From positions 1 through 35,426 of the IMG/VR virus record IMGVR_UViG_3300034072_000850: a stretch of 35,426 nucleotides of DNA; one strand, written 5' to 3'. Below the pieces are notes generated by a model, which saw only the letters and a list, made by a program, of their open reading frames with translations, was not told the origin of the DNA and made no database searches. Each line of letters opens with the position of its first letter. Position 1 is the first letter of the stretch. Shown here in pieces: positions 1-35,426 of this stretch. The translations under genes and the position numbers were made by a program. This DNA is from a virus.

Positions 1-24
1 CATGCGCAGTTCTTCGAAAGCCAT
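1..24 (-). CDS. Start of a further tail-region gene, cut by window edge
   Basis: An ATG at 24-22 on the minus strand opens a frame reading MAFEELRM that runs off the left edge. It begins 1 nt after the stop codon of the gene at 26-331, matching the tight spacing of the whole leftward operon. Only eight residues are visible, so no function can be given. By position it would be one more gene after the lysis cassette. Confidence 0.45.
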
Positions 25-25
25 A

Positions 26-331
26 TCAGCCTCGCTGGATCTTGATGGTCAGGAAGGACGGGTTCGAAGTGTCGAACCACAGTGCCGGCGCATCGGTCTC
101 AGGGGAGCTGGCCTGCACGTAGCTTTCGGCGCGCTTGGCGAGGTCGGATTCCAGCGCGCCGCCTGCATCGGCGATTGCCTCGCCGGTCAGCGGATACGGC
201 GCCCCAAACACCGCCGCTATAGCCCCGGTCTGCCCCCGAGCCGCCATGAGCATCACGGAACGATCCGGCCCCCGCCAGGCCAGTTGTCCGAGGCGCTCCT
301 GCTGGCGCCACATCAGGACAGCAGCGGTCAC
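26..331 (-). CDS. Small phage protein of unknown function
   Basis: A 101-residue protein starting with GTG at 331; the GTGA overlaps the stop of the upstream gene, so translation is probably coupled. The sequence is soluble, with Trp and Arg early and no signal peptide or membrane segment. I do not recognise a family. It follows the spanin genes and a second small gene and is the last complete gene on the left, so it is probably a late gene. A tail-surface or accessory role is only inference from position. Confidence 0.6.
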   Translation of the reverse strand: MTAAVLMWRQQERLGQLAWRGPDRSVMLMAARGQTGAIAAVFGAPYPLTGEAIADAGGALESDLAKRAESYVQASSPETDAPALWFDTSNPSFLTIKIQRG

Positions 332-669
332 GGCGTCACCGTTTCCGAGAGCCGGATCAGGGCGTATTCGGTGACTTCGGTGACGGTGCCGGAAACCGAG
401 ATCATGGCGTCCATGACATAGACCCCGGGCTTCCAGTCCGCAGTGATCGAGCCCGCGACCTCGGCCTTCCAGTACGCCGGTTCAGTCCCTGATTCCGCGA
501 CGTATGTCACCACAGGCACGACCTTGGTGGCGGCACTTTTCGGCGGCGGCTTGTTCGCATCCGCCTCCTTGATCTTCATCGTGACGGTAGCACCGGTATA
601 GCCACCGTCGACATCGACCAGATCGACGCGGATCGGTTCGCCGCGATTGAATGTGAAGGTTGTGGTCAT
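328..669 (-). CDS. Small beta-rich phage protein, unknown function
   Basis: A 113-residue protein beginning MTTTFTFNRGEPIRVDL. Its alternating hydrophobic pattern and many Thr/Val residues suggest a beta-sandwich. It resembles small phage proteins that accompany tail fibres or baseplates, but I cannot name the family. The ATG at 669 overlaps the TGA of the outer-spanin gene (ATGA), and its own stop overlaps the next gene, so it sits in the middle of a coupled series. A structural, tail-associated role is inference. Confidence 0.65.
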   Translation of the reverse strand: MTTTFTFNRGEPIRVDLVDVDGGYTGATVTMKIKEADANKPPPKSAATKVVPVVTYVAESGTEPAYWKAEVAGSITADWKPGVYVMDAMISVSGTVTEVTEYALIRLSETVTP

Positions 670-935
670 TGCGATACCTTCTCAGACCAAGCAGCCACCC
701 CGGCCACCTTGGCAGAACAGTCACCCCACGCCTGACGCAGCGAGAGGATGTAGTTGAACACGAGCAGGTCGCGTGCGGCTTGGGCATCGCGTCCCGGCAG
801 GTCCGGCGCGACAGGCTCGTCGGCACAGGTCAGGAGGTCAGTCGGTGGCTTTGCGAGCGCCACTCTTTCCTGTCCGCAGGCTCCTAAGCCCATCGCCGAG
901 GGGATCAGTGCTACCAGCAGCAATCTCACGCGCAT
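666..935 (-). CDS. Rz1-like outer-membrane spanin lipoprotein
   Basis: An 89-residue protein starting at the ATG at 935, chosen because an AGGAG lies 7 nt upstream. A basic, hydrophobic signal sequence leads to the lipobox LGAC with the lipidated Cys at residue 20. The rest is short and soluble with a second Cys pair (residues 37 and 73 approximately). Its first 98 bases lie inside the 3' end of the inner-spanin gene in another frame, the overlapping Rz/Rz1 layout. In that family the lipoprotein binds the inner spanin across the periplasm and fuses the inner and outer membranes at lysis. The mature part is less Pro-rich than classical Rz1. Confidence 0.75.
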   Translation of the reverse strand: MRVRLLLVALIPSAMGLGACGQERVALAKPPTDLLTCADEPVAPDLPGRDAQAARDLLVFNYILSLRQAWGDCSAKVAGVAAWSEKVSQ

Positions 936-1149
936 CTGCGTTCTCCTGTTCAATTCTGGCGGCTTCGGTGGCGGCGATCTGGCCGGCTACATCGTCGGCG
1001 ACTTGATCCATGCGAGCGGCCTCTGCAGCGTCGTCTGCGCGGGCCTTTTCGACTTGGCCGGATACATAGACCCGCAAGGCGATAAACAGCGCCAGAGCGG
1101 CCCCTAGAGCCAGCAAGGGCGAACGGAAGCGGATGAGCAGCGGGATCAT
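838..1149 (-). CDS. Rz-like inner-membrane spanin
   Basis: A 103-residue protein with one N-terminal membrane helix (about residues 10-30), followed by a charged, Ala/Glu/Asp-rich helical stretch that could form a periplasmic coiled coil. This is the architecture of Rz-type inner spanins. ATG at 1149 overlaps the stop of the holin candidate (ATGA). The 3' third overlaps the lipoprotein gene in a second frame, which supports the pair assignment. Recognition rests on architecture and neighbours, because Rz proteins diverge quickly. Confidence 0.75.
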   Translation of the reverse strand: MIPLLIRFRSPLLALGAALALFIALRVYVSGQVEKARADDAAEAARMDQVADDVAGQIAATEAARIEQENADAREIAAGSTDPLGDGLRSLRTGKSGARKATD

Positions 1150-1385
1150 TGCGCTGCATCCTCTGTCGGGACCGGCTGCGATGGCGGGTTATCGACCGTG
1201 ACGCTCTTGTTTGACGGAATGCGCAGGATACCGATCAGGCCGCCAGTGATCGTGCCCAAACCGAACGTTTCGACCTTGCCGATGATCGCGGGGTATTGTG
1301 AGGCGAACACCAGCGTGCCGATGTAAACGATCAGCAGTGCCAACAGGGTCGCCAGAAACGAGATGATCTGTTCGTGCTGCTTCAT
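1146..1385 (-). CDS. Holin candidate, two membrane helices
   Basis: A 79-residue protein from the ATG at 1385, which overlaps the endolysin stop (ATGA); an in-frame GTG at 1394 is a less likely start. It has two hydrophobic segments (about residues 8-28 and 35-55) and a polar, Pro-rich C-terminal tail ending near TEDAAQ. Size, topology and position between endolysin and spanins fit a class II-type holin that would permeabilise the inner membrane. Holins lack conserved motifs, so this is an inference from architecture. The neighbouring membrane protein at 1957-2292 could instead be the holin or an antiholin. Confidence 0.6.
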   Translation of the reverse strand: MKQHEQIISFLATLLALLIVYIGTLVFASQYPAIIGKVETFGLGTITGGLIGILRIPSNKSVTVDNPPSQPVPTEDAAQ

Positions 1386-1960
1386 GCCAGCCACCCCTTG
1401 ATTACCGCCAGATGCGCCTTGCGATCGTCGAAGCCGTTAAGGCCGCCGTTGATCCGGCGCGTGATGCCTTCGACATCATCACGATCAGCCAGATCATTCA
1501 GCTTGCGGTCGCGCCAATATTCCAAGGCCAGATGCAGGCCGATGGAAGGGTTGGCAGCGATCTCAGGAGCGTTCTCGATGTCGATGCCGATCTTGCGACC
1601 GAACCGGCGATAGTTGGCGCGCCCTGTGATCTGAATAGGTCCACGGCCTTTGTAGCGTTTGCCGTCTCCCGGCTGCGTGTTGCCAAGGTCTGCGCGGCCT
1701 TCATATGCCTGACCGCTGGCGATCTCCTCCATGTAGCGGAACGTGCCGCTTTCATGGACAAGCTGGGCCATGAAGTGCGCAAGCCGAAGCGGGCTTTCCA
1801 TGATGCCGTATGCGGGGAAGTGGACGTTCGCAGCGATTGCCAGCGCGGGCGCACGATCAGCCGAAGCCCCCAGCTTACGGAACAGCGCAGTATAGGTACC
1901 GATGCCTGCGATGCCGTCAGCCGCGACACCAAGGACGGTCTGTAGTTTGGTGACGTTCAC
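1382..1960 (-). CDS. Endolysin, glycoside hydrolase family 19
   Basis: A 192-residue protein that should cut peptidoglycan glycan strands at lysis. The first 30 residues (KLQTVLGVAADGIAGIGTYT) look like a short peptidoglycan-binding-type helix repeat. The GH19 catalytic part follows: HESG at 69-72 with the likely general acid Glu70, a second acid near Glu79, and the family signature KGRGPIQITGRANY at about 104-117. There is no signal peptide, so release would depend on a holin. Translation starts at GTG 1960 with GGGAGG upstream; GTGA overlaps the previous stop. The fold is chitinase-like, but in phages of this type it acts as a lysin. Confidence 0.92.
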   Translation of the reverse strand: MNVTKLQTVLGVAADGIAGIGTYTALFRKLGASADRAPALAIAANVHFPAYGIMESPLRLAHFMAQLVHESGTFRYMEEIASGQAYEGRADLGNTQPGDGKRYKGRGPIQITGRANYRRFGRKIGIDIENAPEIAANPSIGLHLALEYWRDRKLNDLADRDDVEGITRRINGGLNGFDDRKAHLAVIKGWLA

Positions 1961-2292
1961 TGCCCGCCTCCCTGCTTGTGGTAGCCTTCGAGCGAGGTGA
2001 CGCGGCGTTCGAGATCGTCGAAACGGGCGTCCTTGACCGCGCCGGATCCGATGCGCTCATCGAGCCGGACCAATGTCGTCTGCATGTCGCTGACGCTGGT
2101 CACGAGCCAGAACGCCAGCGCCATGATGCCGGCAGTAAGCAGGGCTCCAATTACACCGCCCGCCCACTTCAACATCTCGGGAACCTTCGGCTGCCTAAAT
2201 TCTGGATGTTCCGCCGCGAACTTCACCACGGCAGCCTCAGCCACCTGTTCGGCGATGATGCGGGTCTGGGCTGCGTTGCCGGAATCGGTCAT
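1957..2292 (-). CDS. Membrane-anchored coiled-coil protein, holin-region
   Basis: A 111-residue protein from the ATG at 2292 (an in-frame TTG at 2298 would add two residues). An N-terminal soluble helix (about 1-40) is followed by one strong membrane helix (about 46-70) and a C-terminal amphipathic segment with heptad-like Leu/Val (residues 72-105). It lies directly upstream of the endolysin and overlaps it. The layout resembles small XhlA-like or holin-accessory membrane proteins, but the family is not certain. It is preceded by a 16-codon reading frame with overlapping stop and start. Confidence 0.65.
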   Translation of the reverse strand: MTDSGNAAQTRIIAEQVAEAAVVKFAAEHPEFRQPKVPEMLKWAGGVIGALLTAGIMALAFWLVTSVSDMQTTLVRLDERIGSGAVKDARFDDLERRVTSLEGYHKQGGGQ

Positions 2293-2339
2293 CGGCAAGC
2301 GCCTGAGATTGTGTAGTTAATGACGATCCGAGACGACAT
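2289..2339 (-). CDS. Possible 16-residue leader peptide
   Basis: A short frame reading MSSRIVINYTISGACR starts at ATG 2339 behind an AGGGAAG sequence and ends in a TGA that overlaps the ATG of the following membrane-protein gene (CGATGACC). It is the first start codon after the 13-bp element at 2390-2401 and lies 50 nt from it, as in other copies of that element. It could be a translated leader that couples expression of the lysis genes. It is too short to be sure it is real. Confidence 0.35.
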   Translation of the reverse strand: MSSRIVINYTISGACR

Positions 2340-2389
2340 GGCAGCTTCCCTGAAGTTTAATCAGGGCTGCCTTGGAACCGCTCCTCAGG

Positions 2390-2401
2390 TTACCGCCGTC
2401 A
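2390..2401 (-). promoter_or_regulatory. Copy 1 of the late-gene upstream element
   Basis: The minus strand reads TGACGGCGGTAACC here; the TGA is also the stop codon of the gene at 2399-2680. It matches 12 of 13 positions of the element found at five other leftward gene starts (the leading C is a T). It lies at the head of the lysis cassette. A promoter or operator role is inference. Confidence 0.6.
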
Positions 2402-2680
2402 ATCGTCCTGGGTGCCGTAGTTGATGTAAGCGCGGTGGCAGTGTTGCGGCTTGTCGCCCAGCATCAGGAAGGTGCGATCGATCATGGCGGCGAGAATGAT
2501 GCCCCAGCGCCTTCCATTGAACGCAGCCTCGCCGACAAAGGACGAGGTCATGCGCCGGCCGCTCGGCTTGCTGGCTAAACCAAAGGGATAGAGTACGCCC
2601 TGCCAGATCGTGCAGAGCGCGATGGTGAGCGTCACCAGGACGGCGAAGACGCTTTGTCGGAGGCGGAGGAGGAAGGTCAT
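2399..2680 (-). CDS. Small membrane protein of unknown function
   Basis: A 93-residue protein with one N-terminal hydrophobic helix (about residues 8-30), a basic stretch around residues 38-45, and a moderately hydrophobic segment near residues 57-72. ATG 2680 overlaps the tail-fibre stop (ATGA). I do not recognise a family. Its place between the fibre gene and the lysis cassette would fit a lysis accessory or superinfection-exclusion protein, but nothing in the sequence proves either. Confidence 0.6.
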   Translation of the reverse strand: MTFLLRLRQSVFAVLVTLTIALCTIWQGVLYPFGLASKPSGRRMTSSFVGEAAFNGRRWGIILAAMIDRTFLMLGDKPQHCHRAYINYGTQDD

Positions 2681-3579
2681 GCCGCCTCCAGCGCCATCAA
2701 CCGCTGTTCCTGCGCCGCGATAAGGAACAGGGTTAGCTGATCGACGCGAAGACCGTAGCGGTTGCCTGCTGGTATCGCCGGCACGGCAGGGCTTGCCGGA
2801 GAGATGATCTTGCCGTTCTTGCGGCGCTCCTTCTGCTCAGGAATCCCAAGCGTTTCATCCCATTGATCGAAGCAGAGGAAGGCATAGGGCGTGGCACCCG
2901 GCAGGCCATCTGCGATCGGATCGACCAGGCCTTCGTCGGCCATGATACCCCATACCCGCTGAGCTCGAGCACCGAAGTGGTAGCGGGCAGCGTCACCCTT
3001 TTCGGCCACTGCAGTGAGCCAGCGATAGAACCCGAGCTCGCCTGCGATCCGCTTGGCCGCGCGCAATTCGGCATCGGTCATGGCGCCACGCCATTCTTTT
3101 TCGCGCTCGTCTGAAGTGTTGATCGTTCCGGTAACTGCATAGAACACCGACCAGCGGAACGTCGAAGTGCCCATCGTCTGCGCATTATCTGCGCCAGGCC
3201 GTACAGCACCAATCTCGGTGATCCGAACGCGCTCAACAGGAGCGCTGCCGTTTGCAGTTAGAAAGCTCAAGCTGATCGCATTTGAGCCGTTATTGTACGC
3301 TCGGATCTGGCCGTCGCGGCTGTTCAGCCCGTTGTTGCCGGGGTCGAGAGAGAGGCAGCAGAAGCTGTTGGCCGCGCTGGAGCCATTCGAGAACCGCAAA
3401 TAGACACCGTCACCCGATGCCGTTCCGCCTGCGGAGAAGACACCGTCAGCGCGCTTTGCGAGGAACTGATCGCCGGGGATCTCCACTCCAGCACCCGCCG
3501 AGGTGCGAGCAAGGAATGTGTCGCTGGTTGCTACGCTCGTTTGATTTGCGTAGGCCGCCCAATCCTGTTCGGTCGCCAT
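2677..3579 (-). CDS. Tail fibre with S74 intramolecular chaperone
   Basis: A 300-residue protein. Residues 1-150 are Gly/Ser/Asn/Thr-rich and beta-like, as in fibre shafts. The C-terminal part is a peptidase S74 (endosialidase-type) chaperone: TSDEREKEW near residue 155 carries the expected Ser and Lys of the self-cleaving dyad (S-D-x-x-x-K), followed by HFGARAQRVWGIMADEGL and YGLRVDQLTLFLIAAQEQRL. In this family the chaperone trimerises, helps the fibre fold, then cuts itself off. The short shaft suggests a small receptor-binding tip. It follows the tail-tip genes, as expected for a host-recognition protein. Confidence 0.85.
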   Translation of the reverse strand: MATEQDWAAYANQTSVATSDTFLARTSAGAGVEIPGDQFLAKRADGVFSAGGTASGDGVYLRFSNGSSAANSFCCLSLDPGNNGLNSRDGQIRAYNNGSNAISLSFLTANGSAPVERVRITEIGAVRPGADNAQTMGTSTFRWSVFYAVTGTINTSDEREKEWRGAMTDAELRAAKRIAGELGFYRWLTAVAEKGDAARYHFGARAQRVWGIMADEGLVDPIADGLPGATPYAFLCFDQWDETLGIPEQKERRKNGKIISPASPAVPAIPAGNRYGLRVDQLTLFLIAAQEQRLMALEAA

Positions 3580-3581
3580 GA

Positions 3582-4094
3582 TCAGTCCTCCGTCTCAAGG
3601 CTGGGCCAGCCAGCGGTGACATCAATTGCAAGAAGCTCGGCCATGGTTGAGGCGCTCTCGATCGCGGTGCGCAACTGTCGGGCTCGGTCATGGCAGGCGT
3701 TGACGTGAGCAAGAACCGCCAAGCCCATCGCGAGCATACCGTCCGCATCAAGCGTAGCAGTGCTGTTGTCGAGCATGGTCCAAGTGACGGAGTAGGGCAG
3801 GTTGCTGACCTTCGCGATCAACGCCCCGGTAGCTGCGCCGGTAATGTTGGACCGCGCCTCCGGGTCGCTATCCACCGCACCAACGGGCGTCATGGCACCG
3901 CCATCAATATGCTCATCACGTTGGTCGCGGGCCAGCCCCCAGATGAATAGGCGATTGCCGTCTACCGTGAGTGCTGAGGACCGCAGAACGATCTCGCCTT
4001 CGCCGGCCTGCGCTTCGAAAACATCCTCCTGGCAACTGCCTGATCGCAGTGCTTCGCCAGTGATGGGATTGAAGACGGTGTACGGGACAATCAT
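3582..4094 (-). CDS. DUF4376-type tail-associated protein
   Basis: A 170-residue protein starting at ATG 4094, which has GAGG 5 nt upstream; an earlier GTG at 4100 lies next to that site and is less likely. The first half is beta-rich. The C-terminal part, from the VTWTMLDNSTATLDADGM region to the end, resembles the DUF4376 domain of phage tail-fibre-associated proteins, with a helix holding AHVNACHDRARQLRTAI. It lies between the J-like tail-tip protein and the fibre, so a role in fibre attachment or assembly is likely but not shown. Confidence 0.7.
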   Translation of the reverse strand: MIVPYTVFNPITGEALRSGSCQEDVFEAQAGEGEIVLRSSALTVDGNRLFIWGLARDQRDEHIDGGAMTPVGAVDSDPEARSNITGAATGALIAKVSNLPYSVTWTMLDNSTATLDADGMLAMGLAVLAHVNACHDRARQLRTAIESASTMAELLAIDVTAGWPSLETED

Positions 4095-4096
4095 TG

Positions 4097-7000
4097 TCAC
4101 CTCTTGGTTTCGATGGCGATGAGGGAGCGGTAGGAGATGTCACAGGACCCACCGGTGCCGGTCTGTAGAAACGCCTGCACCTTGTAGGTCCGCGAACCTG
4201 ATGACGGCGTGTCGGTGATGCTGAGGGAGAAGCTGCGGTTCTCGTCCTGGTACGACCAGTTCTCGACTGGTCCGTAGATGACGGTTGCATCGCGCAGGAT
4301 CCGGAACCGCAGGATGTTGTAGATGCCACTAGCGATCTGAGCAGCCTGTCCGTTGAACAGGAGCAGGATCGGTGCGCCGGTTGCGGACACCGTGATGCTT
4401 TGCACATCGACCCAAGAGCCCGAGCTCAGCGCGGCAGCCGATGTGGTATAGGCGTTGCTGGTGACGCTGACGGCATTGGGCTGGATGGCGGGGGTCGGTA
4501 CTTGGTTGCTGGCAACACCGCCACCGGCATTGATGGTGCCGGAAACGTCTCCCGCAGTAATGGTGCCGACCGGTGTGCCAGTGGGAGCGCCAACCGTTGC
4601 ATTGTCCGCAGGCCGCCCCGATCCGGAAACGCCCGCCCAAGACGCAAGGGTCGCCGCCTTGGCCTTGATGTCCTTGTCGAGGTTGTAGAGCGCGGTGTCA
4701 TATGCATCGCGCGCTGAATTGTAGCCCGTACGCGAGACCGGAGTGTCTTGTGAGGTATCGTTCCAGGCGGGTGAGAGGCCCGACAGCAGGCTGTTCCAAC
4801 TGGACCGTGCGGATGCAGCAGCCGTGGTGCTTACGGAAAGTGTTGCAGCAACCGCGGAGAGGGCTGTCCACTTATCGGAAAGCCGCGCATTCTCCGGAAT
4901 GAGCTTGGTGATCTTCTCGTTACGCGAAAGGACGCCATCGCTGGCAAGGTCAGCCAATTTATCGATTGCATCATTCGCCGCGAGGTAAGCCGCATCAGCA
5001 TCCGCTTGAGCTGCGAGGATGGCGGCGACTTCCGACGGCAGAGCGCCATAGGTCGCATTGTCCTGCGGCTTGCCCGAACCTGAGACACCGGCCCAAGTCG
5101 CGATACTGGCAGCCTTGTCCTTGACCGCTCGGTCCAGATCATAAAGCGCACTGTCATAGCCATCCCGCACTGAATTGAACGAGGCGCGGGTGACGAGGGT
5201 ATCCTGCGAGGTATCGCTCCATGCAGGCGACAAGCCAGCAAGGAAGCTGTTCCAAGCCGATCGAGCAGAAGAGGCGGCTGTAGTGCTGACCGAAAGAGAC
5301 GCGGCAATGCCTGAGAGGGCAGTCCACTTATCTTCGAGGCGAGCTACCTCGGGCACCAGCTTTGTGATCTTCTCATTTCGAGTGATCACATTGTCATCTG
5401 CCAGCCCAATTAGCTGGTCGATTGCGTCGTTGGCGCTGTCGTATGCGGCATCGGCCTGCGCGAGGGTATCGCGTAGCACCTGGTTGGCCGAAAGCGTCCA
5501 TCCCAGACGCGGTCGATAACCCGCCAAGGTGACGGCATAGCCAGCGAGCAGGATGCCTCCCTCATTGACGCGCTCGTAGAAGGTGCCGTCGGCTGCAATC
5601 CAAGTATCGCCGACCGAACTCTCGGCAAGGCTGGGCATTGATGGTCCGGTCCATACCTTCCCGCGGGACTGGGCGAGGGCAACGGCATCATTGATGGCTT
5701 CCGTGATCGGAGCCTTGAAGGGATCGTAGGGTGTGGAATCGACCGGCACGACGCCGAACTGCAATGCCGGCGCGACGTAGATCGATGGATCTTCCTCCCG
5801 CAGCAGAAGCGGTACAACACCGTCTTCGCGCAGATTCATCTCGACGACACGGAAGACCTTGTTGACGAAGCCGAGCGGAGCGAATGTCAGGCGGACAATG
5901 CTGTTCTTCTGGACCCGCCAAGCCGTGGCCTGAAACTCCGCCCTGAACGTCCCACTGAACCGTTCCCGATTGAGCCGAAGTGCCGCCAGTCGCTGGGCCT
6001 GCGACACCGACTGCACGGTGGGCAGATTGAAGGTGTCGATGCGGTCGATGCCATCGGGGCTTGTGGTTTGCTGCTGGGGATAGTCGATCTGCTGGTACAG
6101 CGACTGGTTAGAAGGGTCGGTATAGGCACCGCGCACGATGTTGAAGGACTGATCGAGCGGGGTAATGGGCTCCCAGTCGAAAGCACCAAGCACATCGTCT
6201 GTTGTGAAGTCGGCATCGGAAACGAAGGTGTCGTCGCGGAAGATCGTGACCCTGAGCTTGCCGTCAACGTCATCGAGATCGGCGTTCATGCTCGCCTTGA
6301 GCATGTCGGTTACAGTTGTCGGACTGTCACCCTCTGACCAGACGCCGTCACAGCGATATCGCGGTTCGGTACCGCCGCCCGCCTTGGCAACGGTCTCGTC
6401 GCAGATGTTTGCGGCGATGGCGAAGCTTTCGAGGTCGATGCGCTCTTTCGGAATTCCGCGCCCGACACTGAGCTCGCCGTTGATCCGCCAGCCCAGCAGG
6501 TTCCAGAGCAGGGCGAGGGCAGGATTGCGGCAGGCACTGTCGTTCCATTCCCATGTTGCCTGATTGTCGGCCCTGTGGCTGCCTGAACCACCCGGGACAG
6601 TGCTGTCCTTACGCGGGTCGTAGAAGGGAGCGCCCTTGCCACGGATCGTGATGCGTGTCGGAACGGACTGGGCGAACGGGCTCTCAGCCTTCTTGTCGTT
6701 CCCGGTCAGTTTGTAGCGGAGATAGACCCAGGCGCAGCCGGTGTAGCGGCGCGACGATCCCATGCGCGAACTGATGTTCTTGGCATTGGCCGCAGAGCCT
6801 TCGGTATAGCACTCGACGCCGAGGTAGCCGAGGTACTTCGAGGTAATGCCGCCCGTGGTCGACCAGGCCAATTCGTCATCGAACCAGATCTCATCAAACG
6901 ACTGCACCCTGTGGGCAGCTGCGACGATAAACCTGTGGAGGAAGGTCTGATCATCTGTGAATTCTTCGTCACGGATGTCGGTGTTTAGGGCGGTGATGCC

Positions 7001-7228
7001 GACAGCCGATTTGCGCGGTGCCCTAGGATCGATACTCGCACGGAGGCGGTCACCATTTGCAGGGCTGTTCTTCGGACTGGGGGCTCTGGTGAGCAGTGAA
7101 GAGCCGACGCTGGCCCCAACCGCCACGGCAGACAGCAGGGCTGCGCTGATGCCGAGGCTCGCGCCCGCAGTAACAACGGCTGCCGCGATACTGGCCACAG
7201 CGGCCACGATCTTGAGGACCTTGCCCAT
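4097..7228 (-). CDS. J-like tail-tip / host-specificity protein
   Basis: A 1043-residue central tail-tip protein. It begins with a long Ala/Val/Gly-rich hydrophobic segment (residues 5-47) typical of this tail-hub family. Residues 100-520 form the conserved J/TipJ-like hub, with motifs such as SFDEIWFDDELAW and FNIVRGAYTDP. Residues about 592-880 are two tandem copies of a roughly 150-residue helical unit, and the end is a beta-rich domain. In siphophages this protein closes the tail tube and carries fibres. Its start overlaps the peptidase-like protein stop (TAATG), and the gene order matches the GTA-type tail-tip set. Confidence 0.9.
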   Translation of the reverse strand: MGKVLKIVAAVASIAAAVVTAGASLGISAALLSAVAVGASVGSSLLTRAPSPKNSPANGDRLRASIDPRAPRKSAVGITALNTDIRDEEFTDDQTFLHRFIVAAAHRVQSFDEIWFDDELAWSTTGGITSKYLGYLGVECYTEGSAANAKNISSRMGSSRRYTGCAWVYLRYKLTGNDKKAESPFAQSVPTRITIRGKGAPFYDPRKDSTVPGGSGSHRADNQATWEWNDSACRNPALALLWNLLGWRINGELSVGRGIPKERIDLESFAIAANICDETVAKAGGGTEPRYRCDGVWSEGDSPTTVTDMLKASMNADLDDVDGKLRVTIFRDDTFVSDADFTTDDVLGAFDWEPITPLDQSFNIVRGAYTDPSNQSLYQQIDYPQQQTTSPDGIDRIDTFNLPTVQSVSQAQRLAALRLNRERFSGTFRAEFQATAWRVQKNSIVRLTFAPLGFVNKVFRVVEMNLREDGVVPLLLREEDPSIYVAPALQFGVVPVDSTPYDPFKAPITEAINDAVALAQSRGKVWTGPSMPSLAESSVGDTWIAADGTFYERVNEGGILLAGYAVTLAGYRPRLGWTLSANQVLRDTLAQADAAYDSANDAIDQLIGLADDNVITRNEKITKLVPEVARLEDKWTALSGIAASLSVSTTAASSARSAWNSFLAGLSPAWSDTSQDTLVTRASFNSVRDGYDSALYDLDRAVKDKAASIATWAGVSGSGKPQDNATYGALPSEVAAILAAQADADAAYLAANDAIDKLADLASDGVLSRNEKITKLIPENARLSDKWTALSAVAATLSVSTTAAASARSSWNSLLSGLSPAWNDTSQDTPVSRTGYNSARDAYDTALYNLDKDIKAKAATLASWAGVSGSGRPADNATVGAPTGTPVGTITAGDVSGTINAGGGVASNQVPTPAIQPNAVSVTSNAYTTSAAALSSGSWVDVQSITVSATGAPILLLFNGQAAQIASGIYNILRFRILRDATVIYGPVENWSYQDENRSFSLSITDTPSSGSRTYKVQAFLQTGTGGSCDISYRSLIAIETKR
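4590..5455 (-). repeat. Tandem coding duplication in the tail-tip gene
   Basis: Two consecutive units of about 430-450 bp encode near-identical protein segments. Each holds ANDAID(Q/K)L, then R-NEKITKL, KWTALS, SLSVSTTAA, GLSPAW and WAGVSGSG. The unit nearer the start spans about 5040-5455 and the second about 4590-5010. Many synonymous changes separate them, so the duplication is not recent. It probably lengthens a helical stalk in the tail tip. Confidence 0.85.
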
Positions 7229-7626
7229 TAGGCAATCCTCCAGGCATCTTCGAACTGAGCCCGCGGAAGCCGCTCGAAGCCGTCATCACTGAGGAACAGG
7301 GCAAACGGGCCAAGGCAGACGCCAAGCGCACCTTGCGCCCAAACGATGTCGCCGCGTTGGGCAAAGGCGTTCTCGCAGTTCGGGAAGCGTGACCCAAAGG
7401 TTCGGTACAGTGTGCCCTCACCGAGATCGCGAAGTGCCCGTGCAGCACCTTCTCGATCGTCATAGGCACCAACGAACTCAGGGAAGGGGTGCTCACCCGT
7501 CATGGCTTCGACAGTACCGCAACTGAACAGGGCGCAGTCGTTGCTGCCCCACGCGAACTGGTCGCGGCCGGGCGCGCTGAGATAGGCCCCGAGACGCGCC
7601 TCCCAGTCAGGCAGCCTCAACGCCAT
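7228..7626 (-). CDS. NlpC/P60-like tail-tip protein (DUF6950-type)
   Basis: A 132-residue protein starting at ATG 7626, chosen because GGAGG lies 7 nt upstream; the start overlaps the previous stop by 10 bp. The motif SNDCALFSCGTVEAMTG near residues 28-44 resembles the catalytic-Cys helix of NlpC/P60-like peptidases, and GDIVWAQG follows. Phage tail-tip proteins of this size upstream of a J-like gene are often cell-wall peptidases used during DNA entry. I did not place the catalytic His, and the protein is shorter than classical NlpC/P60 enzymes, so activity is uncertain. Confidence 0.75.
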   Translation of the reverse strand: MALRLPDWEARLGAYLSAPGRDQFAWGSNDCALFSCGTVEAMTGEHPFPEFVGAYDDREGAARALRDLGEGTLYRTFGSRFPNCENAFAQRGDIVWAQGALGVCLGPFALFLSDDGFERLPRAQFEDAWRIA

Positions 7627-8267
7627 GACCAACCTCCAAGCCGGTTCCATGTATCCGGATCGAAGGTCTGGGCTTGCTGGACGATTGGTCCCGAGAAGTT
7701 GCCATTGGCAATCGCGATGGAGGCTTTTGCCGACAGGTCCCCGGCATCATACCGCTCCTGATCGAGATATGTCCGGTTGCTGGCCTGCGAGAATGCGGCG
7801 AGATAGCTCTCGATGGTGACCTTGATCGTCTGCCCCTGATCGGGATCGCCGGAATGCGACAGGCCGGTCATCTTGCCGGTGTAGTACCGATGGTAGCCAC
7901 CCTGCTGTACGTTTGCGGCGTTGCGGATCACCCGCCAAATCGCGGCGCTGCGGCCTCGCCAGTTGGTCACCGTCCCGATCGTGGCCAGCGTGTCGTCGTC
8001 CAAGCCGGGAATGCCTGAAAGCACCGCGGTGACAGAATCGGAGCCGCCGGAGCCATACTTGACCGACGTGATGCTGACGAACGAGCCATCGATGCCAAGG
8101 AAAGTCTTGCCGTCGAGATCGGCGTCACCGGTCCCTGATGGCGTGATATCCGCGCCCGAGGTGTTGCACCGGACCGGATCGCCGTTGATGTCGAGGAAGA
8201 CGAAAAAGACCGGCTTGATAACCGGCTGATAGAGCGCGGCAATCGCGGTGTTGTCGGGAAGGCTCAT
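7617..8267 (-). CDS. Tail-tip assembly protein, DUF2163-like
   Basis: A 216-residue beta-rich protein, MSLPDNTAIAALYQPVIKP at the start, with FVFLDINGDPVRCNTSG, GTGDADLDGKTF and TNWRGRSAAIWRVI segments. It resembles tail-tip proteins that occupy the lambda L / GTA gp13 position. The C-terminal region (YLAAFSQASNRTYLDQERY and GGWSWR) is typical of sphingomonad siphophage homologues, from memory. It is shorter than full-length DUF2163 proteins, so the family link is tentative. Its start overlaps the stop of the upstream gene (ATGA). Confidence 0.65.
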   Translation of the reverse strand: MSLPDNTAIAALYQPVIKPVFFVFLDINGDPVRCNTSGADITPSGTGDADLDGKTFLGIDGSFVSITSVKYGSGGSDSVTAVLSGIPGLDDDTLATIGTVTNWRGRSAAIWRVIRNAANVQQGGYHRYYTGKMTGLSHSGDPDQGQTIKVTIESYLAAFSQASNRTYLDQERYDAGDLSAKASIAIANGNFSGPIVQQAQTFDPDTWNRLGGWSWR

Positions 8268-8866
8268 CGGGCCTCCTCGACGTCGAAGTTGCCGCCACTG
8301 ATGCCGTCGACCGTCTGCAAGCCGTTGCGCGTCGCCGTCAGTGACATGCGGACGAACGGGTCCTTTGTTTCGACTGTGACGCCGACGGTCGGCGTTTCAC
8401 CGAGAGCTGGCTCGAAGGTTGCGGTTGCTTGACCGCTGCTGTTGCTGATCAGGTCTGCGGTGAGGCAAACGGCACGGTCGTAACCGGACGGCAGCGGCAC
8501 AGTGATGTACTGGCCAGCCTTGAGGATTGTCGTGCTAGGCGCCAGACCGGCGAGGGGCAGCGTGTAGCCGTTACTTGCACCGCTGCGAACGGTGGGCTTC
8601 GAACCTGCATGGGTGTTGCAAGGCAGGATCCACTTGAACCAGTTCAGGGGACCGCGCAGGGCGTAGATAAAGGCGCGCCATGGTCGCTCCATTTCCTCGG
8701 TAGCGATGTCGGCGATCGAGAAGGCACCGGCCCAAAGCTCGATGCCAGGCAGGCCAATGACCTTGCGTTTGCCAGTCCAACCGGAGCGATTGACCTGTGA
8801 CGGTGTGCCCAGCGTCAAGTCGCCCTGAATCAGGTACTCTTGGTCTGGAACAGCGATTTCGGCCAT
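8264..8866 (-). CDS. Tail-tip assembly protein (distal tail position)
   Basis: A 200-residue protein directly after the tape measure, where the distal-tail or DUF2460/gp12-like protein usually lies. It has a WTGKRKVIGLPGIELW segment, the helix RPWRAFIYALRGPLNWFKW, and a beta-rich C-terminus. I cannot assign the family from sequence alone; the role is inferred from gene order. The ATG at 8866 has no Shine-Dalgarno sequence. It lies 32 nt downstream of one copy of the 13-bp element, in a C-rich leader, so it is probably the first gene of a transcription or translation unit. Confidence 0.7.
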   Translation of the reverse strand: MAEIAVPDQEYLIQGDLTLGTPSQVNRSGWTGKRKVIGLPGIELWAGAFSIADIATEEMERPWRAFIYALRGPLNWFKWILPCNTHAGSKPTVRSGASNGYTLPLAGLAPSTTILKAGQYITVPLPSGYDRAVCLTADLISNSSGQATATFEPALGETPTVGVTVETKDPFVRMSLTATRNGLQTVDGISGGNFDVEEAR

Positions 8867-8898
8867 GCTGATGGCGTATGGACAACGATGGGGCTGGG

Positions 8899-8911
8899 TT
8901 ACCGCCGTCAG
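8899..8911 (-). promoter_or_regulatory. Copy 2 of the late-gene upstream element
   Basis: Minus strand CTGACGGCGGTAA, exact match to the 13-bp element, 32 nt before the ATG of the tail-tip gene at 8866. It lies in a 154-bp gap after the tape measure gene. No sigma-70 boxes are evident around it. Confidence 0.65.
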
Positions 8912-8977
8912 GTCATCGAACAGTAACGGGTAAGCCGTAAGACTCGTCGGGCGTTGCTAGACGCAATCCCGCCTGCA

Positions 8978-9022
8978 CCCCACCGGATCATCCAACCCCT
9001 CTGCCTCCGGTGGGGGCTTTTT
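8978..9022 (+). terminator. Rho-independent terminator, rightward
   Basis: A perfect 10-bp stem-forming inverted repeat (CCCCACCGGA and TCCGGTGGGG, 8978-9015) with an 18-nt spacer is followed by GC and five T on the plus strand. The U-tract works only for rightward transcription, against the direction of the flanking genes, and overlaps the tape-measure stop codon. It may block antisense transcription or end a small rightward RNA. The gap upstream (8912-8977) holds two small hairpins (ACGG/CCGT and GCGT/ACGC) but no gene that I can support. Confidence 0.65.
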
Positions 9023-11906
9023 ATATCCGAGGCCGCGAAGCTCTCCGCATGGTCTCCTGCGCGCTGGCTTCAACCAAGGCAGGCGCACTCGCTCTCACAA
9101 CCTCGACTGCAACGGGCCCGCTGACCTGCTGGATACGGGCATCGATATCGCCACTGAGTTCAAGGCGTACGGTTGCTTTGCCTTCACCACCGCCGGGCCT
9201 AGCGATCAAAGAGTTCATCTGTCCCAGCGGAATGACCGTGCCGGACCCTTGAGGAATGAAGCCCTCTACCCGCCCCGGCGACCCCGCTTCATTCACGCGG
9301 TACATCTCACCGGCATTGACCCGACCACCGCTGGCACGGCCGCGAAGGCTGGCGAGGGCGCTGGAGTTGATCGAGGAGGCTGAGCCGAAACCTGACGAGC
9401 CACCAAAGATCGCGCCGATTCCGCCGACGATCGAGCCGAGGAGGCCACCGCCGCCGCCGCCTGACTTAGACAGCGCCTCAGCCAGAGGCTTCATGACCAC
9501 GTTTTCAATGAGCATGTTGAGCAGGCCGGAGATCAGAGGGTCCTTGATCCCAAGGCGCTTCTCGATCGCTCCACGGATACCGTCTCGGACCTGATCTAGC
9601 TCCTCGACGACGTAGCTCTCAATCTGGTCCTGAACCGCTCCTTCGCTGCGATTGAGCCTGCGGCGATAAGCTTCGAGGGGCGTCTCGTTGTTGCGCGACG
9701 CAGCCTCGCGCCTTCCAGAGGACGCTGCGTTCAGCCCATCAAGTGCAACTTCTGCGCGCTGCTGCTCAGCCTTGCTGGCGGTCTCTGAGCTGATGATCGC
9801 TTGAAGCAAGGCGCGTTGGTACCGCTCTTCCAGATCGAGCATTTCCAACGCGATGCGCTTACGCTCGCTCTGGCTGTCAGCGAGGTCGTACTGGGCCTGG
9901 AGGACGTCTCGCTCGTTGTTGTAGCGCTCCTGCGCGAGGTCCTGTGCCTCTTGTTCAAGACGCACCTTTTCCTCGAACGCGATCCGCTCCCGCTCGGCAA
10001 CTGCCAGAACCTCGACCTGTTGCTTCAGGCGCTCCTTCTGTGCTGCAGAATAGTCTTTCTCGGACTGGATGCCGTCCAGGGCACGAAGTCGGGCGATCTC
10101 CACGCCACGTAGTTCAAACTCCGCACGCTCCTGCGCCGACTTGGCAACCGATTGCTCAGCAGAAAGAGTCTGTTGAGCAAGGCTCGCAAGCTCATCATTG
10201 AACCGTTGGGTAACTTCTGCGGCAGACGGACCCTTGGGGCTTTTGCCCTTTTTGGACTTTGTATCCCCGGCTGCGACTGGCGTCGCCGCGCCTGCGCTAA
10301 TGGCCGCGCCAATATCGCTGATCGACTTCTCGAGCTTTCCTACGGCGTCTTCTGCAGCCTTTACATTGGCGTTGGCCTTCGAGACGCCAGCATCGCCGGT
10401 GCCCCGGATAAATGCGGAGGTGCCGATGCCAGCAGCCGATCCGCCGGCGTAAGTCGCTGCGTTATTCTGGCCGACACGCGCCGCCTTTGCCCGGGCCAGT
10501 TCAGCTTGTGCCAAGGTGAGCGAGGCACGCGCCGATTCCAGCTTCTTCTTGATGTTCTCCTGCTCTGCGCGGGCCAGGGCCAGTGCTTCCTCGCGAGCTT
10601 TACCGTGCGCAGTGGCCAGCTTCTGTGCAAGCTCGGCGGCTTTCGAGGTGGCAGCGTTAGCCTCGTGCTGGACGCGCGCATAAGCGCCTGTGGCTTTGTC
10701 GAGACCCTCCGCGCGCTGAGAGACGAGATAGATCGCTGCGCCCAGCGCAAGTGTCGCCGTACCCAACGGACCTCCGACGAGTGCTAGCAGGCTCGATCCA
10801 GCGCGAGCGGCCACGCCCTGCGCTACACTCAGCGCCGTTACCGATGCTGTGGCACGGGCGGCCGCTGCGGCTTCGATGCCGAGCATCCCTGCAACTTCCG
10901 CCTGTGCCGCCACGTAGGCCGCTGCGACCTGTACGCCACGAACCTCAGCCACTGTGTTCGCAACCGTAGCCGCTGCCGCCGCCACCATTCCGACGACGTA
11001 CTTTGTGCTGATCAGGGTAGCCACGGCAGCCAGTGCGGGAATGAAGGTGTCGAGATTGCGCGCGATCAGCCCCAGCGCATCCCCCAGCGCGCCGCTGATG
11101 CCGTTGGCCTTGTCGGCCTCTCCGACATAGACGGTCAGCGCGTTGGTCAGTGTCGTGACGCCCGCAGAAAGCGTCAGGTGGGCATTTGTCGCCTTACCTT
11201 CGAGCACGTCTGAGCCTTGAAGAATTGCTTGGAAGAATTCCGCACTGGTGACCTTGGAAGCTTTCACATCGGCCGTCAGCTTGCCAACGGAACCGCCCCA
11301 TTTGGCCGAACCTGCAGCAGCGGCTTCAAGCAACGGATAGAGGCCGTCGATTAGTGAGTTGTATTCCTCGGCCTGAACCTTCGAGCCTCGGAAGACCTGC
11401 TGCAGCTGCTGCAGCGCGCCGCCTGCTTCTGCCGCTGAACTGCCGGTCACCTTCAACGAGGCTGACACGGCGTCGGCTATGGCGAAGACCTGCGTCTGCG
11501 ATGCACCTAGCTCCTTGCTGGCCTGCGTGAGCGACGAGAACAGGCCCGAAAGCCCCTCAATCTCGACGCCGTACTTCTGAGCGGATTCGTAGAGGCGGTC
11601 CTGAACTGCCTTCATTTCCTCGCCAGCAACACCGGCGACACGTAAGTTGTTCTGCAGGCGCGTAAAGCTGTCGATCATCCCGAGCAATTCCCGCCCGGTG
11701 AAGGCTCCGGTCAGGACGCCGGCCAGACCCTTGATGTGCCCCTTGATTGCCTCACTGGAACGCCGCATCTCTTCTTCGAGCTGGCGCGCGCGCTTTTCCT
11801 GCGCACCAAGCATCTGGTCGACAGAATTGGTGCTGCGTCGAAGATCACTGAGATAGCCGTTTAGATCGGCGCGCAGCTGCAAGATGACGGGATCGATCTC
11901 GGACAC
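9021..11906 (-). CDS. Tail tape measure protein
   Basis: A 961-residue protein that sets tail length and is ejected during infection. The N-terminal 70 residues are helical (QLRADLNGYLSDLRRST), followed by a TMP_2-type domain with LTGAFTGRELLGMIDSFTRL. Two hydrophobic Ala/Val-rich segments lie near residues 289-320 and 369-395. A long Ala/Glu/Arg/Gln coiled coil spans roughly 470-750. A Gly-rich hydrophobic patch is near 812-842. It is the largest helical gene of the tail module, directly after the frameshifted tail chaperone. Translation starts at GTG 11906 with GGAGG 8 nt upstream. Confidence 0.93.
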   Translation of the reverse strand: MSEIDPVILQLRADLNGYLSDLRRSTNSVDQMLGAQEKRARQLEEEMRRSSEAIKGHIKGLAGVLTGAFTGRELLGMIDSFTRLQNNLRVAGVAGEEMKAVQDRLYESAQKYGVEIEGLSGLFSSLTQASKELGASQTQVFAIADAVSASLKVTGSSAAEAGGALQQLQQVFRGSKVQAEEYNSLIDGLYPLLEAAAAGSAKWGGSVGKLTADVKASKVTSAEFFQAILQGSDVLEGKATNAHLTLSAGVTTLTNALTVYVGEADKANGISGALGDALGLIARNLDTFIPALAAVATLISTKYVVGMVAAAAATVANTVAEVRGVQVAAAYVAAQAEVAGMLGIEAAAAARATASVTALSVAQGVAARAGSSLLALVGGPLGTATLALGAAIYLVSQRAEGLDKATGAYARVQHEANAATSKAAELAQKLATAHGKAREEALALARAEQENIKKKLESARASLTLAQAELARAKAARVGQNNAATYAGGSAAGIGTSAFIRGTGDAGVSKANANVKAAEDAVGKLEKSISDIGAAISAGAATPVAAGDTKSKKGKSPKGPSAAEVTQRFNDELASLAQQTLSAEQSVAKSAQERAEFELRGVEIARLRALDGIQSEKDYSAAQKERLKQQVEVLAVAERERIAFEEKVRLEQEAQDLAQERYNNERDVLQAQYDLADSQSERKRIALEMLDLEERYQRALLQAIISSETASKAEQQRAEVALDGLNAASSGRREAASRNNETPLEAYRRRLNRSEGAVQDQIESYVVEELDQVRDGIRGAIEKRLGIKDPLISGLLNMLIENVVMKPLAEALSKSGGGGGGLLGSIVGGIGAIFGGSSGFGSASSINSSALASLRGRASGGRVNAGEMYRVNEAGSPGRVEGFIPQGSGTVIPLGQMNSLIARPGGGEGKATVRLELSGDIDARIQQVSGPVAVEVVRASAPALVEASAQETMRRASRPRI

Positions 11907-11909
11907 AGG

Positions 11910-12526
11910 TCAACCTCCATGCGACTTCATGAGCCGACGCAAATCCGACAAGTCACCCGCATCCGATGCTGAGCTTTTGGCGTCAGGATCGTGAGCCTCG
12001 TTGAAGGCTTCGAGCGCTTCGAAATAGTCCGACAAGGAAAGCGTGCGCCAATCGAGCCCCATCGCACCCGCGTTCGCGATGACCCGCCCCTTGTGAAAGG
12101 GCTCTACTTTTCCGGGCTTAGCTGATCGGCTTTTTTTTTGAGCCGAATGCCAAAGATCGCGGCTGATAAAATGCGCCAGGCCAGAACAGCACCCTCGGCC
12201 AATGGGCGCGCGGGGTAGGTGTAGAGATCAGTCAATTGCTTGGCCCTGAGTGGCCCGACTTCAACTTCTTCGCCGTCGATCAGGGCGTGATTGCCGCCGG
12301 TGAGCGCCAATCGGATGGTCTCGCGGATCTCGCGAACCATTGCCCCGCTGCCGCCGACAAACTCGATCGACCCATCGGAACCTTGGCCGATGCCTTGGCG
12401 CAGACGCTCCTCGATGGTCATGATCGAGGTATCGCCGCAAGCGCGCTCTAGCTCGAACACCTGCGGCAGAGGAAGAAAGAACCTGTACTGTCCGTCACCG
12501 AAAGCGGTGACCAGTTCGGTGTCCAT
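11910..12526 (-). CDS. Tail assembly chaperone, -1 frameshift (G-T type) product
   Basis: Reading normally from 12526 to the run of nine A (12139-12131 on the minus strand), then slipping back one base, gives a 205-residue fusion: 132 residues of the first frame plus 73 of the second. The second frame stays open for the full distance to a TGA at 11912-11910, 3 nt before the tape measure start. It contains MGLDWRTLSLSDYFEALEAF, which looks like a real protein. A frameshifted chaperone just before the tape measure is conserved in siphophages and coats the tape measure during assembly. An ATG at 12062 could also give a free 50-residue T-part. Confidence 0.75.
12104..12526 (-). CDS. Tail assembly chaperone, short form (GTA gp10-like)
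   Basis: The unshifted product is 140 residues. It starts MDTELVTAFGDGQYRFFLPL and contains FELERACGDTSIMTIEERL and a helical C-terminal half, resembling the gene-transfer-agent gp10/TAC family of alphaproteobacteria. The last residues before the stop are RLKKKADQLSPEK, where the KKK codons are the slippery run. The start overlaps the stop of the tail-tube gene (TAATG). It should bind the tape measure with the frameshifted long form in a fixed ratio. Confidence 0.85.
   Translation of the reverse strand: MDTELVTAFGDGQYRFFLPLPQVFELERACGDTSIMTIEERLRQGIGQGSDGSIEFVGGSGAMVREIRETIRLALTGGNHALIDGEEVEVGPLRAKQLTDLYTYPARPLAEGAVLAWRILSAAIFGIRLKKKADQLSPEK
12131..12139 (-). promoter_or_regulatory. Slippery A9 run for -1 ribosomal frameshift
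   Basis: Nine consecutive A on the minus strand (codons AAA AAA AAA after CTC) form a strong -1 slip site. About 30 nt further on, CCCTT-TCAC-AAGGG can form a small hairpin. The -1 frame is open for 73 codons after the slip, while the zero frame stops eight codons later. Confidence 0.75.
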
Positions 12527-12975
12527 TACGGAGCCGCCGTCCAGGTAAAGTCGCCATTGCTAGCCAGTGTGATCTCAGCCGAGCTATCGCTGTCGGTGTT
12601 GGCCGACATGTTTGCTGCGGTAAGCATGTACGAACCGGCAAAGGTGCCCATCAGAACGCCAGTGTCGGTGCCGTCAGCGATATAGAGCTCGACCTTGTAA
12701 TTCTTGTTGTTGCCCAGCGCGGTCATGAACTTGGCGATCTGAGCCTTGTCGATCAGGCCTGAGCCGGTGATGTCCTGCTGGGTGCCGGTCACGCGGACCT
12801 TGCGCTTGGGAACAGCACCGGGCTTGGCGCAGTCACGAACGAAACGGTCATTGGTGTTGGCGGTCGAATTGATGGACACGTCCTTGACGCCACAAATGAT
12901 GGTGAAAACTTCGGTGGGTGTCGCGCCGTCGCCCATCTTGATCAGGGCAAAATCGGCTTCGGTTGGATACGACAT
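12526..12975 (-). CDS. Major tail tube protein
   Basis: A 149-residue protein, beta-rich, with CGVKDVSINSTANTNDRFVRD and VRVTGTQQDITGSGL segments that fit the Phage_tail_2-like tube family. Its place just before the tail chaperone and tape measure fits. It should form the stacked hexameric rings of the tail. ATG 12975 has a GAGGAG site partly buried in a 7-bp hairpin (12984-13003) and is preceded by a copy of the 13-bp element at 13028-13040, so expression is probably controlled separately from the head genes. Confidence 0.85.
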   Translation of the reverse strand: MSYPTEADFALIKMGDGATPTEVFTIICGVKDVSINSTANTNDRFVRDCAKPGAVPKRKVRVTGTQQDITGSGLIDKAQIAKFMTALGNNKNYKVELYIADGTDTGVLMGTFAGSYMLTAANMSANTDSDSSAEITLASNGDFTWTAAP

Positions 12976-12983
12976 TGCGGGCT

Positions 12984-13003
12984 CCTCGCAGATTTGTGCG
13001 AGG
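12984..13003 (-). promoter_or_regulatory. Hairpin overlapping the tail-tube ribosome binding site
   Basis: On the minus strand CCTCGCA-CAAATC-TGCGAGG forms a perfect 7-bp stem, and the 3' arm contains part of the GAGGAG site that precedes ATG 12975. It could limit translation or protect the 5' end of the message. The effect is inference. Confidence 0.45.
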
Positions 13004-13027
13004 GGTAAGGGCTGCCCGATGCCTTGG

Positions 13028-13040
13028 TTACCGCCGTCAG
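13028..13040 (-). promoter_or_regulatory. Copy 3 of the late-gene upstream element
   Basis: Exact 13-bp match on the minus strand, 52 nt before the tail-tube start. The divergent plus-strand gene at 13108 has a partial relative (CCGACGGCGG, about 13063-13072) some 36 nt before its own start, so this 130-bp gap may be a bidirectional control region. Confidence 0.65.
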
Positions 13041-13107
13041 ATTGGCGGCATCTGGTCTAGCGGGCCGACGGCGGCCAAGCTAACTGACGGGCAGAAAGGG
13101 GAGAATC

Positions 13108-13530
13108 ATGAAAGCTTTGATTTTTGCTGCCGCCGCGTTGGTCGGCAGTGCTGCTGTTGCGCAGGATGCCACGACCACGGAGGTCGCCGCAGCGCCTGCC
13201 GCAGGCACCGGCAAGATCGTGCTGTATCGTCAGGGCGCGATGATGGGTCTTGGGCTGGGCTGCCCGATCCGCTACAAGGAAAAGGAAGTCGTTGAGCTCG
13301 GCCGCAACAAGTACGCCGAACTCGATGTTAAGCCCGGCAAGTACGTGCTGACGAACAAGACCAGCTCGGTCATGATCGATGTCGCCGCTGGCGAGACGTC
13401 GTATGTTCGTTGCACCATCAAACCTGGCATGCTCACCGGTCGTGCTGACCTGCAGTATTCCGACAAGGAAAGCTACGACAAGCAGGCCCACGAATTCGAG
13501 AAGAAGACCCCGAACTTCATTCCGGAGTAA
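13108..13530 (+). CDS. Secreted DUF2846-type protein, probable moron
   Basis: A 140-residue protein on the opposite strand to all surrounding structural genes. A signal peptide (MKALIFAAAALVGSAAVA, cleavage probably before QDA) is followed by an Ala/Thr/Pro linker and a beta-rich domain. Segments GKIVLYRQGAMMGLGLGCPI, ELDVKPGKYVLTNKTSS and VAAGETSYVRC resemble the DUF2846 family of exported bacterial proteins. AGGGGAG lies 6 nt before ATG. Its strand, export signal and bacterial-type domain suggest a lysogeny-expressed cargo gene acting in the periplasm or at the surface. Function is unknown; changing the host envelope or excluding other phages is speculation. Confidence 0.8.
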   Translation: MKALIFAAAALVGSAAVAQDATTTEVAAAPAAGTGKIVLYRQGAMMGLGLGCPIRYKEKEVVELGRNKYAELDVKPGKYVLTNKTSSVMIDVAAGETSYVRCTIKPGMLTGRADLQYSDKESYDKQAHEFEKKTPNFIPE

Positions 13531-13765
13531 TGGGCTTTTCCCGATCGGCGATGACGTGGATACTCGCGCGTCGTCGGTCGGGATCGTCGACCATGTCGCT
13601 GAACAGGACGGATTCTAGAGCGGCCGCGACCACTTCGTCGCCGCCATCTCTTAGCCGGCGCTTCATGGTATCGAAATCGTCCGGCTTGAGTGCGCCGTTA
13701 CGCTGCAGCTGCGCAATCAGCACCGCCATCAATGAGCCGAGCTGTTCCTTGGAGAGGTAGTCCAC
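13517..13765 (-). CDS. Small helical protein, unknown function
   Basis: An 82-residue protein, MDYLSKEQLGSLMAVLIAQL at the start, mostly helical and acidic at the end. It converges with the secreted DUF2846 gene and the two 3' ends overlap by 14 bp. I do not recognise the family. Its position after the tail-terminator-like gene and before the tube suggests a small tail or neck accessory, or a companion of the moron. Confidence 0.6.
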   Translation of the reverse strand: MDYLSKEQLGSLMAVLIAQLQRNGALKPDDFDTMKRRLRDGGDEVVAAALESVLFSDMVDDPDRRRASIHVIADREKPITPE

Positions 13766-13788
13766 GGTCGCAACGTATCACACCGTGC

Positions 13789-14223
13789 TCAACAAGCAAC
13801 CGAGCGCCAATTGCACTGGCAGAACCAGTGGTAGTGATCGGGATCGCCGTCCTGTAGCAGCCTGATATCGCTCAAGCCGATCCGGACGCGCTCACCCGGC
13901 AAGTCGATGAGGTCGAGCCAGGTATCTGCCAGCGCATCCTCGATAGCGGCGCCAATCGCGCTGGCATGGTCCTCAGCGGTGTCGAAGACCTGATTGCCGT
14001 ACATGCGCTGCCCAGCGAAGGCATGGATATCCCACGACCCCTGCGCACCCTTGGTCGCGACCTTGAACGGGCGCGTTACCGGTGAGCGCAGGACGATGTA
14101 CGGCCAAGTCGGGACGTCTGGCGGGTTGATCGAGGTCGGTGCTACAAGGATCGTGAGGCTAACGTCAGCCTTCAGCTTTGACAGCAGCGACCTGCGAACC
14201 AGCCTTTGCATGCCCGTTGACAT
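13789..14223 (-). CDS. DUF3168-type tail completion protein
   Basis: A 144-residue protein from ATG 14223, with GGAGAAG four nt upstream. It shows the DUF3168 pattern: N-terminal helix (RRSLLSKLKADVSL), then VPTWPYIVL, a basic strand, GSWDIHAFAG and a helix AIGAAIEDALAD. These proteins lie between HK97 gp10-like proteins and the tube and are thought to act as tail terminators at the head-tail joint. The start lies inside the end of the previous small gene (59-bp overlap), an unusually long overlap for this operon. Confidence 0.8.
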   Translation of the reverse strand: MSTGMQRLVRRSLLSKLKADVSLTILVAPTSINPPDVPTWPYIVLRSPVTRPFKVATKGAQGSWDIHAFAGQRMYGNQVFDTAEDHASAIGAAIEDALADTWLDLIDLPGERVRIGLSDIRLLQDGDPDHYHWFCQCNWRSVAC

Positions 14224-14347
14224 TGCGCTTCTCCTTGGGTGCAGCCTCGGCAACGGTCGCGCTGACCTGATGCTCTCCGGCTTCGAACTCGATGGTCACT
14301 TCCGGAGTGCGGTAGGTCCATGGCTCGGCGAGTTTGATCGTCTTCAT
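14165..14347 (-). CDS. Small phage protein, unknown function
   Basis: A 60-residue protein beginning MKTIKLAEPWTYRTPEVTIE, a pattern I associate with small conserved proteins in phage head-tail modules. The second half is Ala/Lys-rich. It starts at ATG 14347, overlapping the HK97-gp10-like stop, and its 3' end overlaps the DUF3168 gene by 59 bp. The function is not known. Confidence 0.65.
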   Translation of the reverse strand: MKTIKLAEPWTYRTPEVTIEFEAGEHQVSATVAEAAPKEKRNVNGHAKAGSQVAAVKAEG

Positions 14348-14757
14348 CGTCCACTGCTCCTCACAAGCTTGCCCATTTCCTCAGCGAACAGGCGTTGGAT
14401 TTTCGGCTCAGCCTCATCGCGCGCGGGTCTGACATGCGGTCGGGCCTGCATTTTGGAGGTGCCGAATTCGAGCGCCGTGCTGTACTCGGTCTCAGACTTG
14501 AACTCGGCGCTGAGCGGGCCCGTCTGGTCGGTCTTGAAGCCGTTCTGCAGTCCCCCAGAATCGCGATTGGGGAATTCACCGGGGGCGCTGGGAACGTGGT
14601 TCTTGCCCGATATCGAACCCGCACTGACACCACGGAAGGCCTCGGCACGCACCATATCGGCACCGACATAGACCACCCGACCCGCAAGCCTGACGACCTC
14701 GGGGCCGCTGAGCCTCTGCAATCTCCGCAGATGCTTGTCTTTCCCCTTCATAGCCAT
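14344..14757 (-). CDS. HK97 gp10-like neck protein
   Basis: A 137-residue protein from ATG 14757, which overlaps the TGA of the previous gene (TGATG); a longer in-frame start at 14829 would overlap that gene by 73 bp and is less likely. The C-terminal TEYSTALEFGTSKMQARPHV followed by an Arg/Glu-rich helix is the hallmark of HK97 gp10-like proteins, which join the completed tail to the head. Confidence 0.85.
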   Translation of the reverse strand: MAMKGKDKHLRRLQRLSGPEVVRLAGRVVYVGADMVRAEAFRGVSAGSISGKNHVPSAPGEFPNRDSGGLQNGFKTDQTGPLSAEFKSETEYSTALEFGTSKMQARPHVRPARDEAEPKIQRLFAEEMGKLVRSSGR

Positions 14758-15134
14758 CAGCCCACCTTCCGCGCCCGACATTCCCACCCGATGCCCGCAG
14801 GATCTCCAGTTGCCGATTCCAGCGACCATGTTCCGGCGTGCGGGCCTTCCTCGACAAAGACCTTGGCCGAGGTATCGAGCGGGCCTTCAAGCGTTCCTGA
14901 AAGAACGAGGATACGGACGTCACGTTCAAGAAAGCCGGGATCGTTGCGCATCGCTTCCGTTGGTGCATCGAACTGGGCCTTGCATGGCTTCTCGACAGGC
15001 GTTCCGGGCGAAACGATGCTGCCGCCGTCATCATAACTGGCCTTGCCCGGCCAACGGGCGACAACGTCCTGAAACGGCGCGCCGAATTGAGCCGCAAAGC
15101 CTGTCGCGAGGTTGGCGAAGATCGTGTTCAGCAT
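14757..15134 (-). CDS. Head-closure-like connector protein
   Basis: A 125-residue protein with an amphipathic N-terminal helix, central beta strands (RDVRILVLSGTLEGP), and a C-terminal segment GDPAGIGWECRARKVG. It lies between the DUF4054-like adaptor and the gp10-like neck protein, the usual place of a head-closure protein. Family assignment is by position and weak similarity only. Its start overlaps the adaptor gene by 7 bp. Confidence 0.65.
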   Translation of the reverse strand: MLNTIFANLATGFAAQFGAPFQDVVARWPGKASYDDGGSIVSPGTPVEKPCKAQFDAPTEAMRNDPGFLERDVRILVLSGTLEGPLDTSAKVFVEEGPHAGTWSLESATGDPAGIGWECRARKVG

Positions 15135-15496
15135 GCCGGTGGCGACCAGGCTAAGCGGGGCCCGCCGAACAGTGCTCGCGCAAGCTGCTTGAACTCACGG
15201 CCATAGACGGTGGCGTCATAGCCCGACGCGCTCGCAGCCTTGTCCGAGACTGTTGCCGAGAAGGTGCCGGACTTGAACGATGTCACCCCAGCAGGAATCA
15301 GTCCAGTAACGATGCCGAGCTCTGCCATCTTGTGCGCCGCTAGCGCCATTTCGCCTCGGGCACGGAGGCTCTCGGACCAGTTTGCGCAGTCCTCGGCGGC
15401 CTCAGCAAGCCATGTTTCGACCGTCGCGTCGGCAACAGTGACGAAGGCAGGGTAGCGGGCCTTGAGGGTGGCGCTGGTCGGGCTGATGTAGGCCAT
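15128..15496 (-). CDS. Head-tail adaptor, DUF4054-like
   Basis: A 122-residue protein from ATG 15496. The start YISPTSATLKARYPAF, then VETWLAEAAEDCANW, and a helix GEMALAAHKMAELG match the helical DUF4054/gp6-like adaptor that binds below the portal. The end (GYDATVYGREFKQLARALFGG) also fits. No Shine-Dalgarno sequence precedes the ATG. A 13-bp element copy lies 31 nt upstream, and an intrinsic terminator lies behind that, so a new unit starts here. Confidence 0.8.
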   Translation of the reverse strand: MAYISPTSATLKARYPAFVTVADATVETWLAEAAEDCANWSESLRARGEMALAAHKMAELGIVTGLIPAGVTSFKSGTFSATVSDKAASASGYDATVYGREFKQLARALFGGPRLAWSPPAC

Positions 15497-15527
15497 GAGG
15501 CTACATCGCGCGGGGAGGGGTGAGCCT

Positions 15528-15540
15528 TTACCGCCGTCAG
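15528..15540 (-). promoter_or_regulatory. Copy 4 of the late-gene upstream element
   Basis: Exact 13-bp match on the minus strand, 31 nt before the adaptor ATG and only a few bases downstream of an intrinsic terminator. Its place just after a terminator is the best single argument that the element starts transcription, or restarts it. Confidence 0.7.
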
Positions 15541-15547
15541 CCCAACG

Positions 15548-15575
15548 AAAAGGGGCCAGCATCGCTGCCAGCCCC
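15548..15575 (-). terminator. Rho-independent terminator after the capsid genes
   Basis: On the minus strand GGGGCTGGCA-GCGA-TGCTGGCCCC forms a 10-bp stem (two G-U pairs) with a GNRA tetraloop, followed by four T. It lies downstream of the capsid gene and the small gene at 15600-15797 and should end or attenuate capsid transcripts. Confidence 0.8.
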
Positions 15576-15599
15576 TTCGCGCGACCCCCTAAGGAAGAG

Positions 15600-15797
15600 T
15601 TATTCGGTTTCGGCAGCCCGGCGAGGTTTAGACCCGCCCTTCTTGCCGTTTTCGTCATGGTCGAGAGGGTCGATCTCCTCGAACCATTCCTCCGCAAAGT
15701 CATCGGCCTCAACCGTCTGACCGACTTCGACCATCGTCAGGACGCCCTTGAGATAGGCGCCCCTTGGACCGGTGCTGATGTTCTTGACCTGTGCCAT
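15600..15797 (-). CDS. Small acidic protein after the capsid gene
   Basis: A 65-residue protein: MAQVKNISTGPRGAYLKG, then a short beta region, an acidic helix (ADDFAEEWFEEIDPLDHDE) and a basic tail. Similar small proteins often follow DUF2184 capsid genes, but I know no function. It lies 11 nt after the capsid stop and just before a terminator, so it is the last gene of the capsid transcript. Confidence 0.7.
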   Translation of the reverse strand: MAQVKNISTGPRGAYLKGVLTMVEVGQTVEADDFAEEWFEEIDPLDHDENGKKGGSKPRRAAETE

Positions 15798-15808
15798 GTC
15801 AGCGCTCC

Positions 15809-16900
15809 TTAGAAGCTGTCGCGGTAGACGATGGCCTTGGGCAGGCGGACGTCCACACCACCAACGTTCATGATGCCGCCGACCTCGTAGACGAGGCTCG
15901 ACTTCTGGAACGCGGGCAGGAACTGGTGTGCGCCAGGCAGCATGAACTTGAGCACCTGCGGATTGTTGTCGTAGGCGATCATGCGCTTGGTGCCACCGGT
16001 CCCGGCAGTCTCCAGCTCGCGGCTCTTGACGATGGTCAGCGATTCACCGGCCACATTGTTCGCCATCAGGAAGGCGAGAATGGTGCCGTCGCCCTGACCG
16101 ACGCGGGTCGTGGCGATGTAGTTGTAGCTCGACGTGGGCAGAGCCAGCGTGTTCGCGATGTGCGTCTCGCCGGTGCCGGTTTCGACAGCGGTCAGCGCCT
16201 CGTTGATGTCGCGCAGGATCTGATCCGGCGTCTTGGTCGACCAGGTGCGGGTCGAGCCGGTGCCGTCAGCAGCAACCTGAGCCGAGGGGGCCGAGGCGTT
16301 GTTGATGAAGCCGGTCCAGCCCTTTTCGTTCTCACCGCGCGGCGTCTTGCCGGTCATGGCAATGCCATAGATGAAGCGGTCGGAAGCCTGAACAGCGGCC
16401 TGCGCCTTGTCGGACGAGAGCGAGCGACCGAGCTTGGCTGCACGCTGCATTTCCTGCGTGTTCCATTCGTAGCCGATCGCGGCCAGATGGAAGTTGCGGG
16501 TCTTCTGGTCCATGAGGGTCGAAGCGTACGGCATATCGAACGCGCCGCCGGCCATGAACTCGGCCTGGCCAACCTTGTCCATCGAGTAAACGACGGTGCC
16601 GACGTCCCACATGTCGCCGCTGGTATCGATCGTCATGAAGCGGCTGATGTCGAACGAGGGGTACTTGATCGAGTAGACCTCGGCCTCGATGCGATACAGC
16701 TGCGGCGTCAGGAAGGAGATGCCCACCTGAGCGTCGCTGAAGAACGCATCGACCTTATCAGCAAAGGTCGCGGCGTGGCGGGCGTTGTCGTTCGCCCATG
16801 CCGCGATGACCTGCTTCTTCACGGCAGCATCGGCCACCATGAATGCATCGGGATCGCTGATCCGGCCAGAAGCGCGGTCGAAGAACGGAAGTGCGGTCAT
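15809..16900 (-). CDS. Major capsid protein (DUF2184 family)
   Basis: A 363-residue shell protein of the HK97 fold. DUF2184 features include SFDISRFMTIDTSGDMWDVG, FHLAAIGYEWNTQEMQRAA, and the conserved C-terminal beta region with KFMLPGAHQFLPAF and VYEVGGIMNVGGVDVRLPKA. Its position after the protease/scaffold and cement genes fits. ATG 16900 has a GGGGA site. It has no long N-terminal delta domain, consistent with a separate scaffold. Confidence 0.9.
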   Translation of the reverse strand: MTALPFFDRASGRISDPDAFMVADAAVKKQVIAAWANDNARHAATFADKVDAFFSDAQVGISFLTPQLYRIEAEVYSIKYPSFDISRFMTIDTSGDMWDVGTVVYSMDKVGQAEFMAGGAFDMPYASTLMDQKTRNFHLAAIGYEWNTQEMQRAAKLGRSLSSDKAQAAVQASDRFIYGIAMTGKTPRGENEKGWTGFINNASAPSAQVAADGTGSTRTWSTKTPDQILRDINEALTAVETGTGETHIANTLALPTSSYNYIATTRVGQGDGTILAFLMANNVAGESLTIVKSRELETAGTGGTKRMIAYDNNPQVLKFMLPGAHQFLPAFQKSSLVYEVGGIMNVGGVDVRLPKAIVYRDSF

Positions 16901-16912
16901 GTCAGGTTCCCC

Positions 16913-17380
16913 TTAGCGCTTCACGATGCGGCAAAGGCCGTCCGTGACAGTTTCGTCTGCGATCCAACCGGTCGCGATGTGGGTGGCGTCAGCAGCGGTT
17001 GCGCCGATCAGGTCTGCGGCACCGCCACCAGTGCCCACGGTCAGCGCAGCGCCGTCCGTGACAGCACCCTTGACCGGGACGTAGATCGCGCCCGAGGTCA
17101 GGATGGTGGCGTTGTCGTACTGCTGATATTCGTCGGCATCCTGCCCCGCGACGTAACCGAGCGCCGAGGTGGCGACGGTCCAGCCAAGGAAGGTGGCAAG
17201 GGTGCCAACGGTGCCGGTGCAGCCGTGGTCGCCGGAGCCGCGATAGACGGGCTTGCCGAAACCGATGCCGGCAGCATCTTCGACGGTGCGGCTGATGCGG
17301 TTCGAGGTCTCGCCATTGGCGATCATACCGGCGTAGCCCTTGGCGACGGTGCCGGTGTAGCTGGTCTGCATTTCAGGCAT
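16913..17380 (-). CDS. Structural cement protein (Gp24-like)
   Basis: A 155-residue Gly/Ala/Thr-rich beta protein: MPEMQTSYTGTVAKGYAGMI, GFGKPVYRGSGDHGC, and repeated GAAxT segments. This resembles the Gp24-like cement proteins that sit on the capsid surface and lie between protease/scaffold and major capsid genes. AGGAGG lies 7 nt before the ATG, suggesting strong expression. It is one of the most repetitive, low-charge proteins here. Confidence 0.8.
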   Translation of the reverse strand: MPEMQTSYTGTVAKGYAGMIANGETSNRISRTVEDAAGIGFGKPVYRGSGDHGCTGTVGTLATFLGWTVATSALGYVAGQDADEYQQYDNATILTSGAIYVPVKGAVTDGAALTVGTGGGAADLIGATAADATHIATGWIADETVTDGLCRIVKR

Positions 17381-17392
17381 TGATCAGCCTCC

Positions 17393-17860
17393 TTATGCGT
17401 AGCGCGCGTGGCGGATGGACGAGACGATGGCAGCAGAATCGGTGATCGGCGCCGGGGTGAGGTTGTGGACATGCGGTGCAGCGTCCGAGACCTTCATGTC
17501 AGCCGTCAGAGCAGCGAACGAGGCGGCGAACTGGGCGTCGGTCCAATCCTTGGCGGTGTCGCCGAGCTTGGCGGTGACGGCTGCGCGCATGATGGCGGGC
17601 TCGTCCATTGCGTCGGTGACGGCGACGCCAAGCGCCTTGGCCTTGTCAGCGACGATCTGGAACGAACGTGCGGCATCACGCAGCTGGGCAGGGGTCAGCT
17701 TGGCATCGGCCAGCTGCTTTTCCAGCGTCACGACCTTGGCTTCGAGCGAGGCCTTGTCGGTGGCGTAAGTGGCAAGCTTGGCATTCAGAGAATCGACAGC
17801 GATCCGAACGGCCTCACCGTTCGTCGCGTCGACTTCGGCGTCGCCGATCTTAATCTTCAT
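17393..17860 (-). CDS. Nested in-frame scaffold protein
   Basis: An internal ATG at 17860, in frame with the protease gene, is preceded by GGAG 8 nt away (GGAGAAAACACG). It would give the 155-residue scaffold domain alone, starting MKIKIGDAEVDATNG. This copies the lambda C/Nu3 and related arrangements, where free scaffold is made in excess from an internal start. The site is exactly at the domain boundary. It needs experimental proof. Confidence 0.55.
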   Translation of the reverse strand: MKIKIGDAEVDATNGEAVRIAVDSLNAKLATYATDKASLEAKVVTLEKQLADAKLTPAQLRDAARSFQIVADKAKALGVAVTDAMDEPAIMRAAVTAKLGDTAKDWTDAQFAASFAALTADMKVSDAAPHVHNLTPAPITDSAAIVSSIRHARYA

Positions 17861-18643
17861 CGTGTTTTCTCCGTAAACAAGAGCATCCATTTTCATCGGT
17901 TTTTCCGATGGGTCGGATTCGAGTTCAGAAAGCGCGCGCATCATTTGCGACATCATGAGTTTTTGGCTTTTTTCGCCAGCAACTCCGGTAGTAGGAGCAG
18001 TGCCGTTCATATGCTTTTCGTGCAGCGATATGGCCTTCTTGAGTAAAGAAATTGCCTCGCTGACGCCATCCGCCAAAGGCGTAGAACCCGATCGTTCATC
18101 GCTGATTTTGAGTTCCGGCCCGCCCCGAGCGGCAGGAACTGCGGCGATATGGTTGATGCGCACGTCGCGCTGTACAGCGTCGTAGGCTTGCCCGTCCGGC
18201 GTTGTGCCGGGGGTAGCGTCGAGGGTGCAGGTGTAGCCCATCGACAGTTGCTTGTGCGTGCTGCGGACCTTGGCCACGGCAGCAGCATCACGAACAATGA
18301 TGGGAACCCGCACGAATTCACCGTCGCGAACTACATCACCGTTGATTTCGCCAACGCCATAGGTCCGCCAGTTGTCGGCAGTGACCATGACAGACGGGTG
18401 ATCGATTGTGACTGGAGCGGCTGAGAAGCTGGCGAGGCTATCGCGCTTGAACACTTCGTCGGCAGGGCGATAAACGCGGACGGTTTCCTTGTCGCGCAGA
18501 CCAAGCTCGCCAGTCGGATCTACTTCCCGCCCAAGGTACTGCTGGATGCCAGTCCGCGCACCCCGCACCTCCGCAACGAGCGAACCATCCGCGCAAATGC
18601 GGGCGGTTGTAGCGGCATCGAGGGTGTCGAAAAGTTGCACCAT
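17393..18643 (-). CDS. Capsid maturation protease with scaffold (DUF2213)
   Basis: A 416-residue protein. Residues 1-180 form the DUF2213 prohead protease (TVRVYRPADEVFKRDSL, APVTIDHPSVMV, QLSMGYTCTLD, INHIAAVPAARGG). Residues about 182-262 are a charged, less G+C-rich linker. Residues 262-416 are the scaffold, with a coiled coil near SLEAKVVTLEKQLADAKL and a C-terminal helix that should bind capsid subunits. The His and Ser of the protease are probably in IDHPSV and QLSMGY. ATG 18643 has no Shine-Dalgarno and is preceded by the 13-bp element at 33 nt. Confidence 0.87.
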   Translation of the reverse strand: MVQLFDTLDAATTARICADGSLVAEVRGARTGIQQYLGREVDPTGELGLRDKETVRVYRPADEVFKRDSLASFSAAPVTIDHPSVMVTADNWRTYGVGEINGDVVRDGEFVRVPIIVRDAAAVAKVRSTHKQLSMGYTCTLDATPGTTPDGQAYDAVQRDVRINHIAAVPAARGGPELKISDERSGSTPLADGVSEAISLLKKAISLHEKHMNGTAPTTGVAGEKSQKLMMSQMMRALSELESDPSEKPMKMDALVYGENTMKIKIGDAEVDATNGEAVRIAVDSLNAKLATYATDKASLEAKVVTLEKQLADAKLTPAQLRDAARSFQIVADKAKALGVAVTDAMDEPAIMRAAVTAKLGDTAKDWTDAQFAASFAALTADMKVSDAAPHVHNLTPAPITDSAAIVSSIRHARYA

Positions 18644-18676
18644 GTGGTGCGGGATATTGGGTCGGAGGGGGCGCGG

Positions 18677-18689
18677 TTACCGCCGTCAG
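18677..18689 (-). promoter_or_regulatory. Copy 5 of the late-gene upstream element
   Basis: Exact 13-bp match on the minus strand, 33 nt before the protease/scaffold start. The TGA inside it is the stop codon of the minor head protein gene, so the element is shared between coding and control functions. Confidence 0.65.
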
Positions 18690-19510
18690 AACTCGCCCGT
18701 CAAAGACAAGACCGCGCGCGAGGTGCAACCGCAATTGATAAGCTGCGCCGGGCGGTCAGCGGGCGGCTTGTACTGGCCAGAAGTCGCCTCATCATCGTAT
18801 CGTTTGCCATTGCGACTGGCATGATCGACGCGGGCGTGAACCTTACCCGAAGACACCCATTCCCACATTGATAGACCGGCTTGGGTGCGCCGCTCCTCGT
18901 TCATCGTTTCAGATATCTTGCTGGTCTGGTCGGATGCGATGCGTAGCGATCGAGCGCGAGCCATGCCCACTGCCTCGCGAATATCGGCGGCGACCTCGCG
19001 TGGGACTTTGCGCTCTGACAAGCCCCGCAGAACAGCATCATTGATTCTGTCTCGTGTCTGATCGGACACTGACCGGACCAAGGCAACGTTACGTTCCACC
19101 AGCGTTGACAGCGGCGCGCGCATGTCGCCGACGCCCATCATGGCTGACACGTCGAGACCGGTGGCGCGCTTGATTGCACTTGCCCAGCGCCTGCGGTGCG
19201 CCGCCTCGACGATTGCGGCCCAACGCTCAAGGCGGAGGCGCAAGGTCACCATCAATTGCGAGATACCGGCCTCGACACTGACGACGACACCAGACAGTTC
19301 CGGTGCCGCATCGGTAGTCAACTGGCTGTAGCTGCGCTCGTATTCCGCCGTGATCGCGGCGAGACCTTCTTCCCATGCTTTGACGACGGGGTTGTAGGCG
19401 GTGGCGTAGAGGTCAGATGCCAGTGTCGCGGGGAGGGTGACTTCGCGGAAGGTGACGGTGCGTTTGCGGGGCCTGCGCTGGGCATACATTGCGGCGAGGT
19501 TGTAGCGCAT
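18686..19510 (-). CDS. Minor head protein (Mu gpF / SPP1 gp7 type)
   Basis: A 274-residue mostly helical protein. The C-terminal signature EWVSSGKVHARVDHASRNGKRYD, then PADRPAQLINCGCTSRAVL, contains the His and Cys pair typical of Phage_Mu_F domains. It lies between portal and protease, the usual position. These proteins bind the portal and are packaged in the head in few copies. The stop codon is part of the 13-bp element ahead of the protease. Confidence 0.88.
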   Translation of the reverse strand: MRYNLAAMYAQRRPRKRTVTFREVTLPATLASDLYATAYNPVVKAWEEGLAAITAEYERSYSQLTTDAAPELSGVVVSVEAGISQLMVTLRLRLERWAAIVEAAHRRRWASAIKRATGLDVSAMMGVGDMRAPLSTLVERNVALVRSVSDQTRDRINDAVLRGLSERKVPREVAADIREAVGMARARSLRIASDQTSKISETMNEERRTQAGLSMWEWVSSGKVHARVDHASRNGKRYDDEATSGQYKPPADRPAQLINCGCTSRAVLSLTGEF

Positions 19511-19512
19511 GC

Positions 19513-19740
19513 TTATTTCCGCGACGGCGGGGGTGTCGCTGGCTTGCCGTTTCTCGACAGTTCATGAACCGGTGTCTGGCAAACTGGACAGGTCACGGTC
19601 ACAAAGTCGCCATCGCGTTGGTCGCTGGTATGCTTGGTATCGCTGCGGAGGAATCGCAGTTCTGACCCGCATTGGGTGCACCCGGCTTCAAACTGGTCGT
19701 TCTCTGGCAGGTGGCCGCGCCGGATTACTTTGATTGCCAT
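19513..19740 (-). CDS. Small zinc-ribbon protein
   Basis: A 75-residue protein with two Cys pairs, CTQCG near residues 21-25 and CPVC near residues 51-54, forming a likely zinc ribbon, and a Pro/Ser/Lys tail. It lies directly between the Acb2-like gene and the minor head protein gene, with stop and start only 2 nt apart on each side. Small zinc-ribbon proteins are frequent next to portal genes. No function is known, and a part in counter-defence cannot be excluded because of its neighbours. Confidence 0.75.
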   Translation of the reverse strand: MAIKVIRRGHLPENDQFEAGCTQCGSELRFLRSDTKHTSDQRDGDFVTVTCPVCQTPVHELSRNGKPATPPPSRK

Positions 19741-19742
19741 GG

Positions 19743-19997
19743 TTACGCCGTGATATGCTTAACCGCCCACATGACGGCCTCTTCGATCTTTTGCCTTGCA
19801 ATGTCGATCTCGCGCGACGCAGGCATGTTGGCCGCCCTAACTTCGATTTGGTTCACCAAGGTCAGGAACTCTGCGCCTTTGTCCTTGATCGCCACCATCT
19901 GTGCCTTCTCGGCATCGCTCAGGACGCGATATGTATGGCGGACGGCATTGTTGGCGGTGCGCGCATCGCTGGCGCTGTCGACGTGTTCGGTCATCAT
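19743..19997 (-). CDS. Acb2/Tad1-type cyclic-nucleotide sponge candidate
   Basis: An 84-residue helical protein from ATG 19997 (or 19994). The core HTYRVLSDAEKAQMVAIKDK followed by GAEFL, and the C-terminal EEAVMWAVKHITA, resemble the Acb2/Tad1 hairpin family. As I recall, Acb2 of phage PaMx33 uses Tyr11 and Lys26 to bind cyclic dinucleotides; Tyr23 and Lys38 here have the same 15-residue spacing. Family members form oligomers that trap CBASS or Thoeris signals. The start overlaps the stop of the portal-Acb1 gene (TGATG), so the two are translationally coupled. The ligand is unknown. Confidence 0.75.
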   Translation of the reverse strand: MMTEHVDSASDARTANNAVRHTYRVLSDAEKAQMVAIKDKGAEFLTLVNQIEVRAANMPASREIDIARQKIEEAVMWAVKHITA

Positions 19998-21949
19998 CAA
20001 CTCTCCATCACCTTCGACTTCCAATCCGGATCAATCGGCTCGAAGATTTCCGGACCGAAGCGCAGTTCGCCGGAATAAGGCTTCAGTGCTTCAAGATCGA
20101 TGTCGCCTGCCTCATACGAGATCGTGACATGCGGCAGATAATCCGGCCAATCATGGCTTGCACCGGCCTGAACCATGTCACGATGACGTGATTCCAGAGA
20201 CCAAGACGCGAACTGCAGGACGAGTGCACCTTCGCCGAACCGTTCAAGCGCACGCGGTCCGCCAGCCTTTATGACAAGACCACCATCGGGATCGCTCGAC
20301 CAGCCTTCGCCCATCTGCATGGGATCGACAGGCTGCTTGGAATATAGGACAGTGACGTGGAGCTGGTCGGCCGGCATCGTCGCTTTGACCCCGACACCCC
20401 GAGCCCAGTCGATCAGCTCACCGGCGTTCAAGAGCCTACGGTAGACGTAGAGCGGGCGGGGGGTTGCGTCGCCAAACGGAATGATGCCGCCGCCACCAAT
20501 GAACAACTCTGGTCGGCGGTCGTTCGCAGCAACACGGACAGGCGGAGCGCTTCCAATCGATCCGCCTGCGCCGGTAGACGTCGGATCACCTCCTTCCTGT
20601 GATGGATCGCCGAGCGAAGGATCGGCAACGATGCCGAAGCGCTCGGCCTCGGGTATCTTGGCCAGCGCCTGCCCCAGACCAGGCATCCATTCGCCTTCGA
20701 CAAGCGTGTTCTGCGCCGCCTCGTTGAAAGCCTGCTCCGGCATGGCGTTGAGAGTGGCGATCGTGTTCAGCGCCTCGGCCACCGTCTTGAAGCGGGTCGC
20801 GGTCTTGTCTTCGTCCGGCGCTTCGAGCGGTTCGAAGTCGTAGTCTACCTTTGCAGGGGTTGAGCCGAGCGCGGAGGGGACGAGATAGACGTCGAGTTGA
20901 TCCAGACACGGCGCCATCTGCAGCGTCTGCTTGGCCCGGATCTTCTTTACCCAATCCTTTTGCTGTCCGTCGCCGCTGCTGTTCAAGCCCTCAGGAGCGC
21001 GGCCGAGCAGGCGTGTCGCCGGAATGTCGGACACGGCACAGACAAAATCGGCGTAGGCGTTGATCACGTCCTTTGCGCCGGCAAAGTTGTAGCTGATGTC
21101 ATCGATCTTCTCGGCCGGGCCATCAGCCCCGTTGCCGCTATCGAAGACCGTCGCGTTGTACATGCTTTCGGCAATCGCGATGATCTGCATGCGGGCGCCG
21201 ACCTTGGCCTCGCCGTCAACGGTGGCAACGACTTCGGAAAGGTTCGGGATACCGATGCGGGTCAGGCGGGCCTTGTGGAGCAGCGCGGCGAAGGAGGCGC
21301 GGGCGGTGTCGCTGTCCTTCACCGCATCAAGCACCTGCTGGACGGTGCTCTCACCCCAGTAGGTATCGGCACTATGGGCGGCAAATGGCGCTGCCAGACT
21401 GCCGCTGGTATCTGCCTTGAACGCAATGACGCGGCTCGGGTGGATATCGACCATCCCGCCCTCGGTCTGCATCTGCCACATCACAGGCTCGCCATAACCG
21501 GGCCGTGTCGCGTCAGTGCTCAGGGCCTGGAACGTCAGGTGCCAGCGCGAGACGACGTGGATGTAGGCGAGGCCGCCTTTGCCGATCGAGCGAGGTGCAG
21601 GGGTGTCTGGCCTGCCGGGGAGGCCAAGCACGAATGCACCACCACCGAGGCCGCGCAGTGTTTCAACGAGCAGAAGCTTCTGTGCAAGCTGGAGGCGCTT
21701 CTCCTCCGCTTCGAGAGCCTCGATCTCCTCGCGTTCCATTTCCCAGCAGCGACCTTCACGGACCATATCGAGCGCAGGGATCTGGATGATCTTCCGCATC
21801 AGGCCGGAGCCTGTGTAAGCGGCATGGATCTCGTGCTGAGTCAGCGGGCGAGTGGCGCAGTAAGTCGATGCAGTTCTGGCATCGCGGCTTGTGCCTTGGC
21901 CGGTCAGGGCGTTCCTGAGGCCGTCAACGAATTGGAGAACCTTGCCCAT
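19997..21949 (-). CDS. Portal protein fused to Acb1-like 2H phosphoesterase
   Basis: A 650-residue protein. Residues 1 to about 445 are a DUF1073-type portal (LTQHEIHAAYTGSGLMRKII, VVSRWHLTFQ, WGESTVQQVLDAVKD, PATRLLGRAPEGLNSSGDGQ), the dodecameric DNA gate of the head. A Gly/Ser/Pro-rich linker (about 446-497) joins a C-terminal domain of about 150 residues with two HxT motifs, H531-V-T533 and H607-V-T609. This is the two-histidine phosphoesterase signature of anti-CBASS Acb1, which degrades cyclic oligonucleotide signals. The ATG lacks a Shine-Dalgarno and lies 33 nt after a copy of the 13-bp element. Catalysis is inferred, not shown. Confidence 0.88.
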   Translation of the reverse strand: MGKVLQFVDGLRNALTGQGTSRDARTASTYCATRPLTQHEIHAAYTGSGLMRKIIQIPALDMVREGRCWEMEREEIEALEAEEKRLQLAQKLLLVETLRGLGGGAFVLGLPGRPDTPAPRSIGKGGLAYIHVVSRWHLTFQALSTDATRPGYGEPVMWQMQTEGGMVDIHPSRVIAFKADTSGSLAAPFAAHSADTYWGESTVQQVLDAVKDSDTARASFAALLHKARLTRIGIPNLSEVVATVDGEAKVGARMQIIAIAESMYNATVFDSGNGADGPAEKIDDISYNFAGAKDVINAYADFVCAVSDIPATRLLGRAPEGLNSSGDGQQKDWVKKIRAKQTLQMAPCLDQLDVYLVPSALGSTPAKVDYDFEPLEAPDEDKTATRFKTVAEALNTIATLNAMPEQAFNEAAQNTLVEGEWMPGLGQALAKIPEAERFGIVADPSLGDPSQEGGDPTSTGAGGSIGSAPPVRVAANDRRPELFIGGGGIIPFGDATPRPLYVYRRLLNAGELIDWARGVGVKATMPADQLHVTVLYSKQPVDPMQMGEGWSSDPDGGLVIKAGGPRALERFGEGALVLQFASWSLESRHRDMVQAGASHDWPDYLPHVTISYEAGDIDLEALKPYSGELRFGPEIFEPIDPDWKSKVMES

Positions 21950-21982
21950 GGGGGTGGGCGTAGGTCTGGGGGTGGGGTGGCG

Positions 21983-21995
21983 TTACCGCCGTCAG
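21983..21995 (-). promoter_or_regulatory. Copy 6 of the late-gene upstream element
   Basis: Exact 13-bp match on the minus strand, 33 nt before the portal start. The intervening leader is almost free of G and very rich in C. The element lies back to back with the promoter of the plus-strand P63C gene, so it marks the boundary where the moron entered. Confidence 0.65.
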
Positions 21996-22027
21996 ATCAC
22001 TCGCCACGCATAATGGCGCGCAGTATA

Positions 22028-22056
22028 TTGCCATTTCTGCTTAGCAAGCATATATA
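22028..22056 (+). promoter_or_regulatory. Sigma-70-like promoter of the P63C gene
   Basis: TTGCCA at 22028-22033, a 17-bp spacer, and TATATA at 22051-22056 form a good sigma-70-type promoter. Start of transcription would be near 22063, leaving a leader of about 25 nt before ATG 22090. It is the clearest housekeeping promoter in the late region, as expected for a gene expressed in the lysogen. Confidence 0.7.
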
Positions 22057-22089
22057 GTGGATTATACACGGCAAGCAGGGGTTAAAGAT

Positions 22090-23091
22090 ATGCGTGGAGC
22101 ATCCAAAGGCGGCATCGAACGGGCGCGAAGCCTGAGCGCGGAAGAGCGAACCATGATCGCAAGAGAAGCTGCCTCAGCAAGGTGGTTAAAGGCTAAATCG
22201 GTTCCTGATGGCGAGCTTCCTAGAGCCACGCATCAAGGCAAGGTCTTGCTCGGCGATGTTGAGCTTGATTGCTACGTTTTGGCTGACGGCCGACGGGTAA
22301 TCCATAAGCGTGGAATGGCAAAAGCACTTAACCTGAAGTCAGCGGGTGGAAATGCGTTTCTACGGTCGATGACTAGGAAAGGCATAGGATCCGAACTCGA
22401 TCAGAAATTGATCGAAACCATTGAAAATCCATTATTTTTTAAGCCTCTGACACAGGATTCGGCACACGGCTATGACGCAGATGTTTTGGTTGAGGTTTGC
22501 AAAGCAGTGCTTAGGGCGAAGGATGCTGGAAAACTAACGAAGTCGCAGGGATTTCTGGCAGCGCAGGCGAGTGTGCTGCTTAGTGCCTTTGCAAAGGTCG
22601 GTGTAGCTGCCCTCATTGATGAGGCTACTGGCTTCCAAGACATTAGAAGCCCAGATGCATTGCGGATTCTCGTCCAACAGTACATCGCCGCCGAAATGCG
22701 TGAATGGGAAAAGCAGTTCCCTGACGAATACTACGATCGTTTAAACGATCTTTACGGAAGCAAGAAGCGCACGAAAACCAACTCTGGTGCAGTAATTCAA
22801 AATAGACCGCAGCACTTCGCGCAGTTCACACGATCGTACGTGTACCATCCGCTTGAAGATGGTGCAGTTCTAGACGAGCTTGACCGGCTAAATCCAAAGG
22901 TGGGGCAATCTGGAAGCAGGAAGCGCCGCTTCCATCAGCACCTGTCAGAAGGATATGGTATTGAGAAGCTTAAACGCCAAATTCAAGAGGTGATGACACT
23001 CGCATCTGTTTCTGACAATATTTCACAATTTAGGAAGCTTTTTAAAAAGCGCTTCCCGAAAATTGGAGATCAACTCGATCTTGACGTTTGA
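22090..23091 (+). CDS. P63C-domain protein, probable moron
   Basis: A 333-residue protein on the opposite strand to the flanking portal and terminase genes. ATG 22090 is preferred because AGGGG lies 8 nt upstream; the in-frame GTG at 22057 abuts the -10 box. The N-terminal third has a KGGIERARSLSAEERTMIA helix and a predicted small beta/helix domain. The C-terminal part (PDEYYDRLNDLYG, FTRSYVYHPLEDGAVLDELDRLNP, HQHLSEGYGIEKLKRQI) matches phage P63C proteins of unknown function. The gene is visibly AT-richer than its neighbours, pointing to recent transfer. It could act in lysogeny, defence or as an antirepressor-like regulator. Confidence 0.85.
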   Translation: MRGASKGGIERARSLSAEERTMIAREAASARWLKAKSVPDGELPRATHQGKVLLGDVELDCYVLADGRRVIHKRGMAKALNLKSAGGNAFLRSMTRKGIGSELDQKLIETIENPLFFKPLTQDSAHGYDADVLVEVCKAVLRAKDAGKLTKSQGFLAAQASVLLSAFAKVGVAALIDEATGFQDIRSPDALRILVQQYIAAEMREWEKQFPDEYYDRLNDLYGSKKRTKTNSGAVIQNRPQHFAQFTRSYVYHPLEDGAVLDELDRLNPKVGQSGSRKRRFHQHLSEGYGIEKLKRQIQEVMTLASVSDNISQFRKLFKKRFPKIGDQLDLDV

Positions 23092-23105
23092 GGGTATAAC
23101 CAAGG

Positions 23106-24542
23106 TCACGTCAGGGCCTCTAGGCTATACCGCCCACCCAACGCCACCCCATCAAACGCCCGCGAAGTGCTATCCGCATCGTCATCATGCTTGGCCGTAG
23201 GGAAGTTCTCGAGTGCACTGAACCAGCGATCATTCCAGGGCGCGCGCAAGACGTCGACGTTGCCTGCCTCTGCCTGCGCTGAGAAGGGACTGAAGCGGGT
23301 GATCTTGTCGCCGGTCTCGGTGCTCGACCGGACGTTGTAGCCCGACAGCTTGAGCTTGAAGTTCGCAACTTGGCTCTTGCCTGCCTGTCCCGGATCCTGC
23401 GGAATGCTGATCTTGCAGCCCTTGCCGTCCTGAGAGGCCGTGTTCTGGATCAGCCGCTCGACGCCCGCAGGTGAGAGGCAATCGTTGTGGCTGTCGACTA
23501 CGATGTACCGCCCGCTCGGCATTCGCCCGATCTTGGTGCTTGATGTCGCATCGGGATCAGGGTTCTCGGCGGTGCGCTGTGTCGCGCCCAAGTCATACCC
23601 GCGACAGAACACGGTACCGGCCGGAACGGCGTCAACGACCTGGCACCATGCGCGCTGGAAATAGAGCCCCGCCGCAGGCCTGATCTTCCAGTTACCGCCA
23701 AGCAGGCGTTCGCGCTCGACCAGCGGCAGTGCAAGCAGCGACGCCATGTAGCCGGGGTCGGCTGCCATCAGCGCCTTGTTGTCGGTCAGCTTGGCTGGAA
23801 TGAACGTCAGCGACTTGGCGGGGATCGGGACCTGCTCGCCCGCGTCGTTGATCATCGTGTAGCAGGCGAGGTCTTCAGGGCTGTCGGCCCATTTCAGATC
23901 TTCGCCGACACGCACGAACCAGCGGACGACGCCAGAGCGCTCCGGAATCGGCAGGCCGGTGTCTTGATCAATCCACCAAGCAATCAGATCAGCAACCCAG
24001 CTATCGGCATCGGGGTTGCAGGTCGCGCGGATATACGGCCGGACACCACACATCGAGCGGTTGCGGCTGACCATGTACCAGAACTGCACGGCGCTGAAGT
24101 GTGTGAGCTCGTCGAAGCATATCAGCGGGATCTGGCTACCCTGCCAGTTGAAGCGGGTCTTGTCGTGTTCGAGGTGGGCAAAGCTGACTGACGAGCCCGA
24201 TGGGAACGACCACGACAGCGTGTGTTCCTTGGGCTCGCCGCCAACCTGCGGGTAAAGCACCGCGCTCTCATCCCAGAGACCGCCCTCGTTGCGGATCTGG
24301 ACCGTGGAGCGCCGGAAGAACACGGCGCCGAAGCCCGGATTGCTGATGTGCCGCATTGGCTCCATCAGCAGACCCCACGTCTTCCCACCGCCGGCACCAC
24401 CACCGTAGATCACGATGTCGGCAGGCGATGAAAGGAATGCGGTCTGTGGGCCGGGCTGAGGCTTGATCGTCTGGCCTTCGACGATCTGGGGGCCGCCGTT
24501 GTGGCCTAGGCCGGCAGTTGGGGTGGCTAGGGCAACGGTCAT
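23106..24542 (-). CDS. terL: Terminase large subunit
   Basis: A 478-residue DNA-packaging motor. Walker A is GGGAGGGKT (residues 47-55), Walker B is LICFDE near residue 142, and the C-terminal RNase H-like nuclease has its first Asp in CRGYDLGATQ and further acidic residues in RYIVVDSHND. The first 35 residues are a Gly/Pro-rich extension. ATG 24542 overlaps the small subunit stop (ATGA). The portal gene follows only after an inserted plus-strand gene. Confidence 0.93.
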   Translation of the reverse strand: MTVALATPTAGLGHNGGPQIVEGQTIKPQPGPQTAFLSSPADIVIYGGGAGGGKTWGLLMEPMRHISNPGFGAVFFRRSTVQIRNEGGLWDESAVLYPQVGGEPKEHTLSWSFPSGSSVSFAHLEHDKTRFNWQGSQIPLICFDELTHFSAVQFWYMVSRNRSMCGVRPYIRATCNPDADSWVADLIAWWIDQDTGLPIPERSGVVRWFVRVGEDLKWADSPEDLACYTMINDAGEQVPIPAKSLTFIPAKLTDNKALMAADPGYMASLLALPLVERERLLGGNWKIRPAAGLYFQRAWCQVVDAVPAGTVFCRGYDLGATQRTAENPDPDATSSTKIGRMPSGRYIVVDSHNDCLSPAGVERLIQNTASQDGKGCKISIPQDPGQAGKSQVANFKLKLSGYNVRSSTETGDKITRFSPFSAQAEAGNVDVLRAPWNDRWFSALENFPTAKHDDDADSTSRAFDGVALGGRYSLEALT

Positions 24543-25024
24543 TTCCCTGCGTCAGCGTCCCGACCATTCTCCGGCAGCGCAAAGATCGCGACAGCAGGCG
24601 GCGGTGCAGGAAGGTCTTTCCCGTCCTTGCCGGTCAGTTCGCGCCGGTTGGTGTAGGCGTTGCCCATCTCCTCGGCTGCCTGCTTGTTCAGCGCCGCAGC
24701 CAGCGGGTAGTTGCCCTTGCGCTCAGCGGCCTGCGCCATGCGATGCAGGGCACGTAAGCGGGTCGACCGATGCGCGATCGGAACCTGTGTCGCCTCGCTG
24801 ATGAAGCCCTTGCGTGATGCCTCGAAAATCTCCCGCCATTTGGTCGCGAGGTTGCGGCCTGCATGCTTCGTGGGATCGTGCGCCTCGACGACCTGGCGCG
24901 ATACTTCGCGGCCAAACTCTTCCTTGACTGCAGCGGCCACCTGGCTGGGCGTATCAAATGCCGCCAGCGCGTTGATAATAAAGCGTTTCACCTCGTCGGG
25001 GAGGGAAGGTTTTCTAGCTGCCAT
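24539..25024 (-). CDS. Terminase small subunit candidate (DUF2280)
   Basis: A 161-residue helical protein: PSLPDEVKRFIINALAAFDT, PSQVAAAVKEEFGREVSRQV, then HDPTKHAGRNLATKWREIFE. This matches the DUF2280 family, with an N-terminal helix-turn-helix and an oligomerisation region, found directly before large terminases. It should recognise the packaging site on the DNA. The Pro-rich tail before the stop would contact the large subunit. The packaging site itself was not located. Confidence 0.82.
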   Translation of the reverse strand: MAARKPSLPDEVKRFIINALAAFDTPSQVAAAVKEEFGREVSRQVVEAHDPTKHAGRNLATKWREIFEASRKGFISEATQVPIAHRSTRLRALHRMAQAAERKGNYPLAAALNKQAAEEMGNAYTNRRELTGKDGKDLPAPPPAVAIFALPENGRDADAGK

Positions 25025-25037
25025 AGTCAGGTGTCCG

Positions 25038-25655
25038 TCATGCTACCGCGCGCAGGCAGGTGCCACACGCTCCGGCGATTGATGCCATGCCGACCAGTGG
25101 CCCGCGCTTTGCCGCCTCGACCATATCCGTCACGCCAGCAGCTTGTGCTCCGTAGCGCTCGACCACTCCGACGAACTCCTCGACGTCATGGCCCCTGATC
25201 GCGAACACGGGCTGCCCCTCTTTATTGAATGCGGGCATGCCGTATCGATCGAGCTTCTGGGCGCAGTGGTAGAGCTCATGCTCGATGAGCGCGCAGAATG
25301 AGGCGTCGTCCATCGTTGCAGCCGCCGGTGCACTGAAGGTCAGCAGGAAGTCAGGAAGCTCACCGAACCACTCGACCACCTGTTGCGTAGCCCGAGCGCG
25401 CTGCCACTTTCCCATCGCCATAGGTGGCATCAGTTCGGCCTGGCCGATGACCGAGCGCATGTTCCGGCTGTTGTCGCAATTGGTCCAGAGCACGCCGAGG
25501 AACGCCTCTCTGAGGTGCGCATGATCAGCATTCGCGAGACGGCCGGTCTCCGCGATGAAGGTGTCGATGATCCAGCTCCTCAGGTCGTCGTCCGGCACGA
25601 ACAGATCGTTGACGATGTCTTCGATCAGTTCTTCGGGTGGAAGCGGTCGGCTCAT
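25038..25655 (-). CDS. Putative phage metallopeptidase (HExxH)
   Basis: A 205-residue protein with the zinc-binding motif HELYH at residues 126-130, in CALIEHELYHCAQ, followed by VFAIRGHDVEEFVGVVERYG, where His and Glu could complete the site. This resembles the putative phage metallopeptidase family encoded next to terminase genes. There is no export signal, so it acts inside the cell. Substrate and role are unknown. Start overlaps the previous gene (ATGA). Confidence 0.8.
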   Translation of the reverse strand: MSRPLPPEELIEDIVNDLFVPDDDLRSWIIDTFIAETGRLANADHAHLREAFLGVLWTNCDNSRNMRSVIGQAELMPPMAMGKWQRARATQQVVEWFGELPDFLLTFSAPAAATMDDASFCALIEHELYHCAQKLDRYGMPAFNKEGQPVFAIRGHDVEEFVGVVERYGAQAAGVTDMVEAAKRGPLVGMASIAGACGTCLRAVA

Positions 25656-25975
25656 TTCCCCCTCCTGGTCAAAGTCTGGCCCATGACATACCGCCGTCTG
25701 CGCTCCCGATCGGCAGGGCAGTGATCGCGCTCGGTGTGGAGTGCCTTAGGTCCGTTGATGCGAACATGCTCGGCCCGTGCGGCCTTGAGCTCGTCGCCAC
25801 CGCTCTCTGCCACCCAGCGCCGGATGCAGCGCCAGTTCGCGCGGTAGTGCTCCATGATCCCGTCCCAACCCATCGAGATGTAGATCTCGCGAAAGTCACG
25901 CGGGCAGGGGCGGCGGGGACGGATCAAGCCGGTGTCATGCATCCGGCCATCGGGGCGGCGTTTCTCGATGGTCAT
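25652..25975 (-). CDS. Small HTH-like protein, unknown function
   Basis: A 107-residue basic protein from ATG 25975 (an earlier GTG at 25981 is less likely because 25975 gives the ATGA overlap seen throughout). The segment REIYISMGWDGIMEHYRANW followed by RCIRRWVAESGG looks like a helix-turn-helix used for DNA or RNA recognition. The C-terminus is very Arg-rich. It could regulate or assist packaging, but I do not recognise the family with certainty. Confidence 0.6.
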   Translation of the reverse strand: MTIEKRRPDGRMHDTGLIRPRRPCPRDFREIYISMGWDGIMEHYRANWRCIRRWVAESGGDELKAARAEHVRINGPKALHTERDHCPADRERRRRYVMGQTLTRRGK

Positions 25976-26196
25976 GAGCACTGGCTCCTCCTCGCTTCGA
26001 TGTCCTTGATCAGGTCTGCGGCCAACTGGTTCGGCACGCGGCCTCGGAACTCGGGCCAGCGTGTGCGCATAGTGGCCACGGTCTCGGTTTCGGCTGCTGA
26101 CCAGAACTCGGTGAGGGCTTCGAGGTCGGTGACTTCGTGTTCGACGGGGCCGGTGTAGTAGGCGTCGGGGTCGAGCCAGAGCGCTTCGTCGATCAT
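25972..26196 (-). CDS. Small acidic protein, unknown function
   Basis: A 74-residue acidic protein, MIDEALWLDPDAYYTGPVEH at the start, without known motifs. GGAGGGG lies 7 nt before ATG 26196, so translation can begin here independently. It is the first gene of the packaging/late series downstream of the iteron region. The transcription signal for this series would lie in 26197-26499 or further upstream, but no clear sigma-70 promoter was seen. Confidence 0.6.
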   Translation of the reverse strand: MIDEALWLDPDAYYTGPVEHEVTDLEALTEFWSAAETETVATMRTRWPEFRGRVPNQLAADLIKDIEARRSQCS

Positions 26197-26245
26197 CCGA
26201 CTACCCCTCCGAGGCTGACTACGTGTCTACGGCTCGCGCGTGTAT

Positions 26246-26303
26246 CCTTCCCCAGCCCTCTTTTTTCTCTCTTTTCTTTTTTCTTAGATTTAAGAGTAGT
26301 AAT
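26246..26303. other. Pyrimidine/AT-rich tract, possible unwinding element
   Basis: The plus strand carries a long run of T and C (CCCTCTTTTTTCTCTCTTTT and on), then TTCTTAGATTTAAGAGTAGT. This is by far the most AT-rich stretch outside the moron and operator regions. It sits directly between the outer iteron and the main array, where a DNA unwinding element is expected. Confidence 0.45.
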
Positions 26304-26396
26304 AGTAGTCAGGGCCAGAGAACGGCGCATTTCTTCGGGTTTACGGGTGACTACAGGGTGACTACAAATGGGGGGATGACTACTGTAGTCAGACCT

Positions 26397-26433
26397 ACCG
26401 CCGTTCATCATCCCGGCGGTTTTTGTGAACGGC
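26397..26433. other. Competing hairpins within the iteron region
   Basis: ACCGCCG and CGGCGGT (26397-26403, 26414-26420) form a 7-bp stem followed by a run of T, so it could terminate rightward transcription. GCCGTTCA and TGAACGGC (26400-26407, 26426-26433) form an alternative 8-bp stem using some of the same bases. Such mutually exclusive structures may serve as a terminator or as a single-strand feature of an origin. Confidence 0.4.
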
Positions 26434-26499
26434 ATGACTACAGGGGGCACGTATAGGCGCACTGCTGTAGTCAGCCTGTAGTCAGGGGTGTAGTCAGGC

Positions 26500-27702
26500 C
26501 TATGCATTTGCAGGCCTGACATAAATGCGGACGGATCGGCGCTCGCCGCTTTCGTCTCGTTCCTTTCGGGGTCTACTCTCATAGCCAAGCCTGCGCAAGC
26601 AGGATGCGACGCGATCCTTGGCGCGGTCATCCATGCGTTCGCTGGGCACTCCGATGGCCTGCAGAGCTGCCGCGAGGGACGTAGTGTAGACGCCGTTGTC
26701 GATCAGTTTCGCCTCAAGCACCTCATCCCAGATGTCGTACTTTTCGCGCGACGCGACCTGGCGCGCCGCCAGCTTTTCCTGTTCGGCATCCAGCCACCAA
26801 GGTTCATCGGCGAGAAACGCACGGTAGGCTTCTGCCCAGATCTGGTCGCGCCGCGACATGATCAATTCGATGTCGACCTTCGTCACCTCAACAGGCCAGT
26901 AACGGCGATTGCCTGTCGCGTCGGTCAGGTATCCGCCTTCACCAGGGTTGATGGTCCCGAAGAATATACACTGTCTGGGGTGGTCGCTGGCCATCTTGGC
27001 GTATGGCAAGACGACACGGTCGGAGCGCATCGAGAGCATGCCCTTGACCGTGTTCTGATCTTTCTTTGCGATCGCAATGAACTCGGCCAGCTCAACAACC
27101 CATGCGCCCATCATGGCCATGACCATCTTGTTGTGCTGGTCGAAGAGGTTGACCGATTCGGCAGCCCAATCCTCGCCAAACAGAGCCGCAATTGCTGTTG
27201 ACTTCTTGAGGCCCTGATCGCCCTCAAGGACCAGAACGGTGTCTACCTTGCACCCCGGCTTGAATGCTCGCGCGACTGCCGCGATCAACGTCTTGCGGCC
27301 GACGGTGCGGACAAACTCGGCATCCGGCGCGCCGAGACAATTCTGCAGCCAGTGGTCGAGGCGCTTGGTCCCGTCCCATTTCAAGCTGCGCAGATAGTCG
27401 CGCACAGGGTGGTATGCGTTTTCGCGGGCGTGGCGCATGACCGCCGGCAGAAGATCGCTGACGTTCGGCTCGTACTGATGTGCTTCCAGTATCAGGCGGA
27501 TATCGACCATGTCATGATCGGTCAGCGGTGATCCATTCCACTCGGCGTGTTGTGCCAACTCATTCCAACGGATCGTGTTGCCTAGCTCGCGGACGTTTTT
27601 GAGGAAGATCATCAGGTTGGTGATGTTCTTCTTGTAGCCCTGCTTCGATGACTGCAGCCGCCCTTTCCATGCCTGCAGCTCAAACGTTTCTGCAGCCATC
27701 AT
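26500..27702 (-). CDS. VapE-type replicative primase-helicase protein
   Basis: A 400-residue protein of the virulence-associated E / D5-like SF3 helicase group. Walker A is GDQGLKKS (residues 161-168), Walker B is WVVELAEF (201-208), sensor FFGTIN (247-252), followed by the conserved DATGNRRYWPVEV. A short helical N-terminus carries YHPVRDYLRSLKWDGTKRLD, and the C-terminal 100 residues look like a winged-helix DNA-binding part. No primase active site is visible, so it is probably the helicase half. ATGATG overlaps the previous stop. The iteron region lies directly downstream, a likely binding target. Confidence 0.88.
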   Translation of the reverse strand: MMAAETFELQAWKGRLQSSKQGYKKNITNLMIFLKNVRELGNTIRWNELAQHAEWNGSPLTDHDMVDIRLILEAHQYEPNVSDLLPAVMRHARENAYHPVRDYLRSLKWDGTKRLDHWLQNCLGAPDAEFVRTVGRKTLIAAVARAFKPGCKVDTVLVLEGDQGLKKSTAIAALFGEDWAAESVNLFDQHNKMVMAMMGAWVVELAEFIAIAKKDQNTVKGMLSMRSDRVVLPYAKMASDHPRQCIFFGTINPGEGGYLTDATGNRRYWPVEVTKVDIELIMSRRDQIWAEAYRAFLADEPWWLDAEQEKLAARQVASREKYDIWDEVLEAKLIDNGVYTTSLAAALQAIGVPSERMDDRAKDRVASCLRRLGYESRPRKERDESGERRSVRIYVRPANA

Positions 27703-28352
27703 GCCGCGCTCCTGTTTTCGTTGAAGCAGCGCGGCAGACGAGCTGACTTGAGGATTGCTTTGTTCACACGCCTCGGATCGACACCGACGCAGCGGATCGC
27801 CTCAGGCAGCGCGGACGGCGCCCAAATGATGCTTTCCGGCGTGCCGATCATCAGCGCGCCAGGCACAACGTCAGCCTCCATCGGCTTAGCGGTCCATGCC
27901 GTGCGTAGCGTCTCCTGAAAGCGGACTGCGAAGGCGGCGCGGTTGCGTGCCCATTCGAGGAAAAAGGCGCGAGGGTCGGCAAACAGCGTTGCGGAATCGT
28001 CGCGCATGTCGCCGACCAGCTGCGGGTGAGGGTCATCGAGAACCTGCGCCGTGTTGGTCACGGGATCCCACTCGATAACCGTCTCGATGCCGAGCCAGTC
28101 GCGGTCGATTTCGGTCCCGATGGTGCGCGGGCAGGGGTAGGCGGCGAAGATTCGATGGCCCTTCTCAGTCTTGGCGTAGCGGAAGGGCATCAGGGCGAAG
28201 AAGGCGGCGTATTCGCTGCGGTCTATGTTGAGCGCTCGAGCGATTGCTGGATGGTTGAACGGCTGTTCCCACCAGAACTTTGCCGGCGTCTCTTTCCCGA
28301 TCGCGTAGAGGTAGGCCCAGAGCGCGTTCGCCTCGGCAAGGGCGTCATGCAT
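27699..28352 (-). CDS. Replication-operon protein of unknown function
   Basis: A 217-residue protein starting at ATG 28352, which overlaps the nuclease gene by 8 bp; a longer in-frame start upstream would overlap it by about 80 bp. Segments include AKFWWEQPFNHPAIARALNI, FRYAKTEKGHRIFAAYPCPR, and a C-terminal ARLPRCFNENRSAA. It has no motif that I know. Proteins between VRR-NUC and VapE genes may be primase-like or regulatory, but this is only neighbourhood inference. Confidence 0.6.
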   Translation of the reverse strand: MHDALAEANALWAYLYAIGKETPAKFWWEQPFNHPAIARALNIDRSEYAAFFALMPFRYAKTEKGHRIFAAYPCPRTIGTEIDRDWLGIETVIEWDPVTNTAQVLDDPHPQLVGDMRDDSATLFADPRAFFLEWARNRAAFAVRFQETLRTAWTAKPMEADVVPGALMIGTPESIIWAPSALPEAIRCVGVDPRRVNKAILKSARLPRCFNENRSAA

Positions 28353-28674
28353 CGAGCAGCCCCTCCATCTTGAGCCGGTCGGCAACGTCGTCGACACTGT
28401 GCGCGGCGAAAGCGACCCCACCAGCACGGTTCACGGCATTTGCGAACTTGATCTGATCAGGCTTCAACCGGTCCTTGCCCGTCTTGGCGTCGATCCAGAC
28501 CGCACGGCCACGGATCGTCGCCGAGATGTCGAGCGCACCCTTGGTGCCGAACTTGGCCGGGCGGCCATCGCGGGTGTAGAGCAGGCCGGGGGTGTCGACG
28601 GGTACCGAGAAGCCGCCGATCTGGCTGATGTAGAGGCGGATTTCGTGGACGAGGTCGGTGTGGCGTTGGGTCAC
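28345..28674 (-). CDS. VRR-NUC domain nuclease
   Basis: A 109-residue PD-(D/E)xK-type nuclease. The core KFGTKGALDISATIRGRAVW is followed by IDAKTGKDRLKPDQIKFANA, giving Asp, a second Asp and Lys of the active site and the conserved Gln of the last helix. VRR-NUC enzymes cut branched DNA structures and are common in phage replication operons. GTG start at 28674 overlaps the helicase stop (GTGA). Confidence 0.85.
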   Translation of the reverse strand: MTQRHTDLVHEIRLYISQIGGFSVPVDTPGLLYTRDGRPAKFGTKGALDISATIRGRAVWIDAKTGKDRLKPDQIKFANAVNRAGGVAFAAHSVDDVADRLKMEGLLDA

Positions 28675-29786
28675 TGGATCACCGTCACCTTCTCCGCGGC
28701 GCGGGTAACTGCGGTGTAAAGCCAGTTCGAACGAGCCTCGCGGAATGCGCCGCTTTCGTCGAAGATGATCACGTCATCCCACTGGCTACCTTGGCTCTTG
28801 TGGCACGTGATCGCCCATCCGAACGTGAACTCGTCGTATTTGCGGCGCTCGCGCCACTCGATCTTGTGCTCGGCGCCCACGAAAAACTCTTCGGCGACTT
28901 CGAGTGTAAGCGGATCGCGGTCCTCATCCAGCGAGCTCGCCTCAATCGACAGGCAGCCGAACTTGTCGCCGACGGAATCGGCCATCCACATTCCGCCGTT
29001 GAAGATCTGCTTGTCGCGCTTGTTCTTGAGGCAGATGAGACGGTCGCCTGCTGTCGGGTGCCATTCCTCAGCCTTGCCGTGCAGGCCCTTGAGCGCGCGC
29101 ATGCGGCGATTGTAGGCAATGCGCGTGCGGTTGAGCCCGCAGAGCAACTGGTCAGCGCCGAGTACGAGTTCACGAAGCCGGTCATGGCCGATGTCAGTCC
29201 GGCTCGTGACGAGGCTGTCCCCATAGGTTCCGCACTGCAGGCGATTACCCTCACGGATCTCCATGCTCATCCGAATGATGGGGTTGTCCTGCGCTTGCCG
29301 GTGCACCTCAGTCAGCATCACGTCCGGCGCGCAGTTGATGAAGAAACCTTCGTCCTTCACCGGCGGCAACTGAGCGGGGTCGCCAAGCACAAGGATGCGC
29401 TTGCCGAAGGTTAGCAGGTCTTTTGCCAACTCCTCGCCGACCATGGACACCTCGTCCACGATGAGGAGCTTGGCGTCGGAAAGATCGCTTTCCGGATTGA
29501 GGCTGAACGTCGCCTCACCGGTGCGCTCGTTTACGTCGACCTTGTAGATAAGGCTGTGAATTGTTGACGCGCCCTCGCAGCCCTTCTTGCGCAGAACCAG
29601 CGCCGCCTTGCCGGTGAAAGTAGCATACAGAACCGTGCCCTTGACCGTCGCCGCGAGTTCCTTGGCAAGCGTGGTCTTGCCGGTGCCTGCGTAGCCGAAC
29701 AGGCGGAATACCTGCTTGCCGCGAGGGTCTTTGAGCCAAGCCTTCACGTCGGCAATGGCGCGCTCTTGTTGAGGTGACCAGCTCAT
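28671..29786 (-). CDS. RecD-like SF1 DNA helicase
   Basis: A 371-residue helicase from ATG 29786, overlapping the SF2 helicase stop (ATGA). Walker A is GYAGTGKT (31-38), Walker B IVDEVSM (near 109-115), motif III GDPAQLPPV (135-143), and the C-terminal UvrD_C_2 signature WAITCHKSQGSQWDDVI near the end. It lacks the long N-terminal domain of cellular RecD2, as is usual in phages. It would unwind or remodel DNA at the fork with the neighbouring helicases. Confidence 0.9.
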   Translation of the reverse strand: MSWSPQQERAIADVKAWLKDPRGKQVFRLFGYAGTGKTTLAKELAATVKGTVLYATFTGKAALVLRKKGCEGASTIHSLIYKVDVNERTGEATFSLNPESDLSDAKLLIVDEVSMVGEELAKDLLTFGKRILVLGDPAQLPPVKDEGFFINCAPDVMLTEVHRQAQDNPIIRMSMEIREGNRLQCGTYGDSLVTSRTDIGHDRLRELVLGADQLLCGLNRTRIAYNRRMRALKGLHGKAEEWHPTAGDRLICLKNKRDKQIFNGGMWMADSVGDKFGCLSIEASSLDEDRDPLTLEVAEEFFVGAEHKIEWRERRKYDEFTFGWAITCHKSQGSQWDDVIIFDESGAFREARSNWLYTAVTRAAEKVTVIQ

Positions 29787-31159
29787 GCCGCCCGCCTCCC
29801 TTGCTGGGAGCGAACCCGCATCATCTGATGCGCCCACCCCGGCTTGTATCCGCGCTCGGCTGCGATTTTGAGGAAATCATCGAGGGTCTTCGCCTTACCG
29901 ACTTCACGGCGGGCCTCGCGCTTGTCCTGGTCGCGCTTAACCTCAGCCAGCGTCCCCTCGACGACCTCGATCTCGCGCGCCTTGATCTCCGGCGCATGTC
30001 CGCACTGGGGGCACTTCGGAGCGGGCCGGTAGACGAAGAAGCATTCCTCGCATTGGCGGATCGGCACCTCTGACGGTGCCGCGCGCTTCTTCTTCTCGCG
30101 GTCCTCAAGGCTCCACTCGCGGACATCATCGGGCAGGCCGTGAAGGAGCGAGTTGCCAGCGTGGTCGAGGATGATGGCCTCGGTCTTGCCCTCGCAGGGA
30201 CGAAGCGCGCGGCCGACCTGTTGAAGATGAAGGCTCAGTGACTTCGTCGGGCGGAGAAGGATCGCGGCCTCAATTGCCGGAACGTCGAAACCTTCACCGA
30301 AAAGATCAGCGTTCGAAAGGATCAGCGTTTCACCGCGGCGGAAGCGATCGACAGCAGCGTCGCGCTCGTCTGCCGTCATGGATCCGTCGACATGCTCGGC
30401 AGCAATACCGGCGGCGCGGAACTGGCTGACGACGTTGCGGCTGTTGTCGACACCGGCAGCGAACACAACCGCGCGCTTGCCAGGGCAAAGCTTCTGGTAG
30501 TGGCCGATCGCGTCACCGACGATCTGTGGCTTGTCCATGGCCTTGGCTAGTGAGCCGCGCTGGTAGTCTCCGGCTGTCGTCGCAACGCCAGACAGATCAG
30601 GGATTGCAGGAGCGAAAAGACGGTAGCGGCACAGGCTGCCGTTCTCGATCAGGTCGCCCGGCGTCGGCCCCTCGATCATCTTCTGAAACCAGCGGCCCAG
30701 ACCCTGACCATCAAGCCGCCACGGTGTAGCGGTAAGCCCGAGTACCTTGGCACGGGGGAAGCGGTGAAAGATGTCGTCCCAAGATGCCGCGCCGATGTGG
30801 TGGCATTCGTCGAAAACTATCAGCGCCGGTTCGGGCAGTTGGTCGAGGCGCTTGGCAACGGTCTGGATCGAGCCGACCTGCACCAATGCGTTCGGATTCG
30901 AGACGTAGCCGGATTGCACAGTGCCGTGGGGAATGCCGAGTGCGTGGAAGGTCTGGCTGGCCTGCGCGACGAGTTCGCGGCGATGGCAGAGCCACCACAC
31001 GACGTTCTGCTTCTGCGCGGCACCGTGCACGATGGTCGATGCCGTCACCGTCTTGCCGCCGCCGGTGGGCAGGTTGAACAGAACCGAGCGGTTGCCTTGG
31101 CGATAGGCTTCGCGGCCGCCGTCGATCAGGGCTTGCTGATAGGGGCGGAGCTGGATCAT
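29783..31159 (-). CDS. SF2 helicase (DEAD/DEAH type) with zinc ribbon
   Basis: A 458-residue UvsW/RadD-like helicase. Motif I is PTGGGKT (31-37), motif II DECH (117-120), motif III TATP (143-146), motif VI QQVGRALRP. A four-Cys zinc ribbon (CEEC and CPQC, around residues 371-390) precedes a basic, coiled C-terminus. It could remodel replication or recombination forks. Start overlaps the DnaA-like gene (ATGA). Confidence 0.9.
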   Translation of the reverse strand: MIQLRPYQQALIDGGREAYRQGNRSVLFNLPTGGGKTVTASTIVHGAAQKQNVVWWLCHRRELVAQASQTFHALGIPHGTVQSGYVSNPNALVQVGSIQTVAKRLDQLPEPALIVFDECHHIGAASWDDIFHRFPRAKVLGLTATPWRLDGQGLGRWFQKMIEGPTPGDLIENGSLCRYRLFAPAIPDLSGVATTAGDYQRGSLAKAMDKPQIVGDAIGHYQKLCPGKRAVVFAAGVDNSRNVVSQFRAAGIAAEHVDGSMTADERDAAVDRFRRGETLILSNADLFGEGFDVPAIEAAILLRPTKSLSLHLQQVGRALRPCEGKTEAIILDHAGNSLLHGLPDDVREWSLEDREKKKRAAPSEVPIRQCEECFFVYRPAPKCPQCGHAPEIKAREIEVVEGTLAEVKRDQDKREARREVGKAKTLDDFLKIAAERGYKPGWAHQMMRVRSQQGRRAA

Positions 31160-31722
31160 GCGGCCACCTGCAGGCAGTCCGTGATCCTGCTCCTGACCAG
31201 TTCGCCATTTGAGCGCACCTGAAGCTCGATGCTTTCGACGAGCTTGCGATAAGTATCCGACGTTTCCAGCAAACTCGCCGCGACATCACAGCCATAGATA
31301 ACGGTGGAATGGTCCCTGCCACCAAACACGCGCCCGATTTGCGGGTACGAGTAGTACGGCATGCAAATGTGGTAGACGGCGGCGCGGACGCGGCAGTGAT
31401 ACTTGCCGCGACGACCGTGGAGCAGGGTGTCGAGTGGTATCTTGGTGATGCTTGACGCTGCCCGCGCGACATCGCGAATGAGAAACGGCTTCAAGTCGCG
31501 CGTGGTGGGCGCTTTCGGCTTACCGCTCCTTTGAACGATGCGGTTGCGCTGACGGTCTGCGGTTTGCTCGCGGGTAAGCACCAGTCCGAGCTGGACGCGT
31601 CGAGTTCTAATCTGACGAGGCTGGTAACCATACTTCGCTGCAATTTCAGCGTCAGTCATGCCGTCGCGGAATTGCTCGCAGATTAGGTCGTTCAGGCCGT
31701 AGGGGATCGTTTTGATGGTCAC
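31156..31722 (-). CDS. DnaA C-terminal domain protein
   Basis: A 188-residue protein without ATPase. An N-terminal HTH-like segment (MTDAEIAAKYGYQPRQIRTR) is followed by a DnaA domain IV-like region whose signature YSYPQIGRVFGGRDHSTVIY (residues 125-143) matches the DnaA-box-binding motif GGRDHSTV. It should bind DNA specifically, perhaps the phage origin, or compete with host DnaA. GTG start at 31722 overlaps the previous stop. Confidence 0.85.
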   Translation of the reverse strand: MTIKTIPYGLNDLICEQFRDGMTDAEIAAKYGYQPRQIRTRRVQLGLVLTREQTADRQRNRIVQRSGKPKAPTTRDLKPFLIRDVARAASSITKIPLDTLLHGRRGKYHCRVRAAVYHICMPYYSYPQIGRVFGGRDHSTVIYGCDVAASLLETSDTYRKLVESIELQVRSNGELVRSRITDCLQVAA

Positions 31723-32171
31723 GCCGCACCCCCAGCACTCGACAGGGGCAGCACCGTCGCAATGATCTGGTCCGCAGCTTCACGGCAAAGCGGAGCCTCG
31801 ATGTGGTCTATGCGACCGTCAGCCGCCGCAGTCGCGATGACAGAGAATGCCGCCAGGCCATCGGCGACGACCTTGGTAGGGCTGATCGCGTCGGCCTCAT
31901 CGAGAGGGCGTGCGACGTAACCAATTACCGCCAATATCGAGTTGAGCGCAGTCGGTCCGACCACCAGTGCCAGCGACAATGCGTTTGACAGCGACGGCTC
32001 TTTGCCTTCGACGCGATAGGACTTGATCGTGCGCGCTGGGACACCGGAAGCGGCTGCAAGGCTCTCATCGGTCCAGATGGCTTGAGCGCCACGGAGAATG
32101 CCCTGAACGATCTGGCGGACACGATCCTGCCCGACGATGCCGGTAGAAGACGCTGACGTTTGGTCAGGCAT
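31719..32171 (-). CDS. CII-like or HTH phage regulator
   Basis: A 150-residue protein. The middle holds a helix-turn-helix, DESLAAASGVPARTIKSYRV, followed by EGKEPSLSNALSLALVVG. It resembles small phage regulators that lie between the Cro-like gene and the replication genes. The C-terminal half is Ala-rich and helical. Whether it activates or represses is not known. Confidence 0.65.
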   Translation of the reverse strand: MPDQTSASSTGIVGQDRVRQIVQGILRGAQAIWTDESLAAASGVPARTIKSYRVEGKEPSLSNALSLALVVGPTALNSILAVIGYVARPLDEADAISPTKVVADGLAAFSVIATAAADGRIDHIEAPLCREAADQIIATVLPLSSAGGAA

Positions 32172-32173
32172 GG

Positions 32174-32575
32174 TTATTTCTCACCATTATGGAAAAAGTT
32201 GATCCGAACCGGAGCGGCGCCACGGCAATTCGCGACGCTTGGTGTGGCAGCACCACGCGCCTTGCGGTGGGCCGCTCCGGTGATCTCGTTGCCATCCATG
32301 AGCGCGCTCCAATGCGAACCGGCTGCCCCGCACGCGCTTGCAAACCTTCGGGCTGGATGGCCTTCGTTCCCGTCGAGACCGTCGGGAATGTGAAAGGGCG
32401 GGACCGGTGTGTTGTTGAACTGGAAGAAACAGGCGGCTGCGGACGTGGGTGGGAGGGGAGACCCCGCAGCCGCCCGAGTGGCCCGAGGGCCGTGAATGCG
32501 CGCGATCGAAGCCGCGCACTTGTTGAGGATTGCCCGCGCACGATCGCGGTTGAGGGAGTGGCGGCCGTCGTTCAT
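32174..32575 (-). CDS. Early-operon protein, unknown function
   Basis: A 133-residue protein starting MNDGRHSLNRDRARAILNK. The start overlaps the stop of the 59-residue membrane peptide gene (ATGA) and the stop lies 2 nt before the next ATG, which supports this frame over two other long open frames here. The C-terminal half is Gly/Ala/Arg-rich. I know no family. Confidence 0.5.
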   Translation of the reverse strand: MNDGRHSLNRDRARAILNKCAASIARIHGPRATRAAAGSPLPPTSAAACFFQFNNTPVPPFHIPDGLDGNEGHPARRFASACGAAGSHWSALMDGNEITGAAHRKARGAATPSVANCRGAAPVRINFFHNGEK

Positions 32576-32751
32576 TCGGCGGCGTCCAGACCGCGCCAGT
32601 TGGTGCCTTGGTCTTCGTGGTGGGCGCGTTCAAACACCGACCAGATGGACCGACCAGAGATGACGCAGCCGACGATGCTGCCGATGACCATTCCGGCAGC
32701 GAACCAGATCGCCAAGCCAGCAAGCGGGTGTGTGATCAGAAACGACAGCAT
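32572..32751 (-). CDS. 59-residue single-pass membrane protein
   Basis: This short gene encodes MLSFLITHPLAGLAIWFAAG and continues with a strongly hydrophobic stretch to about residue 33, then a short cytoplasmic tail (SIWSVFERAHHEDQG). GGAGGGG lies 5-6 nt before ATG 32751, a strong site. It follows the Cro-like gene and overlaps the next gene by ATGA. A role in superinfection exclusion or lysogeny is possible but unproven. Confidence 0.7.
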   Translation of the reverse strand: MLSFLITHPLAGLAIWFAAGMVIGSIVGCVISGRSIWSVFERAHHEDQGTNWRGLDAAE

Positions 32752-32775
32752 TGTTCCCCTCCCGTCAGAGAGTTG

Positions 32776-32955
32776 TCAGGCGGCTTGTTTGGGAGACGAC
32801 GCGAGCAAGGCCTGCGCGGCCAGCACGGTTCTTTTGTCGATCGGGAGATCGCCACGTTCGAAACGCGAGATGGTGGACTGGTGCAGACCAAGGCGGTCCG
32901 CGAACTCAGTTTGCGTCAAGCCGAGCTGACGGCGGATGTCTCGAATGTCTTCCAT
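32776..32955 (-). CDS. Cro-like HTH repressor
   Basis: A 59-residue XRE-type protein from ATG 32955: EDIRDIRRQLGLTQTEFADR then LGLHQSTISRFERGDLPIDK, a textbook helix-turn-helix, and a short Ala-rich tail. It is divergent from the S24-type repressor and is the first gene of the leftward early operon, as Cro is. The candidate promoter ends only 8 nt before the ATG, so the message may be leaderless. Confidence 0.82.
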   Translation of the reverse strand: MEDIRDIRRQLGLTQTEFADRLGLHQSTISRFERGDLPIDKRTVLAAQALLASSPKQAA

Positions 32956-32963
32956 GGCAAAGC

Positions 32964-32992
32964 ATGATATTCCTACGGGCATAATTACGCAA
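32964..32992 (-). promoter_or_regulatory. Leftward early promoter candidate
   Basis: On the minus strand TTGCGT (32992-32987), a 17-bp spacer and TATCAT (32969-32964) form a sigma-70-like promoter. Operator half-sites overlap both boxes, so repressor binding would block it. Transcription would start at or a few bases before the Cro-like ATG at 32955. Confidence 0.6.
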
Positions 32993-33032
32993 GTGGGAAT
33001 ATTCCCTGAGGAATTAGTTTATTCCTGCAAGT
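32967..33032. promoter_or_regulatory. Operator cluster between Cro-like and repressor genes
   Basis: Three related half-sites lie here: ATATTCCTACGGGCAT at 32967, an inverted GCAAGTGGGAATATT at 32989 (forming the palindrome GGGAATATTCCC, 32995-33006), and TTTATTCCTGCAAGT at 33018. They share the core TATTCCYRCAAGY with the second cluster at 34519-34587. They are the likely binding sites of the repressor and the Cro-like protein. Confidence 0.65.
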
Positions 33033-33049
33033 CTGTTTATGCGTCACGC

Positions 33050-33736
33050 ATGAGCCAAACGACTCTCTCGCGGAATATCGCAGCGCTCCGTAGGCATCTC
33101 GGAATGACGCAGGCGGCTTTTGCTAAGCGCGTAGGCTCCGCTCAAGCGAACGTATCAAAATGGGAAAACGAAGGCCGACAGCCTGAAGCAAAGCCCATGG
33201 GCGAAATGGCTGTTCTTGCGGGCGTGACCGTCGCAGAGTTTAGCGACGTTTTGTGGCAACCGAGTGGATTTGCAGAGCCCAAGCAACCGCCATCACTTGA
33301 GGATGTCGCTGCAGAGCACGGTTGGGTGTTAATTGATGAGATAGATTTAGCGTTCGGCATGGGAGCGACATTCCTCGACTCCGACCGCGCGCCTGAGCGA
33401 CTAGGGCTTGTTCCTTTCGCCGCCGACTGGATCCGCGACATGTACCGCGGCTCGATCACTCATCTGAAAGTCGTGCGCGGTCGTGGCGACAGCATGGAGC
33501 CAACGATCCGCGACGGTGACTTCGTGCTGATTGATACGTCGCGACGCCGTCTTGACGAGCAGGACGTGGTCTGGGCCGTCAGCTATGGCGAGCTGGGCAT
33601 GATCCGCAGGCTTCGGCAAATGCCTGGCGGTGGTGTGCAGCTTATGCCAGACAACTCCGTTGTGCGCCCGACCGAGGCCTATGATGGTGAAATGCACATC
33701 ATGGGCCGTGTGATCTGGATCGGGAGGCGCATGTGA
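33050..33736 (+). CDS. S24-type CI/LexA-like phage repressor
   Basis: A 228-residue protein from ATG 33050. Residues 7-40 are an XRE helix-turn-helix (LRRHLGMTQAAFAKRVGSAQ). Residues about 120-228 are an S24/LexA-like C-terminal domain with GRGDSMEPTIRDGDFVLID (Ser148 nucleophile). The position normally held by the catalytic Lys reads MIRRL, so Lys appears to be Arg186. No Ala-Gly dipeptide is seen in the linker, which has AFGMGATF. Self-cleavage on DNA damage may therefore be weak or absent. The gene should maintain lysogeny. Confidence 0.88.
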   Translation: MSQTTLSRNIAALRRHLGMTQAAFAKRVGSAQANVSKWENEGRQPEAKPMGEMAVLAGVTVAEFSDVLWQPSGFAEPKQPPSLEDVAAEHGWVLIDEIDLAFGMGATFLDSDRAPERLGLVPFAADWIRDMYRGSITHLKVVRGRGDSMEPTIRDGDFVLIDTSRRRLDEQDVVWAVSYGELGMIRRLRQMPGGGVQLMPDNSVVRPTEAYDGEMHIMGRVIWIGRRM

Positions 33737-34119
33737 TCTTGGCCATGCTTCTTGCGGCTGATGTTCCCGTCGACAAAAAGGCTCCCTATCGCATTGCTGC
33801 AGAGCGGATAGAGCTCACCGCAGAACCTACAACGGTCTCGGCGTGTGTGGCTCGCGCCTTGGGGCGCAGTGGCAACGTGATCACCTACCCATTGGTTGAC
33901 GGCTTCGGCGTCGACTGGGGTATGAGGCAAATACTGAACCTGACCGGAAACGAGATATCGACCGTAGGGTTGACCTTCCGAACGGACGAGAAGGGCCGCT
34001 TCGCCACAGTACTCTATCGGCACCCGTTCTCGGCCAAGGCCGCGCTCAAGGTTGCCCGAAGTGCTGGCAAGACTTGTTTTGCGGACGATTGGGCGAAGTG
34101 GGAGACGAAATCTAAATGA
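33733..34119 (+). CDS. Small protein downstream of repressor, unknown function
   Basis: A 128-residue protein starting at GTG 33733, overlapping the repressor stop, with GGGAGG upstream; ATG 33745 is an alternative. The first residues are mildly hydrophobic and could be a weak signal sequence. Segments GNVITYPLVDGFGVDWGMRQ and ATVLYRHPFSAKAALKVARS have no family that I recognise. Since it is co-transcribed with the repressor, it is probably expressed in the lysogen. Confidence 0.65.
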   Translation: MILAMLLAADVPVDKKAPYRIAAERIELTAEPTTVSACVARALGRSGNVITYPLVDGFGVDWGMRQILNLTGNEISTVGLTFRTDEKGRFATVLYRHPFSAKAALKVARSAGKTCFADDWAKWETKSK

Positions 34120-34424
34120 CCGAAAACCCTTACAGCACCCGCCCCATCCACTCCATCGACGTTGATCTTCGTGCCCAGCGTGGCCTTGGCGACGCACCGA
34201 TTGTCGCCAAGGTGAAGGTCGGGCTAGCTGACAGTGCAGGCAATGCGAATGGTCCGAGCGCCACTATCGAGGTCAGCTTTGCGGGCGACCATACACTGCC
34301 CTTCGAAGCTCTTGAGCAACAAGCTCTAGATCGCGCACTTGCTGTTCTAGATCGGATACGCGCTGAGCCAGCGGAGAGTCTGAGCAATCGGGTAGGACGC
34401 TGGGGTCCTGACGAAGAGGGATAA
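34116..34424 (+). CDS. Last gene of the repressor operon, unknown function
   Basis: A 102-residue protein, start overlapping the previous stop (ATGA). The first half is beta-rich (PIVAKVKVGLADSAGNANGP, SATIEVSFAGDHTLPFEALE) and the second helical. It ends before a strong terminator at 34468. Together with the preceding gene it forms a two-gene tail to the repressor, a common place for exclusion or anti-defence genes, but no function can be assigned. Confidence 0.65.
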   Translation: MTENPYSTRPIHSIDVDLRAQRGLGDAPIVAKVKVGLADSAGNANGPSATIEVSFAGDHTLPFEALEQQALDRALAVLDRIRAEPAESLSNRVGRWGPDEEG

Positions 34425-34464
34425 TCGCACCCCCTTCTGATACGAACAGTTCTGGCTTTGTCAT
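34273..34464 (-). CDS. Antisense reading frame, doubtful gene
   Basis: A 63-codon frame encodes MTKPELFVSEGGAIIPLRQD and then a Leu/Glu/Arg coiled-coil-like segment. An AAGGAG lies 10 nt or so before the ATG, but it falls in the loop of the terminator hairpin. It overlaps the 3' half of the plus-strand gene by 152 bp. The plus-strand gene has stronger context, so this is kept only as a possibility. Confidence 0.25.
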   Translation of the reverse strand: MTKPELFVSEGGAIIPLRQDPSVLPDCSDSPLAQRVSDLEQQVRDLELVAQELRRAVYGRPQS

Positions 34465-34467
34465 AAC

Positions 34468-34496
34468 GGCCTCGCTCCTTTGAGTGGGGCCTTTTT
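34468..34496 (+). terminator. Rho-independent terminator of the repressor operon
   Basis: GGCCTCGCTC-CTTT-GAGTGGGGCC forms a 10-bp stem (two G-U pairs) with a 4-nt loop, followed by five T. It lies 44 nt after the last gene of the repressor operon and separates it from the second early promoter. Confidence 0.85.
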
Positions 34497-34518
34497 CGTG
34501 GCCCGCCCCAAATGATAC

Positions 34519-34587
34519 CCTAGGAATAAAAATATTCCCACAAGCATTTTTCCGCTAGACAATATTCCTACAAGCATATATTCCTAG
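34519..34587. promoter_or_regulatory. Second operator cluster and rightward early promoter
   Basis: Four half-sites: inverted CCTAGGAATA at 34519, ATATTCCCACAAGCAT at 34532, ATATTCCTACAAGCAT at 34562 and ATATTCCTAG at 34578, the last two in tandem at 16 bp. They match the cluster beside the repressor. A candidate promoter, TAGACA at 34556 with TATATT at 34577 (15-bp spacer, or TATTCC at 17 bp), is embedded in them. Repressor should silence the rightward operon here. The rest of 34425-34623 holds only the terminator and the leader. Confidence 0.65.
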
Positions 34588-34623
34588 CTCCAACGCAGCA
34601 AACCGCTGCAACGGAGCCCCATC

Positions 34624-34944
34624 ATGCTTCACCAGACACCAGATCAATTGCACAGGTCGCGCCACCTCGACCTCGTTGCATCGAATGAAGCCCACTGCGA
34701 GCGTAACGCCCGCATCCGTGCCCGCGCCGAGGAGCTGGTCAACAAGACCATGCCGCGCCGCGCCGGACCCATGCACGGCTTCTACAGCTTTCGCGAAGGC
34801 ATCGAGCGCGCAGCCTACAAGGGCCGCCGTGACACGCTGATCAAGCAGACCATCGCCGAACTGCATGCGCAGAGCTTCGGTTACGAGACTTGGGACGCGG
34901 ACTACGCTGCTGCTGTTGAGCGGCTGACGGCGAGGGCCGCGTGA
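34624..34944 (+). CDS. First gene of the rightward early operon, unknown function
   Basis: A 106-residue basic, helical protein, MLHQTPDQLHRSRHLDLVAS at the start, with RARAEELVNKTMPRR and TLIKQTIAELHAQSFGYET later. GGAG precedes the ATG by 7 nt. I do not know the family. It is the first product under the second operator cluster, so it should be made immediately after induction or infection. Confidence 0.65.
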   Translation: MLHQTPDQLHRSRHLDLVASNEAHCERNARIRARAEELVNKTMPRRAGPMHGFYSFREGIERAAYKGRRDTLIKQTIAELHAQSFGYETWDADYAAAVERLTARAA

Positions 34945-35108
34945 TGTCCACCTTCGAAATCAACTTCACCCCGTCGCGCGGCAAGGGCCCGATGATGAGC
35001 TATCAGTTCAAGGCCGCGACCTTGGCTGATGCTACCCGCGAGGCCCGCCGCCACGTCGCTGTCGAAGCGCCTGGCTACAAGCTGCACTCGCAGCGTGAGG
35101 TGGCATGA
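34944..35108 (+). CDS. 54-residue early protein
   Basis: The frame encodes MSTFEINFTPSRGKGPMMSY and then QFKAATLADATREARRHVAV. The start shares a base with the previous stop (TGATG) and the stop overlaps the next gene. The layout is a basic beta-helix type small protein, common in early regions of sphingomonad phages. Function is unknown. Confidence 0.65.
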   Translation: MSTFEINFTPSRGKGPMMSYQFKAATLADATREARRHVAVEAPGYKLHSQREVA

Positions 35109-35206
35109 TGGCTCAGTACAGCCCGCGCCGCGATCTGATCGCATGCCTCGCAGTGCTGGCGCCGGTCATGGCGGTCTTCACTGCGATCTGGGTCGCATTG
35201 CCGTGA
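35105..35206 (+). CDS. 33-residue membrane peptide
   Basis: A tiny frame, MMAQYSPRRDLIACLAVLAP followed by a hydrophobic segment ending in WVALP. It starts at ATG 35105 (or 35108), overlapping the previous stop, and ends where the next gene starts (TGATG). One membrane helix is evident. It sits in an unbroken series of coupled genes, which supports it being real. Confidence 0.55.
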   Translation: MMAQYSPRRDLIACLAVLAPVMAVFTAIWVALP

Positions 35207-35343
35207 TGTTCCGCCTCATCAACCGCCGCCCCGCCGCGGCCACCACCACCATCCTGCCGATGTCAAAGGAAGACGCCCGCTTCTGGGCCCTCCTGCGCGC
35301 TCGGCGGAACAGCAAACCCACCAACGGAAAGGACGCCGCGTGA
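35206..35343 (+). CDS. 45-residue basic early protein
   Basis: The true start is probably ATG 35206 (MFRLINRRPAAATTTILPMS), overlapping the stop of the membrane peptide. The rest, KEDARFWALLRARRNSKPTN, is basic and helical. A longer upstream frame is not supported because it overlaps two other coupled genes. Function is unknown. Confidence 0.6.
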   Translation: MFRLINRRPAAATTTILPMSKEDARFWALLRARRNSKPTNGKDAA

Positions 35344-35426
35344 ACGCCGTCACCAAGATCGAAGCCGCGCCTACGCACATCGCCACGGTTGTCGAGCAGA
35401 CGCCCGTCGTGGTGCTCACCGACAAG
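35340..35426 (+). CDS. Early gene cut by the right window edge
   Basis: GTG 35340 overlaps the previous stop (GTGA) and opens a frame reading MNAVTKIEAAPTHIATVVEQ and on to the window end. Only 29 residues are seen. The position suggests a recombination, DNA-metabolism or regulatory gene, but nothing visible identifies it. Confidence 0.55.
   Translation, partial: MNAVTKIEAAPTHIATVVEQTPVVVLTDK

Follow-up and report, generated by a model that had tools for sequence, protein, structure and literature searches.

A portal protein with an Acb1-type tail and an overlapping Acb2-like gene: a putative counter-defence pair in a viral head operon

Organization of the locus

The window, i.e. the complete stretch of DNA analysed here, is a 35,426-bp viral record from IMG/VR. 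Its head genes follow the order terminase, opposite-strand P63C-domain gene, portal-Acb1 fusion, Acb2-like gene, zinc-ribbon-like protein, MuF-like protein, DUF2213 protein, cement protein and capsid, with the following features:

23106..24542, minus strand: large terminase subunit, encoded upstream of the portal gene (PF03237/PF17289)
22057-23091, plus strand: P63C-domain gene (PHROG 2384), which interrupts the terminase/portal order
19997..21949, minus strand: portal-Acb1 fusion gene, 650 aa, a single open frame (PF06381, E 1.5e-93, and PF23474, E 4.9e-39; residues 8-644 match PHROG 146 'portal protein')
20765..21832, minus strand: portal core, residues 40-395 (Pfam PF06381; best Foldseek match Pam3 portal 8hds, E 2.3e-25)
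20471..20614, minus strand: flexible linker, residues about 446-493 (pLDDT 35-54 at residues 441-490)
20006..20470, minus strand: Acb1 2H phosphoesterase domain, residues 494-648 (PF23474 at residues 499-645; TM 0.76 to FBB1 Acb1)
20351-20359, minus strand: HVT 531-533, first Acb1 tetrad motif of the portal C-terminal domain
20123-20131, minus strand: HVT 607-609, second Acb1 tetrad motif of the same domain
19743..19997, minus strand: Acb2-like sponge gene with a product of 84 aa, or of 83 aa if translation begins at the second ATG (PF24729, E 6.6e-19)
19929-19931, minus strand: Y23 of the 84-aa Acb2-like protein
19884-19886, minus strand: K38 of the same protein
19513..19740, minus strand: small zinc-ribbon-like protein of 75 aa, encoded directly after Acb2 in the operon (weak DZR match)
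18686..19510, minus strand: Mu gpF-like minor head protein (PF04233, E 9.6e-9)
15809..18643, minus strand: DUF2213 protein, cement protein and major capsid protein (PF09979, PF22758, PF09950)

The TGATG overlap between the portal gene and its neighbour, described in the first-pass annotation, is present: the portal stop TGA and the following ATG have one base in common. The exact start of the Acb2-like gene is uncertain because a second in-frame ATG, which would yield the 83-aa product, lies 3 nt further from the ribosome-binding-like sequence GGAGAG. A small zinc-ribbon-like gene also follows Acb2 in two other contigs (L020 and L122).

Identity of the portal C-terminal domain

The Pfam matches for portal, Acb1 and Acb2/Tad1 hairpin are all well above the cut-offs and far past chance. 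Assignment of the portal fold is based on PF06381 and on Foldseek matches to 8hds and other portals, and the gene is placed between terminase and minor head protein. The first-pass annotation had proposed that this portal ends in an Acb1-type domain with the two HVT motifs listed above, and its coordinates, strand and residues proved correct. In the AlphaFold model, a disordered linker is followed by a confident C-terminal domain (pLDDT mostly >90), which a Foldseek search placed within the 2H phosphoesterases, leading to FBB1 Acb1 (7t26/7t27; TMt 0.76 for 7t26) with the full tetrad present. A fold outside this class, named in the first-pass annotation as a result that would refute its proposal, was therefore not obtained. 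By alignment, H531, T533, H607 and T609 correspond to H44, T46, H113 and T115 of T4 Acb1, completing the HxT/HxT tetrad. The T4 Acb1 ligand contacts Y12, E141 and W147, with roles as given in PMC9117128, align with Y501, E637 and W643 of the portal. F107 of T4 Acb1 aligns with W601, i.e. with another aromatic residue, while W74 aligns with the non-aromatic E569, close to a conserved tryptophan (W550) which might serve in its place.

Across about 159 related domains, part of them picked by patterns that span the catalytic motifs, H531, T533 and H607 are near-invariant. Because of this partial pattern selection, a set of 10 domains found by tblastn and aligned without pattern selection represents the cleaner conservation check; here the same three residues are invariant, with the second motif reading HxS in three of the ten. 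The domain scores 133.8 bits against the Pfam Acb1 model versus 17.1 bits, which is below the cut-off, against the 2'-5' RNA ligase family. Judged by these features, the C-terminal domain should destroy a bacterial alarm signal.

In the structure of the related Pam3 portal, the model covers 442 of 621 residues; the 179 left over correspond roughly in length to the linker and Acb1 together. We infer from this length that the unmodelled part is the linker and Acb1 domain, which would therefore be flexible or absent in the virion.

The Acb2-like protein

The small protein encoded next to the portal was likewise correctly recognized in the first-pass annotation as an Acb2/Tad1 hairpin: besides the PF24729 match, its seven best Foldseek matches are all Acb2, 8h2x and 7uq2 being among the matches (probability about 1). 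The weak E-values of these first seven (0.06-0.19) are expected because the protein is small and three-helical. Its model comprises helices at residues 11-22, 28-54 and 62-83, i.e. a short N-terminal helix and two long antiparallel ones. A PDB search with the protein as single sequence gave no match, and a profile was required; with 43 sequences, this profile reaches PaMx33 p26/Acb2 (8h2j, E 4.9e-4) and T4 Vs.4, and Tad1 weakly. The proposed equivalence of Tyr23 and Lys38, at their 15-residue spacing, to the Acb2 pair holds, as they align with Y11 and K26 of PaMx33 Acb2 (8h2j), which we take to be the Tyr/Lys ligand pair. Y23 is kept in 87 of 89 sequences and K38 in all 89. On sequence and model grounds, the gene is thus predicted to encode an Acb2-type sponge binding the same signals as Acb1. 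A further head-operon placement of an Acb2 relative was observed in Sinorhizobium phage Aussie (L015, 5983-6219), between the head-to-tail adaptor and stopper genes.

Distribution of Acb1 on head proteins

Counterparts spanning 80% or more of the fusion occur in 32 annotated phage records, and among the records listed the labels are portal, head or hypothetical protein. In loci from public contigs, Acb1 occurs on PF06381 portals (179 distinct ORFs), on HK97-type PF04860 portals (11), on Mu-type PF06074 portals (5) and, as an N-terminal fusion in one contig (L052), on an XkdF-type prohead protease. Three close HK97-type portals are without Acb1. In a sample of 398 genomes from one bacterial order, picked independently of the search patterns, the eight Acb1 matches comprise seven frames of 610-711 aa and one of 127 aa, the latter probably being the split fusion that also appears as L175. 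A class-level genome sample gave two strong Acb1 matches only, too few for statistics.

Further Acb1 contexts were noted. In L318 (1-3090), Acb1 is part of a long protein that also has two ADP-ribosyltransferase-type domains and seems to be one of the polyvalent phage proteins, and in a bacterial genome (L226, 5833-6894) a Gp49-like (toxin-type) domain is joined with Acb1. The portal-Acb1 reading of Synechococcus phage Yong-M3-232 (L004, 158-2144) is divided over two overlapping frames, which may be real or an assembly artefact. Programmed frameshifting as an explanation of split fusions was rejected, the Yong-M3-232 split being a 130-bp tandem duplication relative to Ssp-JY40. Production of free Acb1 from an internal start was rejected as well. 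Linkers contain in-frame starts with a Shine-Dalgarno-like sequence more often than control stretches do (28% versus 14%, in a count that misread minus-strand loci), but such starts vary in position and are absent from the window.

Pairing of Acb1 and Acb2

The first-pass annotation had read the two genes as a two-part anti-CBASS module, and this reading gains support from recurrent adjacency and from an independent second arrangement. In scans for Acb1 only, 17 loci also contained Acb2, which lay at most 300 nt away in 16 of them; in the scan for Acb2 only, Acb1 was adjacent in 12 of 80 loci, while among the remaining upstream genes examined no other identifiable family appeared more than twice. 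As some contigs are common to both scans, these counts are not fully independent. The second arrangement is that of L052: its Mu-type portal carries no Acb1, and after it come MuF, Acb2 and the Acb1-protease fusion, so that Acb2 again lies beside an Acb1-bearing head protein.

Over the portal tree, Acb2 as neighbour appears or disappears about 17 times (a few duplicate contigs being counted in), which implies that it was gained or lost repeatedly. With Acb2 next door in 22 of 132 scored rows of this tree, pairing is the minority state among portal-Acb1 fusions; in the order-level sample of 398 genomes, Acb1 and Acb2 meet in two genomes only and never side by side. The idea that the space between portal and MuF is a cargo slot for many counter-defence genes was discarded, as these two genes mostly lie close together and inserts of 350-800 nt are chiefly Acb2.

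Cassette exchange and selection

In comparisons with three relatives (L016, L017 and L018), some 50-60% of nucleotides are identical just 5' of nt 1300 of the portal gene; identity rises to 80-98% over most of linker and Acb1, linker length differences aside, and is near random beyond the end of the portal-Acb1 gene. The jump near nt 1300 marks a recombination boundary close to the 5' side of the linker. Against close relatives, the Acb1 part displays dN values of 0.03-0.14 and dS values of 0.38-0.93 (portal dS ~1), with a dN/dS of about 0.07-0.16 for the Acb1 domain, and mean pairwise identity among 61 fusions is 58% for Acb1 and 38% for the portal part. Linker and Acb1 have therefore been swapped as a unit, under purifying selection.

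Proposed role and alternative readings

The reading we prefer, with a probability of roughly 0.6, is that of a late, head-linked counter-defence pair, in which the portal-borne Acb1 and the overlapping Acb2-type sponge clear CBASS signals late in infection. This reading draws on the Pfam and fold assignments, the conserved catalytic and contact residues, the low dN/dS of the Acb1 domain, the occurrence of Acb1 on several kinds of head protein and its repeated adjacency to Acb2. The portal would bear its Acb1 phosphodiesterase on a flexible tail, and both activities would be made together with the head proteins, at a stage when head proteins reportedly trigger CBASS. Freshly synthesized portal, whether free or already part of a prohead under assembly, would cut cyclic di- and trinucleotides 3' of adenosine in the cytosol, while Acb2 would sequester signal that is uncut so far or poorly cut. 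In phages other than that of the window, a prohead protease has been described as CBASS trigger (PMC12409349) and capsid-gene mutations let phages escape CBASS (PMC10419184); Thoeris, like CBASS, can be set off by head proteins. Making a signal-cutting enzyme and a sponge late, along with the head, would suit such triggering by head proteins. Late timing is not a family rule, however, since T4 Acb1, encoded by a stand-alone gene, is active early (PMC11722364). Also counting against this reading are the minority state of the pairing with Acb2 and the lack of an aromatic residue aligned with T4 W74; moreover, a SMODS synthase match was obtained in only one of five host genomes tested.

A considerably less probable alternative is delivery with the virion, whereby up to twelve Acb1 copies packaged on the portal inside the head would enter the next cell with the DNA, the enzyme probably being released by linker proteolysis, and clear signal from the first minutes. 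Such delivery has been put forward in print for 2H-portal and 2H-MuF fusions (PMC5512222, PMC9503650), and is in line with the portal C-termini of E217 projecting into the head (PMC10329688), with the L318 protein belonging to a polyvalent class thought to be injected, and with the missing length in the Pam3 portal. Unresolved density is no proof of release, however, neither a cleavage site nor an ejection signal was found, and a prohead protease with N-terminal Acb1 (L052) is not an obvious delivery vehicle. Moreover, the portal ring of tailed phages itself remains in the head. In a broader version, of slightly lower probability still, Acb1 would be a mobile cassette attached to head proteins again and again; carried within the virion, it would disarm CBASS ahead of any phage gene expression in the next cell, with adjacent Acb2 as a late second line.

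It is improbable that the domain is a 2H enzyme active on other molecules, for instance on RNA ends bearing a 2',3'-cyclic phosphate during RNA repair or tRNA processing. 2H enzymes do have such activities and one PHROG matching the domain is labelled RNA ligase, yet the Pfam scores clearly favour Acb1, the C-terminal lid Trp and the adenosine-contact Glu of Acb1 are kept, the domain pairs with Acb2, and Iyer 2017 (PMC5512222) found such domains not to be associated with RNA ligases. The seemingly non-ordered domain of the Pam3 portal and its His-Ile-Ser second motif might point to a remnant, structural or in decay, that has no enzymatic function; this is very improbable given the near-invariant tetrad, the low dN/dS and repeated fusion onto unrelated head proteins.

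Acb1 and Acb2 have earlier been described as comparatively rare and as confined to specific phage groups (PMC11722364). Here, Acb1 sits mostly unlabelled within 'portal protein' annotations of diverse phages and pairs with a putative sponge in the head operon. Hence, a testable question arises for existing phages (Pam3, phiPSA1, RHEph04-like), namely whether the anti-CBASS activity takes effect while heads are being assembled or is brought in by the infecting particle.

Comparison with known systems

The portal-2H fusion and its proposed anti-signalling role are already published (Iyer and Aravind 2017, 2022; PMC5512222, PMC9503650), and Pfam and PHROG models cover the fusion, too. As in the window, the 2H domain is there described on the portal and proposed to act against nucleotide signalling, while the passages concerned neither assign the 2H-portal and 2H-MuF fusions to Acb1 nor mention Acb2 adjacency or a prohead-protease fusion. 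What appears new is Acb1 on HK97-type and Mu-type portals and on one prohead protease, the linker-Acb1 cassette, and the almost invariable adjacency of Acb2 where it lies near Acb1. In the open-access literature searched, which leaves out most subscription papers, nothing was found on Acb2 as a recurrent neighbour, on the fusion to a prohead protease or on the exchange of the cassette.

Among the closest known counterparts is the portal of Pseudanabaena phage Pam3 (PDB 8HDS), which has the two-domain architecture in common with the window portal over its full length (phmmer E 1.3e-94). Its second motif is HIS instead of HVT, and the minor capsid gene follows directly after the portal, with no Acb2, unlike in the window. 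Acb1 itself (T4 gp57B; FBB1, 7T26) has in common with the window domain the 2H fold, the HxT/HxT tetrad and residues corresponding to Y12, E141 and W147. T4 Acb1, however, is a stand-alone small protein with early activity, whereas Acb1 of the window is a portal tail. In T4, an internal head protein gene lies directly after acb1 (L242, 571-1390), and T4 has Acb2, too (Vs.4). The Acb2 proteins (PaMx33 p26, T4 Vs.4) and Tad1 have the helical hairpin, the Y/K pair at 15-residue spacing and the SRE...EEAxMWAxK signature in common with the window protein, which in turn differs from them by its identity of only about 20%, by being encoded among head genes and by the conserved N-terminal DxRTxNNxxRH stretch of its subfamily.
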